Of a DNA stretch of 37,204 nt, positions 1 to 37,204 are shown piece by piece. Position 1 is the first letter of the stretch. Each line of letters opens with the position of its first letter. The DNA is from Leptotrichia sp. oral taxon 879 str. F0557. Lineage in GTDB: Bacteria > Fusobacteriota > Fusobacteriia > Fusobacteriales > Leptotrichiaceae. The position numbers and the translations under genes were made by a program. The notes under the pieces were generated by a model, which saw nothing but the letters and a program-made list of their open reading frames with translations, was not told the origin of the DNA and ran no database searches. The DNA lies in NCBI RefSeq assembly GCF_000469385.1, contig NZ_KI271282.1:1-37204 (forward strand), given 5' to 3'.

Positions 1-145
1 ATAAAGTAGTATATAATTTTGTAATTATATAATATAAAGTGGTTTTTCAAAAATGGCTAAGTATGCACGATTTAAGGAGGGCACGATAAAAGTATTTAGC
101 TGTTTTTTTCCAAAAAATTTAAAATAAAAATTTGAGAAATAAAAA

Positions 146-187
146 AACCTATTTACTAAGTATTAAAATGGATTTTAGTAATAGGTT
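146..187 (-). terminator. Terminator after nadR
   Basis: A 13-14 bp inverted repeat (AACCTATTTACTAA at 146-159, TTAGTAATAGGTT at 175-187, one bulged base) lies just past the nadR stop codon. On the minus strand it is followed by a run of T, as in an intrinsic terminator. It also has T's on the plus side, so it could act in both directions. Positions 1-145 show no gene. Confidence 0.75.
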
Positions 188-193
188 ATTTTT

Positions 194-1306
194 TTATATA
201 AAAGAATCTGCTATTTCCTGAAGCTGTGAATTATCAGCACCATCTAAATATGCCTTTATAATATGTTTACAAGCCAAGTATCTTTTTTCGTAGCTATTTG
301 ATTTTACTGTAATATATTGAATATGATATTCTTTATATAATTTCTTTAATAAATTTTGGAATTTTTCACGTCTGTCATTGTCGCCAATTGAACGAAGGCC
401 ATCATTTACCCAAGTAACATTATTTTCAAGTAAAATCGTCAGGTCAAATCTGTAATTTTGTACAAATTCGCGAACTATTGGATTGTCCCGTTTTTCATAA
501 GTTAGGCAAAAAGCCAGGGTCGCGATATAATCTGTATCAATTAATGCAAATTTATTAGCATTTCTTGCAGCATATAAAACATTTGACTGATGTCCAAAAA
601 CGATTTTTTCGTAGTCAGAATACTGTAATGATTCTTCATCTCCACCCAATTTTTCAAAAACATATTCACGTCCATATTCCCAAGCAGAAGTTGTATTAAA
701 AACATTTGCAAGTTTGTCTATCATTACACTTTTTCCGCTGCTTTCTCCTCCACAGATTGTAATAATAGGTATTAGATGCTCTCTTACTTCACGTGGCAAG
801 TAGTTCCAATATTTACTAGGATTTTCACGTATTTGCTTGGAATTAACATTGTATTCTATATAATTTTTATCTATGGATCTAGTTTCTGAACCAAAATGCT
901 TTAAATTGTACTCTTTGTCTTCATCACGATTGCTAATGAATATCACATCATTTTTCCAGTCTATTTCGTTTTCATTTTCCATTTTTTCTCTTTTTTCAAT
1001 TTCATTTTTTAAGGTTATAGCCCATTCTTCCCAGTTATCACCTTGCTGAGAAAAGTTATTTTCATCCAATAAAAATGATGAAATATTTGACTGATTTTTA
1101 AATGTCTGTTTTACAAAACGTAATCTGTCCTTTGGTGTGATTTCCTTCACAAAACGGGAGTTAGAAGTAAGAAGATCATCTGCATCATCAGAATATGAGA
1201 TAATAACATATAATCTGTCTACAATTCCGCTGGCCCTTTGAATAAAGTTTACATGCCCAATGTGAAGTGGAAAAAACTTTCCAGTAATTATTCCTATTCT
1301 CTTCAT
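194..1306 (-). CDS. nadR: NadR-type NMN adenylyltransferase / ribosylnicotinamide kinase
   Basis: Bifunctional cytoplasmic NAD salvage enzyme: the kinase half makes NMN from nicotinamide riboside and the N-terminal half joins NMN to ATP to give NAD. In the 370-residue product the nucleotidyltransferase motif GKFFPLHIGH is at residues 9-18, and the second transferase motif (NSKQIRENP) at about 155-163. A P-loop GGESSGKS at 186-193 opens the kinase domain. It lacks the N-terminal DNA-binding HTH of enterobacterial NadR, so it is probably only an enzyme. The ATG at 1306 starts exactly at the transferase domain; its ribosome-binding site (AGGA) is weak. It is a single gene with its own terminator. 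The family call is secure. Confidence 0.93.
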   Translation of the reverse strand: MKRIGIITGKFFPLHIGHVNFIQRASGIVDRLYVIISYSDDADDLLTSNSRFVKEITPKDRLRFVKQTFKNQSNISSFLLDENNFSQQGDNWEEWAITLKNEIEKREKMENENEIDWKNDVIFISNRDEDKEYNLKHFGSETRSIDKNYIEYNVNSKQIRENPSKYWNYLPREVREHLIPIITICGGESSGKSVMIDKLANVFNTTSAWEYGREYVFEKLGGDEESLQYSDYEKIVFGHQSNVLYAARNANKFALIDTDYIATLAFCLTYEKRDNPIVREFVQNYRFDLTILLENNVTWVNDGLRSIGDNDRREKFQNLLKKLYKEYHIQYITVKSNSYEKRYLACKHIIKAYLDGADNSQLQEIADSFI

Positions 1307-1451
1307 TATCCTGTATTTCCTTTTCTAAATATTTTAAAATAAAAATCTATAATATAGTTTTGGTAAATTTTTATTGAGTTTAAAATTAAGAATATTTAAC
1401 TTTTAGATTTACACAATTTCATAAGTTTAATAAAGCAAATATATTTAAAAA

Positions 1452-1476
1452 ACTTCCATATTTTAAATACAGAAGT
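1452..1476 (-). terminator. Terminator of the accB-nusB operon
   Basis: Read on the minus strand, ACTTCTGTATTT pairs with AAATATGGAAGT (12 positions, two G-T wobbles) almost without a loop, followed by TTTTTT. It lies about 45 bp past the nusB stop and probably ends the operon that starts at accB. The rest of the 213-bp gap to nadR is plain AT-rich sequence. Confidence 0.75.
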
Positions 1477-1519
1477 CTTTCATAATTTAATATTTGTTTC
1501 TTTTAATTTATTCTTCCAT

Positions 1520-1936
1520 TTATTTATACTTTTCTTCTTTAATATTTTTTATTAATTTCGCAAGAATTCCGTTTAAGAAGTCTTTTGTGTCATTATATGA
1601 ATATTTTTTTGCGATTTCTAAAACTTCATTAATTGCGATTTCATATCCAATATTTTTTATCGTAATTTCATAAAAGGATACTTTTAATAAAACTTTTTCA
1701 ATTGTTCCTAAACGTTCATACGTCCAACCTTCTAATACATCCTTTATTCTTTCAATTAAAATATTCTCATTTGCAATTATTTCAGTAACATAACTTCGTA
1801 AAAAATTAACTTCCTCATCTTTTTTTAAGCTTTCTTCATTAATTACGTCATTTATTCTCTTTTCGATATTATTGTTAATTAGCTCATATTCAAAAAGGAG
1901 TTTAAAAATCTCTTCTCTAATTTCTCTTCGTGTCAT
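1520..1936 (-). CDS. nusB: Transcription antitermination factor NusB
   Basis: All-helical RNA-binding protein which, with NusE (S10), binds boxA RNA during rRNA transcription. The 138-residue length is typical. The N-terminus MTRREIREEIFKLLFEYE and the C-terminal segment from INEVLEIAKKYS to FLNGILAKL (about 101-130) are the usual conserved parts of the family. Its ATG overlaps the amaP stop as TAATG, so the two are probably translationally coupled. Placing nusB after accB-accC-Asp23 matches the arrangement in many Firmicutes. Confidence 0.93.
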   Translation of the reverse strand: MTRREIREEIFKLLFEYELINNNIEKRINDVINEESLKKDEEVNFLRSYVTEIIANENILIERIKDVLEGWTYERLGTIEKVLLKVSFYEITIKNIGYEIAINEVLEIAKKYSYNDTKDFLNGILAKLIKNIKEEKYK

Positions 1937-2595
1937 TAATTTTCCTTTCCAGATGGAGAAGTTTTAATTTCTGTATTAGTTTGATTTTCCAAATTTGAGA
2001 TTATGTTATTGTTATTTTTTTGTATATTTTCTTTTTGATTAGTTGGAGAGTCAATAATTTTTTTTTCAACAATTGTTTCTCCTAAAACTTTTTTCAATTT
2101 TACTTTACTTTTTTTCACAGTAATTCCAGTTGAATGAAAAACATATTCAGATAATTTATTTTGAATTTCTGCAAGTTTTTCGTTTAAGTTATCGACATTA
2201 TAAGTATCTACAGTAGCTTCAATAACAACAGATTTTCCTTTTGGATATGATTTTACTTTTGAATTTTTAATGATTTCCTGTCCATTTAAGAAGTCTTTTG
2301 ATGTTTCATTTATTGTTTTTATGGAAACTTCTATTTCTCCATTTTTATTTTTTACTTTTCTATTTTGAGAATATTTTGTAAGTTTATTAATATAAGAAAG
2401 TAAAAATACTACTAAATAAATTATTGACAATAGTCCAACTAAAATTTTAAAATTTAAACTACTTAAATCTATAAAACTATCTAATTGTCCTAAATAATCA
2501 GTCCTAAACAGAATATCTGATATACTTGAAAATACAATACCAATAAATCCAAGTATTACAGATAATCTTGCTAAAAATCCTAATATTGCAATCAT
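1936..2595 (-). CDS. amaP: Alkaline shock response membrane anchor protein AmaP
   Basis: Membrane protein of the type that tethers Asp23 to the cytoplasmic membrane. The 219-residue product has two hydrophobic segments (about 3-25 and 50-70) and then a soluble domain with beta-rich stretches such as KGKSVVIEATVDTYNV, typical of AmaP. A polar Asn-rich tail follows. The partner Asp23 is encoded immediately upstream. The ATG at 2595 is the first start codon after an in-frame stop, but it has no nearby Shine-Dalgarno. The only good one (GAAAGGAG) lies 67 nt upstream, beyond a hairpin (separate entry). The stop overlaps the nusB start. Confidence 0.85.
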   Translation of the reverse strand: MIAILGFLARLSVILGFIGIVFSSISDILFRTDYLGQLDSFIDLSSLNFKILVGLLSIIYLVVFLLSYINKLTKYSQNRKVKNKNGEIEVSIKTINETSKDFLNGQEIIKNSKVKSYPKGKSVVIEATVDTYNVDNLNEKLAEIQNKLSEYVFHSTGITVKKSKVKLKKVLGETIVEKKIIDSPTNQKENIQKNNNNIISNLENQTNTEIKTSPSGKEN

Positions 2596-2606
2596 TAATA
2601 TATACC

Positions 2607-2657
2607 GACAAAATACACTGCATTTTAACTTTGTGAGTTAGATGAAGTGTATCTGTC
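2607..2657 (-). promoter_or_regulatory. Hairpin between an SD sequence and the amaP start
   Basis: On the minus strand, GACAGATACACT (2657-2646) pairs with AGTGTATTTTGTC (2619-2607) around a 26-nt loop, with one small bulge. The stem separates the only strong Shine-Dalgarno, GAAAGGAG at 2670-2663, from the amaP ATG at 2595. If folded, the two would be about 16 nt apart instead of 67. The structure is visible; a role in translation is inference. Confidence 0.5.
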
Positions 2658-2749
2658 AGTTTCTCCTTTCCTAATTGAGTGAGTATGCTCAAATATTATT
2701 AATAAAAATTTATATTTAAATTTAATAATACTTGAGTCTATTATGATTT

Positions 2750-3145
2750 TTATTCTTCAATTTCTGCAGTTTCTGTTACAGGAGCTTGAACAGTCTCTTT
2801 TTTGTCTTCTTTTATAATTTTTTGAATATATACGTTTACTTCCTGAACTTTTAATCCTGTCATTTCAGTAATTGCTTTCACTACTTTTGTTTGGATTTCT
2901 CCGGCTAATGCAGGTAACTTGAATCCCATTTTTGCAACGATGTATAAATCTAATGTACATTCAGTTTCTCCAACTTCTACTTCAATTCCTTTTCCACCTG
3001 AAGATACATTTTGGAAAAATTTAACAATTTCATTTTTAGAAGTTCCACCAACAAGGCTGTGTACTCCTTCAATTTCTGCTACTACTGATTCTGCAATAGT
3101 CGCTACTACTTCCTGAGATATATTTACATTTCCTAATTCGTTCAT
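2750..3145 (-). CDS. Asp23/Gls24 family (YqhY-like) envelope stress protein
   Basis: The 131-residue product is a clear member of the Asp23 family: NVNISQEVVATIAESVVAEI near the N-terminus, then EVEVGETECTLDLYIVAKMG and IQTKVVKAITEMTGLKV. The tail is acidic. It lies directly after accC, the position of yqhY in Bacillus, where genetic work links YqhY to acetyl-CoA carboxylase homeostasis. The adjacent amaP also suggests a membrane-anchored Asp23. It has a strong ribosome-binding site, AGGAGG, 10 nt before the ATG. The exact biochemical role of the family is unknown. Confidence 0.9.
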   Translation of the reverse strand: MNELGNVNISQEVVATIAESVVAEIEGVHSLVGGTSKNEIVKFFQNVSSGGKGIEVEVGETECTLDLYIVAKMGFKLPALAGEIQTKVVKAITEMTGLKVQEVNVYIQKIIKEDKKETVQAPVTETAEIEE

Positions 3146-3251
3146 TTCTAATTCCTCCTATTTTTTATTTTTTATCAAATAGTAATCAGATTATTTAATT
3201 AATAATATGATTTTTATTGATTTCAAAAATTATTATCTAGTTTTTTATTAA

Positions 3252-4607
3252 TTATTTACCAAGTGCATCCTTAAAATGTGTTTCAATAAAGTTTGTATAG
3301 ATTGTTCCTTTTTTAAAGTCTTCGTTATCAAGCACTTTTAAGTGAAATGGTATAGTTGTATCAATACCTTCTATAATAAATTCATTTAAGGCACGTTTCA
3401 TTCTTGCGATAGCTTCTTCCCTATTTTTTCCTTTTACGATAAGTTTTGCTATCATTGAATCGTAGTAAGGCGGGATTTCATAATTCTGATAAGAATGAGA
3501 ATCGATTCTTACTCCAATTCCACCTGATGGAATATATGTTTCTAGAACTCCTGAAGATGGAAGGAAACCATTTTCAGAGTCCTCTGCATTAATTCTACAT
3601 TCTATTACATGTCCGTTAATGTTTATATCTTTTTGAGAAAAACTTAATTTTTCTCCTGCGGCTACTCTTATTTGTTCTTTTATCAAATCTACACCAGTGA
3701 TTTCTTCACTTACTGTATGTTCTACCTGAATTCTTGTGTTCATTTCCATAAAATAGAAATTCATGTTTTTGTCAACAAGAAATTCCAATGTTCCAACACT
3801 GTCGTAACCAATTCCTTTTGTTAATTTTGCAGCGAATTTCCCCATTTTTTCACGTGTTTTTGCATCAATTCCTGCTGATGGAGATTCTTCTATTAATTTT
3901 TGGTGTCTTCTTTGGATAGAGCAGTCTCTTTCTCCAAGATGGACAACGTTTCCAAATTTATCTCCAATAACTTGTATTTCAACGTGTCTTGGTTCTTCAA
4001 CATATTTTTCAATATAGACATCTGGATTTCCAAAAGCCGCTTTTGCCTCATTTTGTGCAGCGATAAAATTTTCTACAAGTTCTTTTTCATCATGGGCGAT
4101 TCTCATTCCTTTTCCGCCGCCTCCTGCAGTTGCTTTTATCATAACAGGATAAGTTATCCATTGTGCAACTTTTTTGGCTTCTTCAACATTTGGAACAATT
4201 CCATCTGACCCTTTTGTTATTGGGACTTTGTGCTTGATAGCAGTTTCCCTTGCTGTTGCCTTGTCTCCCATCATACTGATTAGTTCAGGTTTTGGACCAA
4301 TGAATACGATGTTGTTTTTATCACATATTTCAGCAAATCTTTGATTTTCTGCTAAAAATCCATATCCTGGGTGAATAGCTTCACTTCCTGTAATTTGTGC
4401 TGCTGAAATAATATTTGGTATTTTTAAATATGAGTCTGCACTACTGGCAGTTCCGATACAGACAGCTTCGTCAGCAAGTTTTACGTGAAGTGAATCTTTA
4501 TCGGCTTCTGAATAAACTGCAACTGTGGCAATTCCTAACTCTCTTGCTGCTCTAATTATCCTAACAGCAATTTCTCCTCTATTTGCTATTAATATTTTTT
4601 TAAACAT
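3252..4607 (-). CDS. accC: Acetyl-CoA carboxylase, biotin carboxylase subunit
   Basis: ATP-grasp enzyme that carboxylates biotin on its carrier protein, the first half-reaction of malonyl-CoA synthesis. The 451-residue length is normal for a stand-alone AccC. The N-terminal biotin carboxylase domain begins MFKKILIANRGEIAVRI. The glycine-rich ATP loop is at about 162-168 (GGGGKGM), the signature RDCSIQRRHQK at 227-237, and the catalytic block EMNTRIQVEH at 288-297. All expected residues are intact. It has a good AGGAGG ribosome-binding site and sits 45 bp after accB in one operon. The neighbouring carrier protein appears unable to be biotinylated, which leaves the partner of this enzyme uncertain. 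Confidence 0.95.
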   Translation of the reverse strand: MFKKILIANRGEIAVRIIRAARELGIATVAVYSEADKDSLHVKLADEAVCIGTASSADSYLKIPNIISAAQITGSEAIHPGYGFLAENQRFAEICDKNNIVFIGPKPELISMMGDKATARETAIKHKVPITKGSDGIVPNVEEAKKVAQWITYPVMIKATAGGGGKGMRIAHDEKELVENFIAAQNEAKAAFGNPDVYIEKYVEEPRHVEIQVIGDKFGNVVHLGERDCSIQRRHQKLIEESPSAGIDAKTREKMGKFAAKLTKGIGYDSVGTLEFLVDKNMNFYFMEMNTRIQVEHTVSEEITGVDLIKEQIRVAAGEKLSFSQKDININGHVIECRINAEDSENGFLPSSGVLETYIPSGGIGVRIDSHSYQNYEIPPYYDSMIAKLIVKGKNREEAIARMKRALNEFIIEGIDTTIPFHLKVLDNEDFKKGTIYTNFIETHFKDALGK

Positions 4608-4652
4608 TAATATTCCATCCTCCTAAAAGATTTCTGTTTCATAAAAATAATT

Positions 4653-5057
4653 TTAATTAATTTCAATTTTAAATAGTTCTTTTGCAAAGTCAACTGGTGA
4701 GCCGTCTGCCACTAGCACTTCCTTTAGAATACCATTTACATTAGATTTTACATCATTATCAATTCCTATTGTATTTATTTTTGCAAGGACTTGTCCTTTT
4801 TTTACTAAAGTTCCAGGTTTTGAACTTATTAACTTTATTTTTCCTACATTACTTGATTTAACAATTTCTTCTACTGGTAATGTAGCTACAAGAGTTTCTT
4901 TTTCAACCTTTTCTGTTACAGGTGCTACATTATTTGCGATATTTTTAGTTTCAGAATTTGTTAATGTAAGTTTTACTTTTCCATATCTTACTTTTAGTTC
5001 TGCTATATCTTCTTTCTTTAGAACTTTCATCAATTCCTGAATATCTTTAAGTTCCAT
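4653..5057 (-). CDS. AccB-like protein lacking the biotinyl lysine
   Basis: By position and shape this is the biotin carboxyl carrier of acetyl-CoA carboxylase. Residues 1-32 look like the AccB N-terminal helix-strand (MELKDIQELMKVLKKEDIAE). A polar linker follows, then a biotinyl/lipoyl-like domain at about 68-133 ending ILKEVLVADGSPVDFAKELF. The usual EAMKMMN motif aligns with NTIGIDN at 95-101, which puts Gly98 where the biotinylated lysine belongs. There is also no Ala-Met or Met-Lys around it. The reading frame is intact and the flanking fold is conserved, so this is not simple decay. It could be a structural or regulatory paralogue, with the working carrier encoded elsewhere. Confidence 0.8.
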   Translation of the reverse strand: MELKDIQELMKVLKKEDIAELKVRYGKVKLTLTNSETKNIANNVAPVTEKVEKETLVATLPVEEIVKSSNVGKIKLISSKPGTLVKKGQVLAKINTIGIDNDVKSNVNGILKEVLVADGSPVDFAKELFKIEIN

Positions 5058-5128
5058 ATTCCCTCCTTGTATCTTATTTTATAAATCAAACTTTTAATCG
5101 CCAAATTTATCACAAAATTATACATATA

Positions 5129-5157
5129 ATTTTATCATATTATAAGTATTTTTTCAA
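5129..5157 (-). promoter_or_regulatory. Promoter of the accB operon
   Basis: On the minus strand, TTGAAA (5157-5152), a 17-nt spacer and TAAAAT (5134-5129) with an extended TG just before the -10 form a good sigma-70 promoter 72 bp before accB. A second candidate, TGGTATAAT (extended -10, plus coordinates 5184-5192), lies upstream. The divergent 347-bp gap to coaE holds only promoters. Confidence 0.6.
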
Positions 5158-5309
5158 TTTTTTCTTTTCTTAGTTCTGTTTTTATTATACCATATTTTTT
5201 TTGAAATTTTATTATATAAAAAAATTATTTTCTGTATTGATGAATTAATATAATCTTGACTTGTATCGTTTTATTTAGGGATTATATTGAATTTGAAAAA
5301 TAAAAATTG

Positions 5310-5338
5310 TTGCAAATAAATGAAAAAAGGTATAAAAT
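5310..5338 (+). promoter_or_regulatory. Promoter of coaE
   Basis: TTGCAA (5310-5315), a 17-nt spacer and TAAAAT (5333-5338) lie 67 bp before the coaE ATG. The same TTGCA-17-TAAAAT form precedes feoA. Confidence 0.55.
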
Positions 5339-5404
5339 ATATCCACACTTTTGTAAAATTGAATAAATTTTGAATTTAAACTGGATTTTTGTGGGAAGGA
5401 AAAA

Positions 5405-6037
5405 ATGAAAAAAGTAGTTATTGGGCTTACAGGTGGAATTGGAACAGGAAAAAGTACAGTTAGTCAAATTTTAAAAGGAAAAAATTTTCCAGTTATTGAT
5501 TTAGACATAATTTCTCATGAAGTTATTAAATTTCCTAAGGTTGTGGAAAAAATTGTAGAAAATTTTGGTAAAGAAGTTTTAGAATATAATAATACTGGAA
5601 ATTGGATTGTTTCACGTGAAAAATTAGGAAGAGTTATTTTTGGAAATAGAGAAAAAAGACTTATTTTAAATTCTGTTATGCATCCAGAGATTTTACGTAT
5701 TATGCGAGAAAAGATTCTGGAGTGTAAAAAAGAAAATAAAATTATTTTTGTGGAAATTCAGCTTCTTTTTGAAGTTCAATGGGAAAAGGAATTTGATTAC
5801 ATTTTGCTAGTAAGTGCAGAAAAAGAAACGCAGATTAAACGTATTTTAGCTAGGGATAACCGTAGTAAAGAAGAGGCTTTGAGTATTATAAATTCACAAA
5901 TGTCTTTGGATGAAAAAAAGAAAAGAAGTGACTATGTTATTGAAAATGACGGAAATATTCAGGATTTGGAAAAAAAAGTTGATGAGTTTTTGAAAAAAAT
6001 AGAATTTGAAAATATACTCAAACCTATTTTAAATTAA
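5405..6037 (+). CDS. coaE: Dephospho-CoA kinase
   Basis: Catalyses the last step of coenzyme A synthesis, phosphorylating the 3' hydroxyl of dephospho-CoA. The 210-residue product carries the P-loop GGIGTGKST at 10-18, the nucleotide-binding segment VIDLDIISHEV, and the motif FVEIQLLFE, where most homologues have VPLLFE. The conserved RxxxRD-like region is ILARDNRS. The ribosome-binding site is GGAAGG. The last seven codons and the stop lie inside repeat copy 1 (6016-6116), so the extreme C-terminus (ILKPILN) is encoded by the repeat. The enzyme core is complete and is expected to work. Confidence 0.94.
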   Translation: MKKVVIGLTGGIGTGKSTVSQILKGKNFPVIDLDIISHEVIKFPKVVEKIVENFGKEVLEYNNTGNWIVSREKLGRVIFGNREKRLILNSVMHPEILRIMREKILECKKENKIIFVEIQLLFEVQWEKEFDYILLVSAEKETQIKRILARDNRSKEEALSIINSQMSLDEKKKRSDYVIENDGNIQDLEKKVDEFLKKIEFENILKPILN

Positions 6038-6116
6038 ACTGCTAAATTATATAAATTTAAGGTTTGAGTAAAATAGTCATAGCTTTTCAGTTTGGTTTTA
6101 AATAAGTTTTACTATA
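6016..6116 (+). repeat. Dispersed pseudoknot-like repeat, copy 1
   Basis: Arms: A ACTCAAACCT 6016-6025, B ATTTTAAATTAAACTG 6026-6041, A' AGGTTTGAGT 6060-6069, B' CAGTTTGGTTTTAAAT 6088-6103, and the end word TTTTACT 6107-6113. A pairs perfectly with A'. B pairs with B' at 15 of 16 positions (two wobbles). Because B lies inside the A-A' hairpin and B' outside it, the pairs interleave. This copy overlaps the end of coaE. The family has four good copies in the window. Confidence 0.85.
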
Positions 6117-6599
6117 AAATCTAACTTTGAAATAATTTGTAAGAGTAAGCTTTATTATAAAGTTCTCTAATAAAGGATGTAAACCCAATATTTTCAAATG
6201 ATTTAATATATAATTTTTATTTTTTAAATAGAATTTAGTATAAATTAATCCGTCGGAGCTTTTTTTTCTGTGCTGGTAAAACTGTTTGAGCATAGCGAGT
6301 TTTTTGTCAGTGCAGAAAAATGTCGTAGACTAGCCATAGGTTATTGCGAGCAATCTTGCCAAATATTTTTAATTATTAGGATGAATCTTTATTGCAAGGT
6401 AAGGATTTGCGGCAATGAGCAATCCTACGAAAATAAAATAGAAAAAAATTGAATGATTATGAATTAACTGTTGAAAAACCTTATTATAAAAATTTGTTCT
6501 AATTTTTAAACGAGGTTTAGTATTAAATAAATTTATTTTAAATATATTATTCAAAAATTTGTAAAAGTATAAATAATGTAAAAATTAAGAGGTGAAAAA
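6117..6599. other. Gene-free stretch with hairpin and repeat debris
   Basis: No credible gene. It contains an imperfect inverted repeat at 6268-6315: CTGTGCTGGTAAAACT pairs with AGTTTTTTGTCAGTGCAG, with wobbles, around a GTTTGAGCATAGCG loop. It also has a small GGATTTGC/GCAATCC hairpin near 6402-6424. A sequence at 6496-6527 (GTTCTAATTTTTAAAC, then GGTTTAGTATTA) resembles the 3' half of the dispersed repeat. GAGGTG before 6600 is the ribosome-binding site of the next gene. Confidence 0.5.
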
Positions 6600-7397
6600 A
6601 TGAAAAAAGTATTTATAATATTGGGGATATTTTTAGTAGTGCTTATAGGGTGGCTTTCTGTACCATTTAATATTCTTGTTATAGGAGTAGATGCGTATGC
6701 TAATCAGCCGACAGAAGGTTCTCGTAGCGATGGGCTAGTTGTTATAAGAGTTGTGCCTTATCTGGCACAGGTAAAAATGATTTCGATTCCACGTGATACG
6801 TATGCAGAGATTCCTTGTGAAAATTATAAGCAGGATAAAATTACACATTCACATCATTTTGGTGGCGTGCAATGTACAATTGACGCTGTGGAAAACTTTC
6901 TTGATACAAAAATTAATTATCATGTAAGATTTAGATTTGAAGATGTTATGAACTTAACTAATTTGATTGATGGAGTCGATGTTGTTTCAAATCACACTTT
7001 TAATCAGGACTATTTTGATCAGGAAGTATTTCATTTTAATCAAGGTCAAGTTTATAATTTAAGAGGGAGAATGGCACTTGCCTATACAAGACATAGAAAA
7101 AGTGATACAGCCTTTAAGCGTGATGAACGTCAAAGACAGGTTATTCAGGGAATTGTGAAAAAATTAGTCGCACCATCTGGATGGAAATATATTCCAGAAG
7201 TTTATGGATATGCAAAAGAAAAGATGGATGTTGCAGTAAATCCAATTAAAGGATTATCAGTATTACCAGCATTTTTACTAAACAAAAAAATTGAGCAGTA
7301 TGAGATTACTGGAGATGGAAGAATGATTAACGGAATCTGGTACTTTATTCCTGAAGAAACTTCAGTGGAAAATGCAAAAGATGAGTTTAAAAATTAG
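6600..7397 (+). CDS. LytR-CpsA-Psr (LCP) family protein
   Basis: LCP proteins transfer polyprenyl-linked glycopolymers to the cell envelope. The 265-residue product has one N-terminal membrane segment (about 3-23) and an extracytoplasmic LCP domain. Family marks are NILVIGVD (24-31), the acidic/arginine block RSDGLVVIRV (42-51), and ISIPRDT (61-67) with the conserved Arg-Asp. The C-terminal signature AYTRHRKSDTAFKRDERQRQ is also present. The ribosome-binding site is GAGGTG. It is followed after 35 bp by engB, probably in the same transcript. The natural acceptor and polymer cannot be told from sequence. Confidence 0.85.
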   Translation: MKKVFIILGIFLVVLIGWLSVPFNILVIGVDAYANQPTEGSRSDGLVVIRVVPYLAQVKMISIPRDTYAEIPCENYKQDKITHSHHFGGVQCTIDAVENFLDTKINYHVRFRFEDVMNLTNLIDGVDVVSNHTFNQDYFDQEVFHFNQGQVYNLRGRMALAYTRHRKSDTAFKRDERQRQVIQGIVKKLVAPSGWKYIPEVYGYAKEKMDVAVNPIKGLSVLPAFLLNKKIEQYEITGDGRMINGIWYFIPEETSVENAKDEFKN

Positions 7398-7432
7398 AGA
7401 AATAGAAAATTATAGAAAAAAAGAGGTGAAGC

Positions 7433-8023
7433 ATGGAAATAAGCAAGTCAGAATTTGTGAAATCAGCAGTTGTGGAAAAAGATTATCCAGAATTTAATAA
7501 CACTGTGGAATTTTCTTTTATCGGAAGATCAAATGTGGGAAAATCTTCACTGATAAATTCACTTACAAAAAGAAAAAATTTGGCAAGAACTAGTAAAACG
7601 CCAGGAAGAACACAATTAATCAATTATTTTTTGATAAATAATAAGATTCATTTTGTAGATTTGCCAGGATATGGGTTTGCTAAAGTGCCTGAGACTGTGA
7701 AAAGGAATTGGGGAAAAACAATAGAAAGCTATCTTGTGTCAAATCGTGAAAAAGTAGTTTTTTTATTGCTGGATTTGCGTAGAGTTCCGTCAAATGAGGA
7801 TATGGAAATGTTAAAATGGTTAGAACATTTTGAAATTGAATATTATATAATATTTACAAAAGCTGATAAATTGTCAAACAATGAAAAATTTAAACAGCTA
7901 AAGGAAATCAGGAAAAAACTTGTATTTAAAAATGAAGATGTATTTTTTTATTCTTCATTAAAAAATACTGGAAGAAAAGAATTGCTTGATTTCATAGAAG
8001 AACGGATTAATGAGGGAAAATAA
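7433..8023 (+). CDS. engB: Ribosome biogenesis GTP-binding protein EngB/YsxC
   Basis: Small GTPase needed for assembly of the large ribosomal subunit. All G motifs are visible in 196 residues: G1 GRSNVGKS 31-38, G2 TPGRT 56-60, G3 DLPGYG 76-81, G4 TKAD 142-145 and G5 SSLK 174-177. The length and the N-terminal SEFVKSA segment fit the family. The ribosome-binding site is GAGGTG. It is last in its transcript, ending at the terminator at 8045. Confidence 0.95.
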   Translation: MEISKSEFVKSAVVEKDYPEFNNTVEFSFIGRSNVGKSSLINSLTKRKNLARTSKTPGRTQLINYFLINNKIHFVDLPGYGFAKVPETVKRNWGKTIESYLVSNREKVVFLLLDLRRVPSNEDMEMLKWLEHFEIEYYIIFTKADKLSNNEKFKQLKEIRKKLVFKNEDVFFYSSLKNTGRKELLDFIEERINEGK

Positions 8024-8044
8024 GAAATTAAAGAGATATAAAAA

Positions 8045-8086
8045 TGTGTAATTACTCAGTTTTATTTGAATAGTTACACATTTTTT
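8045..8086 (+). terminator. Terminator after engB
   Basis: TGTGTAATTACT (8045-8056) pairs with AGTTACACA (8072-8080), with a small bulge, followed by TTTTTT. It is 20 bp after the engB stop. Repeat copy 2 lies downstream of it. Confidence 0.75.
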
Positions 8087-8194
8087 ATTTTCCTAAATTA
8101 TAAAAAAATCAAATCTAATTTTTAAGTATCCATCTTAAAAACTTTTGTAATTTTATACAAAATAAATTTAATTTCATAAATTTTCTGATTTTAT

Positions 8195-8296
8195 ACTCGA
8201 ACCCATTTAAAATTGAACTACTAGAAATTATATAATTTAGGGTTTGAGTAAAATAGTCATAATTTTTGAATTCTATTTTAAACTAGTTTTACTATG
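8195..8296 (+). repeat. Dispersed pseudoknot-like repeat, copy 2
   Basis: A ACTCGAACCC 8195-8204, B ATTTAAAATTGAACT 8205-8219, A' GGGTTTGAGT 8240-8249, B' AATTCTATTTTAAA 8269-8282, end word TTTTACT 8287-8293. A and A' pair fully with one G-T wobble. B and B' pair with two mismatches, making this the weakest of the four for arm B. The intervening AAATTATATAATTT is itself a perfect palindrome. The copy lies after the engB terminator and before the convergent comM gene. At 8336-8361 a further partial look-alike (ATTCTTTTTTTAAC, then GTTTAGTGCTA) may be a degraded fragment. Confidence 0.85.
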
Positions 8297-8362
8297 CTAT
8301 TTTACAAGTATTAAGACTGCTTGTTATTAAAAAATTCTTTTTTTAACTAAGTTTAGTGCTAT

Positions 8363-9883
8363 TTATTTTCGTCGATAATTTAGTGCCTCCAATAAATGTT
8401 CCTTTTTTATGTTTTCTTCACCATCTAAATCTGCTATTGTTCTGGATACCTTCAAGATTTTATCAAACATTCTGACTGACAATTTTAAATTATCAATGGC
8501 AGATTTCATAATTTCTTCGCTTTTTTCATCTATTTTGCAATATTTATTTAACTGTTTCTTATTCATATCTCTATTTAGAGTATTTGAATTAAAACGTTGT
8601 TTTTGTACTTCACGAGCTTTTATAACTCTTTTTTGAATTTCTTTGGATTTTTCTGATAAAGATTCATCAAAAATTTCATCTTTTTTTAACTGATACATTT
8701 CTACATATAAATCCATTCTATCGAGAAGTGGACCTGAAAATTTTTTCTGATAACGTTTAATTTCTTTTAGACTGTCATTGCATAGTGGATTATCAGGGAA
8801 ATATCCGCTGGGAGTAGGATTTGAAGCAGTTATTGTAATATTTTTTACTGGATAGGTTACACTTAGGTTTGCTCTTGAAATAACGATTTTTCCATCTTCC
8901 AGAGGCTGTCTTAACGTTTCCAATGTTTTTCCTTCAAACTCTCCAATTTCATCTAAAAATAATATTCCATTTAGTGCCAGCGTGATTTCTCCGACTCTGT
9001 TTGCACCGCCTACTAGAGCTACTTGTGTAGCTGAATAGTGTGGAGCTCTAAATGGACGGTTATGTATTATTGGTTCACTTTGGCTTAACATCCCTGAAAT
9101 ACTGTAAATTTTTGTTGTTTCGATTATTTCTTCTTCGGTCATGTCAGGTAAAATTGTATTAAATCTTTTTGCAAGCATTGATTTACCTGAACCAGGATCG
9201 CCTATTAGAAATACATTGTGTCCACCAGCGGCTGCAATTTCTAAAGCCCTTTTTGCAAGTAACTGCCCTTTTACATCTGAAAAATCAACAGTCTCATCTA
9301 AGTTTTTATCTTTTTCTGATTTTGAAGCATTCATTTCGACAGCTTTTTTACACAATGTTTTTATATCAATTTTTCCATTTAGAAAATCTAGTAATTCTGT
9401 AATTTCATCAACAGGAATAATTTCTACACCTGAAATTAATTTTGCTTCATTATAATTTTCCATTGGGACAACAACGCCTGTAAAATCTGTTTCTTTTGCT
9501 AAAATTGTGGCGTTTATTGCTCCATTTATTGATTTTATCTTTCCATTTAAGGAAATTTCTCCTAAAATTAGATATTTTTTTAATATGTCTATATTTGAAA
9601 TATGCCCTGTATTCACAAGTATGCCTAAAAATATGCTTAAATCAAAATGGCTGCCTTTTTTTCTGATATTTGCAGGTGACAAATTCACCAGGACACGTCT
9701 GACAGGAAATTCAAACCCCACATTTTTAAAACAGCTCCTAATCCGCTCCTTGCTTTCAGAAATCGCCTGATCCCCCATTCCAACTATATTAAATACAGGC
9801 AGCCCTCTGGATAAATCAACCTCTACTTCTACAACATAAGTATCCACACCCATATAGCTGCAACTAAATAAACTTATTGCCAT
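8363..9883 (-). CDS. comM: YifB/ComM family Mg-chelatase-like AAA+ ATPase
   Basis: 506-residue AAA+ protein. In naturally transformable bacteria the family is a hexameric helicase that promotes branch migration of incoming DNA. The N-terminal domain carries the typical ISESKERIRSCFKN and LVNLSPANIRKKGSHFDL. Walker A GDPGSGKS is at 228-235 and Walker B LFLDEI at 308-313, followed by RQPLEDGKI, the NPTPSGYF segment and the C-terminal Mg-chelatase domain with SVRMFDKILKVSRTIADL. It is complete, with no inserted or missing domain. Its minus-strand mRNA would run into repeat copy 2. Membership is clear; a role in transformation here is an inference. Confidence 0.9.
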   Translation of the reverse strand: MAISLFSCSYMGVDTYVVEVEVDLSRGLPVFNIVGMGDQAISESKERIRSCFKNVGFEFPVRRVLVNLSPANIRKKGSHFDLSIFLGILVNTGHISNIDILKKYLILGEISLNGKIKSINGAINATILAKETDFTGVVVPMENYNEAKLISGVEIIPVDEITELLDFLNGKIDIKTLCKKAVEMNASKSEKDKNLDETVDFSDVKGQLLAKRALEIAAAGGHNVFLIGDPGSGKSMLAKRFNTILPDMTEEEIIETTKIYSISGMLSQSEPIIHNRPFRAPHYSATQVALVGGANRVGEITLALNGILFLDEIGEFEGKTLETLRQPLEDGKIVISRANLSVTYPVKNITITASNPTPSGYFPDNPLCNDSLKEIKRYQKKFSGPLLDRMDLYVEMYQLKKDEIFDESLSEKSKEIQKRVIKAREVQKQRFNSNTLNRDMNKKQLNKYCKIDEKSEEIMKSAIDNLKLSVRMFDKILKVSRTIADLDGEENIKKEHLLEALNYRRK

Positions 9884-9946
9884 AACCCCACCTTTTTAAT
9901 TTTTTATTAATAATTAATTATAACATTTTTTATATATTTTGTAAAT

Positions 9947-9978
9947 AAAAAAGAGAAAATCTTTTTACAGATTTTCTC
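9947..9978 (-). terminator. Terminator after dps
   Basis: A perfect 10-bp hairpin (GAGAAAATCT 9953-9962, AGATTTTCTC 9969-9978) is followed on the minus strand by TTTTTT. It lies 57 bp past the dps stop. Confidence 0.85.
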
Positions 9979-10034
9979 AAGATATATGTAATAGATAATT
10001 TTAATGACTTTGTAAAGAATTTTAATTATGATTA

Positions 10035-10472
10035 TTATTTTAAGTATGCATTTAACATCCATAAATCTTTTTCATATGTACTGATATACTCATCAACTAA
10101 TGCAGATGTTCCATAGTCATTTTCCTCATCAGCCGCTTCTTTTACTTCTTTCACTAATTTTAACATTGTTTCAAATTCTTTTTTTACATCAGCTACTGCT
10201 TCTGGAATAGAGATTTCTTTATTTTCAGCTTCTTTAATAGTTGTAACTGCTAAATAGTCTTTTAATGTTCCTAGAGGACGACCTCCTATTGATAAAATTC
10301 TTTCTGCAACGTCATCAATTTGTTCATTTATTGCATCATAATATTCTTCCAATTTTTCATGAACAGAAAAGAATCCATCACCAACAATGTTCCAGTGGTA
10401 ATTTTGAATCTTTCTGTAAAGTACGTTCAAGTTAGCTAAGTAAAGATTTAATTTTTCAACTGTTTTTGACAT
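10035..10472 (-). CDS. dps: Dps/MrgA family ferritin-like DNA-protection protein
   Basis: Forms a 12-mer that oxidises Fe(II) with peroxide and stores it, protecting DNA from oxidative damage. The 145-residue product has the ferroxidase pattern NYHWNIVGDGFFSVHEKLEE, with His26 and His38 and then Asp53 and Glu57 in DDVAER. The ATG at 10472 is preferred because AAGGAG lies 9 nt before it. A GTG three codons upstream falls inside that Shine-Dalgarno. It is a single gene with its own terminator, and its promoter carries a perfect PerR-like palindrome, which fits peroxide or metal control. Confidence 0.93.
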   Translation of the reverse strand: MSKTVEKLNLYLANLNVLYRKIQNYHWNIVGDGFFSVHEKLEEYYDAINEQIDDVAERILSIGGRPLGTLKDYLAVTTIKEAENKEISIPEAVADVKKEFETMLKLVKEVKEAADEENDYGTSALVDEYISTYEKDLWMLNAYLK

Positions 10473-10504
10473 TTTTATCACTCCTTAATTTATAATATTT
10501 ATAT

Positions 10505-10523
10505 ATTTGTAATAATTACAAAT
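10505..10523 (-). promoter_or_regulatory. PerR/Fur-family operator at dps
   Basis: ATTTGTAAT-A-ATTACAAAT is a perfect 9-1-9 palindrome over the expected transcription start of dps, just downstream of the -10. Its core matches the Bacillus PerR box TTATAATNATTATAA at 13 of 15 positions. The palindrome is seen; the regulator is inferred from the target gene. Confidence 0.7.
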
Positions 10524-10525
10524 TT

Positions 10526-10554
10526 ATTATACTAAAAAATAATTAAGTTGTCAA
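10526..10554 (-). promoter_or_regulatory. Consensus sigma-70 promoter of dps
   Basis: On the minus strand, TTGACA (10554-10549), a 17-nt spacer and TATAAT (10531-10526). Both hexamers match the consensus exactly, so the gene would be strongly expressed unless repressed. Confidence 0.85.
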
Positions 10555-10757
10555 CACATTTTTTTCAATTTTAGTATAATACTTGCAAACCTACGTTTTA
10601 ATTATACCTTGACAATTAATAGAAATCAATTTTTTCTGATAATTTATTTCAAAAATTTGAACAGTAAAAAATTAAATTATTAAAAAAGTAGAAAAATACA
10701 ATCAAAGGGTGTATAATAGGAGAAAACAAAAAATTAATATTGAAAGGGATGAAATTA

Positions 10758-11609
10758 ATGAAAGAAAAAACAGGGTTAGTATTAGAAGGTGGAGGACTTC
10801 GGGGGATATTTACAGCAGGAGTGCTAGATTTCTTTTTGGAAAAAAATATTGAATTTAATAGTTGTATAGGAGTATCTGCAGGGGCTTGTCATGCCTGCAG
10901 TTATTTAGCAAAACAGCATAAAAGAGCATTTAATGTATCGGTAGATTATTTGGATGATAAAAGATATTGCAGTTTATACAGCTTAATTACTACTGGAGAT
11001 TTGTTTGGAGTAGACTTTGTTTATGACGAGATTCCGAATAAATTGAATCCAATTGACAATGAGGCGTTTATGAAAAATAAGACAAAATTTCAGGCAGTGA
11101 TTACAAATTGTGAGACTGGAGAAGCGGAATATCCAGAAGTTAAAGACTTCAACAAGGACACTGTTTATGTAAGGGCTTCAAGCTCTTTGCCGTTACTTGC
11201 CAGAATGGTTAATATTAATGGAAATGTTTATCTGGATGGTGGAGTTTCTGATTCAATACCAATTAAAAAGTCTATAGAAAATGGAAATACAAAAAATGTA
11301 GTTGTCTTGACACGTGATAAAAATTATAGAAAAAAACAAAGTGCATTGGGTAAAATTACTGGGATAAGATATAAAAAGTTTCCTAAATTTGTAGAACTTA
11401 TGAATACAAGATATAGCCGATATAATGAAGTGCTTGACTATATTGATGAGCTAGAGGCAAAAGGAGAGATTTTTGTGATTCGTCCAGAAGTGGAACTGAC
11501 ACTTGGGAGAATTGAGAAAAATAAGAAGAAACTTTTGGAAGTGTATAGTATTGGCTATGAAACAGCGAAAAAAAATTATGAAAAATTGAAAAAATATTTG
11601 GAAGAGTAA
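10758..11609 (+). CDS. Patatin-like phospholipase family protein
   Basis: Predicted serine lipid acyl hydrolase with a Ser-Asp dyad. In 283 residues the oxyanion motif GGGLRG is at 11-16, the nucleophile elbow GVSAG at 38-42 (Ser40), and the catalytic Asp160 in YLDGG. The C-terminal region with charged helices resembles YjjU-type bacterial patatins. The ATG at 10758 is chosen because AAAGGG lies 9 nt before it; TTG at 10740 and ATG at 10749 are in frame but badly spaced. A TATAAT at 10712-10717 may be its -10. It is followed by an acyltransferase and a membrane protein in the same direction, suggesting a lipid-modification operon. The substrate is unknown. Confidence 0.87.
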   Translation: MKEKTGLVLEGGGLRGIFTAGVLDFFLEKNIEFNSCIGVSAGACHACSYLAKQHKRAFNVSVDYLDDKRYCSLYSLITTGDLFGVDFVYDEIPNKLNPIDNEAFMKNKTKFQAVITNCETGEAEYPEVKDFNKDTVYVRASSSLPLLARMVNINGNVYLDGGVSDSIPIKKSIENGNTKNVVVLTRDKNYRKKQSALGKITGIRYKKFPKFVELMNTRYSRYNEVLDYIDELEAKGEIFVIRPEVELTLGRIEKNKKKLLEVYSIGYETAKKNYEKLKKYLEE

Positions 11610-11737
11610 TAATTTTTTAATTACTTGGTATTGAGCATTTATAAATAAGAGTTGAATTTGTAAAAGGAAAGTTTTGAGCAAGCTTGTTTAAATAATGCTT
11701 TGGAAGTAAAAAATAAATAAAACAGAAGAGGATAAAA

Positions 11738-13147
11738 GTGAAAAATGAAAAAATATGGTATGAGCTGGATGCTTTTGCAAAAACCTATTCTTCGATAATT
11801 AGTGAGGGAAGAACAACCTGTTTTCGCCTTTCAGCATTATTTTCTGAAAATATTGACTTGGAAATATTGAAAAATGTTGTAATTTCGCTTGAGAAGAAAT
11901 ATCCATTCTATAATTCGGAACTGAAAAAGGGAATTTTTTGGAATTATTTGCAGCAGAAAAAGACTCATTTTATGATTGAAGAGGAGAAAACTTATCCTTG
12001 TACGAATATACAGAAGGATAATCCGCTTAGAATCATTTATTTTAATAATAAATTGTCGATAGAAATAGCACATTTTTTGACCGATGGAAAAGGTGCGGCA
12101 TTATTTTTTAAGGATTTGATTGAAGAATATTTGGAGAAAAGGTATTTTTTGGAAAATTTTGAAAAAGATAAAAAGAATAATTTAATTTACAAGACTGAAA
12201 AAAAGAAGAAAATAGAAATTGAAAAAATAAATAAAATAATTAATTTTGGGAAAAAGATAAATAAAAATGAAAAAGATTTTAAAAATAAAAAATCTGAAAA
12301 AAATTTTTTTGAAAAAACAAGAGAACTGCTGGGAAATGACAGTGGATTGAAAAATTCTCAAAAAAATGAGTATGTCGATCTTTATGAAAAGTATATGAGG
12401 AAAGTGAGCAAGGAAACTACGATAAAGTCAGCATTTCACTTGCCAATGAAAATACTGGAAAAGGGGCAGTACCATATTACAACTGGAGAAATTGATGTGG
12501 AAAGCTTGAAGGAAGAAAGTAAAAAATATGGGACTACTATTGGGAAATATCTTCTTTCAGTATATTTCAAAATTTTGCTGGATAGGTATTTTCAAGCCAA
12601 AAATCCAATTGTGATAGGAGTGCCAGTTGATCTGCGAAAAATTTTTGAAGAAACTACATACAGAAATTTTTTTATAAACATAACTCCTAGCATGGATGCA
12701 AGTCTTGGTGCATATTCCCTCTCTGAAATCATAACTTATCTGGATAACTATTTTGCCTTAAAAATTACAAAAAAAGAATTTTACAAAAGTATATACAAGG
12801 CAATGAATCCAATGCAAAATATAATAATAAAGTCTGTTCCATATTTGATAAAACGCATGTTTTTCCCATTTATATTTGATTATTACGGAGAACGGGGCTA
12901 TACAACAGGATTTTCAAATTTAGGAATTTTTAAAGTTAATAAAAAGTATGAAAAATATCTAAAGGGATTCCGATTTTTACCGCCACCAAGCAAAAGGTGC
13001 AAAATCAAGATGGGAGTTGTAAGTGATTGTAAAAAGGTTTATGTAAATTTTGGAAATTTGACTGCAAATTATGATATTGAGAGAGATTTTTTTGTTTATT
13101 TAAGAAAGAGAGGAATAAAATCCAAAATTATTACTAATTATTTTTAA
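11738..13147 (+). CDS. Condensation/alcohol-acetyltransferase-like acyltransferase
   Basis: 469 residues. The motif AHFLTDGKG gives HxxxDG at 112-117, the active site of the CoA-dependent acyltransferase fold (condensation domains, alcohol acetyltransferases, wax synthases). A Lys-rich, low-complexity insert at about 145-205 separates the two lobes. The C-terminal lobe has VIGVPVDLRKIF and the segment GFSNLGIF, as in related enzymes. The GTG at 11738 follows AGAGGA at good spacing. It lies between a patatin-like hydrolase and a zinc-ribbon membrane protein, a trio that suggests transfer or remodelling of acyl chains. The true substrate cannot be read from sequence. Confidence 0.75.
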   Translation: MKNEKIWYELDAFAKTYSSIISEGRTTCFRLSALFSENIDLEILKNVVISLEKKYPFYNSELKKGIFWNYLQQKKTHFMIEEEKTYPCTNIQKDNPLRIIYFNNKLSIEIAHFLTDGKGAALFFKDLIEEYLEKRYFLENFEKDKKNNLIYKTEKKKKIEIEKINKIINFGKKINKNEKDFKNKKSEKNFFEKTRELLGNDSGLKNSQKNEYVDLYEKYMRKVSKETTIKSAFHLPMKILEKGQYHITTGEIDVESLKEESKKYGTTIGKYLLSVYFKILLDRYFQAKNPIVIGVPVDLRKIFEETTYRNFFINITPSMDASLGAYSLSEIITYLDNYFALKITKKEFYKSIYKAMNPMQNIIIKSVPYLIKRMFFPFIFDYYGERGYTTGFSNLGIFKVNKKYEKYLKGFRFLPPPSKRCKIKMGVVSDCKKVYVNFGNLTANYDIERDFFVYLRKRGIKSKIITNYF

Positions 13148-13150
13148 ATA

Positions 13151-13246
13151 TTTAATTGAATTTTTTCAAAATTAATATGGATGAAAATTATATTTTGAAA
13201 AAAATAGCACAACTTTTGAGTTCAGTTTTAAAGTAGAATTATTATA
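13151..13246 (+). repeat. Degraded copy of the dispersed repeat
   Basis: The 3' half is close to the family: TTTTGAGTTCAGTTTTAAAG (13214-13233), then ATTATTATA, as against TGAGTTCTGTTTTAAAC in copy 4. A B-like arm, TTTAATTGAATT (13151-13162), can still pair with AGTTCAGTTTTAAA, with wobbles and a two-base bulge. Arms A and A' are lost. It fills the gap between the acyltransferase and zinc-ribbon genes. Confidence 0.5.
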
Positions 13247-13263
13247 GAAAAAAGAGGATAAGT

Positions 13264-13947
13264 ATGTATTGTATAAAATGTGGAGTGGAACTGGAAGACG
13301 GAGCGCAAAGATGTCCGCTGTGTGAAACGCCTGTTCCTGAGATAAAGGGGCTGGAAGAAAGGGAATTTGTAAAGGAATATCCGATGATTAATATAAATTT
13401 GTACGAAATGAAAATGAAGAAAGTTAAAAAGGCTGTTTTTTTATCATTTTTTACAATATCCATAATTTCGATTCTGGAAGTTCTTTTTCAAAATTTGATA
13501 ATGTATGGAAAATTGGAATGGGGTTATTATGCAATTCCGTCTATTTTAATATTTGATTTAGGATTGTTTGTTTTTTTGGATTCATATAGAATGAGAACAA
13601 ATCTATTTTTATTGTTAAGTGGATTTACGAGTTATTTTTTATTACTTGATTTTGGAGATAAAAAGTTGACTTGGAGTATAAAGCGTGGAATTCCTATTGT
13701 TATTGCTCTTTATCTTATTAGTCTTGTTTTTTCATATGTCTGGGATAAGCATAAGAGTGACAGATTAAAGATACTAAATTTTTTCATTTTTTTTGTTGGG
13801 ATATTTCTTTTGATTTTGGAACTGATTATAAGTAAAAAGATGACTTGGAGCATATTTTCATCTATTCCATTATTTATTTTGAGTATAATGTTAAGATATG
13901 CGTATAAGTCTTATAAAGAAGAGTTTAAACGTAGATTGCATAGGTAA
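13264..13947 (+). CDS. Zinc-ribbon multi-pass membrane protein (DUF6320-like)
   Basis: The N-terminal zinc ribbon has C3-x2-C6 and C17-x2-C20. After a linker, about six hydrophobic segments make up the rest of the 227 residues, so this is an integral membrane protein with a cytoplasmic metal-binding head. From memory, proteins of this shape (DUF6320) commonly sit next to alcohol-acetyltransferase-like genes in clostridia, which fits the gene upstream. The ribosome-binding site GAGGATAAGT precedes the ATG. It ends at a bidirectional terminator. The function is unknown; a role in the same envelope or lipid process as its neighbours is inference. Confidence 0.7.
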   Translation: MYCIKCGVELEDGAQRCPLCETPVPEIKGLEEREFVKEYPMININLYEMKMKKVKKAVFLSFFTISIISILEVLFQNLIMYGKLEWGYYAIPSILIFDLGLFVFLDSYRMRTNLFLLLSGFTSYFLLLDFGDKKLTWSIKRGIPIVIALYLISLVFSYVWDKHKSDRLKILNFFIFFVGIFLLILELIISKKMTWSIFSSIPLFILSIMLRYAYKSYKEEFKRRLHR

Positions 13948-13954
13948 TAAAAGA

Positions 13955-13974
13955 GGCTAGATATTTTTCTAGCC
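13955..13974. terminator. Bidirectional terminator between convergent genes
   Basis: GGCTAGA (13955-13961) and TCTAGCC (13968-13974) form a perfect 7-bp stem with A-rich and T-rich flanks. It lies between the plus-strand zinc-ribbon gene and minus-strand sppA and can serve both. Confidence 0.8.
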
Positions 13975-13983
13975 TTAATTTTT

Positions 13984-15762
13984 TTAGTATAAATCTAATT
14001 TATATGTCAAATAATATAACGGTTTATTTTGATTCTGCACCGCAAAGTCGTATTCATTAAATGCTTTTTTTGCTTGAGGAATATTTTTTTGAAGTTGTGC
14101 AGATAGACTGAATTTTTCTGTAATCATATTTGTAAAGGATTTTAATTTTTGTGAAAAATCTTCTTCCAGATAGATACTTTCCACAGCGTAATTTTTTCGT
14201 AATCCTAAATCTTTTGCCATTATTTTTATAACTTCATCAAGACTTGCAATTCCATCAACTAAATTTATATTTTTAGCTTCATCTCCAAGCCATATTTTAC
14301 CTTGTGCATAATTTTCAAGAGTATTCTCATCAATTTTACGGTTTTTAGAAACACGCGATTTGAATTCTTTGTATGTTTCTTCCATTGATTGAGTAATTTT
14401 AGCACGCGATTCTTCAGATAGTGGGGCAAAGCTGTCAGAAATATCAGAATATTTACCTTTTGATACTGAATTTGAATGAACTCCGTATTTATCCTGTGCA
14501 TTGTAAAGTTTTGGAATCATTGAAACTACTCCGATTGAGCCTGTAATTGTGGCATTGTTTGCAAAAACTTTATTTCCAGCCATTGAGATGTAGTAACCTC
14601 CAGAAGCAGTAGTGTCAGACATTGAAACATAAATTGGAATATTTAGTTTTGTAAGTTCCTGATAAATTATTTCAGAAGCAAGCGCTGAACCTCCGCCTGA
14701 ATTTACCCGAAGGACAATTCCCTTTAAATTTTTAGTCTGCATTGCTTTTTCAACTTTTTGCAAAATGTTGTCAGGTGTAATAACACCTTCGGTAACTCCG
14801 TTTGGATCGTATAGGATTGAACCTTCGGCATAAATTACAGCAATAGTTCCATTTCTAGGATTTCCAATGTTCTGATCTTTTACTTGTTTTTCATAATAAT
14901 CAGTAATATCTGCAACGTTATCTTCACGAATATTTAGACGTTTTGTAAAATCAGAAAAATGTTCTAGTTTATCAACTAGGTTTTTATCACGAGCTGCAAA
15001 TGGTGTCAAGCTTGTATCAGTTCCATTTACAATATCGTTGTTTAGTGCATTTTTATCAATCTTACGATTTTTGGAAATATCAGTGATGAACTTATCATAT
15101 CTGTTTTCTAGTATTCTTGTAAGTTCTGAACGTAATTCGGGAGTCATTTCATTTCCAGTATAATTTTCACCATAAGACTTGTAATTACCAATACGGACAA
15201 CTTCCATATTTACTCCTAATTTATCAAACAACCCTTTATAATAAATATCTGAATAATGATAACCAGTCAAATCCAAACTAGCAGAAGTGGAAGGAACCAT
15301 TATAACTTCATTTGCAATGGCAGCTAGCTTGTAGTTAGCGTTTGTAATATAAGCTCCAAAAGCATATATTTTTTTGTTGTTTGCTTTTAATTCTTCAAAT
15401 TTCTTTGAAAGTTCCTCAATTTTTGAAGATGGTAAGTCTATTGTATCAAGTGCAATAATGACACCTTTAACTTGATTATTATTCTTTATGTCGTCTAAGC
15501 TCTGGAGAATATCCATGTATGATAAATTTTCTTCAGAAAGGAAGTTTCCCTTGACTTTATCTTCATTGACATTTGCAACGTTAAAAAGTATATATTCATA
15601 GCTTTTTTTTCTTTCATTCTTATTTTTAGAATTGAAAATCGCAATAGTGGAAATTCCAATAATAAAAATCAGAAGTATAAACAGAGCTGTTTTCAGAAAA
15701 AATGAATATGTTTCTTTTAATGTAAATATTAAAGCCTTTTTTAAAAAGTTCCAAAATTTCAT
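13984..15762 (-). CDS. sppA: Signal peptide peptidase SppA, 67K type
   Basis: Membrane-bound serine protease that degrades cleaved signal peptides. The 592-residue protein has an N-terminal membrane anchor (about 19-43) and two tandem SppA domains, as in the long E. coli-type form. The catalytic lysine is expected at Lys195 (GNYKSYGENYTG) and the nucleophile at Ser387 (DTTASGGYYI). The oxyanion segment VNSGGGSALASE is at about 353-364. The ATG at 15762 is chosen because AAGGAGG lies 9 nt upstream; an earlier in-frame ATG at 15786 sits before the Shine-Dalgarno. It is a single gene. Confidence 0.93.
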   Translation of the reverse strand: MKFWNFLKKALIFTLKETYSFFLKTALFILLIFIIGISTIAIFNSKNKNERKKSYEYILFNVANVNEDKVKGNFLSEENLSYMDILQSLDDIKNNNQVKGVIIALDTIDLPSSKIEELSKKFEELKANNKKIYAFGAYITNANYKLAAIANEVIMVPSTSASLDLTGYHYSDIYYKGLFDKLGVNMEVVRIGNYKSYGENYTGNEMTPELRSELTRILENRYDKFITDISKNRKIDKNALNNDIVNGTDTSLTPFAARDKNLVDKLEHFSDFTKRLNIREDNVADITDYYEKQVKDQNIGNPRNGTIAVIYAEGSILYDPNGVTEGVITPDNILQKVEKAMQTKNLKGIVLRVNSGGGSALASEIIYQELTKLNIPIYVSMSDTTASGGYYISMAGNKVFANNATITGSIGVVSMIPKLYNAQDKYGVHSNSVSKGKYSDISDSFAPLSEESRAKITQSMEETYKEFKSRVSKNRKIDENTLENYAQGKIWLGDEAKNINLVDGIASLDEVIKIMAKDLGLRKNYAVESIYLEEDFSQKLKSFTNMITEKFSLSAQLQKNIPQAKKAFNEYDFAVQNQNKPLYYLTYKLDLY

Positions 15763-15898
15763 TTTTTTATTTTCCTCCTTATGCATTTTTAAATATTTTG
15801 TATTAAATATGACAAATTATATCACTTTAATTAACAAATAGCAATAAATAAGTTTTTTACAGCTCCAGCATATCTAAACTATAATTTTTGTTTAATTA

Positions 15899-15926
15899 TT
15901 GACAAAAATAAAAAATAATATATAAT
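15899..15926 (+). promoter_or_regulatory. Promoter of the exported repeat protein
   Basis: TTGACA (15899-15904), a 16-nt spacer and TATAAT (15921-15926): both hexamers are perfect, 58 bp before the ATG at 15985. Confidence 0.75.
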
Positions 15927-15984
15927 AAATGTAATTAATATAATTTTATAAAATAAAAAATTGATTATAAGGAGATTATTTAAA

Positions 15985-16854
15985 ATGAAAAAACTTATCG
16001 TATTGGGAACTATTATCGTATCGCTTGCATTAAAAGCTGGATACTTAGAAGATGGAATATCATATTATGAAAATAAAAATTATTTAAAAGCAGAAGAGAT
16101 GTTTTTAAAAGCTGTTCAAGAAAAAGATGGTAAAGTTGAAGCTATGTATAATCTAGGACTTTTGTATCAAGCTCAGAAAAAATTCGATAAGGCTGAGCAG
16201 ATGTATTTAAAAGCTATCCAAAATGGACATATTAAAGCTATGAATAACTTGGGAGTCTTATATTATGAACAAAAAAAATTTGATAAGGCTGAGCAGATGT
16301 ATTTAGAAGCTGTAGAAAATAACAACGTTGAAGCTATGAATAATTTAGGAAATTTATACAAAGATCAGAAAAAATTTGATAAGGCTGAACAGATATATCT
16401 AAAAGCTAGTCAAAAAGGTTATGTTGCGGCTATGAACAGTTTAGGAGTTTTGTATTATGATCAAAAAAAATTTGATAAGGCTGAACAAATGTATTTAAGA
16501 GCTAGTCAGCAAGGTTCAATTTTTGCCATATACAATTTGGGAAACCTATATTATTATCAAAAGAAATTTGATAAAGCTGAACAAATGTTTTTAAAAGCTA
16601 GTCAAGAGGGTGAAGTTGAAGCTATATATAATCTAGGGGTTTTATATTATGAACAAAAAAAATTCGACAAAGCTAAACAAATGTTTTTAAAAGCTATAGA
16701 AAAAGGACATATTAAGGCTACATACAACCTAGGAGTCTTGTATTATTACCAAGATAACCGTGTCAATGCAAAAAAATATATAAAAATGGCATCAGATGCA
16801 GGATATGAAGAAGCTCGGGAACTTTATAGAAAAATGTTACAGGCAGGATACTAA
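15985..16854 (+). CDS. Exported TPR/Sel1-like 32-residue-repeat protein
   Basis: 289 residues with a signal peptide (MKKLIVLGTIIVSLALKAGY) and then almost only repeats. There are about seven 32-residue units of the form AEQMYLKA..G.I.AM.NLG.LYYEQKKFDK and a final partial unit. The pattern is that of TPR/Sel1-like helical repeats, usually a protein-binding scaffold, probably periplasmic. AAGGAG lies 9 nt before the ATG at 15985; an in-frame TTG at 15961 is upstream of that site. The units are also very alike in DNA (96-bp period), so repeat number may vary between strains. Its partner is unknown. Confidence 0.8.
   Translation: MKKLIVLGTIIVSLALKAGYLEDGISYYENKNYLKAEEMFLKAVQEKDGKVEAMYNLGLLYQAQKKFDKAEQMYLKAIQNGHIKAMNNLGVLYYEQKKFDKAEQMYLEAVENNNVEAMNNLGNLYKDQKKFDKAEQIYLKASQKGYVAAMNSLGVLYYDQKKFDKAEQMYLRASQQGSIFAIYNLGNLYYYQKKFDKAEQMFLKASQEGEVEAIYNLGVLYYEQKKFDKAKQMFLKAIEKGHIKATYNLGVLYYYQDNRVNAKKYIKMASDAGYEEARELYRKMLQAGY
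16063..16770 (+). repeat. Tandem 96-bp coding repeats
   Basis: Near-identical words recur every 96 bp, for example AAATTTGATAAGGCTGA and AACAAATGTATTTAA. They encode the 32-residue helical units of the exported protein. Such arrays can expand or contract by slippage. Confidence 0.75.
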
Positions 16855-16949
16855 TAAAATTGAAAAAATTTTAAAGAGAGAAAGTTTTTAGTTATTATCA
16901 TAAATTATTTTACAACATTCAAATAATAATTAAGTATAAATTTTTCTAC

Positions 16950-16984
16950 TTGCTAAATACCTAAATTTATGCGATAATTTAGCA
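16950..16984 (+). promoter_or_regulatory. Promoter inside an inverted repeat before the ACT gene
   Basis: TTGCTA (16950-16955), a 17-nt spacer and GATAAT (16973-16978) form a promoter. The perfect 8-bp inverted repeat TGCTAAAT (16951-16958) / ATTTAGCA (16977-16984) covers both hexamers. It could be an operator; no regulator is known. Confidence 0.5.
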
Positions 16985-17027
16985 TATTTAAAAATAATTT
17001 AAATTTTGTGAAGATGGAGGTATGAAG

Positions 17028-17303
17028 ATGAGCGATAGAATAGTTATTACAGTTATTGGAGCGGATAAATCAGGAATTGTTGCGAATGTATCGACAAAGT
17101 TGAGTGAACTTAATTTGAATATTATAGACATAACTCAAAAAGTGTTTGAAAATGATATTTTTGCGATGATTATGCTTGTGGAAGCTCCTAAAAATACGGA
17201 TATAAAGGGATTGCAGGAAGAGTTTAAGGCGGTTGAGGAAAAGATTGGAGTAAGAGTTTACTTGCAGCATGAAAATATTTTCAAGGTGATGCACAGAATA
17301 TAA
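17028..17303 (+). CDS. ACT domain protein, UPF0237 family
   Basis: A small 91-residue single ACT domain (ITVIGADKSGIVANVSTKLSELN) of the type found in GcvR-like regulators. ACT domains usually bind amino acids. ATG at 17028 is preferred over 17022 because GGAGG ends 1 nt before the first and 7 nt before the second. It is 51 bp upstream of the UPF0210 gene; this pair is linked in many bacteria, so the two products probably act together. The ligand is unknown. Confidence 0.88.
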   Translation: MSDRIVITVIGADKSGIVANVSTKLSELNLNIIDITQKVFENDIFAMIMLVEAPKNTDIKGLQEEFKAVEEKIGVRVYLQHENIFKVMHRI

Positions 17304-17354
17304 TTTTTCAGAATTTTTTGAGAGCAATTATTATAAGGAATTTAGGAGGGAAAA

Positions 17355-18719
17355 ATGAATTTATTACCTGATGAGATACTGGAAACTATAGATATGGTAG
17401 AAATGCAGCACCTTGATGTGAGAACCGTCACAATGGGAATAAGCCTGCTTGACTGCATTGATGCAGATGCCGAAAAAACAGCAGAAAATATTTATAACAA
17501 AATTACGGAAAATGGAAAAGATTTGGTAAAAATCGCTGATGAAGTAGCAAGCAAATATAATATGCCAATTATTAACAAAAGAGTTTCGGTTACTCCAATT
17601 TCAATAATTGGAAATGCAACTAATGCCGAAGATTACACAATTTTTGCAAAAGCACTGGATAGAGCGGCAAAAACAATAGGAATTGACTTTATTGGAGGAT
17701 TTTCGGCACTTGTGGACAAAGGTTTTACAAAAGGGGATGTTAAGCTGATAAACAGTATTCCGAAGGCGCTTTCTGAAACAGACAGAGTTTGCTCCTCTGT
17801 AAATGTAGGCTCTACAAAGTCAGGAATCAACTTGGATGCTGTAAAAATGATGGGAAAAACTGTAAAGGAATTGGCTGAACTTTCCAAAGATGCAGACGGA
17901 TTGGCAGCCGCCAAATTTGTCGTATTTACAAATGCTGTTCCTGATAATCCGTTTATGGCAGGTGCATTTCATGGGGTAGAAAATCCAGATGTTGTGCTAA
18001 ACGTTGGAATTAGTGGTCCAGGGGTTGTAAGACACACACTTGCTAACATTTCAAAAACGGCAAAAATTGATGAAATAACAGAAGCAATAAAAAAAGTAAG
18101 TTTTAAAATCACAAGAATGGGAGAATTAATTGGAAAAGAAGTTGCTGAAAGACTTGGGGTTGAATTTGGAATAATTGACTTGTCACTTGCACCAACTCCA
18201 GCAGTAGGCGATAGTGTTGGAAATGTACTGGAGGAATTTGGACTGGAAGCAGTCGGAGCTTATGGAACAACACTTGCACTTGCAATATTGAATGACGCTG
18301 TAAAAAAAGGCGGAGCAATGGCTGCAACTCGTGTTGGTGGCTTAACAGGGGCATTTATCCCAGTAAGTGAAGATCAGGGAATGATAGAAGCTACAAGCAA
18401 AGGATATTTGACACTTGAAAAACTGGAGGCGATGACTTGTGTATGTTCTGTCGGACTTGATATGATAGCTATTCCAGGTGATACCTCAGAAGCTGTAATT
18501 TCTGGAATAATAGCAGATGAAATGGCAATCGGAATGGTAAACAGTAAAACTACCGCAGTTAGAATAATCCCAGTTCCTGGAAAAAAAGCTGGCGATAGAA
18601 TAGTGTTTGGAGGACTTCTAGGAGAAGCAGATATTATAAATATAAATAATTTAGATTGCTCTGTGCTAATTAATCGTGGTGGAAAAGTAGCTCCCCCAAT
18701 TCAGGCATTAAAAAATTAA
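17355..18719 (+). CDS. PFL family protein, UPF0210 (DUF711)
   Basis: The 454-residue product matches the UPF0210 family throughout: [20 protein letters not shown] near the start, [41 protein letters not shown] and the C-terminal [16 protein letters not shown]. The family is distantly related to the pyruvate formate-lyase fold, but its reaction is unknown. It has a strong AGGAGG ribosome-binding site. It is co-transcribed with the upstream ACT protein and followed by repeat copy 3 and then a terminator. Confidence 0.92.
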
Positions 18720-18730
18720 TTTAAAAATAT

Positions 18731-18834
18731 ATTCGAACCCATTTAAAACCGAACTATTGAAAATTATATAAATTTAGGGTTTGAGTAAAATAGTCATAGC
18801 CTTTTAAGTTCGGCTTTAAAGCGGTTTTACTATA
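18731..18834 (+). repeat. Dispersed pseudoknot-like repeat, copy 3
   Basis: A ATTCGAACCC 18731-18740, B ATTTAAAACCGAACT 18741-18755, A' GGGTTTGAGT 18777-18786, B' AGTTCGGCTTTAAA 18807-18820, end word TTTTACT 18825-18831. This copy is the best evidence for the B-B' pairing: B has CCG where copies 2 and 4 have TTG, and B' has CGG opposite. It starts 12 bp after the UPF0210 stop and lies before the terminator, so it should be in that mRNA. Confidence 0.87.
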
Positions 18835-18850
18835 CAACAAATAAAAAATG

Positions 18851-18882
18851 GAAAGTTAGGATTTACTCTTGGCTTTCTTTTT
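18851..18882 (+). terminator. Terminator after the UPF0210 gene
   Basis: GAAAGTTAGGA (18851-18861) pairs with TCTTGGCTTTC (18867-18877), 11 positions with three wobbles, followed by TTTTT. It separates the ACT/UPF0210 transcript and repeat copy 3 from cbiT. Confidence 0.75.
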
Positions 18883-18912
18883 AAACTATAATTTAAAATA
18901 AGGAGTAATAAA

Positions 18913-19482
18913 ATGTATCATATAAAAGATGAAGAATTTTTAAGAGGAAAAGTTCCTATGACAAAAGAGGAAATCCGTTTTGTAAGCCTTGGGAAAATGG
19001 AGATGAAAGATGATGATATTTGTCTTGACATTGGTGGTGGAACTGGTTCTGTAAGTATGGAAATGGCAAGATTTGCACGAAACGGAAAAGTTTTTGTAAT
19101 TGAGAGAAATGATGAGGCAGTTGAGCTGATTCATAAAAATAAAGAAAAATTTGGATTAGAAAATCTTAATATAATAAAAGGAATGGCTCCAGATGGACTA
19201 AAAGATTTAAATACAAAATTTAATAAAATTTTTATTGGAGGTTCTGCTGGAAATCTGGTGGAAATTATAAAATATTCTTATGATAACCTTATTGAAGATG
19301 GAATTTTAGTATTAAACTTTATCGTACTGGAAAATATATCTACGGCTGTTGAGGAACTTAAAAAATATAATTTTAAAGATGTGGATATTTGTCAGATTAT
19401 CGTAAGTAAAAACAGAAAAGTTAAGGATTTTAATATGATGATGGCAGAAAATCCAATTTATGTGATTACTGCGAAGAAATAG
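18913..19482 (+). CDS. cbiT: Cobalt-precorrin-6B C15-methyltransferase (decarboxylating), CbiT
   Basis: SAM-dependent enzyme of the anaerobic cobalamin pathway that methylates C15 and removes the C12 acetate carboxylate. The 189-residue product begins with the CbiT-like YHIKDEEFLRGKVPMTKEEIR. SAM motif I (LDIGGGTGSVS) is at 38-48 and the substrate-site segment FIGGSAGNL at about 111-119. The C-terminus DFNMMMAENPIYVITAKK is typical. The AAGGAG ribosome-binding site is well placed. The last ~42 bp of this gene recur at 20790-20831. The other cbi genes here, cbiG and cbiH, are 4.5 kb downstream. Confidence 0.9.
   Translation: MYHIKDEEFLRGKVPMTKEEIRFVSLGKMEMKDDDICLDIGGGTGSVSMEMARFARNGKVFVIERNDEAVELIHKNKEKFGLENLNIIKGMAPDGLKDLNTKFNKIFIGGSAGNLVEIIKYSYDNLIEDGILVLNFIVLENISTAVEELKKYNFKDVDICQIIVSKNRKVKDFNMMMAENPIYVITAKK
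19440..19481 (+). repeat. Direct repeat, left copy (cbiT 3' end)
   Basis: The 32 bp starting GATGGCAGAAAATCC and ending GATTACTG are identical to 20790-20821. Two mismatches and then eight more identical bases (AAGAAATA) follow. The left copy is the genuine end of cbiT. Confidence 0.9.
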
Positions 19483-19620
19483 TGATAGATTGTATAATAA
19501 AATGCAAAAAATTTATTACAAAATTGTGTGTATTTACAAAAATATGTTATCGTGTTATTATATTATATATGAGTTATCAAAAAATTTAGAATATGATAAT
19601 TTATAAAGAAAATAATGTAA

Positions 19621-19725
19621 ACACCTGTAAAAGCATTGGCTCAAAGTGTTCCAAATGTTATGATGAATGGGCATCAGGATTGGTAGAGCGGACTAGTTAA
19701 ATTTGCAAAAGGAGAAATAAAATAA
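19621..19725 (+). pseudogene. 3' remnant of a gene upstream of the dehydrogenase
   Basis: Reading from 19621 gives TPVKALAQSVPNVMMNGHQD, then W, a TAG stop, and SGLVKFAKGEIK ending in TAA at 19723-19725. That stop overlaps the next ATG as TAATG, the usual coupling of operon genes. A TAA stands immediately before 19621 and no start is visible. This looks like the tail of a lost gene with a nonsense change at 19684. I do not recognise the family. Confidence 0.5.
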
Positions 19726-20587
19726 TGGCTAAAATAGGTTGGATAGAATTAGGACAAATGGGGACTCCTATGGTAAAAATTTATTAAAAGCTTCTGTTGA
19801 TGTGACAGTTTACAATAGAAATTTTGATAAAACTGTACCACTTGTAGAAAAAGGAGCTAAAAACACAAAAAATGTAGAAGAAATTTTTGAACAAAATGAC
19901 ATTATATTTTTTATGATTTCAAATTATAATGCGGCATTAGAAATTTTAAATGAAAATGTCTTATCAAAAATAAAAGGAAAAAAAATAGTAAATATGAGCA
20001 CAATTTCACCTACTGAAAGTAAAGCTGTAGGAAAACTTGTTATTGAAAATAATGGAAAGTATATTGAAGCACCAGTATCTGGATCAGTAGGAGCTGCTAC
20101 TGCTGGAGTTTTATTAATATTAGCTGGAGGAAATGAAGCTGATACTAAAGATTTATATTCAATTTTTGATATTTTAGGAAGTAAAACATATTATTTTGGA
20201 GAATTAGGAAAAGCAACTGGAGCAAAATTAGTATTAAATTCTTTACTTGGAATATTTGGAGAAGCTTATAGTGAAGTATTATTATTAGCACAAAATTTTG
20301 GAATAGATACAGAAACTATTGTAAATGCTATTTCAGATTCTAGAATGAGTTCGCCACTATTTCAGGAAAAAAAAGATATGTTTACAAACAGAGAATACCC
20401 TGCGGCATTTATGCTTAAACATATGACAAAAGACTTGAAATTATCAAATGAAGAAATCGAAAATAGAAAATTATCATTACAACTAATTCAAAATACAACT
20501 AAAAATTATTCAGAAGCATTAGAACAAGGTTATGGAGAACAAGATATGGCAGCTATTTTTGAAATCTTAAATAAGAAAAATGATTAA
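19725..20587 (+). pseudogene. Frameshifted 3-hydroxyisobutyrate dehydrogenase-like gene
   Basis: Beta-hydroxyacid dehydrogenase family (NAD(P)-dependent oxidation of 3-hydroxy acids). The natural start is the ATG at 19725, after AAAGGAG, giving MAKIGWIELGQMGTPMVK. One A is missing from the run at 19775-19779, so that frame stops at 19788. The rest of the protein continues in the next frame as NLLKASVDVTVYNRN and on to the stop at 20587. The first glycine of the nucleotide-binding GLGxMG is also changed to Glu (ELGQMG). The remainder is well kept: APVSGSVGAATAG and the catalytic-lysine segment GATGAKLVLNSLLG. An alternative TTG start at 19739 would lack the Rossmann loop. A homopolymer sequencing error is possible but would not explain the Glu. 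Confidence 0.75.
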
Positions 20588-20606
20588 TTAAAAGATAGGA
20601 AATCGT

Positions 20607-20700
20607 AAAATTATTAAAAATAAAACTTTTTCTTTTATTATCAATTTTTATATTTACTTTAAAGGCTGATTCTATATTTATTAGAACAAAGTGAAAATGT
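20607..20700 (+). pseudogene. Possible remnant of an exported-protein gene
   Basis: The stretch reads KLFLLLSIFIFTLKADSIF and then stops at 20691-20693. It resembles a signal peptide, but there is no ATG, no ribosome-binding site and no continuing frame. The sequence up to 20789 has several stops in each frame. It is probably debris between the two direct repeats. Confidence 0.25.
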
Positions 20701-20789
20701 AATATTGAAGAAGAATTCAATTATGAATAAAGGTGTAATTGAGTTTAAAAAAGATGAAGAACTGTAACTTTTAAGACAAACAGTATAAA

Positions 20790-20831
20790 GATGGCAGAAA
20801 ATCCAATTTATGTGATTACTGTAAAGAAATA
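20790..20831 (+). repeat. Direct repeat, right copy (cbiT tail duplicate)
   Basis: A duplicate of 19440-19481, offset by 1350 bp: 40 of 42 bases identical, but with no cbiT body before it. It marks the right side of the dehydrogenase-remnant segment. Confidence 0.9.
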
Positions 20832-20851
20832 ATAAATAAAAATAATAATTT

Positions 20852-20916
20852 AAATTTGTGTAAAACTCTGAAAAGATATTTATTTATCAAGAATAATCAG
20901 AGAATTACACAAATTT
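20852..20916. terminator. Long bidirectional hairpin terminator
   Basis: AAATTTGTGTAAAACTCTGA (20852-20871) pairs with TCAGAGAATTACACAAATTT (20897-20916) at 18 of 20 positions, followed by TTT on the plus strand. It lies just past the stop of the minus-strand exported-protein gene. Confidence 0.75.
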
Positions 20917-20922
20917 TTTATA

Positions 20923-21549
20923 TTATTTAATTTTATACACTTTACCAAATGACATTCCTACACCTTGATTTGAAATATCCCATCCATTCTTAGTCTTGCT
21001 TAACATTACAAAACCTGAGTTTTTCTTATATGTTTTAATTTTTGTAATTTCAGTATGAGCTACATCTGCTGTAATAGAAAAAACATCTTTTAAGTACAAT
21101 TGTTCCTGAATTTTTGATGAAGATTTTTTTGAAATTTCGCTAATATTAAATCCATATTTTTGTTTAAATTTAAATCCAATAGTTTTAATAATAGCATTGT
21201 AATCTCTTTCAGAAAGATTTTTTACATTCGATTCATAAGAAACGGCTGCAACTGTATTAGAACGATATTCAATTTTCGTAATTATAAAAGAAGCGTCTTT
21301 AAACTGCTCTTCCATTAAAATTTTCATCACTTTAACTTCGTTTGGAGAAGAAAAGCCTAAAAACGCCGTAACCTCTTCGTCTGTAACTTGAAATAAATTT
21401 TCTGGACTTAGCAGCTTTTCAATTTGAGCATTATTTTTTTGCAATTCACTTTCACTAAGGCTGACTTTATTACTGCGAAAAACAGGATAACTGAATAAGA
21501 ATGAAGATATAGCAAAAGTCAAAATAGCTATCAGTAATTTATTTTTCAT
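20923..21549 (-). CDS. Exported protein of unknown function
   Basis: 208 residues. A signal peptide is evident (MKNKLLIAILTFAISSFLFS, cleavage near residue 20), so the product is exported, probably periplasmic. The mature part mixes charged helices (LSESELQKNNAQIEKLLSPE) with strands, and a C-terminal segment TKIKTYKKNSGFVMLSKTKNGW suggests a small beta-sheet domain resembling uncharacterised NTF2-like proteins. I do not recognise a family. It is a single gene with its own promoter at 21590-21617 and a terminator. The upstream region AATTTTTATG has a weak ribosome-binding site (GCGAG). Confidence 0.7.
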   Translation of the reverse strand: MKNKLLIAILTFAISSFLFSYPVFRSNKVSLSESELQKNNAQIEKLLSPENLFQVTDEEVTAFLGFSSPNEVKVMKILMEEQFKDASFIITKIEYRSNTVAAVSYESNVKNLSERDYNAIIKTIGFKFKQKYGFNISEISKKSSSKIQEQLYLKDVFSITADVAHTEITKIKTYKKNSGFVMLSKTKNGWDISNQGVGMSFGKVYKIK

Positions 21550-21589
21550 AAAAATTCTCGCTTTCTATTTTTGATTTATAACTACGTTA

Positions 21590-21617
21590 ATTATAGCATA
21601 TTATTTTTGAAAAACAA
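21590..21617 (-). promoter_or_regulatory. Promoter of the exported-protein gene
   Basis: On the minus strand, TTGTTT (21617-21612), a 16-nt spacer and TATAAT (21595-21590), 40 bp before the ATG at 21549. Confidence 0.55.
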
Positions 21618-21642
21618 GTTGGAAAATTATATTTGGTTTTAT

Positions 21643-21759
21643 ATGCTAGTTAATATAGGGCAAATTTTAACGATAGTGGAGCAGTTAGAATTTAAAGACA
21701 TTGAAAACTATGAAAAAAATGAAAGTTATTCAAGGCATTTTGGAAAAATTATAAAATAA
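21643..21759 (+). pseudogene. Short C-terminal protein fragment
   Basis: The 38-codon stretch reads MLVNIGQILTIVEQLEFKDI and ends ESYSRHFGKIIK. It looks like the tail of a real protein, but it has no ribosome-binding site and no upstream body. It could be a gene remnant. I do not recognise the family with confidence. Confidence 0.3.
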
Positions 21760-21803
21760 TTTTGAATTCATTACAAAATATAAAAGTATTTTTTGTAAAA
21801 ATA

Positions 21804-21812
21804 TGATATAAT
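21804..21812 (+). promoter_or_regulatory. Extended -10 promoter before the DUF488 gene
   Basis: TGATATAAT is an extended -10 hexamer (TGnTATAAT) 39 bp before the ATG at 21851. There is no clear -35. Confidence 0.55.
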
Positions 21813-21850
21813 TCTAAAAGATATAAATTCAGAAAAAGGAAAGATTAAAA

Positions 21851-22213
21851 ATGAATAAACTAAACTGGAAAAGAATTTATGAAAAAGTAGAAGAAACTGA
21901 TGGATTTAGAGTGTTTGTAGACAGGCTGTGGGCAAGGGGAATGAAAAAGGAAAATGCTAAAATTGATTACTGGGCTAAGGAAATTACACCTACAAAGGAG
22001 CTTAGGGAAGATTACCATAAAGGAAAAATTAATTTTGAGACATTTGCAGCAGGATATCTGAATGAATTAGAAAAAAATCCTGATTTTGATAAATTTTTAA
22101 AAATAATAAAATCTGAACTGCTTTTAAAAAATGTTACAATGGTTTTTGCAAGCAAGACTCCTGAAATTAGTCATATTCCGATTTTGAAAAAGTATTTGGA
22201 AAATAAATTATAA
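21851..22213 (+). CDS. DUF488 family protein
   Basis: 120-residue small soluble protein. The N-terminal RIYEKVEETDGFRVFVDRLWARGMKKENAKIDYWAKEITP pattern, here given as the segments RIYEKVEETDGFRVFVDRLW and ARGMKKENAKIDYWAKEI, is the DUF488 signature. The family has an unknown role, although its fold is compared with nucleoside-processing or repair proteins. The ribosome-binding site is AAAGGAAAG. It is followed after 15 bp by the NUDIX fusion gene, probably in one transcript, so a shared housekeeping or nucleotide-damage role is possible but unproven. Confidence 0.85.
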   Translation: MNKLNWKRIYEKVEETDGFRVFVDRLWARGMKKENAKIDYWAKEITPTKELREDYHKGKINFETFAAGYLNELEKNPDFDKFLKIIKSELLLKNVTMVFASKTPEISHIPILKKYLENKL

Positions 22214-22228
22214 AAATAGGAGAAAAAT

Positions 22229-22996
22229 ATGATTGCAACATTATGTTATCTTGAAAAAGATAATAAATATCTGATGTTATATAGAAATAAAAAAGAAATT
22301 GATATAAATAAAGGAAAATGGATTGGCGTTGGCGGGAAACTGGAAAAGGGTGAAACGCCTGAACAATGCTTAATACGTGAAGTCTGGGAAGAAACAGGAT
22401 ATACGCTAAATAGTTATGAATATCGTGGAATTGTAATTTTTAATTATAATGAAGATGACCCCTTGTTTATGTATGTTTACACAAGCTCTAATTTTTCTGG
22501 TATAGAAAAGGAGTGTAATGAAGGCGATTTGAAATGGATTCCAAAAAATGAAATTTTAGATTTGAAATTGTGGGAAGGTGATAAAATATTTTTGAAATTA
22601 TTGTTTGAAAATTCTCCATTCTTCTATTTAACTCTAAATTATGAAAATGATAATGTTATTAGTTCAAAACTGGAATTTAAAGAACAATATAGTTGTTTTG
22701 AAGTTTTTGTTCCAGAAAATTATGTGGAAAAAATTGTGGAAAACTTGAAAAAATATTCACTTTTGACAGAGGGATTTTATGCAGATGTATATTCTACAGC
22801 TGATGCGGTTGGGCATTGGAAAACGCTGGAAGGCGGGAGTCCTTTCGATGGGGAAGTTGGAAAATCGAGTGTAGCCAATGAAAAAATAATGAGATTCAGA
22901 GTAAAAAGAGATTTTGAAGAACTGGCGTATTATTTGGTAAAAGAATCTCATCCTTATGAAACAGCGGTAATTAATGTGTTTAGGATGAAAGTTTAA
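22229..22996 (+). CDS. NUDIX hydrolase fused to a YqfO/NIF3-insert-like domain
   Basis: 255 residues in two parts. Residues 1-~145 are a MutT-type NUDIX hydrolase with a complete box: G36, E42, then R50-E51-V-W-E54-E55-T-G57 with the right spacing. It probably hydrolyses a damaged or surplus nucleoside triphosphate such as 8-oxo-dGTP. Residues ~150-255 (FEVFVPENYVEKIVENL, GEVGKSSVANEKIMRFRV, ESHPYETAVINVFRM) resemble the PII/CutA-like domain inserted in NIF3/YqfO proteins, including the HPYE motif. The ORF is continuous and the ribosome-binding site is AGGAG. The C-terminal part could be a regulatory or metal/ligand-sensing module; this is inference. Confidence 0.8.
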   Translation: MIATLCYLEKDNKYLMLYRNKKEIDINKGKWIGVGGKLEKGETPEQCLIREVWEETGYTLNSYEYRGIVIFNYNEDDPLFMYVYTSSNFSGIEKECNEGDLKWIPKNEILDLKLWEGDKIFLKLLFENSPFFYLTLNYENDNVISSKLEFKEQYSCFEVFVPENYVEKIVENLKKYSLLTEGFYADVYSTADAVGHWKTLEGGSPFDGEVGKSSVANEKIMRFRVKRDFEELAYYLVKESHPYETAVINVFRMKV

Positions 22997-23040
22997 AAAA
23001 TTTTTTAGAAAATTTATAAAAATAGGAAGGAAAATTGGTT

Positions 23041-24021
23041 ATGAAAAAAATAATTTACGCAATTACAGTTTTTTTTACAATAAATTTTGGCTTGAATGCG
23101 TATACTTTGAGGGAAAATGTTCAGGAAACACTTTCAAAAAGAGGAGTGAAGCAAAGTGTAATTGATGAAACAGCGGACTTTTTGTTAGATTCAAGAGGTG
23201 AAATGTCTATTATTCCACAGCAAAATGAAATTGACAGTTTGATTGACAGAGCAGAAACGTTGCTGAAAAAAGATAAAAATAATATTATGATTAAGCAGTA
23301 TCTATCATCAATGTATTTGAAAAAAGGTGGAAATAAGAATAATTTAAAGGCACAAAAAATAAATGAAGAAAACTTAAAAGATAAAGGAATTACTGATTTT
23401 GATAAATGGAGTGCAACAGGGCTATATTATTACCAAATAGGAGAAAAGAAAAAGGCTCAAGAATATTTTGACAAAATTAAAGAAAAATACAAGGAAAAGC
23501 CTGCTGTTTATAATTTAATTGAAATAGTGATAATGGATATTGATATATTGAGAGACAGCCAAAATTTTAGCCAACTTATCGTAGATACTGCAACTAATGA
23601 AAAAAAGATGAAAGAAATTCAAGAAATATCTAAAAAACAAGTTGAAAAAATGAAAATAGTTAAAGATTTCTTTCAATCAGAAGAAAACAAAAGAGAATTT
23701 GGTGTTGTAGATGAGTTAGTTTACTCTTTTGATTTGTTATTAAATCTTTCTAAAATTAATGAGATAATGCAAAAAGATTTGAAACAGGATGGAGAATTTA
23801 AAATAAAAACTATAAAAGAAGCAACTGATTATTATTTAAGAAATATTGCAAATAATGAAAAAATGACAGAAGATTCAATAAAATACAATATAATATTGGA
23901 AAATATGTATTTGAGAATAATGGTAATATTAGTGTCAGATGATGAAAAAGAAAGTGCAGAATTTTCAAAAAAATTAGAAAAAAGTAAACTTTATAGAATA
24001 TTTGAAAAACTGGAAAAATAA
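23041..24021 (+). CDS. Exported helical (TPR-like) protein of unknown function
   Basis: 326 residues with an N-terminal signal peptide (MKKIIYAITVFFTINFGLNA). The remainder is almost all charged helix, with a TPR-like stretch around WSATGLYYYQIGEKKKAQEY and a preceding helix pair around IDRAETLLKKDKNN. No enzyme motif is visible. The ATG at 23041 is preferred: the GGAAGG site lies 10 nt before it, and an in-frame TTG at 23035 is too close. It lies between the NUDIX fusion and cbiG in the same direction. It is possibly a periplasmic scaffold; the function is unknown. Confidence 0.65.
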   Translation: MKKIIYAITVFFTINFGLNAYTLRENVQETLSKRGVKQSVIDETADFLLDSRGEMSIIPQQNEIDSLIDRAETLLKKDKNNIMIKQYLSSMYLKKGGNKNNLKAQKINEENLKDKGITDFDKWSATGLYYYQIGEKKKAQEYFDKIKEKYKEKPAVYNLIEIVIMDIDILRDSQNFSQLIVDTATNEKKMKEIQEISKKQVEKMKIVKDFFQSEENKREFGVVDELVYSFDLLLNLSKINEIMQKDLKQDGEFKIKTIKEATDYYLRNIANNEKMTEDSIKYNIILENMYLRIMVILVSDDEKESAEFSKKLEKSKLYRIFEKLEK

Positions 24022-24053
24022 GTATAAAAAATCAGATATGAAAAGGAGAAAAA

Positions 24054-25076
24054 ATGAGAACAGCAATTTACTGTGTAAGTAAAACTGGTTATAAAACTTG
24101 TTTAAAAATAAAAGAAAATGTGTATAAAAATTTGCATATTTATGTTTCAGGAAGAGTTGCTAATTTATTAAATCTTGAAAATGAAAATATCGAAAATCTA
24201 TTTATTATAAATGAAAGAGTGCCGATTTTGCTTGAAAAAACATTTAATAAATATGATTTACATATATTTGTTGCAGCAACTGGAGCTGTTGTAAGAATAA
24301 TTGATGGAAAATTTAAAAGTAAGGATACTGATCCTGCGGTAATTACTGTTGATGACCATGCCAATTTTGTTATTTCACTCCTTTCAGGACATCTAGGAGG
24401 AGCAAATGAAGAATGTGAGAAAATCGCACAAGGAATCGGTGCTATCCCCGTAATTACAACTGCTTCAGACGTAGGCGGAAAAATAGCTGTAGACACATTT
24501 TCACAAAAAATAAAGGCAAAATTAGAAGATTTGGAAGGAGCCAAAAGAGTTACTTCACTAATTGTGAATGGAGAGAAAGTTAGCCTGCATTTACCAAAAA
24601 ATATTGTAAATCACGATGAAAATAGTGCTGGAGCAATAATTGTATCAAATAGAAAAAATATTGAAATTTCAAAGGTTATACCAAAGAATATTTTTATCGG
24701 AATCGGTTGCAGGAGAGGAATTAGCAAGGAGCATATTGTAGAAAAATTAAAATATGTGATGGATAAACAAAATTTAGAGCTTTCAGCTATAAAAATGGCA
24801 GGATCTGCCTGGGTAAAATCTGATGAAATTGGACTTATTGAGGCAATGGAAGAACTTGGAATTCCAATTAAATTTTTTGATAAGGAAGAAATATTAAAAG
24901 TAGAAGATTTAGTTGAAGAACGTTCAGAATTTGTAAAAAATCAAATCGGAGTATATGGTGTTTCCGAACCTTGTGCATTTTTGGCTTCTAGCGGTAAAGG
25001 AAAATTTTTAGTAAAAAAAGTGAAATTAGACGGTATGACATTGTCTATTTTTGAAGATGAATTGAAGGTTTTGTAA
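24054..25076 (+). CDS. cbiG: Cobalt-precorrin-5A hydrolase CbiG
   Basis: Enzyme of the anaerobic cobalamin pathway that opens the lactone and releases the C2 unit of cobalt-precorrin-5A. The 340-residue product has the CbiG N-terminal part (AATGAVVRIIDGKFKSKDTD and SLLSGHLGGANEECEKIA) and the C-terminal domain with FIGIGCRRGISKEHI, KSDEIGL and VYGVSEPCA. It is complete, with a good GGAG ribosome-binding site. It is followed by cbiH. The cluster is partial here; the remaining cbi genes must be elsewhere if the pathway is complete. Confidence 0.92.
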   Translation: MRTAIYCVSKTGYKTCLKIKENVYKNLHIYVSGRVANLLNLENENIENLFIINERVPILLEKTFNKYDLHIFVAATGAVVRIIDGKFKSKDTDPAVITVDDHANFVISLLSGHLGGANEECEKIAQGIGAIPVITTASDVGGKIAVDTFSQKIKAKLEDLEGAKRVTSLIVNGEKVSLHLPKNIVNHDENSAGAIIVSNRKNIEISKVIPKNIFIGIGCRRGISKEHIVEKLKYVMDKQNLELSAIKMAGSAWVKSDEIGLIEAMEELGIPIKFFDKEEILKVEDLVEERSEFVKNQIGVYGVSEPCAFLASSGKGKFLVKKVKLDGMTLSIFEDELKVL

Positions 25077-25211
25077 AATTATTATTTTGATTGTAAAATA
25101 ATTTGATAAGATATGATAATTTTATAAAAAAATAAGGAATTACAAAGATAAATAATTTATAATTTAAGGAATTGAAAATATAATTTTTTAAAAATGAAAG
25201 GAAGAGAGAAA

Positions 25212-25961
25212 ATGAACAAAAATGGAAAAATTTATGTAGTGGGAATTGGGCCTGGAAAAAAGGCAGACATGACTTTCAAGGCTTATGAGGCAATGGAAAA
25301 AAGTGATATTATTGTAGGTTATAAAACTTATACTGACTTAATTGAAGAATATTTTCCAAATACTGAAATAAAAAGTTCAAGTATGATGAAAGAAGTTGAC
25401 AGATGTATTGAAGTTTTGGAACTTGCAAAATCTGGTAAAAATGTTGCTTTGATTAGCAGTGGAGATGCTGGAGTATACGGTATGGCTGGAATAATGTATG
25501 AAGTAATCGGAGAAAATGACGATGTGGAAATCGAAGTAATCGCAGGAGTTACAGCAACAAATGCTGCAGCCGCAATCGTAGGAGCTCCAATTATGCACGA
25601 TTATGTAACAATCAGCCTAAGCAACCTTCTAACAGACTGGGAACTAATAAAAAAACGTCTAGAATTAGCTGCACAAGGTGATTTCATCGTAAGCTTATAC
25701 AATCCAAAAAGTAAAGGAAGAACAACACAAATTGTTGAAGCACAGGAAATTATGCTAAAACACAAACCAAAAGATACGCCAGTTGCAATCGTAAGAAATG
25801 CAGGACGTGAAACTGAAGAGCATGAAATCACAACACTTGAAAAAATGCTTGATTCTGAAATAAATATGCTTACAATTGTATTAATCGGAAATTCAAATAC
25901 ATTTGTTAAAAAAGGAAAAATGGTTACACCTAGAGGTTATGATAAAAAATATGAATATTAA
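25212..25961 (+). CDS. cbiH: Precorrin-3B / cobalt-factor III C17-methyltransferase CbiH
   Basis: SAM-dependent tetrapyrrole methylase that methylates C17 with ring contraction. In 249 residues the GIGPG motif is at 11-15, the SGDAGVYGMAG loop at about 84-94, IEVIAGVTATNAAAA in the middle, and SLYNPKSKGR plus IVRNAGRETEEHEITTL near the C-terminus, all typical of CbiH/CobJ. The start at 25212 is preferred over ATG 25194 because GGAAGAGAG precedes it closely. It is 135 bp after cbiG, with a perfect ATTATTTT/AAAATAAT hairpin (25081-25102) between. Repeat copy 4 and a terminator follow. Confidence 0.92.
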   Translation: MNKNGKIYVVGIGPGKKADMTFKAYEAMEKSDIIVGYKTYTDLIEEYFPNTEIKSSSMMKEVDRCIEVLELAKSGKNVALISSGDAGVYGMAGIMYEVIGENDDVEIEVIAGVTATNAAAAIVGAPIMHDYVTISLSNLLTDWELIKKRLELAAQGDFIVSLYNPKSKGRTTQIVEAQEIMLKHKPKDTPVAIVRNAGRETEEHEITTLEKMLDSEINMLTIVLIGNSNTFVKKGKMVTPRGYDKKYEY

Positions 25962-25998
25962 TACTTTTTAAAAAGTTAGAAACAAAATTTGAGAATAT

Positions 25999-26100
25999 AC
26001 TCGAATCCATTTAAAATTGAACTGCTAGAAATTATATAATTTAGGGTTTGAGTAAAATAGTCATAATTTTTGAGTTCTGTTTTAAACTAGTTTTACTATA
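25999..26100 (+). repeat. Dispersed pseudoknot-like repeat, copy 4
   Basis: A ACTCGAATCC 25999-26008, B ATTTAAAATTGAACT 26009-26023, A' GGGTTTGAGT 26044-26053, B' AGTTCTGTTTTAAA 26073-26086, end word TTTTACT 26091-26097. A-A' pairs fully (two wobbles); B-B' pairs at 13 of 14 positions. It lies between the cbiH stop and the terminator at 26112, so it should be in the cbiH mRNA. Confidence 0.87.
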
Positions 26101-26111
26101 TTTATAAAATA

Positions 26112-26150
26112 AAAAAATTGGACTACCATATATTAAGTTAGTCCATTTTT
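26112..26150. terminator. Bidirectional terminator between cbiH and DUF956 gene
   Basis: TGGACTA (26119-26125) and TAGTCCA (26139-26145) form a perfect 7-bp stem with A's on the left and T's on the right. It serves convergent transcripts. Confidence 0.8.
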
Positions 26151-26169
26151 ATTTTCAAATCTGTAATTT

Positions 26170-26544
26170 TTATTTCTTCTTAAACCATTCAAACACTTTT
26201 TTCAGCGACAATACAGGTTTATTTCTTACAATTTTTTCATTTCCAAGAAAATCACGCATTGTCTTTAGTGTTTTTCCAGCATTTTTTACAACAAAATTAT
26301 ACGATCCAGCACTTTTAGTATCTATGAAAAAACCACGAATATATTTGTCTTTAAAAAAAATCTGTGCTCTTACTCTTACAATTTCCTCCCAAGGAATCTG
26401 AATATAGTCTTCGGGATTACGGTTATTATAAAATTCAAAGGCTTTATCACCTACAAGTATATTTCCATTTTTATTTCCAATCATTCCCGATAAAGAATTT
26501 GCCTTTGTAGTGAACAACACTTTTGTATTCATTGAAATAGCCAC
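26170..26544 (-). CDS. DUF956 family protein of the mannose PTS operon
   Basis: 124 residues. SMNTKVLFTTKANSLSGMIG, VGDKAFEFYNNRNPEDYIQI and PWEEIVRVRAQIFFKDKYIR are the DUF956 pattern. The family is nearly always found next to mannose-type PTS genes (sometimes called ManO) and is thought to take part in their regulation; its mechanism is unknown. The GTG start at 26544 follows GAGGAA at 6 nt. It is the last gene of the PTS operon, 125 bp after the IID gene. Confidence 0.88.
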   Translation of the reverse strand: MAISMNTKVLFTTKANSLSGMIGNKNGNILVGDKAFEFYNNRNPEDYIQIPWEEIVRVRAQIFFKDKYIRGFFIDTKSAGSYNFVVKNAGKTLKTMRDFLGNEKIVRNKPVLSLKKVFEWFKKK

Positions 26545-26668
26545 TTTTATTCCTCATTTCTTTAATTCAAATTTATATATAAAATTAGAAAAAAGTTGGC
26601 TTTTTAGTTCCAACTTCTCTCCTTTACATAGATTTTCCAATTATTTAATTAGTAGTAATTCTTTATTT

Positions 26669-27586
26669 TTAGAATATTTTAACTAAATGTCCTAAAATTC
26701 CAACTAAGAATAATCCAAAGATAATTAGAATTGGACTTATTTTTTTCTTTAACAACCACATACATAGGAATGTTAATAATAAAGCCGCTAATCCTGGTAC
26801 TAGTTGATTTAAGTTATCTTGTAAAGTCGTTACTTTTTCTGGAGAAAGCGATAATCCTTTTGCTACATCTCCAAGAATTTTTTGTAACTGGGTACTGTCT
26901 ATAGGTCCTTTTGGAAATTCTACATAAGCCCCTTTTGCTAAAGGAACTTTTGATACAACCATTGGGAAATTAATTGTTGTCCAACGTTGAACTAGTATTC
27001 CCATAACGAACATTCCTAAAATGGATGCTCCTTTAGTAATTGTTTGTAATAAACCACCTGATAAATCTTTTGTAATTTCAGCACCTTTTTGGTAACCAAA
27101 TTCTTGAGTATACCATAAAAAGGCTATACGTATTACATTCCATACAATAAAGAAGAAGAAAGGTGCTATAAGTGATCCACCTGCTGCCAATGAAGCTGCA
27201 ATTGCTCCTAAAATTGGACGTACTGTGAACCAGAATACTGGATCTCCGATTCCTGCAAGTGGTCCCATCATTCCAACTTTTACCCCTTGAATAGCTGCAT
27301 CATCAATTTTTGCTCCATTTGCTCTTTCTTCTTCAAGAGCAAGAGTTACTCCTAAAATTGGTGCAGCAATATATGGGTGAGTATTAAAGAATTCCATATG
27401 TCTTTTTAAAGCTGCTGAAGCATCATCTTTATTTGGATATAATTTTTTCAATGCTGGGATTAAAGAATAAGCCCAACCTCCATTTTGCATACGTTCGTAG
27501 TTCCAAGAACCTTGAAGAAATTGAGAACGTAACATTACACTACGACGATCTGATTTTGATAATTTTATTCTATTATTTTCTGCCAT
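26669..27586 (-). CDS. manZ: PTS mannose/fructose/sorbose family IID component
   Basis: Membrane subunit that forms the sugar channel together with IIC. The 305-residue product has the EIID features FLQGSWNYERMQNGGWAYSL at about 23-42, GVKVGMMGPLAGIGDPVFWF with the conserved GIGDP loop, several hydrophobic segments and a C-terminal membrane helix (LAALLLTFLCMWLLKK). GGAGG lies before the ATG. It is 17 bp after the IIC gene. The sugar cannot be told from sequence; mannose, glucose or an amino sugar are all possible. Confidence 0.92.
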   Translation of the reverse strand: MAENNRIKLSKSDRRSVMLRSQFLQGSWNYERMQNGGWAYSLIPALKKLYPNKDDASAALKRHMEFFNTHPYIAAPILGVTLALEEERANGAKIDDAAIQGVKVGMMGPLAGIGDPVFWFTVRPILGAIAASLAAGGSLIAPFFFFIVWNVIRIAFLWYTQEFGYQKGAEITKDLSGGLLQTITKGASILGMFVMGILVQRWTTINFPMVVSKVPLAKGAYVEFPKGPIDSTQLQKILGDVAKGLSLSPEKVTTLQDNLNQLVPGLAALLLTFLCMWLLKKKISPILIIFGLFLVGILGHLVKIF

Positions 27587-27603
27587 TTCTTGTTCCTCCC
27601 TTA

Positions 27604-28419
27604 TTAATAATCGTTTAAAATGTCACCTAGCGGATCTCCAGAAGAAGATGCTCCGCCATCTCCGCCACCGTTACCTTTATTATTTGTAACATTTAAGTAA
27701 ATAATAGCTGCACATACACCTATAATACCAGTTGCAATCAATGTCAATTCATTTAATGGTGCTAATGCAAAACCTAGGAAGAAGAACGGCCATACTTCTT
27801 TAGTTGCCATTAAGTTAATAACCATTGCATATCCTACTGCTACAACGAATCCACCACCAATTTTCATTCCATCAGTAAACCATTCTGGCAATAATTTAAG
27901 AGCATGTTGAATAACAGGAGAAGGTATAAATAACAATAATAGGGCAGGGATAGCAATACGTAAACCTTGACATGCAAGTGCAACCATATGCCATAATTCT
28001 ACACCTTTGAAATTTCCTTTTTCTGCTTCTCTATCAGCTTGGTGAACAATAACTACTGATAAAGTACGAACAACCATAGTTAAAACTAACCCAGCTGTAG
28101 CAAGTGCAATCGCTGTACCAATCGCTACAGTTTGACCTGCAGCATCAAATTTTCCAGCTTTAACAAAAATAATTGCCGAAGCTACAGAAGCAAGAGCCGC
28201 GTCTGGAGCAACTGCCGCTCCTACATTTGCCCAACCTAAAGCCATTAACTGTAAAGCTCCACCTAACATAACACATTCCTTTATATGCCCTGTCGCAACT
28301 CCAACTAATGAACACGCAATAATTGGCTGATGGAATTGGAACTGATCAAGGATTCCTTCCATTCCTGCTAGAAATGCGACGATTAATATTAAAATAATTG
28401 ATAAAATATTAAAATCCAT
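27604..28419 (-). CDS. manY: PTS mannose/fructose/sorbose family IIC component
   Basis: Multi-pass membrane subunit of the mannose-family transporter. The 271-residue product has the family segments EGILDQFQFHQPIIACSLVG, CVMLGGALQLMALGWANVGA and AAVAPDAALASVASAI. The C-terminus ends with a glycine/serine-rich tail. AGGAGG precedes the ATG at 28419. It lies in the order IIAB-IIC-IID-DUF956, the usual operon order. Confidence 0.93.
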   Translation of the reverse strand: MDFNILSIILILIVAFLAGMEGILDQFQFHQPIIACSLVGVATGHIKECVMLGGALQLMALGWANVGAAVAPDAALASVASAIIFVKAGKFDAAGQTVAIGTAIALATAGLVLTMVVRTLSVVIVHQADREAEKGNFKGVELWHMVALACQGLRIAIPALLLLFIPSPVIQHALKLLPEWFTDGMKIGGGFVVAVGYAMVINLMATKEVWPFFFLGFALAPLNELTLIATGIIGVCAAIIYLNVTNNKGNGGGDGGASSSGDPLGDILNDY

Positions 28420-28434
28420 AATAACCTCCTAAAA

Positions 28435-29424
28435 TTAAAGTTTTAATCCTTCGTTTTGTTTTTCTGAAATTAGTTTAAATAAGTCTGCTCTCTTGTCAGC
28501 AGCAACTTTTCTTACATCAAATTGAACACCTAAATCTCTAAGTTTCTTATAAGTGTCAACATCATTTTGATCCATTGAAAGCACATTGTTTACCATAACT
28601 TTTCCAACACTATGTGCCATTGATCCTACATTTAGTTCTTTAATATCTACACCTTTTTCAATTACATAAAGTGCATCCTGAGGATTTTCAAATAACAATA
28701 ATGCTTTTGTATTTCCAAATCTTGGATCTTTTGAAACTTCTACTAATTTGTCAAGTGGAATAACATGTGCACGTACACCTGGAGGCGCTGCCTGTTCGAT
28801 TAATTTTTTACGTAGTTCATCTTTTGAAACTGTGTCTGAAACTACAATTATTCTATTTGGATTTGTTGCTTTTGTCCAGCTTGTTGCAACTTGTCCATGT
28901 AACAAACGTGTATCAATACGGGCTAGAACAAATTTTATTTTCCCATCTCCGATAACTGTTCCTTCTGGAATTGCTCCTTTTGGCGTGTCGTCTTGAGCTG
29001 CTGCTTTTGCTACTGTTTCTTTAGGCTGTAATTCTTCAGGACGAACCTTGACTTGATCTCTTCCTTCTGGAACAATAGCCTTTGCTACTTCATGAGCTGT
29101 ATTTAAGTCTTCTCTTTCTGATAAAGCCGCTAAAAGCATTGGCAAGTTAAGTCCTGCTACAATTGCTCTTTTTTCAGGTGCTTCTTCAAAGAAACGATTT
29201 GATTGGTTGAATGGGCTTCCTCCCCATAAATCAACTAAAAATAGAACTTCTTCAGTTCCTAATTTCGTAATGGCATCTTGAATTTTTTTATATAAGTCAT
29301 CTGGTCCTTCACTTGGCATAAACACAACTGATTCCAATAATTCTGCTTCACCTAGAATCATTGAAGCCGACTGCTTTATACCAGCTGCAAATTCACCATG
29401 ACTTGCAACGATAATTCCTACCAT
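28435..29424 (-). CDS. manX: PTS mannose-family IIAB fusion protein
   Basis: Cytoplasmic phosphotransfer protein. The IIA domain (1-~125) has the phosphorylated histidine at His9 (VASHGEFAAG) and the segment FLVDLWGGSPFNQ. A short Ala/Gly linker follows, then the IIB domain (~163-329) with the second site at His176 (ARIDTRLLHGQVATSW). Phosphate passes HPr to His9 to His176 to the sugar. The length and order are those of ManX. The AGGAGG ribosome-binding site is strong. First gene of the operon. Confidence 0.94.
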   Translation of the reverse strand: MVGIIVASHGEFAAGIKQSASMILGEAELLESVVFMPSEGPDDLYKKIQDAITKLGTEEVLFLVDLWGGSPFNQSNRFFEEAPEKRAIVAGLNLPMLLAALSEREDLNTAHEVAKAIVPEGRDQVKVRPEELQPKETVAKAAAQDDTPKGAIPEGTVIGDGKIKFVLARIDTRLLHGQVATSWTKATNPNRIIVVSDTVSKDELRKKLIEQAAPPGVRAHVIPLDKLVEVSKDPRFGNTKALLLFENPQDALYVIEKGVDIKELNVGSMAHSVGKVMVNNVLSMDQNDVDTYKKLRDLGVQFDVRKVAADKRADLFKLISEKQNEGLKL

Positions 29425-29461
29425 CTTGAGCCTCCTTTTAGATAAAATTTATTTTTATGTT

Positions 29462-29507
29462 TTCACTTTATAAAATTACAATATTTTTATTTTATAGCAA
29501 AAGTGAA
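29462..29507 (-). promoter_or_regulatory. Stem-loop in the PTS operon leader
   Basis: TTCACTTTATAAAAT (29462-29476) pairs with ATTTTATAGCAAAAGTGAA (29489-29507) with a small bulge, about 15 bp in all. It lies in the 5' leader about 10 nt after the predicted start of transcription. There is no T-run after it, so it is not an obvious terminator. Confidence 0.5.
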
Positions 29508-29522
29508 TAACCTCATATTATA

Positions 29523-29550
29523 AGTGTACCACATTTTTTTTGATTTGCAA
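29523..29550 (-). promoter_or_regulatory. Promoter of the PTS operon
   Basis: On the minus strand, TTGCAA (29550-29545), a 16-nt spacer and TACACT (29528-29523) with the extended TGG before the -10. About 99 bp before the manX ATG. There is no sigma-54 -24/-12 pair, so LevR-type control is not indicated. The remainder to 29794 shows no gene. Confidence 0.5.
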
Positions 29551-29794
29551 GCATTTTATAAGAAATTTATAAAACAAAATTAATGGATATTGCTCTTTAG
29601 TACATTTTTTATAATTTATAATATTGGAATAAATATAATTTGACATAAAAAATAGTTTTTATTGATGTGTATATACAAATAAAATGTAACAGGAGCAGAT
29701 AAAAATCAGAATACTAAAATCATAAATAAAGGATTCATTTGAATTTTTTATACAAAGAATAATAAATTAACTTATTAGATATTTTTGATTTTAT

Positions 29795-29832
29795 AAAGAG
29801 CTGTCCTCATATACAATTTAAAGAAGCTCTTT
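29795..29832 (-). terminator. Terminator after the YciI-like gene
   Basis: AAAGAGCT (29795-29802) and AGCTCTTT (29825-29832) form a perfect 8-bp stem around a 22-nt loop, 9 bp past the stop codon. Its U-tail on the minus strand is poor. Confidence 0.55.
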
Positions 29833-29841
29833 TTATATTAT

Positions 29842-30117
29842 TTAATAAAATAAATTTTCTATTGAAAAATTTTGACTAAACTTAACTGGTTGAAATTCGA
29901 TTATTTCATAATCTGCTATTTCTTCAATATAAAATGGATCTTCATACAATATTTTTTTTGCTTCTTCTAAATTGTTAGAATTAAACAAGATTACTCCTCC
30001 TAATTCAGGAAAACTTTTCTTCCCTGTACATATAAATTTCCCTTTTTCAAAATATTTGTCAAGATATTCTAAATGAGCCTCTAAAGCCTTTTTATATTTT
30101 AAATTAGCAATAAACAT
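29842..30117 (-). CDS. YciI-like protein
   Basis: 91 residues with the YciI fold pattern: a start strand, EAHLEYLDKYFEKGKFICTG, GGVILFNSNNLEEAKKILYE, and DPFYIEEIADYEIIEFQPVK with the conserved Asp-Pro-Phe. YciI proteins are small ferredoxin-like dimers; some act as lyases or hydrolases on small metabolites, but the substrate here is unknown. The ribosome-binding site is not obvious (AAAATG context). Single gene with its own terminator. Confidence 0.8.
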   Translation of the reverse strand: MFIANLKYKKALEAHLEYLDKYFEKGKFICTGKKSFPELGGVILFNSNNLEEAKKILYEDPFYIEEIADYEIIEFQPVKFSQNFSIENLFY

Positions 30118-30509
30118 TCATTTTCAAATATTTTATATGCCATGTACTTCTGGGGCATAGAAAATATTAAATTAAGGCAAAAATGGGAGAAGACATTATA
30201 TTGCTTGATAAAAAAGACGAATTTAGAAAAAACATTGCTAAATAATTTCGTTAAAATAAAGAATCAGATATATTCATAGCATTTTATCAGAATGTCATGT
30301 TTTTTTAAAAAGAAAAAACTTGCATTATTTTTTAAAAAGGTATAAAATTAATTTGATAGCTAAAATATTTGGATTTCAGAGTGTTTGTTACACTTTTGAA
30401 ATAATTTTAAAGTGAATCTTTAAAAGTTTATCAAAAAACTTATTTTAAAATTATTTTAAATAAAAAAACTTCAGAAATCAAAAATAATAATGAGAGGAGA
30501 TGGACTAAA
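30118..30509. other. Gene-free stretch before feoA
   Basis: 392 bp without a credible gene. A short frame, MGEDIILLDKKDEFRKNIAK (30183-30242), ends after 20 codons and may be debris. The promoter of feoA is at 30320-30348. A small inverted repeat, AGTGT/ACACT, lies near 30379-30393. No clear Fur or FNR site is seen. Confidence 0.5.
30320..30348 (+). promoter_or_regulatory. Promoter of the feo operon
   Basis: TTGCAT (30320-30325), a 17-nt spacer and TAAAAT (30343-30348), leaving a ~155-nt leader before feoA. It closely resembles the coaE promoter. Confidence 0.5.
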
Positions 30510-30728
30510 ATGACTCTAGTGGAAGGAAAAATTGGAGAGAAATTTTTGCTAAAAGATATTGATGAGAGGACATTGGATACACGATTATTAAGTTTGGGAG
30601 TTTGCAGAGGCGACGCATGTACAATAGAAAATATTGCAAATGGAAATATTTTAATAAAAACAGTGGAAACAAAAATCGTAATCAGTACAAATTTAGCAAA
30701 TCATATTCAAATTGAGGTGGTAAAATGA
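30510..30728 (+). CDS. feoA: Ferrous iron transport protein A
   Basis: 72-residue SH3-like cytoplasmic protein that assists FeoB. LLSLGVCRGDACTIENIANG and ILIKTVETKIVIS match the FeoA core. The ribosome-binding site GAGGAG is well placed. Its stop overlaps the feoB start as ATGA (30725-30728), so the two are translationally coupled. Confidence 0.92.
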   Translation: MTLVEGKIGEKFLLKDIDERTLDTRLLSLGVCRGDACTIENIANGNILIKTVETKIVISTNLANHIQIEVVK

Positions 30729-32917
30729 TAAACGTAGCATTTGTTGGAAATCCTAACGTAGGAAAAACCGCTTTAATTAATCAAATCTCACATGCAAGTT
30801 TAAAAATAGGAAACTGGCCAGGAGTAACAATAGAAAAAAAAGAAGTTTTTTTTAAGATAGGCAATGAAGATATAAAACTTATCGATTTGCCGGGAATTTA
30901 CAATTTATCAATAAATACTCCTGAAGAACGTGTTTCAAGAGATTTTTTATTAAATGAAAAAGTTGATGTAATAATCAATGTTATGGATTCGACATCGCTT
31001 GAGAAAAATATTTACTTAACAGCTCTATTAAAGGAACTTGGCATTCCAATCGTTATGGCACTTAACTTTGAGGATGAATTTAAAAGAATTGGTTATAAGC
31101 TGGATGTGGACAGATTTCAAAAGCAGCTTGGTATCCCAGTAGTCTTTACAAGTGGAAAATCTGGAAATGGCGTAGATAAGCTTATGGAAAAAGTAGTTGA
31201 AATTTCAAAACAAACTTTATCAGAACATAAACAACACAGACTTTTATTCGAGAAAGAAATTGAAAGTAATATTGAAACTTTGAAAAATAAATTAAAAAAT
31301 GAGAAATCCTATAAAAAAATACTAGAAAGATACTCTGTTGACTGGCTTGTTATCAAAATTTTAGAAAATGATACAAATGTAATAGCAAGAGTAAAAAATG
31401 AATTTGGGATCAACTTATTAGATGTTGGAAGTCTTGAGAAGAAAAATCTTGAGGAACATTATAGAATTGAAGCTGAAGACATATTGGCAAGAGCAAGATA
31501 CGGAATTGTGCGTGGAATTATTTCAGCAAACTTAACAAGAGGTACTGGAAATAAATTTGCCTTGACAGATAAAATTGATAAAATACTTCTAAATAAATTT
31601 TTGGGCGGAATCGCATTTCTTGCTATAATTTATGCAGTGTTTGTTATTGTATTTGATGGAAGTTCGCCCTTTATTGACTGGATTGACGGGTTTTTTAGTG
31701 ATTTTGTAATAAAATATGTAGGGCATGCTATTGAAGGAGTTCCTGACTGGCTAAGCAGCTTTGTGCTGGAAGGGATTCTTGCTGGAGTAGGTTCAGTCTT
31801 GACATTTGTTCCGCTTATGTTCTTTATCTACTTTTTTATGGCAATTCTTGAAGAAAGTGGGTATATGGCACGTGTAGCGTTTATTTTGAATAAAATGATG
31901 ACAAAGGTTGGGCTTTCTGGAAAAGCATTTATCCCAATGTTAATCGGTTTTGGATGTACAGTCCCAGCAATTTATTCTACAAGAACATTAGAAGATGAGA
32001 AAACAAGAAGGCTGACAGGGGTTATTGCCACTTTTATGTCTTGTGGCGCAAGACTTCCAGTCTATTCTCTTCTTGCGGCAGCTTTTTTCAACAAACAGGC
32101 AGCCTTAGTTGTAGTTTCAATTTATCTTTTTGGAGTATTTATGGCTCTTTTTGTGGCATTTATACTAAAAAGGTTCAATTACTTCAAGGGAAATAACACG
32201 GAACTTCTAATAGAATTGCCTCCATATAGATTACCAAGTGCAAAAGTTGTATGGAACAATATGAAATCAAAAACTTTTGCCTATATAAAAAAAGCAACCA
32301 TAGTAATTTTAGGAATTCTGTTAATTATCTGGTTTTTCCAATATTTTCCAAATAAAGGAGATGCTGAAAATTCTTACTTAGGACAAGCAGCAAAAGTTGT
32401 TCAGCCTGTTTTTAAGCCAACTGGTTTTGGTGATAGATGGGAACCTGTGGCTTCCATTGTGCCAAGTATCATAGCAAAGGAAACTGTTGTAGGATTTTTA
32501 GGGCAAATTTTATTGTCAGAGGAAAAGGATGAGCAACAGGAATATAATTTTGCAAATGACTTAAAAGAGCAAGGAATTGGCCTAGGAAATGCTGTACTTG
32601 ATTCTATAAAATCTTTAGGACATATTGCGACTTTCAAAATTTCAACATTGGAAATGAAAAGTCAGAAAGATCTCGATGAAGATGCTGGAGGAAATATCGT
32701 TCCAGCAATTAGAAATCTATGGAATGACAAATATGGTCCAATAAGAGCTTATTCATTTATGTTGTATGTTCTTCTTGTAGTGCCATGTGCTGTAGCAATG
32801 GGAGCATTAAAACAGGAGTTTGGATGGAAATTATTAGTATTCCAAGTATCAATGTTATTAATCTTACCTTATGCTGCATCAGTATTATTTTTTAATATCG
32901 CACGATTATTTGTATAA
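30725..32917 (+). CDS. feoB: Ferrous iron transport protein B
   Basis: Inner-membrane Fe(II) transporter with an N-terminal G-protein domain. In the 730-residue product G1 GNPNVGKT is at 8-15, G3 DLPG at 54-57 and G4 NFED at 114-117. A helical GDI domain follows to about 270. The membrane part has the two gate motifs GFGCTVPAIYSTR and MSCGARLPVYS and about eight membrane segments. The length is normal. It is followed by a FeoB-associated Cys-rich membrane protein. Typical of iron uptake under low-oxygen conditions. Confidence 0.96.
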   Translation: MINVAFVGNPNVGKTALINQISHASLKIGNWPGVTIEKKEVFFKIGNEDIKLIDLPGIYNLSINTPEERVSRDFLLNEKVDVIINVMDSTSLEKNIYLTALLKELGIPIVMALNFEDEFKRIGYKLDVDRFQKQLGIPVVFTSGKSGNGVDKLMEKVVEISKQTLSEHKQHRLLFEKEIESNIETLKNKLKNEKSYKKILERYSVDWLVIKILENDTNVIARVKNEFGINLLDVGSLEKKNLEEHYRIEAEDILARARYGIVRGIISANLTRGTGNKFALTDKIDKILLNKFLGGIAFLAIIYAVFVIVFDGSSPFIDWIDGFFSDFVIKYVGHAIEGVPDWLSSFVLEGILAGVGSVLTFVPLMFFIYFFMAILEESGYMARVAFILNKMMTKVGLSGKAFIPMLIGFGCTVPAIYSTRTLEDEKTRRLTGVIATFMSCGARLPVYSLLAAAFFNKQAALVVVSIYLFGVFMALFVAFILKRFNYFKGNNTELLIELPPYRLPSAKVVWNNMKSKTFAYIKKATIVILGILLIIWFFQYFPNKGDAENSYLGQAAKVVQPVFKPTGFGDRWEPVASIVPSIIAKETVVGFLGQILLSEEKDEQQEYNFANDLKEQGIGLGNAVLDSIKSLGHIATFKISTLEMKSQKDLDEDAGGNIVPAIRNLWNDKYGPIRAYSFMLYVLLVVPCAVAMGALKQEFGWKLLVFQVSMLLILPYAASVLFFNIARLFV

Positions 32918-33028
32918 TTCTAGAATTATTGTAATTTAAATATATTTTTAGATTAAAATATAATTTTAAAATAATTTTTCTAAATAAAATTTATTATTAA
33001 TCATACAATCTTGAAAGGATAACAAAAT

Positions 33029-33202
33029 ATGGTAAAAACATTCATTGTTGCTGTGATTGCAGCTATAATTGTGCTTGCAGTCTTTAGAAAAATATATAAA
33101 GATTATAAGAAAAATAAAAATTTTTGTGGAACAGATTGTTGTAGCTGTTCAGGTGCTTCAACCTGCAATTCACATAGAGAAACAGAAGATAATAAGAAAT
33201 AA
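33029..33202 (+). CDS. FeoB-associated Cys-rich membrane protein
   Basis: Small 57-residue protein: one membrane helix (residues 3-19, FIVAVIAAIIVLAVF) and a cytoplasmic tail with clustered cysteines (C33, C37, C38, C40, C46). This is the shape of the protein often found directly downstream of feoB in anaerobes, thought to help FeoB function, possibly by binding iron. GAAAGGAT precedes the ATG. 111 bp after feoB and most likely in the same transcript. Confidence 0.85.
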   Translation: MVKTFIVAVIAAIIVLAVFRKIYKDYKKNKNFCGTDCCSCSGASTCNSHRETEDNKK

Positions 33203-33330
33203 TATAGTTTGAGTATTATTTTTTCAAAGTTTAAAAAAAGTATTTAAAAATTTTATTATAAGAATCCTTCTGTATAATTATATCTGACCAATAGAAAAAG
33301 TGAAAACTTTTTTCTTCAAAACTCCTTTTT

Positions 33331-33365
33331 AAATATGCTATCACAAGGGTAGCATATTTTTTTTG
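33331..33365. terminator. Terminator of the feo operon
   Basis: AAATATGCTA (33331-33340) pairs with TAGCATATTT (33350-33359), followed by more T's. It lies about 130 bp after the Cys-rich protein stop. The rest of 33203-33484 shows no convincing gene. Confidence 0.75.
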
Positions 33366-33484
33366 CCATTTTTTTACAAAGCAAGGTAATACAGTACCAA
33401 AAAGATATTCAGTTACCTTTTTCATTTTTTAATATTTTTTATTTATTTGTGATTTTTCCAAAAAGGGTACTCATTTACCTTATC

Positions 33485-33506
33485 CGTTGGACTAGCGTTG
33501 GACTAA
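33485..33506. repeat. Tandem 11-bp repeat beside the integrase
   Basis: CGTTGGACTAG is followed directly by CGTTGGACTAA. It is more GC-rich than its surroundings and lies 40 bp outside the integrase terminator. It could be an integrase arm-binding site or part of the attachment site. Seen in sequence; the role is inference. Confidence 0.4.
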
Positions 33507-33522
33507 AACTAATGTCAAGAAA

Positions 33523-33543
33523 AAAGCCTATAATTAAGGCTTT
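33523..33543 (-). terminator. Terminator after the integrase
   Basis: AAAGCCT (33523-33529) and AGGCTTT (33537-33543) form a perfect 7-bp stem, followed on the minus strand by a T-rich run. It abuts the integrase stop codon. Confidence 0.8.
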
Positions 33544-34608
33544 CTATGAAGTTTTTCTAAAATTTAAACTATTCATTGATAACTTTAGTTTTTGTTTATC
33601 TGTTTGAATATAATATTGTTTTGTTGTCGCAATATTTTCGTGTCCCATTATATCTGTTATCACAATATTATTTATTTTTTGATTACTCATAAGTGTCGCT
33701 AGTGTTTTTCTGCAATCGTGAGGTTTATGTTTATTAATTTTTAAAGTTTCCAATGTTTTATAAAATTTCTCACGAAAATAATTTTTTCTTAAAGGCTTAT
33801 TCTCATTCTTTTTTTTACTGAATATCCATTTATCATTGTATATTAAATAATCTGTTGGACTGTTCTCATAAAGCTCTTTTATAATTTCAACTATATCTTT
33901 ATGAATAGGTATGCTTCTATTTTTCCCTTTTCTAGTTTTATTTCCACCGTGTATAAATCCCTCATATAAATCTACATTTTCCTTTTTTAATTCCACAGTT
34001 TCCTCGATTCTCATACCTGTGTAAATCATAATTAAAATATATTTTACCCATATTATATCTGTGTTTTCCCATAATTTTTCTATTTCATCATAATTAAAAG
34101 GTTTTTTTTCTTTGATTTCAGTTTCTTTTGGTAAATTTATAAATTCTGCTCTATTTTTTTCCAATATGTCTATTTCTCTCGCATAGTCCCAAAAAATTTT
34201 TAAAAATCCTTTTGTTATACTTTTAGTTGAAATACTACAATTTAAATCATTTATTAGATTTTGCAATACTGGAGTGCTAATATCTTTAAAAACCAGATTA
34301 TGTAATTCTTTACATCGTTTAAAACTATTGATGTAACTGTTCAAAGTATTTTTAGCAACAATATCTTTTTTACTGTTTTTAAATAACTCAAACAAATCTT
34401 TAAATTTAATTCTATGATTTTCTAAATTGTAAGGATTATTAAAATATTTATTTAATATTTCTGTTGCTTCCTTTTTAGTACTGAAATATCCCAAAGAATG
34501 TCTTTTTTTAGTTACAGGATTAGTAACTCTAACTCTAAAAGGATTCGTTCTATTTATTTTAACTTTTGTTATACTCCCTGTACCATTTGCATTTTTATAC
34601 TTTTTCAT
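33544..34608 (-). CDS. Tyrosine site-specific integrase
   Basis: 354-residue phage/ICE-type recombinase. The N-terminus has the AP2-like DNA-binding part (NPFRVRVTNPVTKKRHSLGY), then a SAM-like core-binding domain and the catalytic domain. Catalytic residues seen: Arg200 in TGMRIEE, His297-x2-Arg300 in HDCRKT, His323 in MGHENI and the tyrosine of KQYYIQ at 332-333. The ATG at 34608 is chosen because GGAG lies 5 nt before it; a TTG eight codons upstream lies before that site. It marks one end of an integrated element that runs to or beyond the right edge. Confidence 0.93.
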   Translation of the reverse strand: MKKYKNANGTGSITKVKINRTNPFRVRVTNPVTKKRHSLGYFSTKKEATEILNKYFNNPYNLENHRIKFKDLFELFKNSKKDIVAKNTLNSYINSFKRCKELHNLVFKDISTPVLQNLINDLNCSISTKSITKGFLKIFWDYAREIDILEKNRAEFINLPKETEIKEKKPFNYDEIEKLWENTDIIWVKYILIMIYTGMRIEETVELKKENVDLYEGFIHGGNKTRKGKNRSIPIHKDIVEIIKELYENSPTDYLIYNDKWIFSKKKNENKPLRKNYFREKFYKTLETLKINKHKPHDCRKTLATLMSNQKINNIVITDIMGHENIATTKQYYIQTDKQKLKLSMNSLNFRKTS

Positions 34609-34694
34609 ATTTTCTCCATTCTGAAAATCCAACTAAAAAGCATTATCTGCTCTATAATTTTAATATTATTTTTCTTTTATTGCAATATATTTAT

Positions 34695-34913
34695 TTAAAA
34701 AAATATCTGTACCAATTCATCATTACTCAATTCTAACAATTCTTTTAATTCATATATTTCTGATTGTGTAAAAAAATTTTTTCCATTCATTTTTTTATTA
34801 AGTCCACTTTCTGATATATTCATTTTTTTTGATATTTCTTTATAGTTCAATTTCTTTTTTCTAATTCTACTTTTCAATGTATAGTATATTAGTCTCTTAT
34901 CTTCTAAATTCAT
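34695..34913 (-). CDS. Small HTH protein of the integrated element
   Basis: 72 residues with one helix-turn-helix: KLNYKEISKKMNISESGLNK followed by a recognition helix region and LKELLELSNDELVQIF. The shape is that of a Cro/excisionase-like phage regulator. ATG at 34913 or GTG at 34922 could start it; both have weak ribosome-binding sites. It lies between integrase and Rep and may control excision or integrase expression. That role is inference. Confidence 0.7.
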   Translation of the reverse strand: MNLEDKRLIYYTLKSRIRKKKLNYKEISKKMNISESGLNKKMNGKNFFTQSEIYELKELLELSNDELVQIFF

Positions 34914-34957
34914 ATTTACCACTCTACTTTCTCTACTTTTATTAGTATATTTTTAGC

Positions 34958-34977
34958 TAAAATAAGTTAAAATAAGT
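34958..34977. repeat. Tandem 10-bp repeat upstream of the small HTH gene
   Basis: TAAAATAAGT occurs twice in direct succession, about 45 bp before the HTH gene and near its probable promoter region. It is a possible operator. The remainder of 34914-35134 shows no gene, only a GC-richer stretch at 35093-35125. Confidence 0.45.
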
Positions 34978-35134
34978 TGCAAATTTTTAAATATTACGTT
35001 TTTTAATTTTTAACTTGTATTTTAGATATATTTTCTGTTTATAGTTTTTAATAATTTAAAAATTTATTTCATAAAATTATTTTATTTGATTCGCTATTAT
35101 CAATCGAAGGGGCTAAGTCTGACAGGAAGTATTC

Positions 35135-35896
35135 TTATTCTTTAAATTTACTCCAATGATATATTCTTTTCCTTTTTATAATATTTAGATAAATAGAAAG
35201 AATTGTCTTATTTTCATCATTATCAAAAAAATTTTTCAATCTTTTCTTTTTAGAATGAGTTAAATAAGATACAGTTTTTTGTATTTTTTCTTCTGTACCT
35301 AATTTTTCTAAATGAACATTGGTTTTAAATCCATTTAGAATATTCCATTTAGTCTGTATCATTTCTTTTAATTCTTTCATTTTAAAATGTTTGTATATCC
35401 CTTTTATTGTAAATAGTAGAATATGTAAATGAGGAAGAAAAGAATTTCTTTCAGGATTGTAGGCTATTTCCATTACTCTTAAATATCCTTTTACAGTCTT
35501 TTTTAAAAAAGGACTTTTGACTAATTTATTAAAGTTTGTCCTTACTACATTTAATTCATTTTGTAATCTACTTTTATCATCAATTTCAACATTTTTTCCA
35601 TTTATTGTCAGTATAAATATCAAATATCTATTTTTAAAATTTTCTATTTTCTTCATTATTTCAAAATATTTGGCACTTCTGTCTATTTCATCACATATAG
35701 GACAGCTTCTTCGTTTACATCTTAAATTTTTAGTAAATTTCATTGAGTTTTCGTGGCATTCAATATAATTATTAAAACAGGTATTAATACTGCTGTATTC
35801 AGATTTTGATATTATTTCGTATTCAGAATACCATTCAAGAGCCTTTAAATAATAATTTTCCTTCTCTTCTATCACTTTTTCTGTATCTATTTTCAT
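35135..35896 (-). CDS. Rolling-circle replication initiator (HUH, Rep_1-like)
   Basis: 253-residue plasmid/phage-type Rep protein that nicks the double-strand origin and starts rolling-circle replication. Seen: a Cys cluster C60-x4-C65-x2-C68 (RCKRRSCPICDE), the metal-binding HxH at His156 and His158 (LPHLHIL) and the likely nicking tyrosine Tyr211 in VSYLTHSKK. This matches the pUB110/pC194-type order. The ATG at 35896 shares its A with the stop of the upstream small gene (TGATG). Its presence with an integrase suggests an element that can excise and replicate as a circle. Confidence 0.85.
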   Translation of the reverse strand: MKIDTEKVIEEKENYYLKALEWYSEYEIISKSEYSSINTCFNNYIECHENSMKFTKNLRCKRRSCPICDEIDRSAKYFEIMKKIENFKNRYLIFILTINGKNVEIDDKSRLQNELNVVRTNFNKLVKSPFLKKTVKGYLRVMEIAYNPERNSFLPHLHILLFTIKGIYKHFKMKELKEMIQTKWNILNGFKTNVHLEKLGTEEKIQKTVSYLTHSKKKRLKNFFDNDENKTILSIYLNIIKRKRIYHWSKFKE

Positions 35897-36048
35897 CAAT
35901 TCTTTTCTCCTTTCTTATCTTCTTTTAATCTAAATTTCCACAAAGGACATTTATTATAGGGACAGTTTAAGACTTTTTCCTTATCATCATCCCAGCATTC
36001 AAGACAATGCTTTTCAATTGCCTCTTTTTCTAAACTTTTATTTTTCAT
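35896..36048 (-). CDS. Small Cys-rich phage-type protein
   Basis: 50 residues, starting MKNKSLEKEAIEKHCLECWD. The cysteines form C15-x2-C18 and C29-x4-C34, in the order HCLECW...NCPYNKCPLWKFR. This is the pattern of a common small phage/element protein with the motif CxxC...C(x4)CPLW-FR, presumed to bind zinc. It has a strong AAGGAG site and overlaps the Rep start as TGATG. Function unknown. Confidence 0.75.
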   Translation of the reverse strand: MKNKSLEKEAIEKHCLECWDDDKEKVLNCPYNKCPLWKFRLKEDKKGEKN

Positions 36049-36178
36049 AAAATTCACTCCTTTTAAAATTTCTACCTTTTCTTTTGGAATAAACTACATT
36101 TTTTTATTGTTATTTTTTTATAATTTTTTTCTATTTTGTTTAATACTAATTAATAATAGAAGAATAATTTTTGTATCT

Positions 36179-36291
36179 AAAAAGATGTGTTTTAAAATAA
36201 ATTATACTTTTGTATTACAATATAGTTGTACCACTATTTTTAAAATTTGTCAATATCTTTTTGGCATATTTTTTTAAAAATACATCTTTTT
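36179..36291. repeat. Inverted repeat around the divergent control region
   Basis: AAAAAGATGTGTTTTAAAA (36179-36197) and TTTTAAAAATACATCTTTTT (36272-36291) are inverted copies with one substitution and one indel, 74 bp apart. The rep-operon promoter lies between them. Confidence 0.65.
36225..36253 (-). promoter_or_regulatory. Promoter of the small Cys protein-rep operon, with operator word
   Basis: On the minus strand, TTGACA (36253-36248), a 17-nt spacer and TACAAC (36230-36225) with an extended TGG before it. The word TGGTACAAC over the -10 recurs as TGGTACTAAC at the divergent promoter, suggesting one repressor binds both. The leader of ~170 nt before 36048 shows no gene. Confidence 0.6.
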
Positions 36292-36305
36292 GATTAAAAA
36301 AATTA

Positions 36306-36346
36306 TTGAAATTTTGTAAAATTTATTATATAATTATGGTACTAAC
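36306..36346 (+). promoter_or_regulatory. Promoter and operator word of the XRE regulator
   Basis: TTGAAA (36306-36311), a 17-nt spacer and TATAAT (36329-36334). TGGTACTAAC (36337-36346) covers the expected start of transcription and matches the site at the divergent promoter. Confidence 0.65.
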
Positions 36347-36364
36347 AAAGATTGGAGAGAAATT

Positions 36365-37048
36365 ATGGAAGAAAATAATAAAGAATTGAATAATAAAATT
36401 TTGGGAGAAATAATAAGAAATTATAGAAAAAGAAAAGGGCTGAGTTTGGAAAATCTTGCCAAGCAAATGGATATAACAAAATTAAGTATACAAAAATATG
36501 AAGTTGGGAAAAGAACAATACCATTTAATACTTTGCTTGATTTTTTTAGAATACTTGAGATACCTTTAAATGAATTGGAAAAATTTTTTAAAAAAGAAGA
36601 AAAGTCAGAGATAAGAGAAATTTTAAGTGCTTTATTTAAAGAAAATAAGAGAATAACAGCTATAATATGTTTTATTGATTATTTAGAAAATTTAGGATTT
36701 TCATTCAATGTGATAAATTCGATAGATGAAGAAAACGGATTGATTTATGGAGATATAGAAGACGCTATAAGAAACCCTAAAGTGATAACTGTGCGAAGTC
36801 CAAATAAAAAATATATATTTTATATTGGAATCAAGGATTTTCTTTCATTTATAAGTCTTCGTTCAGAAAATAATATAAATGATTTTATAAATTATCTTGA
36901 AGTATATCACTTAGATAGAAGTGATACAGGATATGATGATGAAGAAATAGAAAGAATGGAAAAAATATTTAAAAAAGTACCTTTGAAAAAACCAAGTATT
37001 TTTAAAGAAATTATTGAAAAATTGAATGAGAAAACTAAAAACAAATAA
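36365..37048 (+). CDS. XRE-family repressor of the integrated element
   Basis: 227 residues. The N-terminal XRE helix-turn-helix (about 13-66) is LGEIIRNYRKRKGLSLENLA, KQMDITKLSIQKYEVGKRTI and the following helices. The C-terminal half is acidic and does not show the LexA-type Ser/Lys protease motif, so induction by RecA self-cleavage is not supported. It is transcribed divergently from the rep operon and probably represses it and itself through the shared TGGTAC-type sites. GGAGAG precedes the ATG. Confidence 0.85.
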   Translation: MEENNKELNNKILGEIIRNYRKRKGLSLENLAKQMDITKLSIQKYEVGKRTIPFNTLLDFFRILEIPLNELEKFFKKEEKSEIREILSALFKENKRITAIICFIDYLENLGFSFNVINSIDEENGLIYGDIEDAIRNPKVITVRSPNKKYIFYIGIKDFLSFISLRSENNINDFINYLEVYHLDRSDTGYDDEEIERMEKIFKKVPLKKPSIFKEIIEKLNEKTKNK

Positions 37049-37062
37049 ATTTGCAACAAAAT

Positions 37063-37092
37063 ACAGGGCCTTTCATTTTTTAGAGGCCCTGT
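37063..37092 (+). terminator. GC-rich hairpin after the XRE gene
   Basis: ACAGGGCCT (37063-37071) and AGGCCCTGT (37084-37092) form a perfect 9-bp GC-rich stem, 14 bp after the stop. No T-run follows, but T's fill the loop. It probably ends the transcript. Confidence 0.6.
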
Positions 37093-37204
37093 CTGATTAA
37101 GATATGCACTTGTAACTCCGTATAAGCCCCGTAGAGAGCATTTAAACTCATTTTTGATTTTCCCCCCTTGAATAACAAAAATAAACTCTTAAATCGGCTC
37201 TTAC
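37093..37204. other. Unassigned right edge
   Basis: 112 bp, noticeably less AT-rich, with words such as CCGTATAAGCCCCGTAGAG and a run of six C's. No gene, tRNA or repeat unit can be supported from the part visible. The element boundary is not seen. Confidence 0.4.

Follow-up and report, generated by a model that had tools for sequence, protein, structure and literature searches.

How did the end of cbiT come to stand at two places in a Leptotrichia genome, with decayed genes between them, and which of the two ends is the original? The question was addressed in one contig (C2) of a genome of 79 contigs (G000); the whole analysed stretch of 37,204 nucleotides is called the window. The counts given below rest on 13 Leptotrichia genomes, one per species. 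The nearest relative of G000 in this set is G008, with 97.0% identity across rpoB and gyrB. The DNA between the two cbiT ends (tails) is called the segment, and G000, G001, G005, G007 and G009 are its carriers; G005 and G007, whose cbiT is only about 70% identical to that of G000, are termed type II carriers. G009 is a mosaic of two distant Leptotrichia groups, its rpoB being nearest to G011 (94.4%) and its gyrB nearest to G012 (93.3%), so the word sister applies to it loosely.

The features of the locus, by position in the window, are:

18913-19482, + strand: cbiT, intact, 189 aa
19434-19481, + strand: cbiT tail, copy 1 (core 19440-19481)
19483-19525, + strand: IS30-like end sequence abutting the cbiT stop, a repeat of about 40 bp scattered through Leptotrichia genomes
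19621-19725, + strand: remnant of an SRPBCC-type gene, its last 34 codons, with one internal stop
19725-20587, + strand: dehydrogenase pseudogene of the 3-hydroxyisobutyrate dehydrogenase / 2-hydroxy-3-oxopropionate reductase superfamily, with a 1-bp deletion near 19775
20588-20789, + strand: broken, fragmentary small gene, signal-peptide-like
20784-20831, + strand: cbiT tail, copy 2 (core 20790-20831), read as the resident tail in its native place
20852-20916, no strand assigned: terminator-like hairpin, native to cbiT and shared with the convergent gene
20923-21549, - strand: convergent gene for a 208-aa secreted-type protein

The repeated end of cbiT

The gene scores 119.4 bits against the CbiT model TIGR02469 (cut-off 78.3). 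Its tail and the downstream copy are identical at 44 of 48 positions and start 1350 bp apart; the 42-bp cores agree at 40 of 42 positions, the longest stretch free of mismatches being 32 bp. The repeat of 42 bp that had been described from the sequence alone is borne out, 1350 bp being the spacing of the cores and 1308 bp the length of DNA between them. When copy 2 was compared with the whole genome the match had E = 1.5e-13, so the repeat did not arise by chance; it is real and statistically secure. No third copy of the tail was found in the G000 genome. The next match has E of about 0.04, which indicates that the tail, with its two copies, is not a dispersed repeat family, and a further match of 29 bp belongs to another part of cbiT. 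The possibility, raised in the sequence-only reading, that the second copy is one of a widespread repeat was thereby removed.

Native context of the downstream copy

Copy 1 is followed by the 43-bp IS30-like end and then the segment, and copy 2 by the hairpin at 20852-20916. This hairpin was found by folding (z = -4.6 on the + strand and -5.9 on the - strand); a simple terminator scan listed none. In three genomes that lack the segment (G008, G010 and G011) the hairpin sequence lies directly 3′ of the cbiT stop, and in G006, which is also free of the segment, it follows after an altered spacer. The gene convergent with cbiT matches no family and is also present in G006 and G009.

A comparison with relatives lacking the segment had been proposed as a check on the repeat. 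When the flanks in G000 were joined across the tails, the resulting sequence aligned through the junction to G008 with 95.5% identity over 242 bp and a single gap position. Its identity was 90.1% to G011 and 89.1% to G010, and it reproduced the arrangement of all three. Copy 2 leads into the hairpin found immediately after cbiT in these relatives, and by this alignment the downstream copy is the native cbiT tail.

Contents of the segment

The genes between the tails had been called decayed, and this holds: the dehydrogenase is frameshifted, and the SRPBCC-type gene and the small gene survive only as remnants. The dehydrogenase is the sole frame of at least 60 aa within the segment, which contains no integrase or transposase frame. 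An open frame of 282 aa (19739-20587) matches NAD_binding_2 and NAD_binding_11 over the cut-off; both domains of the 3-hydroxyisobutyrate dehydrogenase superfamily are present, placing the pseudogene in that superfamily, and none of the NCBIfam equivalog models was matched over its cut-off. Owing to the 1-bp deletion, the beginning of the gene lies in a different frame. Its G+C content is 27%, against 28% for the window. Among the Leptotrichia copies, most differences affect the third position of a codon (4, 6 and 18 by codon position for G000 and G001), and among six pairs only G009 and G005 show an even distribution (5, 3 and 6). This bias towards the third position suggests that the dehydrogenase gene was probably working until recently.

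The SRPBCC remnant matches jhp0584 of Helicobacter pylori (PDB 4r7k, E 2e-8) and a Priestia SRPBCC protein (54% over 26 aa), and its 34 residues gave no match in Pfam or NCBIfam. On the Priestia plasmid, an SRPBCC gene lies directly before a related dehydrogenase gene, an order that makes the segment look like the relic of a two-gene unit. No SRPBCC gene match was found before the dehydrogenase gene of the Neisseria relative.

Intact dehydrogenase genes were sought in 98 genomes of the phylum (E ≤ 1e-40), and matches were obtained only in G000, G001, G005 and G009; in a set of 30 relatives, the shorter remnant of G007 was also picked up, and the dehydrogenase matches in G020 and G026 are about 26% identical. 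A plasmid collection contained 1889 matching records, all below 60% identity, the best being two chromosome-size Neisseria gonorrhoeae records filed as plasmids (52.9%) and the Priestia plasmid (46.0%). Taken together, the phylum and plasmid searches make an origin outside the phylum likely, from an untraced source.

The 43-bp sequence at the left edge abuts the cbiT stop in G000, G001 and G009. We take it to be an IS30-like end from the way in which neighbouring frames read. Among its copies, which include those at loci L053-L076, some adjoin a transposase-like frame and several do not; next to the L061 copy is a frame with a match to the rve integrase core, and the frame next to the L062 copy has no match in Pfam. 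At the opposite edge, a composite search for the small gene together with the tail returned only G000 and G009 (2 of 30 genomes), the two genomes in which the small gene is found. The reading frame of the last piece of the small gene continues into the cbiT tail; a single functional frame fused from the two was considered and rejected, as stops are present.

Occurrence of the segment and of second tails

The segment occurs in 5 of the 13 genomes, always behind cbiT and always broken, and in G007 it is internally deleted. G003 has part of the upstream flank only. A second cbiT tail is present in three genomes (G000, G009 and G006) and brackets the segment in two of them (G000 and G009); among the 13, the right junction and spacing of G000 recur only in G009. 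The sequence-only reading had held that the same arrangement between unrelated flanks would count against it. In G009 the immediate flanks are the same and the wider neighbourhood is different. G001 carries the segment without copy 2, a state that could either precede the scar or result from a later deletion.

The dehydrogenase genes of G000 and G005 are 95% alike and their cbiT bodies 70.6% alike. The left flank in the type II carriers is only 70-75% like that of G000, which suggests that the position of the segment behind cbiT may be older than the transfers discussed below, and that these may have been later replacements.

The second tail of G006 is of another kind. This relic consists of some 60 bp from the end of cbiT together with the sequence that follows it (G006 contig C1, tail at 488922-488985; about 6870-6986 on the - strand of locus L121), and the complete cbiT of this genome lies 54 kb away. 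The left neighbour of the relic matches G010 to just before the cbiT block, and on its right is the sequence that follows cbiT in G010; by comparison with G010, about 5 kb is gone, including nearly all of cbiT, and about 20 bp of unmatched sequence stands at the join. G006 therefore appears to have lost cbiT from the relic site and carries it elsewhere, with a breakpoint that differs from that of G000 and G009. A relic at a former cbiT site with its own breakpoint speaks against a fixed attachment site.

Discordant histories and the left crossover

By cbiT identity, G000 is closest to G008 (97.4%, compared with 93.7% to G001) and G009 to G011 (98.4%, compared with 90.7% to G000). On these values cbiT follows the species, and its body is native. 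Carriers resemble one another more closely in the segment than in cbiT: G000 and G001 differ at 34 of 1103 positions in the segment (3.1%) and 36 of 570 in cbiT (6.3%; p = 0.003), and G000 and G009 at 68 of 1299 (5.2%) and 53 of 570 (9.3%; p = 0.0015), p values that ignore linkage and the differing constraint on the two regions.

The last 200 bp of cbiT were compared in seven genomes, with positions counted back from the end of the gene. At -86, -84 and -81 G000 has the base of G008 rather than that of G001, and -81 is the final site of the series. Closer to the end, G000 and G001 alone have C at -69 and a TAG stop, where the other five, G008 included, have T and TAA. This one comparison, with its two shared sites, places the left crossover in the terminal 81 bp of cbiT, repeat included. 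G001 also has private differences at -70 and -62; either these bound the exchange, in which case the crossover would fall in the last 62 bp and the agreement at -69 would be a coincidence, or they are later private changes. The tail of G009 looks native to -48 and probably to -27, which would put its crossover nearer the stop or make the transfer older.

The greater likeness of the segment than of cbiT between carriers, together with a crossover at the end of cbiT, points to a probable transfer of the segment from one lineage to another, with recombination in the cbiT tail and the resident tail left behind on the downstream side.

A probable recombination scar behind cbiT

The explanation that best accounts for the locus as a whole, and which we hold with reasonable though not strong confidence, is a scar left behind cbiT by recombination between Leptotrichia lineages. 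Homology within the final ~81 bp of cbiT would have served to join the left end of the incoming segment, so that the gene kept its native body and gained the final bases of the donor. The last 42-48 bp of the resident gene would have stayed with the terminator to the right of the insert as copy 2; on the same explanation, and with the same degree of confidence in the whole, copy 2 is inert and decaying. At the first right-hand join, the end of the small broken gene would have been fused to the resident cbiT at a point 42-48 bp short of the cbiT 3′ end. We infer that this join was probably illegitimate, much as in homology-facilitated illegitimate recombination (HFIR), and that it took place during DNA uptake. 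A donor with an unjoined right flank was not found. Once formed, the tail-segment-tail structure could have spread by homology on both sides.

The terminator of cbiT now lies 1.35 kb downstream of the gene, and termination may be affected. Excision of the segment by recombination between the tails is possible, and a collapse of the repeat from the state seen in G000 would yield the arrangement of the relatives; an excised form of G000 itself was not observed. The locus is best read as an ordinary scar of recombination that shows no sign of functioning today. An exchange of genes among Leptotrichia species can be read from it, one in which a short gene end would have served as the recombination arm and the resident end remains as the marker.

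Alternative explanations

The sequence-only reading had offered two routes to the repeat. Insertion by homologous recombination is the better supported, by the different histories and the crossover; duplication followed by deletion is less so, and draws on the relic in G006. Loss of a former second cbiT is nevertheless the main rival for the right side of the locus. A second cbiT, alone or with an upstream gene, would have lain downstream and lost everything but its last 42-48 bp and the terminator. G006 shows that loss of a cbiT can spare its tail while a complete gene exists elsewhere, and copy 2 does carry changes, among them a 4-bp gap in G009. However, the cbiT sequence at copy 2 is limited to 48 bp, no longer second copy adjoins the segment in any of the 13 genomes, and duplication and deletion alone would not account for the discordant histories of the segment and cbiT. 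This route is accordingly given a minor but appreciable share of the probability.

A more speculative reading, for which we would claim rather little, makes the cbiT tail a recurring docking point: a segment bracketed by tails would act as a cassette, able to leave, or to enter the corresponding site of another species, by ordinary homologous recombination and without an integrase. The rearrangement in G006, which independently broke within the cbiT tail too, is part of this reading.

An ancestral tail-segment-tail structure, lost repeatedly by excision between the 42-bp repeats in the segment-free relatives, is unlikely. The collapsed repeat does correspond to the arrangement of G008, G010 and G011, and G000 and G009 share a junction that is missing from their closest relatives by cbiT (G008 and G011). 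Against this, several independent and precise losses would be needed, and a vertically inherited pseudogene should diverge at least as much as cbiT, whereas the segment diverges less, an argument that is softened if the gene was under selection until recently.

It is very unlikely that an IS30-like element carried the segment or fused it to the cbiT stop. The IS30-like end at the left edge in three carriers suits such an event, but inspection of the right edge by eye showed no matching end and the segment holds no transposase frame, so the element would explain the left edge at best and leave copy 2 unexplained. Inverted ends on both sides with a short target duplication, as for an IS or composite transposon, are not found here, where the repeat is 42 bp. 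The target duplications of IS30 are a few bases long, far shorter than this.

Site-specific integration, in which the tails would be attachment sites of an element that targeted the 3′ end of cbiT and lost its integrase, is the least credible of all: the layout does resemble attL and attR at a gene 3′ end with the gene restored, but the dehydrogenase is the only sizeable frame in the segment, the tails of 42-48 bp in G000 and G009 and the relic of about 60 bp with a different break in G006 do not share a fixed core, viral contigs contained no match to the tail as an exact degenerate pattern, and 19482-21600 had no match in a phage collection.

Gene order and surroundings

The suggestion that the segment explains the separation of cbiT from cbiG and cbiH was unsupported. 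The segment accounts for 1.3 kb of the 4.6-kb interval that separates cbiT from cbiG in G000, the segment-free G006 still has other genes between them, and unrelated genes follow cbiT in the segment-free G008, G010 and G011. Among the 13 neighbourhoods only that of G004 has cbiT directly before cbiH.

Several other features of the window were recorded. An interspersed repeat of about 105-140 bp, with at least 40 matches in the genome from the scoring of 40 of 124 candidates, is present at 5997-6116, 8192-8295, 18718-18848 and 25980-26120; cbiT is immediately preceded, and cbiH immediately followed, by a copy, and the copy at 18718 folds as a long hairpin (z -2.6). An Rfam search of the window gave no match, and no tRNA was found in it. 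A TPR gene built of 96-bp DNA repeats (15961-16854) encodes 297 aa, and the matching frames in G009 and G010 are shorter (213 and 129 aa), so the number of TPR repeats varies. At the contig end, 33544-37048 holds a phage-type (tyrosine) integrase, a Rep_1 replication protein and a Cro/CI-type HTH regulator together, and is possibly an integrated plasmid-like element.

Comparison with known systems

Among the open-licence Leptotrichia papers listed, no title or abstract opening concerned this locus. At the gene-end attachment sites of integrative elements, a direct repeat of the gene 3′ end brackets acquired DNA and the gene stays intact. The cbiT locus is similar in that a repeat of the 3′ end brackets an acquired segment and cbiT is intact; it differs in having no integrase, in the other breakpoint of G006 and in the lack of a match in the viral pattern scan or the phage collection. 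Relics of gene tails can help to orient transfers, and can be mistaken for attachment sites or for repeats with a function.

In HFIR the illegitimate join usually involves 3-10 bp of microhomology. As outlined in one account, HFIR in naturally transformable bacteria makes a homologous join on one side and an illegitimate join on the other, and its products generally lose recipient DNA of a size similar to that gained (PMC3240628). The likeness lies in an insert beside a conserved gene, with a homologous left join, for which two shared sites speak, and a right join that we infer to be illegitimate. It differs in that no coupled deletion is seen, the resident tail and hairpin being kept and the cbiT body native, and in the retention of 42 bp that overlap the target gene. 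By analogy, the locus may work like HFIR; it is not a proven HFIR product.

The contents of the segment also have a counterpart. H. pylori jhp0585 is described as a homologue of 3-hydroxyisobutyrate dehydrogenase that is present in some strains and absent from others (PMC3120642). With jhp0584 matched by the SRPBCC remnant, the same two-gene unit is likely to exist in H. pylori as jhp0584/jhp0585, their adjacency being read from the locus numbers. The distribution is patchy in both organisms, and in Leptotrichia all five copies found are broken and lie behind cbiT.
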